From NCBI GenBank assembly GCA_021647625.1, contig JAKIUJ010000021.1, positions 1 through 32,982 of the forward strand: a stretch of 32,982 nt of DNA. The letters run 5' to 3'. Under the pieces are notes generated by a model that saw only the letters and a list, made by a program, of their open reading frames with translations, was not told the DNA's origin and searched no databases. This document shows positions 1-32,982 of the stretch, one piece after another. The stretch comes from Desulfobacula sp. (lineage in GTDB: Bacteria > Desulfobacterota > Desulfobacteria > Desulfobacterales > Desulfobacteraceae). Position 1 is the first letter of the stretch. Every line of letters starts with the position of its first letter. The position numbers and the translations under genes are program-made.

Positions 1-1257
1 TTTTTCTTCCCGGGGCGATTCTTGCTCAAAAACCGATTGTGGGTCTGACAATACCTGATCCTGATCAGTTTCAAAGGGAAAAGTTTCTTGTGCAATAGCG
101 GCTAATGCAAGCTTTTCGGCTTTTTTTTCTTCCTGTTTTATACTATTCGGTACAGGAAAAAATTGCCCGGTAAGTTTTTGTATGGGTATCGTAAAATCAG
201 TTTTCTTTCCATCATAGGGCTCAACTCCGACAACCTGGACGTCATATTCGTCCACGACATCCCAAAACAGTTCCATATAACGTTTCCCATATTTTTCATC
301 CGGGTATAAAATAGCCACTTTTTTGATGCCCAATTCCCGGAAAAGATATACTCCCAAAGTATTTACCTGCATTTGAGGGCTGATAAAATTGGAAAATAAA
401 AACTCACCCTGTGATGGAAAATCATACTTTTGGGTTAAACCAATCATTGGTATTCCAAGTTTTTCAGCTTCTCGACCTGCCTGGGAGACCGTTAAAAGCG
501 GTCCTAAGATTGCTGCAACTTTTTGCTGGTATAGTTGTTGAACTGCCTCAACTGCTTTTTCGGGATTGGCCTGGGTATCCTTTATAATGAGATGAAACTC
601 TTTATTATACGTTTTTGAAAGCGTTTGAATCGCCAATTGAATACCTCTCAATGCCTGCTGACCAACGATGGCGTATTTGCCTGTCAGTGGCAGGAGACAT
701 CCGATTGTATTTTTTTTGAATAGGGATTTTTTGATAACCGATAAAAGGTCTTCAACATCTTGTGCGTAAGGATGCTCTGGGGTTTCGAATAAAAATGTCT
801 CAAAGGCAAGCTTTGCTTGCTCATTTTTGCTTTCCAATGCAGCATTTAAACCCACCCAGTAGAGCAATAAAGACCTGGGAATTTTTAAGTTTTTTATTTC
901 AGCAAATGCATTGATTTCATCGGACGGCATTTGGGAAAGGATGGCCTCAACGGCTTCGATCAACGATAAGGTTTGATTCTCGTTGGCTTGGGAAAGCGCC
1001 TGGTTATATACAAACAGGGCATCTTGAAAATTCTCTGTTGCCACAAATTTTTGTGCTTCGGCAATTAAAATATCAATAAGTGAAACCTTTTCTTCAGGCT
1101 CTTTTTGTTCGATAGAAGGCTGTATTGCCGGTTTGGTTATGGGCTGTTTTTCAATGGGTTTTTGCTCTGGAAGGCGCGTACAGGATGTAATGGATAAGAT
1201 GATTATAATCGCTATCAACAAATATCTATTCCATTGTTTTATTTTAAGATATTTCAT
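1..1257 (-). CDS. Periplasmic-binding-protein-fold lipoprotein (LpoA/LppC-like), cut by window edge
   Basis: Open reading frame of 419 codons read leftward from ATG at 1257 to the window edge without a stop, so the C-terminus lies outside. The N-terminus is a lipoprotein signal with a hydrophobic stretch ending in a lipobox (ILSITSC, Cys near residue 26). A helical, TPR-like region follows (about 45-165). From about residue 180 comes a type-1 periplasmic-binding fold, beginning IGCLLPLTGKYAIVGQQA and continuing with VAAILGPLLTVSQA, IPMIGLTQ and VAILYPDEKYGK. This order resembles penicillin-binding-protein activators of the LpoA/LppC type, and also branched-chain amino-acid binding proteins. 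An outer-membrane-anchored envelope role is the better guess because of the TPR-like plus PBP-fold order. It is followed by a low-complexity Glu/Lys-rich stretch at the window edge. Same strand as miaA, 73 bp downstream of it. Confidence 0.75.
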   Translation of the reverse strand, partial: MKYLKIKQWNRYLLIAIIIILSITSCTRLPEQKPIEKQPITKPAIQPSIEQKEPEEKVSLIDILIAEAQKFVATENFQDALFVYNQALSQANENQTLSLIEAVEAILSQMPSDEINAFAEIKNLKIPRSLLLYWVGLNAALESKNEQAKLAFETFLFETPEHPYAQDVEDLLSVIKKSLFKKNTIGCLLPLTGKYAIVGQQALRGIQLAIQTLSKTYNKEFHLIIKDTQANPEKAVEAVQQLYQQKVAAILGPLLTVSQAGREAEKLGIPMIGLTQKYDFPSQGEFLFSNFISPQMQVNTLGVYLFRELGIKKVAILYPDEKYGKRYMELFWDVVDEYDVQVVGVEPYDGKKTDFTIPIQKLTGQFFPVPNSIKQEEKKAEKLALAAIAQETFPFETDQDQVLSDPQSVFEQESPREEK

Positions 1258-1330
1258 TTGCTTTTTTATATATTAAGTTCATTGTTTTAAATATTTGATT
1301 TTGAAAACGGAGTATAAGAAAATTGATGAC

Positions 1331-2242
1331 TTATGTCAAAAACTCTTTTACCAGTTCGCCTGCCTGTTCTGTTTGATTAGGTTCAAACCAATGGATTTCT
1401 TTATCTTTATTAAACCAGGTAAATTGACGTTTTGCATATCTCCTTGTATCTCTTTTTAACAGGCGCACAGCTTCTGACCAGTCCACTTCCCTGTTGATGA
1501 ACAACCCCATATGTTTATACCCAATAGATTGCATGGCCTTTAAGCTGGAAGGATACCCTTTGTCAATCAGATCCGTCACCTCTTTCAAAAGCCCTGCATT
1601 CAACATTATCTCCACACGGCTGTTAATTCGATCATAAAGTATTTCTCTATCCAGTTTAAGACCGATTTTAAGGTATTCGTATCGTTTTTCTCCAAAATTA
1701 TGATCTGTTTGACGATCGGAAATCTGTTGCCCTGTTGTTTGGAAAAATTCCAGTGCCCTGATGACCCTGAATGAATCATTGGGATGAATTTTTTTTGCGG
1801 CTTTGGGATCGCAGTCAAGCAATTTTTTATATAAATGCTGCTGCCCTTTTTCTTTAAGCAGCTTTTCTAAATCGGCCATAGTTGCCTCACAAATGGAGCG
1901 GGAACGAAACAGTCCGTTCAAAAGGGCTTTGATATAAAGTCCTGTGCCACCTGCAACAATGGGTAATTTGTTGCGATGGACCAGATCTTTAATAACGGCA
2001 TCTGCCTTGGTTACATATTGGCCCGCATCAAAATTGTCTTTTGGATCCAGAAAATCTATTAAATGATGAGCAGCGGCTTTTCTTTCATCCACCTGGGGCT
2101 TTGCTGTACCAATATCCAGAAATTTATAGATTTGCATGGAATCGGCACCGATAATTTCTCCATTAAAGTGGTTTGCAAGTGAAATAGAAAATAATGTTTT
2201 GCCAATACCGGTGGGTCCGCAAATAATAATTATTTTATTCAT
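1331..2242 (-). CDS. miaA: tRNA dimethylallyltransferase MiaA
   Basis: 303 residues, the usual length for MiaA, which transfers a dimethylallyl group to N6 of A37 in tRNAs reading UNN codons. The P-loop GPTGIGKT (residues 9-16) and the following GADSMQIYKFLDIGTAKP substrate motif are intact. VAGGTGLYIKALLNGLF (about 97-113) and the C-terminal RRYAKRQFTWF tRNA-binding signature are also present. ATG at 2242 begins directly with MNKIIIICGPTG, leaving no room for a later start. It is divergent from hdrA, with 173 bp between. Housekeeping gene; no anomalies seen. Confidence 0.97.
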   Translation of the reverse strand: MNKIIIICGPTGIGKTLFSISLANHFNGEIIGADSMQIYKFLDIGTAKPQVDERKAAAHHLIDFLDPKDNFDAGQYVTKADAVIKDLVHRNKLPIVAGGTGLYIKALLNGLFRSRSICEATMADLEKLLKEKGQQHLYKKLLDCDPKAAKKIHPNDSFRVIRALEFFQTTGQQISDRQTDHNFGEKRYEYLKIGLKLDREILYDRINSRVEIMLNAGLLKEVTDLIDKGYPSSLKAMQSIGYKHMGLFINREVDWSEAVRLLKRDTRRYAKRQFTWFNKDKEIHWFEPNQTEQAGELVKEFLT

Positions 2243-2273
2243 ATATAAAGTACATAGTTATTGTTGATAATTG

Positions 2274-2303
2274 TTGACAAGCTTTATTTATAGGCTTTAT
2301 AAC
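2274..2303 (+). promoter_or_regulatory. Candidate sigma-70 promoter for the hdrA-flx operon
   Basis: TTGACA at 2274-2279 and TATAAC at 2298-2303, separated by 18 bp, in the AT-rich gap between miaA and hdrA. It would give a leader of roughly 100 nt ahead of the hdrA ATG at 2416. The hdrA ribosome site AGGAG is at 2402-2406. Match to consensus only; the region is AT-rich, so chance matches are possible. Confidence 0.45.
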
Positions 2304-2415
2304 ATAATATTTTTGTTTTATACAATAATAGCTGTTTTTAGGCTATAATAGGCACTTTATAGTCAAATACGATGAAGTACAATGATGTATTATTAGAAAA
2401 TAGGAGAAAGTAAAT

Positions 2416-5400
2416 ATGAATGATAAACTAAGCGGATCTGTGGTTGTTATCGGTGGCGGAATTTCCGGTATGCTTTCAGCTTTAGATCTTGCCAATTCCG
2501 GGTACTATGTTTATCTGGTGGAGAAAGGGCCTTCCATAGGCGGGGTAATGGCCCAGCTGGATAAAACCTTTCCTACCAATGACTGTGCAATGTGAATTAT
2601 TTCACCCACACTGGTCGAGGTCGGCCGGCATTTAAATATCGAGCTTTTGACATTGTCACAAGTAACCGATGTAAAAGGTGAAAAGGGCAATTTTCAGGTC
2701 GAAATCCTGAAAAAGCCAAGATACATTGATGTTGATTTATGCGTTGGCTGCGGTGCCTGCGCGGAAAAATGTCCGGGTAAATTTGATGATGGATATAATG
2801 CAGATCTTCAAAAACGGACAGCAGTTTATGTTGAATACCCCCAGGCAGTACCTCTAAAGTACGCAATAAATCCTGATGTCTGTTTAAAACTGACAAAAGA
2901 TAAATGCGGCACTTGTGCGGATGTATGTCCAGCCAATGCAATTGATTATACACAAACCCAAGAATTGATCACACTTGATGCGGGTTCCATTATATATTCG
3001 CCGGGATTTAAACCATTTGATCCTTCCAGGTTTGATAATTATCAATATGCAAATTTTCCAAATGTCGTTACATCAATGGAATTTGAAAGACTGTTATCTG
3101 CCACAGGTCCCACCATGGGGCATGTAACAACACTTCCGAAACTCCCTGCAAAACCAAAAAAGAAAAAAGATAAACTTCTTGCCCAGAAACGCAAAGATCC
3201 CAAGAAAATTGCCTGGTTTCAATGTGTGGGTTCAAGAGATGTAAACAAATGCGACAATGCATATTGTTCTTCTGTCTGCTGTATGTATGCCGTAAAAGAA
3301 GCCATGATTGCAAAAGAGCATGCAGGCGGTGATTTAGACTGTTCAATCTTTTTTATGGATATGAGAACACCAGGCAAAGAGTTTGAAAAATACTATCAAA
3401 ACGCAAAAGATAAGCATGGTATCAATTTTATCCGGTCAAGGGTTCATTCTGTAACCGAAGATGGAGACACCCATGACTTAAACATCCGGTATGTTGATGA
3501 GATGGGACAGATTGTAGATGATACCTATGATATGATCGTGCTCTCGATTGGGCTTGAAATTTCTGAAGAAACCAAAGCCATGGCTGACAAGTTAGGGATT
3601 GATCTTACCCCAAGCGGATTTGCTAAAACCGATTCTTTCGAACCGGTCTCCACAACCCGTGATGGCATATATGTTGCCGGTGTTTTCAACAATCCTAAAG
3701 ATATCCCGGAGTCTGTACTTGATGCAAGTGCTGCAGCTTCCGCAGCTGGAGATGCGTTAAGCTCCGCCAGGGATACCATGACAAAAGCTGTTGAAAAAAT
3801 AAAAGAGATCAATGTGGTTGGAGAAAGACCCCGCATTGGTGCTTTTATTTGTGACTGTGGTTCCAATATTAAAGGGGTGGTTGATTGTGAAGCCGTAACT
3901 GAATATGCCAAAACGCTACCCTATGTCGAATTTGCAGATGAAGCCATGTATGCCTGCAGCCAGGATGCACAAGCCAAAATGGTTGAGTTTATAAAAGAAA
4001 AAAAATTAAATCGAATTGTTCTTGCAGCCTGTACGCCAAAGACGCATGAACCCTTGTTTCAAGAGACATTGGCAAATGCAGGGCTGAATAAGTATCTGTT
4101 TGAAATGACCAATATACGAAATCATAATTCATGGGTTCATAAAAACAATCCTGAAATTGCCACACAAAAAGCCAAAGATCTTCTACGGATGGCAGTGGCC
4201 AAGGCTGCTCTTTCCGAACCGTTAAAAGAAGAAAAGATTAATGTCAACGATACGGTTATGGTTGTTGGTGGAGGACTTGCCGGTATGACGTCGGCAAAAA
4301 GTCTTGCCGCCCAAGGATACAGCGTCCATATTGTGGAGAAAAAAGATCAACTTGGCGGTGAAGCCCATAAGCTTTTTAAAACTGCCCAGGGTGAAGATGT
4401 CGGCGAAAAGCTCAATCATTTGATAGAACAGGTAAAGGCCAGTAAAAATATCACGGTTCACTGCAATACAACCCTTGAGAGCGCAGACGGTTTTGTGGGT
4501 AACTTTAAATCAATACTGAAAACCAATGATGATGAATCCACACTTGAATACGGCATCGCTGTTCTTGCAACAGGTGCCAAAGGCTCAGTTCCGGATGAAT
4601 ATGAATACGGCAATGATGATCGGATTATCACGAGCCTTGATCTTGATAAAATGTTTAAGGAAAATGATCCTAAACTTGATGATCTTAAATCTGTCGTATT
4701 TATCCAGTGTGTTGGGTCTCGTCAACCGGACCGGCCGTATTGTTCACGGGTTTGCTGCACACATTCTGTGGATAATGCAATTGAGCTTAAAAAACGTAAT
4801 CCGGATCATGACGTCTTTATTATTTATCGTGACATTCGAACCTATGGTGAACGGGAACTATTATATAAAAAGGCAAGAGAGTTAGGGGTTATTTTTATTC
4901 GTTATGATGTGGATAAAAAACCTGTAGTTTCAATTGTTGATGGTAAACTTATGATCCGGTTAACAGATCATGTATTAAATCAACCCATTGAAATTCAAGC
5001 TGATTTACTGACTCTTGCATCTGCAATTGTTCCCAGAAGAGATGAACGTTTGGCTAACTTCTTTAAAGTTCCGCTAAATGATGAAGGCTTTTTTGTTGAA
5101 AAACACGCAAAATTAGGCCCTGCTGAATTTGCAACCGCCGGGGTTTACGTCTGCGGTTCCGGACATTATCCAAAACCTGTGAATGAAGCAGTTACCCAGG
5201 GTCGTGCCGCAGCATCAAGAGCATTGACGCTGCTGGCTAAAAAAGATAGCTTGTATACCAGTGGAATAATTGCCATGGTTGACCCGAATCAATGCAGCGA
5301 ATGTGGTGTATGCGTATCTATTTGTCCCTATTGTGCACCTTCTTTTGCTACAGGAGGTCGATTTGAAGGCAAGGCTGAAGTGAATGCTGTTCTGTGTAAA

Positions 5401-5508
5401 GGGTGCGGTCTTTGTGTAGCATCTTGTCGATCCGGTGCACTGCATCTAAAAGGTTTTGATACAAACCAGATTTTCTCACAAATATTTGCACTTGGTGAAG
5501 TGGTTTAA
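2416..5508 (+). CDS. hdrA: HdrA-type flavoprotein, two FAD domains, selenocysteine at residue 60
   Basis: Read from ATG 2416 (AGGAG ten bases upstream) through an in-frame UGA at 2593-2595 as selenocysteine 60: 1030 residues. The UGA sits in [13 protein letters not shown], where HdrA proteins normally carry Cys (DCAMC.LSP). Domain order: FAD domain A ([11 protein letters not shown], about 8-18); inserted ferredoxin with Cys 109/112/115/119 and 156/164/167/171; a CCG-like QCVGSRD...[13 protein letters not shown] stretch; an HdrA N-terminal iron-sulfur module (CDCGSN from Cys479, then [12 protein letters not shown]); FAD domain B (VVGGGLAGM, about 616-624); a second QCVGSR...CSRVCC; and a C-terminal two-cluster ferredoxin (from Cys960 and Cys994). 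It is therefore an HdrA-like half fused to an HdrA core, longer than the roughly 650-residue methanogen HdrA. HdrA is the flavin-bifurcating electron hub of soluble Hdr complexes. First gene of hdrA-mvhD-flxCBA. Confidence 0.93.
2611..2628 (+). promoter_or_regulatory. SECIS-like hairpin for the hdrA UGA
   Basis: CTGGTC (2611-2616) can pair over all six positions with GGCCGG (2623-2628), including two G-U pairs. The six-base loop GAGGTC contains the GGU seen in the E. coli fdhF SECIS loop. It begins 15 nt after the UGA at 2593-2595, within the spacing expected for bacterial SelB-binding elements, and lies inside the coding sequence. Confidence 0.8.
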
Positions 5509-5523
5509 AGGAGACACTAAATA

Positions 5524-5949
5524 ATGGCGGAAAAAGAAATAAAAATTGTAAGCTTTCTATGCAACTGGTGCAGCTATGGTGCAGCAGATCTTGCAGGTGT
5601 AAGCAGGCTTGAATATCCAGCGGATATCCGGGTGGTACGTATCCCCTGCTCCGGCAGGATGAGTCCGAAATTCATCCTTTCTGCGTTTCGGGAAGGTGCC
5701 GATGCAGTCTGGGTATCCGGCTGACATCCCGGTGAATGTCATTACCTGGATGGTAATTATTATGCACGGCGAAAATTTGCTCTCATGGGAAATCTTTTAG
5801 AGCACATGGGAATTGAAAGGGATCGGGTACATTTTTCATGGATTTCATCGGCAGAGGCAATTAAATTTGTTGATATCGTTAAAGAGATTTCAGAAAAAGT
5901 GCGAGCACTCGGGCCCAATACAAAACTTGTAAAAGAATATAATGAATAA
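5524..5949 (+). CDS. mvhD: MvhD/FlxD electron-transfer subunit with selenocysteine 67
   Basis: 141 residues when the in-frame UGA at 5722-5724 is read as selenocysteine 67. Without readthrough the product would be only 66 residues and would lose the conserved second half. The motif is [22 protein letters not shown]; the MvhD/FrhD family has GCHPGDCHY here, so Sec replaces a conserved Cys. N-terminal [13 protein letters not shown] and PCSGRM supply the other iron-sulfur ligands. MvhD carries a [2Fe-2S] cluster and passes electrons from the donor module to HdrA. It starts 15 bp after hdrA with GGAG upstream. The stop at 5947-5949 slightly precedes the start of the next gene. Confidence 0.93.
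5741..5757 (+). promoter_or_regulatory. SECIS-like hairpin for the mvhD UGA
   Basis: ATTACC (5741-5746) pairs perfectly with GGTAAT (5752-5757) around the loop TGGAT, which has the GG expected in the apical loop of bacterial SECIS elements. It starts 16 nt after the UGA at 5722-5724, nearly the same spacing as in hdrA. Confidence 0.75.
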
Positions 5950-5959
5950 AGGTAAGCCT

Positions 5960-6907
5960 ATGAATACCTGTACAAAAAGAATCAGGGAAATAGCTTCCGC
6001 ACTTCTTGAAAAAAAAGAAGTTGAAAAAGTGATTGGTTTTGCGACCGGAACGATTCCCATGGCAAGCAACCCCATTGTGGTTACCTCAAAACAAGATGTA
6101 GAGAAACTTGTTTTTAACTCGACCTGTGGACTGAACCTTGCCAATTATATAAGAAATCATAAAGGCAAAATAGCGGTTATCGCTAAAGGATGTGATGCCA
6201 GAAATATTGTTACTCATGTCATCGAAAACCAGGCTGACAGAGAAAAACTTCATATTATCGGTGTGCCTTGTTCCGGCATGATTGATAAAAACAAAGTGGC
6301 ATCCCTTTTTAAAGACGATATTGTTGAATTCATTGAAGATGGTGACACGGCAACTATAAAATCTGCCACCAAAGAAGAAACCATAAACAAAAAAGATTAC
6401 CTGCGCCATAATTGTTCTTTGTGCACGCATAAAAATCCGGTTATTTATGATGATCTGGCTTGCGATGAAGGTGAAGAACAAAGCCTTGAAATCCCCTACC
6501 CCGATGTTGATGCAATCCAAAGCCTGGATGCCAATGCCAAATGGCAGCACTTCCAGGAACTGACAAAAAATTGCATTCGGTGCTATTCCTGCAGAAATGC
6601 TCGTCCGTTGTGCTATTGCCCCACCTGCTTTGTGGATGAAGCAGGCCCCCAGTGGGTAGGTAAAGGACAGGATGAAACCGACGTTAACACCTTTCATTTT
6701 TTAAGGGCGTTTCATTGTGCCGGCCGCTGTACAGACTGCGGTGCATGTGTCGAAGCCTGCCCCATGGACATTAATGTCAGGGATTTTACCCGAAAACTCA
6801 ACAAAGATTCCTTTGAGCTGTTTGGGTGGGAAGCAGGACTCGATACAACCAGACGTCCACCTCTGGATTCGTATAGTCCGGATGATCCCAATGATTTTAT
6901 CAAGTAA
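5960..6907 (+). CDS. FlxC-like iron-sulfur subunit with FrhB/FdhB-type N-terminus
   Basis: 315 residues from ATG 5960, preferred because AAGG lies about 8 bases upstream. An in-frame ATG at 5942 would overlap the end of mvhD and has no ribosome site. The N-terminal half (NSTCGLNLANYI, IAVIAKGCDARNIV, IIGVPCSGMID) resembles the F420-dehydrogenase/hydrogenase beta-subunit fold. It is followed by Cys-rich segments (CSLCTHKNP; CIRCYSCRN..PLCYCPTC) and a ferredoxin motif CTDCGACVEACPMDI near residue 260. By position between mvhD and the next ferredoxin protein it matches FlxC of the Flx-Hdr complex (known order flxDCBA). It probably relays electrons between FlxA/FlxB and MvhD. The exact subunit name is inferred from gene order. 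Confidence 0.85.
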   Translation: MNTCTKRIREIASALLEKKEVEKVIGFATGTIPMASNPIVVTSKQDVEKLVFNSTCGLNLANYIRNHKGKIAVIAKGCDARNIVTHVIENQADREKLHIIGVPCSGMIDKNKVASLFKDDIVEFIEDGDTATIKSATKEETINKKDYLRHNCSLCTHKNPVIYDDLACDEGEEQSLEIPYPDVDAIQSLDANAKWQHFQELTKNCIRCYSCRNARPLCYCPTCFVDEAGPQWVGKGQDETDVNTFHFLRAFHCAGRCTDCGACVEACPMDINVRDFTRKLNKDSFELFGWEAGLDTTRRPPLDSYSPDDPNDFIK

Positions 6908-6923
6908 AGAAAAAGGGCATACA

Positions 6924-7976
6924 ATGAAATTTATAACGATTGATAAAAAAGATTGGGCCAAAGGCATTGAGAATTCAAGGAAAGCATACCAGCTTTTCGG
7001 TCCGGTCAAAGAAAAAAATGGGGTTTTGATTAAAAACCTTGAGAAAGGCGTATTGCCGCTGATGGAATACACAGATTCCGTAATGAGTGCCAAATCCGTC
7101 ATGTTTCCACAGTCTGAAATGATTCTTAAGACAACTTTGGACGAATCCAAAGAAGATCATCATATTATGAAGCGTGTGGACACGAACTATTCACCCAGAG
7201 CGGTTGTGGGTATGCGTCCTTTTGATGCAAAAGCCATACAACTGGTCAAGATGAATTTTGATACCAAAGATTTTCGTGATCCCTATTGGTGCGATGCATA
7301 TGAAGCCACTACTTTTGTTGGCCTGGCCGTCAATAAGCCGGGGCTTTATGATTTTTCTACATCCGCAGGTTCCGGCCCCTTTGGTGAAGACGGACTTGAT
7401 GTTCTCTTGGCCGATATGGACGACAAATATGTTGCAAAAATTTTATCCGACAAGGGACAGGACTTTATTGATATCTTTGCTGTTGGTACGTCGTCCGATG
7501 AAAAAGAAAGCCAGGTGCTGTTTGATGTCTTAAGAAAAGAAGCTGAAAAAAACATTGCATCAGCAATTGAAACAGACAAGCTAAAAGACAAGACCATTCT
7601 TTATCTTCACGAAGCCCCTTTTTGGGATGACGTGGCTTTTTCCTGTATCAATTGCGGCACATGTACCTATGTTTGTCCGACCTGCTGGTGTTTTGACATC
7701 CAGGATGAAACCAAACGCAAAGCATCCACACGGTTTAGGAACTGGGATACCTGCATGTCATCATTATTTACCAGTCATGCATCCGGACATAATCCAAGAG
7801 ATGCTAAAACCCAGAGAGTACGACAGAGGTTTATGCATAAACTCAAATACTTTCCGGATAAATATGAGGAAGGGATCATGTGTGTGGGATGCGGCAGATG
7901 CGTTAAAAGCTGTCCTGTAAACATCGACATACGTAAAGTTGCCAAAACCATGAATTCATACGAAAATAAAGAATAG
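6924..7976 (+). CDS. FlxB-like 4Fe-4S dicluster subunit
   Basis: 350 residues from ATG 6924, 16 bp after the previous stop. An upstream extension to 6717 would overlap the preceding gene and has no support. The N-terminal two thirds resembles the domain found in hydrogenase/anaerobic sulfite reductase A-type subunits (IQLVKMNFDTKDFRDPYW, TTFVGLAVNKPG). Two [4Fe-4S] motifs close the protein: CINCGTCTYVCPTCWC and CVGCGRCVKSCPVNIDIR. In Flx and related NAD(P)H-linked complexes such subunits conduct electrons from the flavin subunit. Next gene, flxA, starts 18 bp downstream. Confidence 0.85.
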   Translation: MKFITIDKKDWAKGIENSRKAYQLFGPVKEKNGVLIKNLEKGVLPLMEYTDSVMSAKSVMFPQSEMILKTTLDESKEDHHIMKRVDTNYSPRAVVGMRPFDAKAIQLVKMNFDTKDFRDPYWCDAYEATTFVGLAVNKPGLYDFSTSAGSGPFGEDGLDVLLADMDDKYVAKILSDKGQDFIDIFAVGTSSDEKESQVLFDVLRKEAEKNIASAIETDKLKDKTILYLHEAPFWDDVAFSCINCGTCTYVCPTCWCFDIQDETKRKASTRFRNWDTCMSSLFTSHASGHNPRDAKTQRVRQRFMHKLKYFPDKYEEGIMCVGCGRCVKSCPVNIDIRKVAKTMNSYENKE

Positions 7977-7993
7977 CGAACAAAGGAGGAAAG

Positions 7994-8839
7994 ATGGAAA
8001 ATCCCTATATGCCGTATCCGGTTCGCATTGATGATATTGAAATTGCTACGGAAGACAGGTCCTTAAAAACATTTAAATTTGTTTTTCTAAATAAAGAGGA
8101 TGAAGAAAAATTTTCATACCAGGCCGGACAGTTTGCAGAACTTTCCATCCCGGGCGTAGGAGAAATTCCTATCGGAATCGCTTCATCTCCCGTGGAAAAA
8201 GGGTTTGTTAAATTTACCGTTTTTAGAACAGGCGTTGTCACAACCCATCTTCATAATATGAAGGTGGGTGATATCATGGGTATCAGAGGGCCTTTGGGCA
8301 ACTGGTATCCCTGGGAAAAACTTGAAAACAAGAACATCGTCATTATTGGCGGCGGGTTTGCATTTACAACCTTGCGATCATCCATTATTTATATGCTGGA
8401 TTCTGCCAATCGAAACAAATTTAAAAATATCGATGTGGTGTACGGCGCAAGATCACCGGGTATGCTGCTTTACCGGGAAGAGCTCTTTGAATGGGAAAAA
8501 CGGGATGATATCAATATGCATATCACGGTTGATGGAACAGATGATCCGGAATGGAAATATCATACAGGATTTGTCCCCCAGATTGTCGAGCAAAATGCAC
8601 CAAAAGCGGATGATGACACCTATGCCATCATTTGTGGACCACCCATCATGATTAAATTTACACAACCCTCACTGGTACAACTGGGATATAGAGATGACCA
8701 GATTATTATGTCTTTGGAGAACCGGATGAAATGTGGAATCGGAATGTGTGGCAGATGTAATATTGGTAAGGAGCTTGTATGTAAAGACGGTCCTGTCTTT
8801 ACTCTTGAAGAGCTAAACCAGACACCTAAAGAATATTAG
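7994..8839 (+). CDS. flxA: FlxA-type FAD/NAD(P)H oxidoreductase subunit
   Basis: 281 residues, preceded by a near-perfect ribosome site (AAAGGAGG, about 5 bases before ATG 7994). It is a ferredoxin-reductase-type flavoprotein of the DHODH-electron-transfer/AsrB/hydrogenase-gamma group. FAD-binding residues lie around AGQFAELSIPG and IGIASSP. The NAD(P) site is VIIGGGFAFTTLRSSI (about 116-131), with CGPPIMIKF later. C-terminal [2Fe-2S] ligands are Cys247, 252, 255 and 263. This subunit would oxidise NADH (or NADPH) and feed electrons through FlxBC and MvhD to HdrA. Last gene of the operon; dsrC follows after 124 bp with its own promoter. Confidence 0.9.
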   Translation: MENPYMPYPVRIDDIEIATEDRSLKTFKFVFLNKEDEEKFSYQAGQFAELSIPGVGEIPIGIASSPVEKGFVKFTVFRTGVVTTHLHNMKVGDIMGIRGPLGNWYPWEKLENKNIVIIGGGFAFTTLRSSIIYMLDSANRNKFKNIDVVYGARSPGMLLYREELFEWEKRDDINMHITVDGTDDPEWKYHTGFVPQIVEQNAPKADDDTYAIICGPPIMIKFTQPSLVQLGYRDDQIIMSLENRMKCGIGMCGRCNIGKELVCKDGPVFTLEELNQTPKEY

Positions 8840-8856
8840 AACGAGTTGTTTTTATA

Positions 8857-8885
8857 TTGACAAATATTCAAGGCTTCTATATGTT
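8857..8885 (+). promoter_or_regulatory. Sigma-70 promoter upstream of dsrC
   Basis: Perfect TTGACA at 8857-8862, a 17-bp spacer, and TATGTT at 8880-8885. Transcription would start near 8892, giving a leader of about 70 nt that contains a hairpin at 8906-8922. This supports dsrC being transcribed apart from the flx operon, at high level. Confidence 0.65.
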
Positions 8886-8905
8886 TAATCTTTAATTATT
8901 GAAGC

Positions 8906-8922
8906 TAAGACAGTTAGTCTTA
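8906..8922 (+). promoter_or_regulatory. Hairpin in the dsrC leader
   Basis: TAAGAC (8906-8911) and GTCTTA (8917-8922) form a perfect six-base stem with loop AGTTA, just downstream of the predicted dsrC transcription start. There is no T-run, so it is not a terminator. It could stabilise the mRNA of an abundant protein or serve as a regulatory site; function unknown. Confidence 0.4.
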
Positions 8923-8963
8923 AATTGATACAAAAAAAACTTTTTTACTGGAGGAAATTTTAA

Positions 8964-9281
8964 ATGGCAACAGTCGAGTTTAACGGAAAATCATTCGAAA
9001 TAGATGAAGATGGATTCCTTCTTGATTACAATACCTATAATACGGAATGGGTAGATTATGTAAAAACTCAGGAAGGTATCGAAGAACTTACTGACGAACA
9101 CTGGACACTTGTAAAAGTTCTCCAGGACTACTACGAAAAAAATGGTATAGCTCCCATGGTACGTGTACTTTCTAAGCTCACTAAGTTCAAACTGAAACAC
9201 ATCTATGAATTATTTCCATCAGGACCTGGTAAAGGCGCTTGTAAAATGGCCGGCCTTCCTAAACCGACCGGATGTGTATAA
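8964..9281 (+). CDS. dsrC: DsrC, sulfur-carrier substrate of dissimilatory sulfite reductase
   Basis: 105 residues, full length for DsrC/TusE. The C-terminal arm GACKMAGLPKPTGCV carries both redox cysteines, Cys93 and Cys104, eleven positions apart. That identifies a true DsrC rather than a one-cysteine TusE or RspA homologue. DsrC takes sulfur from DsrAB as a trisulfide, which is then reduced by a membrane complex (DsrMKJOP), linking sulfite reduction to energy conservation. ATG 8964 follows a strong GGAGG (8950-8954). Monocistronic: promoter at 8857-8885, terminator at 9312-9346. Adjacent to hdrA-flx, whose disulfide-reductase subunits HdrBC are missing here. Confidence 0.97.
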   Translation: MATVEFNGKSFEIDEDGFLLDYNTYNTEWVDYVKTQEGIEELTDEHWTLVKVLQDYYEKNGIAPMVRVLSKLTKFKLKHIYELFPSGPGKGACKMAGLPKPTGCV

Positions 9282-9311
9282 GTCACACATTAGATTCGTT
9301 TAAGTAAAATT

Positions 9312-9347
9312 AAAGGCCCTGTACTTTTTTTAAGTACAGGGCCTTTT
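9312..9347 (+). terminator. Rho-independent terminator after dsrC
   Basis: A 15-bp perfect inverted repeat (9312-9326 with 9332-9346, starting AAAGGCCCTGTAC) around a T5 loop, ending in a short T-run. It lies 30 bp after the dsrC stop. Its A-rich left side means it could also work on the opposite strand. Confidence 0.9.
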
Positions 9348-9376
9348 GTATTTCATACTTGGAGCTGAAAAATATT

Positions 9377-9832
9377 ATGGTTGAAATTGATGATACAAAT
9401 AAAAAAATTCTTAATACTATTCAAACTGATTTTCCAATAAATGAAAGACCTTTCAAAATTTTAGCCAAACAATTGGATCTTACAGAAGATGAGTTAATCG
9501 ACCGCACGGCCCGGATGAAAAAAGATAAATTAATTCGTCGTATTGGCGGTAATTTTAGTCCGGATAAACTTGGGTATCATTCTACACTGTGTGCCGCCAA
9601 GGTGCCCGAAGAAAAAATTGAACTATTTAAGCACACCGTGAATGCATATCCAGGTGTTACACATAATTATATGCGTGACCACAATTTCAATGTCTGGTTT
9701 ACATTCATCGCTTCATCTGTTGAGAAAATTGAAAAAAGTCTCGAACAAATTTCAAAAGACACCGGCGTTGATACTATTTTGAACTTACCTGCCACCCATG
9801 TGTTTAAAATCAGTGCTAATTTTAAGGTATGA
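9377..9832 (+). CDS. Siroheme decarboxylase subunit, AhbA/AhbB (NirDLGH) family
   Basis: 151 residues from ATG 9377, with GGAG at 9361-9364; a TTG at 9359 is a poorer start. It is an Lrp/AsnC-like two-domain protein: N-terminal winged helix (ILAKQLDLTEDELIDRTARM), then the IRRIGGNFSPDKLGY motif and a ferredoxin-like RAM-type domain (STLCAAKVPEEK, VTHNYMRDHNFNVWFTFI). These motifs typify AhbA/AhbB, which decarboxylate siroheme to didecarboxysiroheme in the alternative heme pathway of sulfate reducers and archaea. Only one of the two subunits is in the window; it looks closer to AhbA, but this is not certain. The stop overlaps the next start (ATGA), so the two genes are coupled. Heme demand is high given the cytochromes nearby. 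Confidence 0.85.
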   Translation: MVEIDDTNKKILNTIQTDFPINERPFKILAKQLDLTEDELIDRTARMKKDKLIRRIGGNFSPDKLGYHSTLCAAKVPEEKIELFKHTVNAYPGVTHNYMRDHNFNVWFTFIASSVEKIEKSLEQISKDTGVDTILNLPATHVFKISANFKV

Positions 9833-10638
9833 CTTCGATACAAACAGCGCTTATCATCCAAAACTGCAGGGCTGGATTTTTCGAACATAACCTTGCTCAA
9901 ACGCTTGATTTTATATCACAATCCGCCAGGAGCGGGGCCAAGATAATTGTTTTTCCGGAGGGGAACCTAACCGGGTATGTGACGGGTAAAGAGGTTTTGT
10001 CCATCAGTCGAGCTTTAAATGGTGATATAATAAAACCGCTGTCAAGAATAGCTGTTGATCTTAAAGTCACGATATTAACAGGTCTTGCAGAAAAAACCAA
10101 TCAAAATGAAATTTTTGCAACCCATCTTGTGTTCACGCCGGACGGGTCATTTCAACGTTATCGAAAAATTCACACAGCACCCTTTGAAAAGACATACTAC
10201 TCTGCTGGAAATGATATTGTTCTTTTTAAGTCTCATGGACTTCGTTTTGGTATCCAACTTTGCTACGACGCACACTTTCCCGAACTTTCTCTTGCCATGG
10301 CATTAAATGGTGCAGATATAATTTTTATTCCCCATGCTTCTCCCAGGGGCACTTGTCAGGAAAAATATGACTCATGGCTCAGACATTTAACCGCCCGGGC
10401 ATTTGACAACGGAATATATGTGGCTGCATGCAATCAGATCGGAGATAATCTAATGGGCCTTAGTTTCCCAGGAATAAGCATCCTTATCGGACCGGACGGC
10501 AATGTTGTATCTGATTTAAAAACCGGTAAACAAAATATCCATATGGTATTGATTGATACAGACAAAATAAAAGAAATCCGGTCACACAAAATGCGATATT
10601 TTCTGCCAAACAGAAGGCAGGATCTGTTTAAGTTTTAA
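9829..10638 (+). CDS. Carbon-nitrogen hydrolase (nitrilase superfamily)
   Basis: 269 residues, starting in a 4-bp overlap with the siroheme-decarboxylase gene. The Glu-Lys-Cys triad is present: Glu44 in IIVFPEGNLTGY, Lys113 in YRKIHTAPFE, Cys145 in RFGIQLCYDAHFPE. The family hydrolyses amides such as omega-amides, N-carbamoyl compounds or glutamine; the substrate here cannot be told. Translational coupling to an Ahb-type gene is suggestive but does not define the reaction. It ends 5 bp before the convergent mlaA stop, with no clear terminator between. Confidence 0.88.
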   Translation: MTSIQTALIIQNCRAGFFEHNLAQTLDFISQSARSGAKIIVFPEGNLTGYVTGKEVLSISRALNGDIIKPLSRIAVDLKVTILTGLAEKTNQNEIFATHLVFTPDGSFQRYRKIHTAPFEKTYYSAGNDIVLFKSHGLRFGIQLCYDAHFPELSLAMALNGADIIFIPHASPRGTCQEKYDSWLRHLTARAFDNGIYVAACNQIGDNLMGLSFPGISILIGPDGNVVSDLKTGKQNIHMVLIDTDKIKEIRSHKMRYFLPNRRQDLFKF

Positions 10639-10643
10639 AAAAG

Positions 10644-11546
10644 TTATTCTTTAATTTTCTTATCCCTGTTTTGTATATATGCATTCTTAATTGCCGCATA
10701 TGGATCAATGGCTGCCTCTTTAAGGGCTTCATAATCTCCCAGGCGAAAGGAAGCATTGTTCAGCTCATCATATACATATAAACCATAAGAAAGCTCCCAA
10801 GGCTCCACATAGCTGACAGGCGTTATAAAATAATCCCCGATCAGCCCAATCGTGTCACGAAGTGTTGATGGTCCAAGCAAGGGCCAGACAATATAAAACC
10901 CTTCGCCGATTGAATACGCACCAAAGGTTTGGCCAAGGTCTTCATTAAAGGTGTGCAGGTCAAAATAATTTTGTGCAACCTGGCCAAATCCAAGAACACC
11001 TGCCGTTGTGTTGATTAGAAAAATTTCTACTTCTTGACCGGCATTTGATAATTTTCCCTGTAATAGATTGTTAATAAATCTAACCGGAAATAAAAGATTA
11101 TGAAAAAAGTTCTTAACGCCCTTACGAACAATTGTCGGAGTGATTGCCTTATACCCTGTGGCAACAGGTTTGATTGCATAAAAATATAAAAAGTCATTAA
11201 TACCGTACATCGCGTAATTAAAATAATAAAATGGATCTGAAACTGAATCAGACGCTTGACTGTCGTTGTCATATTCATCCATCAATTCCTTGTCCAGGTC
11301 ATTGTCAAAATCATTATCCGGGTCATTGACTATATTAGCATCAAGATCTTCATTCCCTTTATTTTGAGCATCGTTCTTAGCAAACAGGCGGGGGGGTGAC
11401 CCACTAATTTGATTATTCGGTGAACTCAATCCAAATTCAGTCAACTGAGGCCCTATATCGGACAAGTCCTGCGAAAACAATTGGCTGGCAGTTAAAAGAA
11501 CAAACAATAGGACTGTCAAAACTGAAAGATAAGATCGCATTTTCAT
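10644..11546 (-). CDS. mlaA: MlaA (VacJ) family outer-membrane lipid-asymmetry protein
   Basis: 300 residues from ATG 11546, chosen because AAGGAAG sits 7 bases upstream and the signal peptide follows at once; the frame is open 39 bp further. After a signal peptide (about 1-24) comes an Asp/Asn-rich acidic linker (about 40-90). The MlaA domain follows: DPFYYFNYAMYGINDFLYFYAIKP, FFHNLLFPVRFINNLLQGK, FNEDLGQTFGAYSIGEGFYIVWPLLGPSTLRDTIG. MlaA removes misplaced phospholipids from the outer leaflet and passes them to MlaC and the MlaFEDB transporter. Unlike E. coli MlaA it shows no lipobox cysteine (LTASQLFSQ), so it may be cut by signal peptidase I. Confidence 0.92.
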   Translation of the reverse strand: MKMRSYLSVLTVLLFVLLTASQLFSQDLSDIGPQLTEFGLSSPNNQISGSPPRLFAKNDAQNKGNEDLDANIVNDPDNDFDNDLDKELMDEYDNDSQASDSVSDPFYYFNYAMYGINDFLYFYAIKPVATGYKAITPTIVRKGVKNFFHNLLFPVRFINNLLQGKLSNAGQEVEIFLINTTAGVLGFGQVAQNYFDLHTFNEDLGQTFGAYSIGEGFYIVWPLLGPSTLRDTIGLIGDYFITPVSYVEPWELSYGLYVYDELNNASFRLGDYEALKEAAIDPYAAIKNAYIQNRDKKIKE

Positions 11547-11613
11547 AATATACTTCCTTTTTTTGAAAATCAGTAAGATAACCAAAAACTATTTAGTGGC
11601 TGACCGAAAACCC

Positions 11614-11739
11614 GTGTTTGGACGAAAAATTGCCCATATGCGAGGCGCAAGAAATCCTGAAACCGGAGTGTACTACAGTACATGAGGATTTCAGGATTCT
11701 GCAGCAACGAAGCAGATGGGTGAGTTTTCGTTCAAACAC
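11614..11739. repeat. MITE-like imperfect palindrome, 126 bp
   Basis: The ends GTGTTTGGACGAAAA (left) and TTTTCGTTCAAACAC (right) are inverted repeats that match at about 20 of 24 positions when extended to the CCCAT/ATGGG boxes. The middle holds a nested palindrome: GAAATCCTGA against TCAGGATTTC, centred on TGTACT-AC-AGTACA (11669-11682). It lies between the nadC stop and the mlaA start and has no coding potential. Its left end with flank (11594-11625) recurs at 29649-29680. It may also act as a transcription barrier after nadC. Confidence 0.75.
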
Positions 11740-11748
11740 TAAATAAGC

Positions 11749-12579
11749 TTATTCAGTATTGATCCGCATACTCATATCCACAGAACGCGCCTGATGCGTA
11801 AGCGCACCACAGGAAATAACATCCACACCAGTGGCTGCAATTTTATTAAGCGTAGATATTGAAACGTTCCCGGATGCTTCCACAACAGCTTTTCCATTAA
11901 TAAACTTAACCGCCCGGGTCATCTGCTCATAGTTCATATTATCAAGCATTATGACTTCTGCCCCTGCGTCAAGCGCCTGGCTTACTTCATCTAAGGTCGT
12001 TGTTTCAACCTCAATTTTCATCAAATGAGAGGTTCTGTTCCTTACCGCTTTTACTGCGTTTTTTATGGAACCCGCCACAGCAATATGATTGTCTTTAATT
12101 AAAATACCATCATATAAGGACATCCGATGATTGAATGCCCCTCCGGCACGAACAGCTTCTTTTTCTAAACCTCTCAGTCCTGGAGTAGTTTTCCGGGTAT
12201 CGGTTAACCTCACATCGGGAAAGGACAATTCTTCAATAAAACTCCGTGTTAAGGTGGCAATGCCGGACAAGCGCTGCATAAAATTTAAGGCAACCCGTTC
12301 TCCTTTTAAAAGCGCCAGCAGATCACCCTTCACTTTAAAAAACACCTCGCCGTCCTTCACACAATCCCCGTCGGAATAAGAAGAATACGGCTCACATAAA
12401 GGATCCAGCAATTTGAATACCTTTTTTGCAATTTCAACACCTGCCAGCACAAAAGATTCTTTTGCCACTATGACACCCGTACCGGAAAAGGATTCTAAAA
12501 GAATGCTTTCCGTGGTGATATCGCCATGTCCGGAATCTTCGAACAAGGCAAGTTTAATTATGTTGTCAATTGTATTCAT
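11749..12579 (-). CDS. nadC: Nicotinate-nucleotide pyrophosphorylase (quinolinate phosphoribosyltransferase)
   Basis: 276 residues, normal length. Converts quinolinate and PRPP to nicotinate mononucleotide in de novo NAD synthesis. Conserved segments are all present: ALFEDSGHGDITTES at the N-terminus, GERVALNFMQRLSGIAT, RLTDTRKTTPGLRGLEKEAV, HRMSLYDGILIKDNHI, KIEVETTTLDE, and VIMLDNM. The gene starts 6 bp after valS on the same strand, so the two are probably cotranscribed. No nadA or nadB is in the window. Confidence 0.97.
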   Translation of the reverse strand: MNTIDNIIKLALFEDSGHGDITTESILLESFSGTGVIVAKESFVLAGVEIAKKVFKLLDPLCEPYSSYSDGDCVKDGEVFFKVKGDLLALLKGERVALNFMQRLSGIATLTRSFIEELSFPDVRLTDTRKTTPGLRGLEKEAVRAGGAFNHRMSLYDGILIKDNHIAVAGSIKNAVKAVRNRTSHLMKIEVETTTLDEVSQALDAGAEVIMLDNMNYEQMTRAVKFINGKAVVEASGNVSISTLNKIAATGVDVISCGALTHQARSVDMSMRINTE

Positions 12580-12585
12580 AATGCA

Positions 12586-15243
12586 TCACTTCATTTTTTT
12601 TATTCTCTCAAGATTTTCTTTTAACTTGCCTTGTTTTTCTTCTAACCCGGCATGCTGGGCTTTGACTTTTTCAATGACATTTTCCGGTGCTTTTTCTAAA
12701 AAGCTATCGTTGTTCAAGCGTTTTTGAACGACTAAAAGCTCCTTGGTCTTTTTTTCAAGTTCTTTTTCAAGCCGTGCGATCTCTTTATCAAAATCAATCA
12801 CACCCTCAAGAGAGACAAAGCAGGTACTGGAGCCTGTAACAGATGATGCGCCGGCTGCCGGAAGACTATCTGCATCACAAAAATAAAGACTCTCAAGTGT
12901 CGCAAGATTGACAATGATCGCTTTATTTTCTGCAATGATCAGCTTTTCTTTCTCTTTAGTTGTATGCACCAGTACTTTTACCTTCATGGAAGGCTGAATA
13001 TTCATTTCACTTCTGACATTCCGAATACCGGAAATCAGATCTGAAATATAGGCCATATTTATTTCCGCTGCTTTATTTTTAACAGCCTTGTATTGTTCTT
13101 GGCTATAGGGAAAACTTGCTGCCGAAATAGAGCCTGATGTTGCAGGAAGGATATGGTAAATTTCCTCTGTCACAAACGGCATAAAAGGATGGAGCATCAC
13201 TAAAATATCTTCCAATACCCTGGCAAGAACACTTCTTGCACAATCTCTTTTGACCGCACCCTCTTTTTCATACAATGCAGGTTTCGCAGTTTCTAAAAAC
13301 CAATCACAAAATTCATGCCATACAAATTGATATACCGCAGATGCCGCCTCATTGAATTTATATGTTTCAATGCCGTTTTTTACATCCAAAGCGGTCTGGG
13401 AGCACCTGGATAAAACCCATTTTTCAGGTAATGCCAATTTTTTATAGTCAATTTTTGTATCTTTTTCACCGATATGCATTAATGCAAATCGAGAAGCATT
13501 CCAAAGTTTATTGACAAAGAATCGATATCCTTCAACCCGTGATGCAGACATTTTCACATCACGACCCTGGGCCGCAAAGGCAGCCAGAGTGAAACGGAAG
13601 GCATCGGCACCATACTCATCAATCACTTCTAAAGGATCAATAACATTGCCTTTGGATTTGCTCATCTTTTTACCGTGTTCATCCCTGACAAGGGCATGGA
13701 TATACACATCATCAAAAGGAACATCGCCCATAAAATGAGTACCCATCATCATCATTCTGGCCACCCAGAAAAAGAGAATATCAAAACCTGTTACCAGAAC
13801 GTTTGTCGGATAAAATGTTTTTAAAAGATCTGTTTTACCGGGCCATCCCATTGTTGAAAAGGGCCATAGCGCACTGGAAAACCAGGTATCCAGCACATCT
13901 GTCTCCTGAACAAGATTGCCAGAATTACATTTGGGACAGGTATCAGGATCGTTTTCTTCAACAATCACCTCTTTACAATCCGGACATGTCCATACCGGGA
14001 TCCTGTGTCCCCACCAGATTTGCCTTGAAATACACCAGTCCCGGATATTATCCATCCATTCAAAATAAGTTTTAGACCAGGTTTCAGGGATAATTTTTGT
14101 GCGGCCGGAACGAACAGCATCAGCGGCTTCTTTGGCAAGGGGTGCAACCTTTACAAACCATTGTTTAGAAATTGACGGCTCCACAACTGTTTGACAACGA
14201 TAGCATTTACCAACACTATGTTTTAAGGGTTCCTGTTTCTCAAGAAGTTTTAGTTCTTTTAAGGCTTCAACCGCTTTTTTACGACATTCAAACCGGTCCA
14301 GACCTTCAAATTGTCCGGCCCATTCCAGCATGACACCGTCCTCATCAATAACCTTGGGTTTGGCAAGCCCATGTTTTTCTCCCAGATCAAAATCATTGGG
14401 ATCATGGGCCGGTGTGACTTTCAACGCACCGGTTCCAAACTCGATATCCACATAATCATCCATGATGATCGGAATTACTCTGTCGGTCAGCGGCAGCATC
14501 ACTTGAGTATCTTCCATATCCTTAAACCGCTCATCATTCGGATTTACAGCAACCGCAGTATCTCCAAACATGGTTTCAGGACGGGTTGTGGCAACGGTCA
14601 GGCCCTGTTTTTTACCCACAAACGGATACCTTATATAATATAAATATGCATCTTCTTCTTCATGTTCAACTTCAAGATCGGCCAGGGCTGTTTTACACCG
14701 GGGACACCAGTTGATAATATAATGGCCTTGATAGATCAGGCCTTCTTTATAAAGCCTTACAAAAACTTTGCGTACTGCATCGGAAAGGCCTTTGTCCATG
14801 GTAAAACGTTCCCTGTCCCAATCACAGGAAGCTCCAAGACGTTTGAGCTGGTTTATGATGGCACCACCTGATTTCTCACGCCATTTCCAAACCTCTTCAA
14901 TGAATGCTTCACGGCCTAACTGGTCACGTGTCTGACCTTTTGTTGCCAAATCTCTTTCCACGACATTCTGGGTAGCAATCCCGGCATGATCGGTTCCCGG
15001 CATCCATAGTACATTATATCCCAAAAGCCGTCTGTAGCGGCACATGATATCCTGAACAACATTATTTAATGCATGGCCCATATGGAGAACACCAGTAACA
15101 TTCGGTGGTGGAATCACAATGGAGAATGCTTTTTTATCGCTTTTATCTTCTGCCTTGAAAAATCCATTATCAAGCCAGAATTTATACCATTTTTCTTCAA
15201 TGCCTGCCGGCTCATACCCTTTATCCAGAGAATCAGAACCCAT
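12586..15243 (-). CDS. valS: Valyl-tRNA synthetase
   Basis: 885 residues, the usual bacterial length. Class Ia signatures are intact: HIGH-type HMGH at 54-57 within PPPNVTGVLHMGHALNN, and GKKMSKSKGNVIDP for KMSKS. The editing domain (TTRPETMFGDTAVAVNP) and a zinc-ribbon-like CPDC...CPKC are present. The C-terminal coiled-coil (IARLEKELEKKTKELL...) is typical of ValRS. ATG 15243 has GAGGAG upstream. An intrinsic terminator of the upstream gene sits only about 30 bp before the start, which leaves little room for a promoter. Confidence 0.98.
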   Translation of the reverse strand: MGSDSLDKGYEPAGIEEKWYKFWLDNGFFKAEDKSDKKAFSIVIPPPNVTGVLHMGHALNNVVQDIMCRYRRLLGYNVLWMPGTDHAGIATQNVVERDLATKGQTRDQLGREAFIEEVWKWREKSGGAIINQLKRLGASCDWDRERFTMDKGLSDAVRKVFVRLYKEGLIYQGHYIINWCPRCKTALADLEVEHEEEDAYLYYIRYPFVGKKQGLTVATTRPETMFGDTAVAVNPNDERFKDMEDTQVMLPLTDRVIPIIMDDYVDIEFGTGALKVTPAHDPNDFDLGEKHGLAKPKVIDEDGVMLEWAGQFEGLDRFECRKKAVEALKELKLLEKQEPLKHSVGKCYRCQTVVEPSISKQWFVKVAPLAKEAADAVRSGRTKIIPETWSKTYFEWMDNIRDWCISRQIWWGHRIPVWTCPDCKEVIVEENDPDTCPKCNSGNLVQETDVLDTWFSSALWPFSTMGWPGKTDLLKTFYPTNVLVTGFDILFFWVARMMMMGTHFMGDVPFDDVYIHALVRDEHGKKMSKSKGNVIDPLEVIDEYGADAFRFTLAAFAAQGRDVKMSASRVEGYRFFVNKLWNASRFALMHIGEKDTKIDYKKLALPEKWVLSRCSQTALDVKNGIETYKFNEAASAVYQFVWHEFCDWFLETAKPALYEKEGAVKRDCARSVLARVLEDILVMLHPFMPFVTEEIYHILPATSGSISAASFPYSQEQYKAVKNKAAEINMAYISDLISGIRNVRSEMNIQPSMKVKVLVHTTKEKEKLIIAENKAIIVNLATLESLYFCDADSLPAAGASSVTGSSTCFVSLEGVIDFDKEIARLEKELEKKTKELLVVQKRLNNDSFLEKAPENVIEKVKAQHAGLEEKQGKLKENLERIKKMK

Positions 15244-15271
15244 ATATTAACTCCTCAAACCCATATTAATG

Positions 15272-15299
15272 AAAAAAGGGGATCTGTTAATGAATCCCC
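15272..15299 (-). terminator. Intrinsic terminator between the acidic-protein gene and valS
   Basis: On the minus strand GGGGAT (15299-15294) pairs with ATCCCC (15283-15278), followed at once by six T (15277-15272). It ends transcription from the gene at 15332-15895, or attenuates readthrough into valS, whose ATG is 28 bp further on. Confidence 0.8.
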
Positions 15300-15331
15300 A
15301 TTACAGTTTTAAATATTTACCTGCTTTAAAC

Positions 15332-15895
15332 CTAATCGTTCTCGATCTGATCCAGATCCTGTTGCAGACTCTTTTTAATTGATGCAAGTTCTTTTTCTAT
15401 CACATTTTCCATGACCTCAAACAAAATTGATTCAATTTTATCAGCAAACTTCTTTTCAATCACTCGTTCAAGAGCAGATTCCAATTGTTCTGCTGACACC
15501 TGTATTGGTTCTGGTGCCATCTGTTTTTCCGAGTAAGAATCAGCTTGTGTTTTAATTTCCGGGTCAATCTCTGCGATAACGGGTGTTTCGATCTCAAGCT
15601 CCAGATCTCTGGTTAAAGAATCATCTCCATCCGGTCCAAAGTCTTCAACAATGTCCAATGCGTCTTCGGTAACAATATTCAAATCAAGCTCTGTCTGACA
15701 TGGCACTGCCTGTTCCGGCTGTACAATATCAGTCAGTTCAATGACATCATCAGACTCGGCAATATCGGTCAGTTCAATAATATCGTTTGTCTGCGCATCT
15801 TTTGCACTGTCAACAACATCCGTGAGTTCAATAACTCCTTCGTCAGCATCACTTTCACCTAAAATATCATCATCCCAATCTATCATATCGGTCAT
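15332..15895 (-). CDS. Acidic protein with IELTD repeats, function unknown
   Basis: 187 residues, strongly acidic, no signal peptide or membrane segment, so probably cytoplasmic. The N-terminal third has three copies of an (V/I)IELTD(V/I) motif, at about residues 21, 40 and 51, separated by Asp/Glu-rich linkers. The middle is low complexity. The C-terminal 60 residues (from SAEQLESALERVIEKKF) are predicted amphipathic helix or coiled coil. Start 15895 has GAGG 5 bases upstream. I do not recognise a family with a known role; short repeats on an acidic linker plus a helical end suggest an adaptor or scaffold, which is a guess. Confidence 0.75.
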   Translation of the reverse strand: MTDMIDWDDDILGESDADEGVIELTDVVDSAKDAQTNDIIELTDIAESDDVIELTDIVQPEQAVPCQTELDLNIVTEDALDIVEDFGPDGDDSLTRDLELEIETPVIAEIDPEIKTQADSYSEKQMAPEPIQVSAEQLESALERVIEKKFADKIESILFEVMENVIEKELASIKKSLQQDLDQIEND

Positions 15896-15991
15896 AACCG
15901 CCTCACTTTATTAAGATATAATCAAGAAAGCTGTCCTATACCCACAAACACCAAAAAATACCAAAGCAATTCTTCTGTGTCAACTATTTAA

Positions 15992-16059
15992 CCAGGGTAA
16001 ACGCAGATCCGTATGACCATCGTTATGATTTATAGCACATTTACTTGCGTTTACCCCGG
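15992..16059. repeat. 14-bp inverted repeat between divergent genes
   Basis: GGGTAAACGCA (15995-16005) and its exact complement TGCGTTTACCC (16046-16056) extend to 13 matches out of 14 with the flanking CC/GG, around a 40-bp spacer. It lies between the divergent starts at 15895 and 16115. Either a regulatory site or a small mobile repeat; the window holds no second copy. Confidence 0.55.
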
Positions 16060-16114
16060 ATGGGTTTAATAAAGCCATTTACAATCCCGCAACTTTATTC
16101 TAAACAGACATGAT

Positions 16115-16846
16115 ATGCAAAAATTTATAATTCCAAAAATAAACGACATACCTTGTACTGCCACCATTACAGACCAGGATGCCAGGCATATTTTTAAAGT
16201 ACTGCGCTTAACCCGTGGAGATTATATTCACCTGACCAATGGCAAAGGCCAGGATTTTACAGGTCAAATCAAAGAATGCTCTTCCACCAGGATCCAACTT
16301 GATATAATTGAAAAACTGGATTCAAAAACAGAATCTCCCATTGAAATTACACTTTGCACGGGTATGCTAAAGGATAAAAAAATGGACCTTGTTATCAAAC
16401 ATGTCACGCAGTTGGGCATACACAACTGGATTCCTTTTTTTTGCGAACGCTCCATACCCACGCCTAATCCAAAAAAGATTAGAATGAGAATTACCCGCTG
16501 GGAGACCATTGCCAAAGAATCCCTAAAACAATGCCGCAGAAGCCAATTGCCAAAAATCACATCTCCTGTCAGCCTGGAAGAGGTTTTAAATCTATCCCGA
16601 AATGATGATGTAAAAATAGCATTCTGGGAAAATGCCACAAAAAAGTTAAAAACCTTAACACCTTCCAAACCCATAAAAAACATCACTCTTTTAATCGGTC
16701 CTGAAGGCGGCTTTTCTAAAGGAGAGATCTCTTTTATCGAGTCATATGGGTTTAACTCATATTCCCTTGGCCCGAGAATCTTAAGGGCAGAAACAGCAGC
16801 GATTTCAGGCAGTACCCTGGTACAGCACATCTTTGGAGATATTTAA
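16115..16846 (+). CDS. rsmE: 16S rRNA (uracil-1498-N3) methyltransferase RsmE
   Basis: 243 residues, the usual length. A SPOUT methyltransferase with an N-terminal PUA-like domain (MQKFIIPKI, DQDARHIFKVLRLTRGDYIHLTNGKG). The SAM knot comprises ITLLIGPEGGFSKGEI, YSLGPRILRAETAAISG. It methylates N3 of U1498 in 16S rRNA using S-adenosylmethionine. Many bacteria carry it next to prmA; here it stands alone, followed by tRNA-Phe. Confidence 0.95.
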   Translation: MQKFIIPKINDIPCTATITDQDARHIFKVLRLTRGDYIHLTNGKGQDFTGQIKECSSTRIQLDIIEKLDSKTESPIEITLCTGMLKDKKMDLVIKHVTQLGIHNWIPFFCERSIPTPNPKKIRMRITRWETIAKESLKQCRRSQLPKITSPVSLEEVLNLSRNDDVKIAFWENATKKLKTLTPSKPIKNITLLIGPEGGFSKGEISFIESYGFNSYSLGPRILRAETAAISGSTLVQHIFGDI

Positions 16847-16881
16847 TCCGCCTGATTTCACATTTTTTGATACATTTTTCC

Positions 16882-16910
16882 TTGACATCGATATCCAAAA
16901 AGAATATAAA
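16882..16910 (+). promoter_or_regulatory. Sigma-70 promoter for tRNA-Phe
   Basis: TTGACA (16882-16887), 17-bp spacer, TATAAA (16905-16910). The expected start near 16917 lies 10 nt before the mature tRNA 5' end. Near-consensus, as expected for a stable-RNA gene. Confidence 0.8.
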
Positions 16911-16926
16911 CGCTTTTGTTGTTTGA

Positions 16927-17002
16927 GCCCAGGTAGCTCAGTCGGTAGAGCAGGGGACTGAAAATCCCCGTGTCGGCAGTTCAATTCTGTCCCTGGGCAC
17001 CA
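16927..17002 (+). tRNA. tRNA-Phe (anticodon GAA)
   Basis: 76 nt with a full cloverleaf: acceptor GCCCAGG (16927-16933) pairs with CCTGGGC (16992-16998). The anticodon stem GGGGA/TCCCC holds loop CTGAAAA with anticodon GAA at 16960-16962. The T-arm has TTCAATTC. CCA is encoded (17000-17002). Confidence 0.98.
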
Positions 17003-17009
17003 CGATATA

Positions 17010-17042
17010 AAAGGCTTCCAGCGTTTATCGCTCGAAGCCTTT
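17010..17042 (+). terminator. Terminator hairpin after tRNA-Phe
   Basis: AAAGGCTTC (17010-17018) pairs with GAAGCCTTT (17034-17042). An inner AGCG/CGCT stem closes a TTTAT loop, with one C-C mismatch between the stems. It ends in TTTGTTGTTT and starts 7 bp after the CCA. Confidence 0.75.
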
Positions 17043-17173
17043 GTTGTTTAAACGCTGTTTTGTCCACCTACTGTCCACCGTTTTTTATTTATGAGACCAA
17101 TTTATCTTGTCCAGCGCTATTGTTTAAAATAATAATGACATTTTTTGCGGAAATTAACTTACCATATATTGTA

Positions 17174-17210
17174 TAAAAAATGTAATATTTATATGTAAAA
17201 AATGTAATAT
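17174..17210. repeat. Two direct repeats 22 bp apart upstream of a sigma-54 promoter
   Basis: TAAAAAATGTAATAT occurs identically at 17174-17188 and 17196-17210, a 22-bp period (two helix turns). It lies about 90-120 bp upstream of the start predicted from the -24/-12 element at 17271-17286, where enhancer-binding activators usually bind. The rest of the 17043-17361 gap holds no gene I can support. Confidence 0.5.
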
Positions 17211-17232
17211 GTGGCAGTTCCTTTTTTCGAAA

Positions 17233-17262
17233 ATGCCTTTCAGACCGTTGATTTCAAGGCAT
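17233..17262. repeat. Inverted repeat just upstream of the -24 element
   Basis: ATGCCTT (17233-17239) and AAGGCAT (17256-17262), perfect seven-base arms 16 bp apart, ending 9 bp before the sigma-54-type promoter. A possible second regulator or IHF-region site. Confidence 0.35.
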
Positions 17263-17270
17263 AGATATTA

Positions 17271-17286
17271 CGGCATGATTATTGCA
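17271..17286 (+). promoter_or_regulatory. Sigma-54 (-24/-12) promoter of the PEP-CTERM gene
   Basis: CGGCATGATTATTGCA fits the TGGCACG-N4-TTGCA consensus except for two positions. It keeps the invariant GG (17272-17273) and GC (17284-17285) exactly 10 bp apart. Transcription would start near 17297, 65 bp before the ATG at 17362. PEP-CTERM proteins are commonly driven by sigma-54 with the PrsK/PrsR system. Confidence 0.6.
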
Positions 17287-17361
17287 AATTTTCCTGGGCA
17301 ATGTGCGACTGGTTTAATGAAAAACCGCTTTAAATGCAATCTCAACTTAAGGAGAAAGAAG

Positions 17362-17985
17362 ATGAAAAAAAAATGTCTTGTTTTTATGTTGTCAATTTTG
17401 CTTTTACTGGCCTTTGCAGGGGTCGGCTCGGCCAACCTTTTTTTAAACGGAGATTTCGAAAGTTCAGTCCCCTCCAATGGTACCGGCAATTCCTGGACAT
17501 CGATCAACATTGACTCGGCTGGCGGATGGAGGACTTCCCTTGGCAATCCCGACGGCAATTTTATCCTGAATTCAAATGGGACAAGTTCAACTGACCCGAC
17601 CATTGAGCAGACCGTTTACGGTATGGTATCAGGCGCTGTCTATCGACTGAATTTTGATGTAGCCAGGGTCTATAGCAATTATGGCAGCAATGCATTGTCC
17701 TTTCAGGTTTACATGGATGACAACTGGCTCATGGCTCTTTTTTCCAGTACTGACAATGAGTATCTCAACTCAGGCACTTTGATCACTGCCCCTGATACCT
17801 CAGCTCTTTTTTCATTCCGCGCCGAGACAGTAGATGATTCTTCATACAGGATTGATAACGTCAGTCTAAAACTATATGGAGATAATCCAGTACCTGAACC
17901 TGCCACAATACTTCTTTTCGGCCTGGGTATCATAGGTATTGCAGGGGTCAGCAGAACAAAAGATTCAGCTAAAAGACACTTTTAG
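17362..17985 (+). CDS. PEP-CTERM sorted surface/exopolysaccharide-associated protein
   Basis: 207 residues from ATG 17362, with GGAG at 17351-17354; the frame is open upstream to 17209 but without a signal peptide or ribosome site. Signal peptide MKKKCLVFMLSILLLL.. ends near residue 23. The body (NLFLNGDFESS, GWRTSLGNPDGNF, VYGMVSGAVYRLNFDVAR) looks like a jelly-roll, DUF642/carbohydrate-binding-like domain. The C-terminus is a textbook PEP-CTERM signal: VPEPATILLFGLGIIGIAG followed by a basic tail. Such proteins are processed by exosortase (EpsH/XrtA) and are linked to exopolysaccharide and biofilm. No exosortase is in the window. Confidence 0.9.
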   Translation: MKKKCLVFMLSILLLLAFAGVGSANLFLNGDFESSVPSNGTGNSWTSINIDSAGGWRTSLGNPDGNFILNSNGTSSTDPTIEQTVYGMVSGAVYRLNFDVARVYSNYGSNALSFQVYMDDNWLMALFSSTDNEYLNSGTLITAPDTSALFSFRAETVDDSSYRIDNVSLKLYGDNPVPEPATILLFGLGIIGIAGVSRTKDSAKRHF

Positions 17986-18035
17986 ATCTTGACATGTCTT
18001 TTGTATAAATACTACAAAGTGGCAGTCCCAAAATC

Positions 18036-18067
18036 AATCTCTCATTTTTAAAAAAATGAGAGATTTT
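18036..18067 (+). terminator. Terminator-like hairpin after the PEP-CTERM gene
   Basis: AATCTCTCATTTTT (18036-18049) and AAAAATGAGAGATT (18052-18065) form a long perfect stem with a very small loop, about 50 bp after the PEP-CTERM stop. The ATG at 18056 falls within this stem, an argument against it being a real start. Confidence 0.55.
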
Positions 18068-18109
18068 CTAAGCTGGCTCAACAAATTAAAGGATTATGGA
18101 AAAGTAAAA

Positions 18110-18676
18110 ATGCTCAAAGAATCAATAATAAAAATAGGCTTTGCAAAAATGCTTGTTCTTTTGTTGGCTCTATTTTTATTTTTCAGCATTGTTTCAAGTT
18201 TCATTCTGTATCAAAATCTGCATACTCCGTTAGGCCCTCACTTTGCCGCTGCTCAATTCAACATAATAAATCTCCAGAACAGTCTTTTATATCGAACCAT
18301 AGCCATTAATCTTATTTTTTTTGTTATTACGGCAGCCGGACTGCTGCTTCTTGGTATTTTCTATTCACATCGAATTGCAGGACCCTTTATAAAAATTAAT
18401 AGATTTACAAAAATGCTTGAAAAAGGAAAATTCAATCAAAGAATATATTTCAGAAAAAAAGACGTCATACATTCCCTGGCAGTGGCGTTAAATGCAATGG
18501 CCCGGGCATACGAGGACAGACATAAAAGGTATAATTCAAATTTAAAAAAACTTGAACAAGAGCTCAATTCTTATAAATCTTCAATCGGCAACTATGAACA
18601 AAATGCAAAAAAAATTATTGATTTGCGCAGACTCAATGATATTATATGCCAGGAATTCAAAGACATAAATCTATGA
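18110..18676 (+). CDS. HAMP-domain inner-membrane protein with two membrane segments
   Basis: 188 residues from ATG 18110, with GGAAAAG about 6 bases upstream; an in-frame ATG at 18056 lies in a hairpin without a ribosome site. Two membrane helices (about 10-36 and 60-88) bracket a short periplasmic loop. A HAMP-like segment follows (YSHRIAGPFIKINRF..LEKGKFNQRIYFRKKDVIHSLAVALNAMARAYEDR) and then a short coiled coil. There is no kinase, methyl-accepting or cyclase output domain, so it cannot signal alone. Its stop overlaps the start of the heptaheme cytochrome gene (ATGA), implying coupled synthesis and perhaps a complex. A second HAMP protein follows that cytochrome. Confidence 0.8.
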   Translation: MLKESIIKIGFAKMLVLLLALFLFFSIVSSFILYQNLHTPLGPHFAAAQFNIINLQNSLLYRTIAINLIFFVITAAGLLLLGIFYSHRIAGPFIKINRFTKMLEKGKFNQRIYFRKKDVIHSLAVALNAMARAYEDRHKRYNSNLKKLEQELNSYKSSIGNYEQNAKKIIDLRRLNDIICQEFKDINL

Positions 18677-19443
18677 AATATACCCGGTTATTTCTTTGTT
18701 TTGCTGTTATGGTCATTGGGTTTAAAGTATATGCCGGCCTGAATAAAGCTCATAATTTCAAACAGGATGAATGCTCTTTGTGCCACTTAAATATTGAAAA
18801 CGAAAAAACCAAATTAAAACCCGTCACAGCTTCGGTTTGCGAAAGCTGCCATCAAGACAGAAAACAAAAATTATCCCATCCGATCAGCATTTTTCCCCGC
18901 AAAAAAATACCTGCAGACATGCCCCTGGTGGACAATAAATTAAGCTGTATTACCTGCCATTTTGTTCATCCTTTTTCCATTAACAACAAACGCTTTAGTC
19001 AGTATCTTCTCCGGCGGCCGGGAAGAGGCATGGTTTTTTGCAGCGCCTGCCATCAAATAAACCAAAAGGGACATATTGTTTTTGAAAAAGTTCATACAGG
19101 TACGCTTACAGTAACAAATCCAAACGGCACCTTAGATGACTATACACTTCAGTGCATTGAATGTCATGACAGGTTTATTGACAGGACTTCCCGTACAAGG
19201 GGTGCTGGAAAATGGAAACATTTTTCCCTTAAACTGAATCACCCTGTGGGTATTTCATTTAAAAATATTGCTTTAAAAAAACCAGCCAAATTCAATTCCC
19301 CGGTCATGCTTCCTAAAGAGATCCGGTTATTTAACGGCAAAATTGGATGCGGCACCTGTCACAACGTCTATTCAAAAGAGAAGTATATGCTTGTGTCTGA
19401 TAATTTTAAAAGCAGTCTATGTCAACAATGTCATAAAAAATAG
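18673..19443 (+). CDS. Periplasmic heptaheme c-type cytochrome
   Basis: 256 residues from ATG 18673. Cleavable signal peptide (MKYTRLFLCFAVMVIGFKVYA) and seven CXXCH heme sites in order: CSLCH, CESCH, CITCH, CSACH, CIECH, CGTCH, CQQCH. No membrane anchor after the signal, so soluble periplasmic. The fold looks like the doubled-CXXCH/cytochrome c3-like group; I recognise no named member. It sits between two HAMP membrane proteins and upstream of a sigma-54 activator, and opposite an electron-conduit operon. It may be a redox-sensing or electron-relay partner, which is inference. Confidence 0.9.
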   Translation: MKYTRLFLCFAVMVIGFKVYAGLNKAHNFKQDECSLCHLNIENEKTKLKPVTASVCESCHQDRKQKLSHPISIFPRKKIPADMPLVDNKLSCITCHFVHPFSINNKRFSQYLLRRPGRGMVFCSACHQINQKGHIVFEKVHTGTLTVTNPNGTLDDYTLQCIECHDRFIDRTSRTRGAGKWKHFSLKLNHPVGISFKNIALKKPAKFNSPVMLPKEIRLFNGKIGCGTCHNVYSKEKYMLVSDNFKSSLCQQCHKK

Positions 19444-19448
19444 GGCAA

Positions 19449-20030
19449 TTGCAGGTGAACCATAAAAAAAGACGGAAATATTTTGTTCATTCAAAATTTC
19501 AATTAAAATTCGCATTGGGATTTGTTATCGTAGCTCTGATAGGCAGTATATTTTCAACTGCACTGTTTAATTATTTAGCAATGAATGAACTCGAAAAATT
19601 GCAATGGAGCGTGCATGTGAGCGCACAAACAACAGGAGAGGTATTAATACGAATTTTTATATATGTAAACTTTTTCAGTCTGGCATTTGTTTCATTTTTT
19701 TTCATTATCACCGGTATAAGAATGCTGAAAAAACTCAATGACCCTGTCACAAAATTAATTACAGGCCTTAAAACAATTCAAAACGGGAATTTATCTGAAA
19801 AAATTATTTTAAGACGGGCGGATGAATTCTCGGATGTTGCAGAAAGCATGGATAAAATGAGAAAAGCAATTAAAAATCAATTCATCAATTCAAAATACCA
19901 ATACAAAAAAATTGCTGATGAAATTCAAAATATTGAGACAGAGGAATTAGAAGACAAACTGAAAGATAAAAAGATAAAAAAAATAATATATATGGTTCAG
20001 CAATTGCGTGAACCCAACCAAAAATTTTAA
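19449..20030 (+). CDS. Second HAMP-domain inner-membrane protein
   Basis: 193 residues; the start is uncertain (TTG 19449 or GTG 19455, 5 or 11 bp after the cytochrome stop). Same layout as the protein at 18110: membrane helix (about 20-42), periplasmic loop, second helix (about 70-92), HAMP-like segment (LNDPVTKLITGLKTIQNGNLSEKIILRRADEFSDVAESMDKMRKAI), then a charged helical tail rich in Lys and Glu. No output domain. The pair flanking one cytochrome suggests a heteromeric membrane sensor that passes the heme redox state to the next gene product. Confidence 0.78.
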   Translation: MQVNHKKRRKYFVHSKFQLKFALGFVIVALIGSIFSTALFNYLAMNELEKLQWSVHVSAQTTGEVLIRIFIYVNFFSLAFVSFFFIITGIRMLKKLNDPVTKLITGLKTIQNGNLSEKIILRRADEFSDVAESMDKMRKAIKNQFINSKYQYKKIADEIQNIETEELEDKLKDKKIKKIIYMVQQLREPNQKF

Positions 20031-20050
20031 TTTTTATTGACTGGATACTC

Positions 20051-22984
20051 ATGAAAGTTAACATCCGGGACGTTAAAGAGTTTGTCAAAGGGTTTAAGGG
20101 CAAACCCCTGGTTAATGTTACCATTGCTCTTATGCAGATTACTGTAATAATACTGGTTGGATTTTATTTTTTTTTATCAACCCAGAAGGCAAATGATGCG
20201 GCTTTTAATTTGAATCAACATGTTCGTTCAGCAAAAATTGCAGGAAAAATTGAACAATATTTTGAAAATCTGTCAGGTTCACTGAATACTTTATGCAAAA
20301 TCCCGTTTATACGAGAATTTGATGAACAAAAAACCCGTGAAATGCTGGCTCTGGAATTTAAGGATCTTAAACCTCATGGGATAAATGATATCGCTGTAAT
20401 GGACTCAAAAGGAACCATCAGATACGCGGTTAACGCTAAAGAGGTAGAAGGCAGAAATTTTTCCTGGCGCCAATATTATAAAGATGTAAAAACCATGGGG
20501 CGAAGCAGTCACTACATCTTACAATTTGTCGAATTCAAAGGGAGTGATACAGGTAAAAAAAGATTATTGATTGCAGCTCCCATCTTCACACAAAAAAAAT
20601 CAGACAATTTTTACAACCCTGAAAAGGATTTTAACGGCCTTATAATCTATACCCTTGAACTGGAGACCCTGGTTCACAAATTTATAATTCCCCAGGAATC
20701 TGCTGAGACCGGGCATATTTTTCTCATTGATAAAAGTTATACCTCTCTTTTCAGCTGTGATAAGCGCCTGTTTGGAAAAAATCTGTTCAAAGAGGCCGAT
20801 GGTTTTCCAAAATTCCAGAATGTATTGGAAAAAATGGTTAACGGCGGTTCAGGGCCAGGATCATATACTTTTTTTAATTTTGATGAAAATATTAAAAAAT
20901 TTGGCACTAAAATCGAAAACAAACTGATTGCCTATGCACCGATAAATTTACAAAACACCTTTTGGTCAATTGGTATATGGGCACCTAAAAAAGATGCAGT
21001 AACCAATGCCGGAAAGGCCTATGTGACAACTCTCATGCTGATTTTGTTAGTTGTTTTTATTATACTGCTTGGCCCTGCATATTCCCTGAGAGCCTATTAT
21101 TATCACAGCAGAAACCTTGAAGAAAAAGTGGATTTAAAAACCATTGAATTTAAGCAGTCCCACCAAAGACTGCTGACTATTTTGAATAATCTTGATTCTG
21201 CTGTTTATGTTGCTGATATGGAATCATATGAATTATTATTCTTAAATAAACACCTGAGCGATCTGGTTGGAGACGTAAAAGGAAAAATCTGCTGGCAGGT
21301 TCTGCATGACAATCAAACCGGACCATGTGATTTTTGTACCAATACTGACTTAATCAACCCAGATGGAAAACCATCTGGTGTGAAAATCTGGGAATTAAAA
21401 AACAAAATCAATGAAAAATGGTATGAGGTCAGGGACCAGGCCATCTCCTGGGTTGATAACAGCATTGTAAGACTCGAGATTGCAACTGACATCTCTGATA
21501 GAAAAACAGCTGAAGAAAATCTTTTGCGGGCAAACAAAGAGATGAAAAAGTTCTGCTATGTTTTAAAACAAATCAGCGGTCAGAAATCACTGGATGGCGT
21601 GGCTTCATTTTTAATTAATGAACTGGGATCCATGATCAATAATGAATGCATGCGGATTTTTATTTTTAACAGTGACTATACCAAACTTTATATTTTATCA
21701 GAAAAGGGAGCTACACTCGAAAAGAACAAGAAGACAACCCGTACAGTATTAAAAACAATTAAACAATTAAAAGGGCTTACCATATCACACACCAAAAAGA
21801 TCTTTTCTCCCCTGGTGCCGGACAACTTTCCATACCAGGAAAAACAAACCATTATTCCAATGCTGGAAGGCCATGAGCTTGATGGTGCTTTTGTAATGAT
21901 GTGCCCTGTGACTTGCCAATGCGATGAAATAGCATTAAACATGATTTCACTGATCTTAGAACAGGCATCCGGAACGATAAAACGGGCTGTATTGCATGAA
22001 GAAGAGCTGGCCGGGCTGCATTCCCGACTGATATCCTCAAAGGGTTTTCATGGCATGATCGGCATTGATTCCAAAATGCAGTCTATTTATAAATTAATCA
22101 ATGATATTGCTCCAACTGATGCCACGGTTTTAATCCAGGGTGAGAGCGGAACAGGTAAAGAGATGGTGGCCTGTGCCATTCATAAGCAGAGCCTTAGAAA
22201 AGACAATCCCTTTGTTGTTATCAATTGCGCAGCATATCCTGAAACTCTCCTGGAAAGCGAACTTTTTGGCCACGAGAAAGGTTCTTTCACCGGGGCTTCC
22301 AGACTGAAAATGGGTCGATTTGAGCAGGCTGATGGTGGAACCGTATTTCTGGATGAAATCAGCGAAATTTCCCCATCTGCCCAGATTAAGCTGCTCAGAG
22401 TTCTCCAGACACGTCAATTTGAGCGACTGGGCGGCGAAAAGACCCTGTCAGTCGAAATCCGTATACTGGCGGCCACCAATAAAAATCTTGTTGAGGAAGT
22501 CAAAGCAGGCAATTTTAGAGAAGATCTTTTCTACAGGCTTAATGTGATACCTGTCAAACTGCCTCCATTAAGGGACCGGCCAAAGGATATTTCCCTTCTG
22601 GCAAGGTATTTTCAAAACAAATTTGCCTCGATATTAGGAGAAAAACCAAAAGAATTCAATTCAACTGCTATTAGAATACTCCTGGATTACCATTGGCCGG
22701 GAAATGTAAGAGAGTTGGAAAACAGTATCGAACATGCTGTCGTTCTTGCAAAAGGCAACCGAATCAAAGCGTCCAATCTTCCTGCTGATATTTGTACAAA
22801 AGATGCTTTGAGCAAAAATGAATCACAAGGAGCAATTGCTGATAACGAAATAGTTATTTTGAAACAAATCCTTGAAGATTGCAGCTGGAATAAGCAGCGG
22901 GCGGCAAAAAGGCTGGGGATAAGTCGATCCACCCTGTACAGCAAATTAAAAAAATACAAAATCACAAAGACTGTACGTTCCTAA
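20051..22984 (+). CDS. Membrane-bound Cache-PAS-GAF sigma-54-dependent transcription activator
   Basis: 977 residues. Membrane helix 1 (about 24-43), periplasmic Cache-type sensor (about 45-315), membrane helix 2 (about 325-347). A PAS domain (about 372-490) contains CWQVLHDNQTGPCDFC, a Cys cluster that could respond to redox or bind metal. A GAF-like domain (about 510-660) follows, also with Cys (CPVTCQCDE). The sigma-54 AAA+ domain has Walker A GESGTGKE (697-704) and the sigma-54 contact loop GSFTGA (744-749, Ser in place of the common Ala). The C-terminal Fis-type HTH is WNKQRAAKRLGISRSTLYSKLKKY (about 943-966). Sensor and effector in one chain means no separate kinase is needed. Likely regulator of the convergent cytochrome operon and/or sigma-54 promoters such as that at 17271; unproven. 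Confidence 0.9.
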   Translation: MKVNIRDVKEFVKGFKGKPLVNVTIALMQITVIILVGFYFFLSTQKANDAAFNLNQHVRSAKIAGKIEQYFENLSGSLNTLCKIPFIREFDEQKTREMLALEFKDLKPHGINDIAVMDSKGTIRYAVNAKEVEGRNFSWRQYYKDVKTMGRSSHYILQFVEFKGSDTGKKRLLIAAPIFTQKKSDNFYNPEKDFNGLIIYTLELETLVHKFIIPQESAETGHIFLIDKSYTSLFSCDKRLFGKNLFKEADGFPKFQNVLEKMVNGGSGPGSYTFFNFDENIKKFGTKIENKLIAYAPINLQNTFWSIGIWAPKKDAVTNAGKAYVTTLMLILLVVFIILLGPAYSLRAYYYHSRNLEEKVDLKTIEFKQSHQRLLTILNNLDSAVYVADMESYELLFLNKHLSDLVGDVKGKICWQVLHDNQTGPCDFCTNTDLINPDGKPSGVKIWELKNKINEKWYEVRDQAISWVDNSIVRLEIATDISDRKTAEENLLRANKEMKKFCYVLKQISGQKSLDGVASFLINELGSMINNECMRIFIFNSDYTKLYILSEKGATLEKNKKTTRTVLKTIKQLKGLTISHTKKIFSPLVPDNFPYQEKQTIIPMLEGHELDGAFVMMCPVTCQCDEIALNMISLILEQASGTIKRAVLHEEELAGLHSRLISSKGFHGMIGIDSKMQSIYKLINDIAPTDATVLIQGESGTGKEMVACAIHKQSLRKDNPFVVINCAAYPETLLESELFGHEKGSFTGASRLKMGRFEQADGGTVFLDEISEISPSAQIKLLRVLQTRQFERLGGEKTLSVEIRILAATNKNLVEEVKAGNFREDLFYRLNVIPVKLPPLRDRPKDISLLARYFQNKFASILGEKPKEFNSTAIRILLDYHWPGNVRELENSIEHAVVLAKGNRIKASNLPADICTKDALSKNESQGAIADNEIVILKQILEDCSWNKQRAAKRLGISRSTLYSKLKKYKITKTVRS

Positions 22985-23904
22985 GGATTTGCTTTCATTT
23001 GGAATACACTGACTTTATTGGCAAACATTTCCACTACAAAAAGCCTGTTTTTTTCATCAACAAACAGGCCCATGGGAGTTTTAAATCTCATTATTGAACC
23101 TGTTGCAGCATCACCTATGGCGGCAAAAAGCTCTCCTGTTGTTTCAAAGATCTGGATCACCCCCATATAGCTGTCGCTTACATAAACACGATTTTTTTTA
23201 TCAATTGCAATTCCTTTTGGCCTGAAAAACTGCCCCTTTTCAACTCCCCACCCACCAATATCCGTCACATAAAGGCCTTCGGAGTTAAGTACCTGGACCC
23301 TGGTATTAATCACATCAACAATATATAAATAGCTTTCGCTGTCAACGGCCATTAAAAAAGGATATCGAAATTCCCGCTTACCGGTTCCGGGCTTTCCATA
23401 AGTTTTGATCAAATTCAGGGTCGACAGGTCATAAACAAGAACTTTGTGGTTATCATTATCAACCACATAAAATCGATTTTTTTTTTCATCAACGGCCACA
23501 TCCGTCGGATCTGAAAGCTTACTTGTTTTTGAAGGTATATTGATTTGAGAAAGAACCATCCCCTTTGAATTAAATGTCTGAACCCTGTGGTTTTGCGAAT
23601 CTGCAATAAAGACTTTCCCGGTTTGATCAATATCAATTCCAAGAGGATATAAAAACTGCCCCGGGCCCTTGCCTTTTTTTCCAAAGGATGAAATAAATTT
23701 TCCACTGCTGCTGAAAATTTTAATTTTGTTATTCACACCGTCAACAATATAAATCAGTCCCCTGGGTGATACAGCAACATCACTGGGCTCATTAAGGCCC
23801 CGGGTGATTTCAAATAGTTTGGTTGCCGGAATCAAATTTATTCCATAGGTATCAGTTACCGGCAATACCAATAGAGTTATACAAAAAAAAATCAATCGAA
23901 TCAT
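22981..23904 (-). CDS. Exported six-bladed NHL beta-propeller protein
   Basis: 307 residues with a signal peptase I signal (MIRLIFFCITLLVLPVTDTYG) and six NHL repeats. Typical blades are EPSDVAVSPRGLIYIVDGVN, YPLGIDIDQTGKVFIADSQN and RPKGIAIDKKNRVYVSDSYM. NHL propellers are binding or scaffold domains; none of the blades shows heme motifs. Last gene of the eight-gene minus-strand operon. It overlaps the upstream cytochrome gene by 4 bp and the convergent regulator gene by 4 bp. NHL proteins recur beside multiheme cytochromes in metal reducers and syntrophic sulfate reducers, suggesting a role in assembling or docking the conduit. Confidence 0.9.
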   Translation of the reverse strand: MIRLIFFCITLLVLPVTDTYGINLIPATKLFEITRGLNEPSDVAVSPRGLIYIVDGVNNKIKIFSSSGKFISSFGKKGKGPGQFLYPLGIDIDQTGKVFIADSQNHRVQTFNSKGMVLSQINIPSKTSKLSDPTDVAVDEKKNRFYVVDNDNHKVLVYDLSTLNLIKTYGKPGTGKREFRYPFLMAVDSESYLYIVDVINTRVQVLNSEGLYVTDIGGWGVEKGQFFRPKGIAIDKKNRVYVSDSYMGVIQIFETTGELFAAIGDAATGSIMRFKTPMGLFVDEKNRLFVVEMFANKVSVFQMKANP

Positions 23905-24773
23905 TTTTTGGTTTTCTCTTCTCCAAATCCAGGGTGTAATATTCTGGGCATATAAAATTCGGAATAATTTTTTATCATGCCTATTACTTCTGTACCCAGA
24001 AAAGTATTTACTCTCTTTCTTGTATACCCTAAGTCTTCAAACGGCAGCAGAGGGGCCTTTTTCTGGTGGCAGTCTTCACAGGAATAGGGCTGTTTGCTTA
24101 TTGAATTGTGTATGATTTTTTTTGCTTTTGTTTTTTGCAGTTCTGTGAGTGTTGGCTCGTTAATTTTAAAATCTGCTGCAAAATCAATTCGTTCCTGGTT
24201 GTCTATTCTTTGAAGCACACCATTTTTTTTCTCAAAGGGTATGATTTTGGATTTATAAATCCCTGGAAGAACACCATCTTTTACAGGGCTTGAAACGATA
24301 TCTCCACTGGTACGATCATACCATTTATAAACATTTGTTTTATCTTCATTTTCAAGTTTAATATGACATGTCTGGCAGGCAATAAAAGATGCATGCATAT
24401 TTGCAAAAGCCCTGATTTCCTTTATTTTGTCATGGGGAATTTCTCCATGACAGGAAATACAATAATTCCTTTTATCAGGGACCATCTCATAGTCAATATG
24501 ATGAAAATGACCCTCTATTCTTTTTACATCCAAAACCTTGTACCCAAGATAGAGCTTGACCCTTTCGTCACTGTCCAGTATCAAATCCTTAAAATTTTCT
24601 TTTTTAGGCAAATTTTTCTTTTTATCAGTGCCAGTGGAAGCAAGCTCAAATTCTTTTCTGTTTTTATATTCCTCTACGATATGTCCGAATGTCAACTGCC
24701 ATATGACAAACATAAGAAACATGGTAACCACTATGGTTGCTACAATATAAAGTTTGGTAATAATGGCTTTCAT
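23901..24773 (-). CDS. Membrane-anchored triheme c-type cytochrome
   Basis: 290 residues. One uncleaved N-terminal membrane helix (about 7-28), then a periplasmic domain with three CXXCH sites: CISCH (Cys105), CQTCH and CEDCH. Spaced His residues (GHFHHIDYEM) could serve as distal ligands. Resembles small membrane-anchored quinol-cytochrome partners in topology, though it is not a clear NapC/NirT. It overlaps the upstream cytochrome b gene by 1 bp and the downstream NHL gene by 4 bp, so the three are coupled. Probably carries electrons from the cytochrome b to the periplasm. Confidence 0.88.
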   Translation of the reverse strand: MKAIITKLYIVATIVVTMFLMFVIWQLTFGHIVEEYKNRKEFELASTGTDKKKNLPKKENFKDLILDSDERVKLYLGYKVLDVKRIEGHFHHIDYEMVPDKRNYCISCHGEIPHDKIKEIRAFANMHASFIACQTCHIKLENEDKTNVYKWYDRTSGDIVSSPVKDGVLPGIYKSKIIPFEKKNGVLQRIDNQERIDFAADFKINEPTLTELQKTKAKKIIHNSISKQPYSCEDCHQKKAPLLPFEDLGYTRKRVNTFLGTEVIGMIKNYSEFYMPRILHPGFGEEKTKK

Positions 24774-25600
24774 TAGAAAAGTTCCTTTGTCGTTTCAGAT
24801 TCACCCTTATCATAGCCAAGCGGAGGAAGGATCTGGTCTTTATATCCTTCCTTTGTCATCATCTCAACATAATATTCATAGTGTTCTTCCACCATAAGTT
24901 CCTCGGAAAGATACCCTGTAATAAAAACGGTTCCCATGGGAAATACCGACAATGAATAATGGACATTATACCAATGCCAGATAAACAAAAATAAAGCCGC
25001 CAGTAATGCTTCATCGCTGTGAGCAATCAAGGCATAATTGATTATTTCTCCCGTTAAAAACATTGAAGCCGCCTCTTCGTTCCACATTATCAGACCCGTC
25101 ATGCCGATGATTGCAATACCCCAGAAAGGAGCCCAGTAATCAAATTTTTCTTTCCAGGTGAATCTTGCGCCTTCCGGATGTTCCCCGGTCATGAAAAATA
25201 AATACTTTATCAGTGATAAAATGTCTTTTGCATCTTTTAAATTTGGAATCAAGGGTTGGTTAATAAGCAGCTTTACTAATTTTACAAGGCTTAAGCCTTT
25301 TTTGTTTTTCAAAGGCACAATTTGCCCTTTGTAGATAACAGTGACCATGTATATGACATGATAAACAAATAAACACAGCAGAACCGTACCGGCCATCCTG
25401 TGAATAATCGGTGCAATAGTTATCCCTCCAACCAGGTTATATAAATAAGGGGCCCAGAAAGTATCATGAAATTTTAACGGCATACCAGTTAGAACAAGAA
25501 TCATTACCAATGATGCAAGAATGACATGCTGAATTCTCTGGTTAACTGTGAACCGAAAAAAATATTTTTTATCATTAACTATCTTTATATGCCTTTTCAT
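24773..25600 (-). CDS. Di-heme cytochrome b, inner-membrane quinone-reactive subunit
   Basis: 275 residues with about four to five membrane helices. Histidines placed in or near helices for b-heme ligation: His25, His67, His81, His194, His209 and His214. Similar in shape to formate dehydrogenase/hydrogenase gamma subunits and to cytochrome b subunits found beside multiheme cytochromes. It would oxidise menaquinol (or reduce the quinone) and exchange electrons with the c-type cytochromes encoded on either side. Immediately downstream of the octaheme cytochrome gene with no gap. Family by topology and ligands; the quinone specificity is inferred. Confidence 0.87.
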   Translation of the reverse strand: MKRHIKIVNDKKYFFRFTVNQRIQHVILASLVMILVLTGMPLKFHDTFWAPYLYNLVGGITIAPIIHRMAGTVLLCLFVYHVIYMVTVIYKGQIVPLKNKKGLSLVKLVKLLINQPLIPNLKDAKDILSLIKYLFFMTGEHPEGARFTWKEKFDYWAPFWGIAIIGMTGLIMWNEEAASMFLTGEIINYALIAHSDEALLAALFLFIWHWYNVHYSLSVFPMGTVFITGYLSEELMVEEHYEYYVEMMTKEGYKDQILPPLGYDKGESETTKELF

Positions 25601-26818
25601 TTATTTTTTCCTCCTCCGGGAAAGGGTTGGAAACAGCCGGCGAATTGAATCCAGAAGCATAATCCCCAGCAAAGGAAGAAGTGTCCCTCCGGTTAATATA
25701 ATGAATGCTGATTCAAAATAGTATCGTTTCGGATCCTGTGTTTTGCTGAATTCTGCATGGACCTTAAATTGAGCAAGCCTTGGCGTTGCTTTGGGATGAC
25801 ACTCTATATTTGAGCAGGTTTTGTATTTATTATTTTCATGTGTGGAAGACAATGTGTTTTTGGCACTCAACATCTGGTGCACTGATTCTCCTCTGTTGAC
25901 ATGGCAGTCAAGACAGTCTGGAATCCTTTCATCCAGAAACTCCGCAGCTTTGCCGTGAAAACTTTCTTTATAAGTTGCAACAGCTTTAATAGACATCCCA
26001 TGTCTTTTCACAAGATTTATATCATCATGGCACCTGATACATACTTCTGTAATATTTTTAGGATTCCTGCTTCTTCGCAGACGGGTGGTCACATGATTGT
26101 AGAAACGATAGATAAATTCATCTTTTTTATGGCATACCCTGCACCTGCCTATTGACTGATCGGAAATTCCAGGCATCATTGTTTTATTTAAAGAAACCGG
26201 GCGGTATAAAGGATTATCATGGCATTTCTTACATGTCGGCCGGTCTTCTGGAAATTTTTTGAGTTGTTTGGTCTCATCCAGTTTACCATGCACACTGTTT
26301 TCTAAAAATTGAGCAACATCTTTGTGAGAAAATTTTTGTTCGCTGGAAGGCTCTATTATATGGCACTGGGTTAGACAATCCACTTTTTTTGCAGGATCAT
26401 GGGGTATTTTTTTTATATCTGTATGACATCCTTCACATTTCACCTTGGCATGCATGCTCGAATTAAAGGTTTTTTCATTCACGTATAAAAGCCTGAAAAT
26501 GCCCTTGTCTCCTTCAATTCGGCTTAACCCCGGATATTTATGACATAAGAGGCAATTTCCAATGTCTGCTGCAACAGCTATTTTCGGGCTGCTCAAGACA
26601 AAGCATAATACCAACAAGCTTAAGGCCCACTCAAAAATAACTTTACATTTTGCGAGCCGATTCATCCTGCCCGACTGCGTTGTGAAAACACGGCATATCT
26701 CGATATGCCTTTGGTTCCACGCCTTACCGGCCAGGCTAATCAACTTGCAAAATTGGTAATTAATTTTTGAGTGAGCCCTTAGTAAAAAAAATGTTTTGTG
26801 AACCGGATTTTGTGTCAT
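25601..26818 (-). CDS. Membrane-anchored octaheme c-type cytochrome; signal region split by an inserted repeat
   Basis: 405 residues from ATG 26818 (GAGGGAG just upstream), or 354 from an internal ATG at 26665. Eight heme sites: CLLCH, CEGCH, CLTQCH (CX3CH), CKKCH, CRVCH, CIRCH, CLDCH and CSNIECH (CX4CH). A C-terminal membrane helix (FIILTGGTLLPLLGIMLL) is followed by a basic tail, so it is anchored facing the periplasm. Residues about 14-66 are encoded by a palindromic repeat (26621-26781) inserted in frame within the signal peptide. MTQNPVHKTFFLL and SLLVLCFVLSSPKIAVAA look like the two halves of the original signal. Starting at 26665 gives MNRLAKCKVIFEWALSLLVL.., which is a good signal peptide by itself. 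Confidence 0.87.
   Translation of the reverse strand: MTQNPVHKTFFLLRAHSKINYQFCKLISLAGKAWNQRHIEICRVFTTQSGRMNRLAKCKVIFEWALSLLVLCFVLSSPKIAVAADIGNCLLCHKYPGLSRIEGDKGIFRLLYVNEKTFNSSMHAKVKCEGCHTDIKKIPHDPAKKVDCLTQCHIIEPSSEQKFSHKDVAQFLENSVHGKLDETKQLKKFPEDRPTCKKCHDNPLYRPVSLNKTMMPGISDQSIGRCRVCHKKDEFIYRFYNHVTTRLRRSRNPKNITEVCIRCHDDINLVKRHGMSIKAVATYKESFHGKAAEFLDERIPDCLDCHVNRGESVHQMLSAKNTLSSTHENNKYKTCSNIECHPKATPRLAQFKVHAEFSKTQDPKRYYFESAFIILTGGTLLPLLGIMLLDSIRRLFPTLSRRRKK
26621..26781. repeat. MITE-like palindrome inserted in the octaheme cytochrome gene
   Basis: About 160 bp, imperfectly palindromic over its whole length. Ends are TAAGGCCCACTCAAAAAT (left) and, inverted, TAAGGGCTCACTCAAAAAT (right). The centre is GGCATAT-CTCG-ATATGCC (26692-26709). 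The flanks TTAA (26620-26623) and TTAG (26779-26782) could be an eroded 4-bp target duplication. The net insertion is then 159 bp, divisible by three, and the frame through it is open. Shares GGCG and CAACGNAG boxes with the element at 11614. Confidence 0.75.
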
Positions 26819-26853
26819 TGACTCCCTCTTTCAAATTAAATTTGATTTACCTT

Positions 26854-28590
26854 TCAGTTCTTTTTACCCTTCCAGTCATTAAACTCATCATACCCCCATC
26901 TCTGATGATTTCTTCCATGACAGCTTAAAAAACACTGTCCTGTAAACCTTCCTAAATCCTCAAAATATCTGTCCCCTCGATTGCTTGGTTGTACAATTGT
27001 AATATCAAAATTTATCAGATGGCTGTTGTTGGTACTATTCCCCTGCAAACTGCTGATACCGTGAGGATCGTGGCAGGCAGAACAGGGTGTCCGGTCATCA
27101 AGATGCTCCTTATGCGGAAATCCGCTCTGGTCGCTCAGAAGACTGGCTCTGCTGTGGCACTTATAGCATAAGTCGTACTCATAAGGGCTTTCCGTGGTAT
27201 AATCATTTGTATTGTAATTTTTTTCCAATAAAAACTTATAGCTTGAACCATGGGGACCTTTGGGGCCGGCTGCTTCGTCATTGTTATGGCAGTCCGTACA
27301 GCTTATGATGGTATTGCTTGAAAATCCAGACAAAAGGCTGGGCACATCAGGGTTATTTCCAACAGTCTGAACCGGATGATATGAAGGATTACCCGGAGCA
27401 AATTCCAATTGAGTATCCAGTTGCCCGATTTCCCGGGTAACAGGGTAAGAGGTGATCACATTATTTTGACCATGACATTTTGAACAGATTGAGTAGAGAT
27501 TTTGAGCATTGGCAATCTTTTGTCCATTGGAATCAATTCCCGAAACCCCCTGATTCGCACCGGATACTAAAGGAGGTCCTGGTGACTGGCTGTTATTTGC
27601 CTGGTGAGGATTATGGCAATCCACGCACTCAACATGACTGGGCACGGTGTATGAATCAAAACTCTCTGCTGCATCATGTTTATTTGAATAGTTCTGTACA
27701 GGGTGTTTATACTGTTTTGTCACCTGCATTTCAATATTTTTGGATGCAACATTTGAGTTATGACAGCCCAGACAATTATCCTCTTCAAAAGCATAATGTA
27801 AAAGTCTTTGTTTTCCTCCTGCTGAATGGGAGGTATGACAATTATTACACCCGTTTTCAGCCACAGTGGCATAATCAGCACCAGCCCAGGGATCTGTTCC
27901 CTGGCCGTTCCACTGGGCATTGGAGGCAGAATGAGAACTCAGTACCCAACCCGTTCGCGAATGACAGGCAGTGCACAGACCCGAATATTGATTTGACATT
28001 ACCAGAAAATTATTAAAGGCATCATCATGGGGATTATGGCATGCTGTGCATTGCAGAATCCGGTCATCTTCAAGCTTAATTTGTTCAGGCAGGGTCGACG
28101 GCAGTTCAAGCTCCGTATTTGAAACCGCAAGACTTGTGTCATAAACAAATGAGACAGGATGATCATCGGATAAGTCCGTTCCAAGGTTTGATTCTCCAGG
28201 CGGCATTAAACGAATACCACCGACAAAAACGACCTCATCAGGCCTTGAAACAAGCCCGCCAAGGGCAATTGTTCCGTCATGGCAGCTTAAACACTGCCGG
28301 GAAGCTCCGGTGGGCTGCCCAGGCGTTGCATGGAGGGTTGAACTGGCATATGGGGTATAAGTTGTTGCCTGGGCGCTATGGTTCCACAAAAAAGGAATAT
28401 CTTTTGTTGCTCCGTGGGGGACATGGCAGAATATGCATATCTCATCTTCGGTGGCGGCCTTGTTAGCGCCGGGTCCTGTTACCGATAAATTGTGTTTGGT
28501 AAGACTTATACTCCCGGGAAATGCACTGGAAAAAACAAACAATATCATTAAAACGGCAGCCGGCAGATATATGGAAATATGCTTAACCAT
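26854..28590 (-). CDS. Exported dodecaheme c-type cytochrome
   Basis: 578 residues with a signal peptide (MVKHISIYLPAAVLMILFVF..) and twelve heme sites. Eleven are CXXCH (CIFCH, CLSCH, CTACH twice, CNNCH, CLGCH, CVDCH, CSKCH, CTDCH, CYKCH, CSACH) and one near the C-terminus is CFLSCH (CX3CH). Doubled-CXXCH-type motifs with CHNPH/CHVPHG signatures match the large outer-surface or periplasm-spanning cytochromes of metal reducers and syntrophs. No lipobox and no C-terminal anchor. ATG 28590 has AAGGA six bases upstream and overlaps the preceding NHL lipoprotein gene by 8 bp. Probably the main conductor across the periplasm or through the beta-barrel two genes upstream. Confidence 0.92.
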   Translation of the reverse strand: MVKHISIYLPAAVLMILFVFSSAFPGSISLTKHNLSVTGPGANKAATEDEICIFCHVPHGATKDIPFLWNHSAQATTYTPYASSTLHATPGQPTGASRQCLSCHDGTIALGGLVSRPDEVVFVGGIRLMPPGESNLGTDLSDDHPVSFVYDTSLAVSNTELELPSTLPEQIKLEDDRILQCTACHNPHDDAFNNFLVMSNQYSGLCTACHSRTGWVLSSHSASNAQWNGQGTDPWAGADYATVAENGCNNCHTSHSAGGKQRLLHYAFEEDNCLGCHNSNVASKNIEMQVTKQYKHPVQNYSNKHDAAESFDSYTVPSHVECVDCHNPHQANNSQSPGPPLVSGANQGVSGIDSNGQKIANAQNLYSICSKCHGQNNVITSYPVTREIGQLDTQLEFAPGNPSYHPVQTVGNNPDVPSLLSGFSSNTIISCTDCHNNDEAAGPKGPHGSSYKFLLEKNYNTNDYTTESPYEYDLCYKCHSRASLLSDQSGFPHKEHLDDRTPCSACHDPHGISSLQGNSTNNSHLINFDITIVQPSNRGDRYFEDLGRFTGQCFLSCHGRNHQRWGYDEFNDWKGKKN

Positions 28591-29701
28591 TGTTATCCTT
28601 TACCAGTTCAGGCGGCGTTTTCAAAAATTGAAAAATCTGTATCCGCTTGTTATAAGAATCTGCAACATATATCTTGTCATTTTTATCTATAAAAATACCG
28701 GTTGGCAGCCAGAACTGCCCTGATTGATTGCCATGGCTGCCAAAAGCCATTAAAAGCCTGTTCTGCTTATCAAATATTTGAATATTATCAAACAGGTTGT
28801 CCACAACATAAATATTGCCTTCACTGTCCGAAGCCACGCCTTTGGGTCTTGTAAAATAACCGGGATTATCCCCTGCACTGCCAAATGAGCGTATAAAAAT
28901 TCCTTTGGGTGAAAAAATCTGGATTCTAAAGTTGAGCGAATCAGAAACGATTATGTTTCCATTTTTTTCAACAAAAATATTTGTGGGAAAATGCAGCCAG
29001 CCGTCTCTTGTCCCTCCTCTGCCGAACATTCCTGTTAAATTGAGTGTTTCAAGATCGTAACGGAAGATATTTGCACTTTTGGTATCAACAACAAGAAGCT
29101 CGGAAGTTTTTTCATTTATGGCAACTCCGGTGGGTCTCTCAAAAACACCTTTCCCGATTTGTCCGGCATATTTTTTTCCATTATTTATAAAAATTTTCAC
29201 AACTCCCTGCTGGGAGTCACTGACAAAAATTCTTTTGTCTTTATCATCTATTGCCAGGTCAATGGGAGATAAAAAGGGAGATAAAAAAGGGGCCTTATTG
29301 TTTGGGAAAGCATAATATTCTTTTTGCTGAACATTAAAAACATGCACAATTTTAAGATAGGTGTCCACAACATAAAGATTGCCGTTTGAATCGGTTTCAA
29401 CGCCATATGGCGAAACAATTGAATTTATTGTCTTTCCTGCAAGATAATCAAAAATTTTTTGAAAAAATCCTTTTTTAATCTTAAAATCCATAGGATTCGA
29501 AACAGAAGATAAAAATCTTATCCGAGCGGTCTCAGGTTCTTTTGGCCATACAAGAACAGGCTTTATTGCATCATTAACCGGCACAGTATTTTTCTGACAG
29601 GATGCAAACAAGCTGACAAAAATCAGTAACGCCGCAATCACCCTTGAATAGTGCCTTACCGAAAACTCGTGTTTGGACGAATATGTGTATCTGGCTACCA
29701 T
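28583..29701 (-). CDS. NHL beta-propeller lipoprotein
   Basis: 372 residues. Lipoprotein signal with lipobox LFASC (Cys about 35) after an unusually long 20-residue n-region (YSSKHEFSVRHY), which is encoded by a fragment of the repeat family (29649-29680). Six NHL blades, e.g. RPTGVAINEKTSELLVVDTK, RPKGVASDSEGNIYVVDNLF and LPTGIFIDKNDKIYVADSYN. The gene overlaps the beta-barrel gene by 7 bp and the dodecaheme gene by 8 bp. Likely outer-membrane anchored and close to the barrel, as a scaffold or docking part of the conduit. No catalytic motif seen. Confidence 0.9.
   Translation of the reverse strand: MVARYTYSSKHEFSVRHYSRVIAALLIFVSLFASCQKNTVPVNDAIKPVLVWPKEPETARIRFLSSVSNPMDFKIKKGFFQKIFDYLAGKTINSIVSPYGVETDSNGNLYVVDTYLKIVHVFNVQQKEYYAFPNNKAPFLSPFLSPIDLAIDDKDKRIFVSDSQQGVVKIFINNGKKYAGQIGKGVFERPTGVAINEKTSELLVVDTKSANIFRYDLETLNLTGMFGRGGTRDGWLHFPTNIFVEKNGNIIVSDSLNFRIQIFSPKGIFIRSFGSAGDNPGYFTRPKGVASDSEGNIYVVDNLFDNIQIFDKQNRLLMAFGSHGNQSGQFWLPTGIFIDKNDKIYVADSYNKRIQIFQFLKTPPELVKDNNG
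29649..29680. repeat. End fragment of the 11614 repeat family inside an NHL gene
   Basis: Matches 11594-11625 at 29 of 32 positions (shared core CGTGTTTGGACGA). Only the terminal piece is present; the rest of the palindrome is absent. It encodes the n-region of the NHL lipoprotein signal peptide. Confidence 0.7.
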
Positions 29702-31653
29702 AGACTCCTGGACACTCTAAAATAAATTGAGTTAAGCTGCCGTGATTGACTTGATGCACCATCTTTTTCATAAATAAATATGTACTTGATACTGGTGCTC
29801 CAGATTCCATAAAACATATCAACCTCTGCTGAAAAACCATGATCCAATGTATCTATTGAGTCTCCGGAAATCCCGTTTCTATAACCTTCAAGACTTATCT
29901 TCCAGGATCTTGACGGAGCATAATCAACTTGAGATCTTAATAGATAAAATGTTTCATTTTCATTGATATCTTTAAATTTTGAAACTCCATAGATTGCAGA
30001 CAACATGGTAAAAACACTTCTTGAATACCTGTATGATATAGCTTGCTCAGCAGTCCATCTTGAATTGGAAGTTCCGGATTCACTATTTGTATTCTGATAA
30101 AACAGTCTGGTTCTGGACCATTTGACGTCCCAGGCTATGTCACCTGTCTGGATAACATCTTTGTCCAGGTAATCAGGTGGTACACCGCCTTTATAAAACT
30201 GCTCATACCGGTTATACAGGTAACTTATAGATAAAGGTTCAATTGGGATATAGGTAATCCCGTATGACTGACTCAAGGTTGCATCATCATAGTTTGAAGG
30301 ATTATCAAATTGATAACTTACCAGAACATTTTCCCCATCGGCAATGGCCCCAAGGGGCACCCGCCTTATTCTTACAAAGGGTGTCACCTGGGTAATGATA
30401 TAGTCGATATTTTCTATATATCTGATTGAACTGGCTGCATTTGTAACAATGATAGAACCCGGATCAATATATTTCTCATTCAAAAAAACCAGTTGTGTTG
30501 TGTTCAGGGTATGCGGCTCATTTAATGTTTGAATCAATCCATCAGAAACATTCCTGAATCTGATCCGGTAATTATTATTAGAGATTAAACGAAATTCTCC
30601 CAGAGGTGTACTCTTTTGATAATCCAGTCCCATCCCGCTTGAATAGATCTGTTCGCTTCCTCCCTGATACTCTCTGGCTGATGCCTCTCCTGTTAAGTTT
30701 GCCTGGAGATTATCAAATATATCATAGTTCAATCCAGCTGTTATAGTCATTGTTTCACTGTTAAATTCGCCGTATTTTGTATTTGAATAGTATGCCTGCC
30801 CGTTAAAATCTAATTCTTCTGTTTGTTCCCAGAAAAAATTTTGATTAAAGGTAATTGTAGAATTATTGAACAAAGTGCCTTTTGTTTCTCTATATTGCAG
30901 GTAAGAAATAAGGGAGCGTCTTTGATCTTTTGAAAATTCCCATATATTGTTAAGATCGCTATCCAATGTTTTAACGTTTGAAAAAAAACCATTCGTATTC
31001 TGGGTCTTATCAATAAAAGAAATATTGAGTGAGGATTTATTATTTTCCTTTGGCAGCCTCATGTCCAGTTTGAATTCATCTTCCACATCAATTGAACTGT
31101 AAAAACCTGTCTGATTGATGCTGTTGTGTACATATCCAATTATGGTGGGAAGTGTGCGGTATTTTAATACCAGGTTTGTTCCATAGGTTGTTGCCAGAGA
31201 ATCGGATTTACTGGCAAAGGAACCTGTTATATCATTGTCCTGCTTTCTTGCAAAAAACTGCAGCGTATAGGGTTTGAACTGGAAAACAGAAGCATCAAAA
31301 TAATATCCCATAAAATACGATTTAATATTATTTGAGGCAGATATAGTACCAATAGTATGATCTTCAAATGTCTGGGTCCATTCAGGAGAAAGACCGAGCT
31401 TAAAATCGAAAAGGGCTGGATGATAAACCCAGCCTTTGGTTTCAATGTTCAAGTGCTCAGTATAATCATTTATGGTATCTGTGGAATTGATATTTTTACC
31501 TTTCCTGATTTCCCGGGTAGCTTCGTATGAGAGATCTGCAGCAAGCTTTGGTCTGCTGAAATAAAAAATTTTTTGAGCATTTGCGGGATGAAAGCCCAAA
31601 ACACAAAAAATAATGGTGATAAATATAGTATAATATACACAGGTGTTCTGCAT
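29695..31653 (-). CDS. Large outer-membrane beta-barrel (porin-like conduit candidate)
   Basis: 652 residues with a signal peptide ending in PANA-Q near residue 26. The rest alternates polar and aromatic/hydrophobic residues in many predicted strands and ends in an aromatic C-terminal residue (YFRVSRSLW), the BamA-recognised beta-signal. No heme motif. Size and gene context match the porin partner of porin-cytochrome complexes, in which a barrel holds a multiheme cytochrome across the outer membrane. I cannot assign it to a named family (MtrB, OmbB, ExtD) by sequence. It lies between two NHL lipoprotein genes, with 38 bp to the upstream one. Confidence 0.85.
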   Translation of the reverse strand: MQNTCVYYTIFITIIFCVLGFHPANAQKIFYFSRPKLAADLSYEATREIRKGKNINSTDTINDYTEHLNIETKGWVYHPALFDFKLGLSPEWTQTFEDHTIGTISASNNIKSYFMGYYFDASVFQFKPYTLQFFARKQDNDITGSFASKSDSLATTYGTNLVLKYRTLPTIIGYVHNSINQTGFYSSIDVEDEFKLDMRLPKENNKSSLNISFIDKTQNTNGFFSNVKTLDSDLNNIWEFSKDQRRSLISYLQYRETKGTLFNNSTITFNQNFFWEQTEELDFNGQAYYSNTKYGEFNSETMTITAGLNYDIFDNLQANLTGEASAREYQGGSEQIYSSGMGLDYQKSTPLGEFRLISNNNYRIRFRNVSDGLIQTLNEPHTLNTTQLVFLNEKYIDPGSIIVTNAASSIRYIENIDYIITQVTPFVRIRRVPLGAIADGENVLVSYQFDNPSNYDDATLSQSYGITYIPIEPLSISYLYNRYEQFYKGGVPPDYLDKDVIQTGDIAWDVKWSRTRLFYQNTNSESGTSNSRWTAEQAISYRYSRSVFTMLSAIYGVSKFKDINENETFYLLRSQVDYAPSRSWKISLEGYRNGISGDSIDTLDHGFSAEVDMFYGIWSTSIKYIFIYEKDGASSQSRQLNSIYFRVSRSLW

Positions 31654-31691
31654 CTGTTTAGTTTTGAATAAACGATTTAATTATTGAACCG

Positions 31692-32801
31692 TTAATCACC
31701 TCCTCCGGATAGGGATCCACCAATCCAGTCACCAAATCCATAAACATTGATTTTATCTTTTCCAAAAGTATTGAGTACATAAAAAACATACTTGAGCTTA
31801 AAATCCTTGTCTGCAAACTTGTTAAAATATTCCACATTATCATAGTCTACATGAATTCCTGCAGGCAGATACATACTTCCCGGAGCAGAACCTGATCCGC
31901 CAAAGAAAAAGAGAAGTTTACCGGACTTGTCATCAAATATCTGGACATTTTCAAAAGCTGCATCCGCAACATACAAATGCCCTTCTTTGTCTATGGCAAT
32001 ACCTTTAGGTCTGGCAAAAGATCCCAGAGTGTCACCGATTTGACCGAAAGTTTTAATATGTCTGCCCTGGGCATCTAATTTCTGAATTCTGTAGTTAAAA
32101 GCGTCATTGACAAAAATATTACCTTCCAGGTCAGTCACAACACGGGTAGGTTTATAGAACTGGCCTTGTTTGAGTCCACCTGTTCCAATAGCATTTATTA
32201 TTTTTCCGGTCAATTTATCTAATACAAAAATTTTATTTTTTTCAAGATCTGCAACATAAATCTTATTTTCAAAAACAGCAACATCAACAGGTTTACCAAA
32301 TATCTCTTTGTTGCCATACGCTTTTAAAAACTTATTATCCGGACCAAATGCAATAATCTGCTTTCTTCTCATGTCTGCAATATATTTGGTCTCATCATCT
32401 GAGACCCAGATGCCTGATGGATCGATTAAGGCCCCAAGCCTCTGGTCTTTTAGATAATCAATCTGTTTATTGATTAAATCTATGATTATTAGTTTATTAA
32501 ATGATTTATCCAGAACAAAAAGTTTTCCTCTGGTAGAACCAATATCATAGGGTTTTTCCAAACGCTTGATGGACACTTCTTTTCCGAGCAGAAATTCCCT
32601 GAAATCACTCTTTTTTTCCTGTCCCAGATCATCTTCGCTTGAAATGCTTGTCAAAAACTGCAGTTTAGGCAGTTGTGGCAGCGGTGGATAAAAGATTACC
32701 TCCTGCTCCATTTTTTTTACCGTGGGAGCTGCGCATCCAGAAAGCAATATCAGGACTGCCAGTAAAAAAAGTTTTATCTCAATCCATCTCATTTTCAACA
32801 T
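31692..32801 (-). CDS. NHL beta-propeller lipoprotein, first gene of the conduit operon in view
   Basis: 369 residues from ATG 32801 (MLKMRW); ATG 32792 (MRWIEIK) is 11 bases after AAGGA and equally possible. The frame stays open to 32954, but that extension is made of tandem repeats (AIGVSAIGVSAIG) and lacks a signal. Lipoprotein signal LFLLAVLILLSGC, then six NHL-like blades such as KPVDVAVFENKIYVADLE and RPKGIAIDKEGHLYVADAAF. The sixth blade is stretched. The C-terminus is Gly-rich (WIGGSLSGGGD). Similar to the NHL lipoprotein at 28583 and probably a paralogue. Outer-membrane-anchored scaffold role inferred from context. Confidence 0.88.
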   Translation of the reverse strand: MLKMRWIEIKLFLLAVLILLSGCAAPTVKKMEQEVIFYPPLPQLPKLQFLTSISSEDDLGQEKKSDFREFLLGKEVSIKRLEKPYDIGSTRGKLFVLDKSFNKLIIIDLINKQIDYLKDQRLGALIDPSGIWVSDDETKYIADMRRKQIIAFGPDNKFLKAYGNKEIFGKPVDVAVFENKIYVADLEKNKIFVLDKLTGKIINAIGTGGLKQGQFYKPTRVVTDLEGNIFVNDAFNYRIQKLDAQGRHIKTFGQIGDTLGSFARPKGIAIDKEGHLYVADAAFENVQIFDDKSGKLLFFFGGSGSAPGSMYLPAGIHVDYDNVEYFNKFADKDFKLKYVFYVLNTFGKDKINVYGFGDWIGGSLSGGGD

Positions 32802-32860
32802 AATCCTTTTTTCCAGGGGCGAGTTCAAAGTTTGTGGACTCGTAAAAAATCCATTCGAAG

Positions 32861-32903
32861 CTCCAATGGCTGAAACTCCAATGGCTGAAACTCCGATGGC
32901 TAA
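32861..32903. repeat. 15-bp tandem repeat, 2.9 copies
   Basis: CTCCAATGGCTGAAA at 32861-32875 and 32876-32890, identical, then a partial third copy with one change (32891-32903). It lies in the leader of the NHL lipoprotein gene and inside the arm of the edge palindrome. On the minus strand it would encode AIGVS repeats, but translation there is unlikely. Confidence 0.85.
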
Positions 32904-32939
32904 GCACAAAAGTTCGATATACAAGGCGTAAATTTTTTT

Positions 32940-32979
32940 ACAGACACTCAACAATACATACAGTATGTTAAGTGTCTGT
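32940..32979. repeat. Central palindrome of a repeat element cut by the window edge
   Basis: ACAGACACTCAACA (32940-32953) and TGTTAAGTGTCTGT (32966-32979) are inverted repeats with 13 of 14 matches. The core CATAC-A-GTATG lies between. The preceding AAGGCGTAAATTTTTTTA (32923-32940) resembles GAGGCGCAAGAAAT in the element at 11614, so this is probably the middle of a further family member whose right arm lies outside. Confidence 0.6.
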
Positions 32980-32982
32980 CAA

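Follow-up and report, generated by a model that had tools for sequence, protein, structure and literature searches.

An octaheme c-type cytochrome gene carries a palindromic mobile element of the MITE type in frame between the two halves of its original signal peptide. On balance, we favor the view that the insertion is tolerated and near neutral, with the native start codon and export kept and no repair of the gene involved. The window, i.e. the whole stretch of 32,982 nucleotides that was analyzed, is contig C262 of a 4.27-Mb draft genome comprising 332 contigs. The cytochrome ORF is free of frameshifts and stops and matches the Pfam families Cytochrome_C7 (8.5e-10) and MtrC/MtrF-like (4.9e-8). 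Downstream of it lie a b-type cytochrome (PF01292, 2.2e-9) and then a further heme protein, for which every Pfam match falls below the cut-offs. The minus-strand cluster at 22981-32954 contains multiheme cytochromes, a b-type cytochrome, NHL-repeat-like proteins, and a 652-aa protein whose Pfam match to a barrel is sub-threshold; we take this cluster to resemble porin-cytochrome electron conduits. The features of the interrupted leader are collected in the table, in which G005 denotes the genome holding the closest orthologue.

Table. Features of the octaheme cytochrome gene and of the element inserted in its leader (window coordinates).
Feature	Position	Strand	Details and basis
Octaheme c-type cytochrome gene	25601..26818	minus	405-codon ORF, 8 heme-binding motifs, C-terminal hydrophobic segment
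Native ATG	26816..26818	minus	Shine-Dalgarno GAGGGAG directly upstream (26822-26828), conserved in G005
First half of original signal, MTQNPVHKTFFLL	26780..26818	minus	Translation; comparison with G005
TAA, target duplication copy on the gene-upstream side	26779..26781	minus	24 of 32 two-ended copies with identical 3-bp flanks
Palindromic non-autonomous mobile element, 156 bp, GGGCTCACTCAAAAAT...ATTTTTGAGTGGGCCT	26623..26778	minus	About 40 own-genome copies, ends and flanks, hairpin
Element ATG, candidate for a second start (form of 354 residues)	26663..26665	minus	Shared by 41 of the 42 copies aligned
TAA, target duplication copy on the gene-downstream side	26620..26622	minus	Flank comparison among copies
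Second half of original signal: core and cleavage region SLLVLCFVLSSPKIAVAA, then DIGNCLLCH	26567..26620	minus	Comparison with G005 and relatives

The element is short, multicopy, and dispersed, and it has terminal inverted repeats and a target-site duplication, which are the hallmarks of a MITE. In its own genome (4.27 Mb) it has 50 matches, far more than chance would give. Of these, 41 are in the query orientation and spread over many contigs, two of them being probably pieces of one copy, and the remaining nine are on the opposite strand, where the palindrome matches itself. Ends and flanks were inspected in 43 copies (30 from the own genome and 13 from relatives). Both inverted ends are present with at most three mismatches in 32 of them, and 24 of these two-ended copies have identical 3-bp flanks, which are TAA or TTA in 23 cases. 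One end is poor or missing in L005, L008, L015, L019, L022, L023, L025, L026, L028, L029, and L030, for which lengths and frame counts are rough. Twelve of the 19 two-ended own copies are exactly 156 bp long; hence the net insertion is most often 159 bp here, a length divisible by three. In the octaheme gene, the 156-bp element and the 3-bp duplication lengthen the cytochrome frame by 53 codons, none of which is a stop. The initial annotation had described the in-frame insertion of a mobile repeat into a signal peptide, a 159-bp net insertion leaving the frame open, and signal halves now 53 residues apart. The family of about 40 copies with inverted ends, the TAA duplication, the empty site in G005, the 53 stop-free codons, and the leader itself bear out all three statements.

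Together with its borders (171 nt), the element folds end to end as a hairpin of -72.2 kcal/mol, with a z score of -7.2 against 200 shuffles (-41.5 kcal/mol). When copies are folded singly, 9–12 of the first 12 bases pair with the last 14 in all 32 two-ended copies. An RNAalifold consensus of 24 copies, many rows of which are end-trimmed, is weak (-13.4 kcal/mol), with a two-sided change in one of 38 pairs, and lends no support to conserved pairing. Aside from the standard form, there are mini-elements of about 40–52 bp in which hardly anything separates the two inverted ends (L068:771-823, L080:1496-1548, L087:1502-1542, L090:186-225, and L099:2495-2534). Among the matches listed, pairs of inverted ends about 305–320 bp apart also occur (G000:C306:7399-7709, C238:842-1147, and C203:7327-7645), which are perhaps nested or expanded copies.

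The insertion in the octaheme leader is derived. Among 58 genomes searched for orthologues, the own one included, the sole close orthologue is that of G005 (81% identity), in which the octaheme gene has no insert and the site is empty. G005 contains no full-length element, only two 23-bp end-like matches. Removal of the element and one TAA yields MTQNPVHKTFFLLSLLVLCFVLSSPKIAVAA, which aligns without gaps with MTQKKVFKTILVISTSVLCFILSNPKFSIAS of G005, both leaders having 31 residues. The named genome collection contains 33 loci encoding relatives, one of which is G005 itself, two are distant (24–25% identity), and the others show 49–71% identity. Searches at E up to 0.01 with the element (blastn) and its peptide (tblastn) found neither in any of these 33 loci, while the control L001, the window copy, was recovered. 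The empty site in G005 and the absence of the element from all 33 loci establish the direction of the change, and they provide the insert-free orthologue that had been sought in relatives, contrary to the refuting case in which every orthologue would contain the sequence. In the relatives' N-termini displayed, (A/S)D(I/V/M)GNCLLCHKYPG usually follows immediately on a short hydrophobic signal; in L123 the open stretch upstream is longer and unrelated to the element.

Judged from the sequence, translation most likely begins at the native ATG 26818 and gives a 405-residue precursor. Its Shine-Dalgarno sequence GAGGGAG forms an anti-Shine-Dalgarno duplex of -8.0 kcal/mol, equal to that in G005, and opening of the region from -15 to +12 costs 5.1 kcal/mol. 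The initial annotation had instead proposed that the element supplies a new start codon and thereby repaired the gene. As it stated, the element ATG 26665 is in frame and would place a short basic n-region (MNRLAKCK) before the old core. A precursor started there, wholly or partly, would have 354 residues and a 33-residue signal, with 13 residues of charge +2 preceding the core, and its N-terminus would resemble an ordinary signal of normal length. The presence of this ATG in nearly every aligned copy indicates that it is the element's own and not an adaptation to the octaheme gene. Its best Shine-Dalgarno pairing (-5.9 kcal/mol) abuts the start codon, however, and at a spacing of 5–10 nt the best value is -1.1 kcal/mol. 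The ATG also lies within the hairpin, where opening costs 20.4 kcal/mol, and the native ATG persists upstream in frame with the cytochrome. We therefore consider initiation at the element ATG quite unlikely, although ribosomes coming from the native start may unwind the hairpin and a minor product from 26665 is possible. The notion of repair is not supported either, since the element and the duplication add up to 159 bp and the frame was never broken. More speculatively, the element could act as a portable start, in which the conserved ATG and the outward-open frame MNRLxKCKVIFEWAL, basic and then hydrophobic, would equip genes hit in the proper phase with a second N-terminus that functions; insertion into a signal peptide would then lead to two precursors of a single cytochrome that differ in export route or rate. 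We regard this as very improbable.

Element ends reach into other ORFs as well. In L065:1501-1656 (G014), the element ATG reads in frame into a 231-codon ORF, which by eye looks thiamine-phosphate-synthase-like, and in L188:1-53 (G019) it reads in frame into a 301-codon ORF. By eye, both ORFs have a plausible native start a few codons downstream of the element ATG readout. L017 has an ORF that resembles a response regulator and is at least 512 codons long; at its 3' end, the last 12 codons come from an element end.

The insertion lengthened the region ahead of the hydrophobic core from 11 to 64 residues, with a net charge of +9, and the leader from 31 to 84 residues. Against the favored view, an n-region of 64 residues is unusual for a Sec substrate, and the stable hairpin, which lies 37 nt past the native start codon, could lower translation. 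By simple hydropathy, which was used to judge the signal, the best 11-residue hydrophobic stretch is now ALSLLVLCFVL (3.06), compared with LLSLLVLCFVL (3.25) in the empty form and VISTSVLCFIL (2.55) in G005; the first residues of the core are now supplied by the end of the element. By the same measure, the 405-residue form has the features of a Sec signal, namely a basic n-region, the uncharged core ALSLLVLCFVL, and the following SSPKIAVAA. The old core and cleavage region behind the 64-residue n-region thus probably still direct export. The mature part has its eight heme motifs intact, and its dN and dS relative to G005 are 0.10 and 1.63. Lineage-specific changes number 16 in the window lineage and 10 in that of G005, with 27 undecided; the 16:10 split leans toward the window lineage without significance (chi-square 1.38), and these rates, like dN/dS, mainly record the time preceding the insertion. 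L108-L134 (27 of the 33 loci) served as outgroups and columns with fewer than 15 outgroup residues were skipped; L135, being G005 itself, and L136-L140, being distant or partial, were omitted.

These data also bear on the alternative that the insertion disabled export, leaving a recent pseudogene whose frame is open by chance only. The interrupted signal and the lengthening of the leader speak for such a loss, and three more related stretches in the own genome (34–41% identity) might substitute for the gene. Against the loss, the ORF has neither frameshift nor stop, the heme motifs are intact, there is no significant rate excess, and the hydrophobic core and cleavage region are retained. A very recent event would be compatible with these observations, and we rate the pseudogene as unlikely. 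An assembly artefact, with the interior of the element a composite of short reads from many copies or with misjoined flanks, would fit a 332-contig draft in which the repeat occurs about 40 times and some contigs break off inside copies. The flanks are secure, however, since in G005 the two halves form one contiguous gene. The interior is less secure, but 5% of its positions differ from the nearest copy, which means that it was not just taken over from another locus. We give this explanation hardly any credence.

The open frame itself is rare in the family. Of 180 frame-copies (30 own copies in six frames), four are stop-free and all in one frame, i.e. those of L001 (the window copy), L003, L005, and L019, with the right ends of L005 and L019 uncertain. 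The chance that random insertion of a random copy leaves a gene open is ca. 2%, given one phase in three and one strand in two, and the window copy is best seen as a survivor. In the alignment of 42 copies, from which L030 at a contig end was left out, stops in the cytochrome frame concentrate in three columns (18, 12, and 11 of the 41 other copies). L003, one of the two closest own copies, has this frame open too and lies in no convincing gene. Hence, the open copy probably existed ahead of the insertion into the octaheme gene. When 30 of the 41 own matches were checked, 11 overlapped an ORF of at least 90 aa, and only L001 and L003 lay wholly inside one. The host ORF of L003 has 100 aa, shares 85 bp with the end of a 485-aa ORF, and looks spurious. 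With genes judged by eye, the window copy alone among the 30 is convincingly intragenic. The other 11 own matches, in 10 regions, gave five overlapping open stretches, none longer than 150 aa.

It could be argued that the family is selected to be coding and that the palindrome survives by keeping one frame open. Frame +2 of the family consensus does have the fewest stops of the six (one in own copies and none in relatives), and it is the sole frame that is ever stop-free (four of 30 own copies). Its synonymous fraction, however, is 0.240, below the 0.267 ± 0.021 expected, and changes to stop amount to 0.068, above the expected 0.043 ± 0.009. Changes to stop fall furthest short of expectation in minus-strand frame 1 (0.005 compared with 0.023 ± 0.007), which has three stops in the consensus and is therefore not coding. 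The scarcity of intragenic copies points the same way. As the substitution test reveals no codon constraint in frame +2, the idea of a coding repeat was rejected, and we hold it to be extremely unlikely.

Across the genus, the element has matches in 14 of 26 genomes, counting the own one; these are long stretches in seven genomes and only short end-like pieces in the rest. Plasmids yielded one distant copy of 74.5% identity on a plasmid of Desulfosarcina sp. BuS5, situated between annotated genes (L198:3001-3157); this plasmid is a possible vehicle for the element. No element match was found in phage records, one exact 26-base element pattern had no match in viral contigs, and 601 bases had no match in Rfam at E up to 1. 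An autonomous partner was found neither in 17 loci taken from short end-only or divergent matches nor in 20 regions around TIR matches, of which L100, L102, and L103 are contig-end stubs of less than 300 bp; the own-genome ends are the first-ranked matches listed of 143. Nine DDE_Tnp_1 loci have no adjoining element end with two or fewer mismatches (one match with three mismatches, L149), and a DUF4096 search in four genomes revealed no partner. A DDE transposase sharing the ends of the element was accordingly not found in the four genomes by way of DDE_Tnp_1 or DUF4096. The excerpt of one source on Tc1/mariner transposases names a Desulfobacula sequence among the homologues in its tree (PMC4495683).

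Taken together, the tolerated insertion would have arisen as follows. A MITE-type element, presumably mobilised in trans by a transposase, would have inserted at a TAA in the octaheme leader after the lineage had split from that of G005. The length of the addition (156 + 3 bp), its phase, and a copy that was stop-free in that frame kept the ORF open. Translation from the native ATG 26818 would run through the hairpin and give the 405-residue precursor. The 84-residue leader of this precursor would start with the basic n-region of 64 residues, behind which the former hydrophobic core and cleavage region follow. The protein would probably still be exported by Sec, cleaved near AVAA, and loaded with heme. 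This reading draws on the repeat family with its inverted ends and TWA duplications; on the empty site with gapless leaders and the absence of element and peptide from the 33 loci; on a native Shine-Dalgarno sequence that is conserved and accessible, while that of the element ATG is not; on the retained hydrophobic stretch (3.06) and the intact mature part; and on the open frame of L003 outside genes, which probably predates the insertion.

The window case is a clean example of a bacterial MITE lying within a signal peptide, the frame unbroken, and a close orthologue shows the empty site. It offers a natural way of testing what length and basicity a Sec n-region can reach before cytochrome export fails, and it puts a MITE family on record. 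In the open-access literature, searched with a few terms, we found neither a description of this family, nor a closer case of a MITE inside a signal peptide, nor MITEs in connection with Desulfobacula. The portion of PMC5771137 available to us has nothing joining MITEs with signal peptides.

MITEs of the IS5/PIF-Harbinger type have inverted ends starting with GGG and 3-bp TWA target duplications. The window element shares both features, while no autonomous partner was found here in the regions searched, and we do not assign it to that group. Bacterial MITEs fused in frame with genes are known, foremost the Rickettsia palindromic elements (RPEs), which according to excerpts of two reviews are palindromic repeats of about 105–150 bp that occur in frame within protein genes unrelated to one another; for one RPE-bearing gene, gmk, the product is said there to be translated and to have enzymatic activity (PMC10969869, PMC2229807). 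Like RPEs, the window element is palindromic and in frame in a protein gene. As far as those excerpts go, RPEs are often intragenic with a conserved peptide, whereas in the window family one of 30 copies is convincingly intragenic and frame +2 is unconstrained. Frequent in-frame intragenic insertion and a conserved peptide, which mark RPE-type repeats, are thus not seen in the window family. In Yersinia, according to the excerpted account, the repeat RU-2 (YPAL) makes up residues 1–30 of YPO1552, a putative exported protein, and contributes part of the signal peptide predicted for it (Delihas 2007, PMC2759123). In contrast to RU-2 as given in that account, the window element sits between the halves of the original signal with the native start kept. 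The window case hence unites two known outcomes, in-frame fusion of a MITE and a repeat in a signal peptide, and its merits are its position between the two halves of one signal and, beyond what that account gives for RU-2, an orthologue with the empty site.
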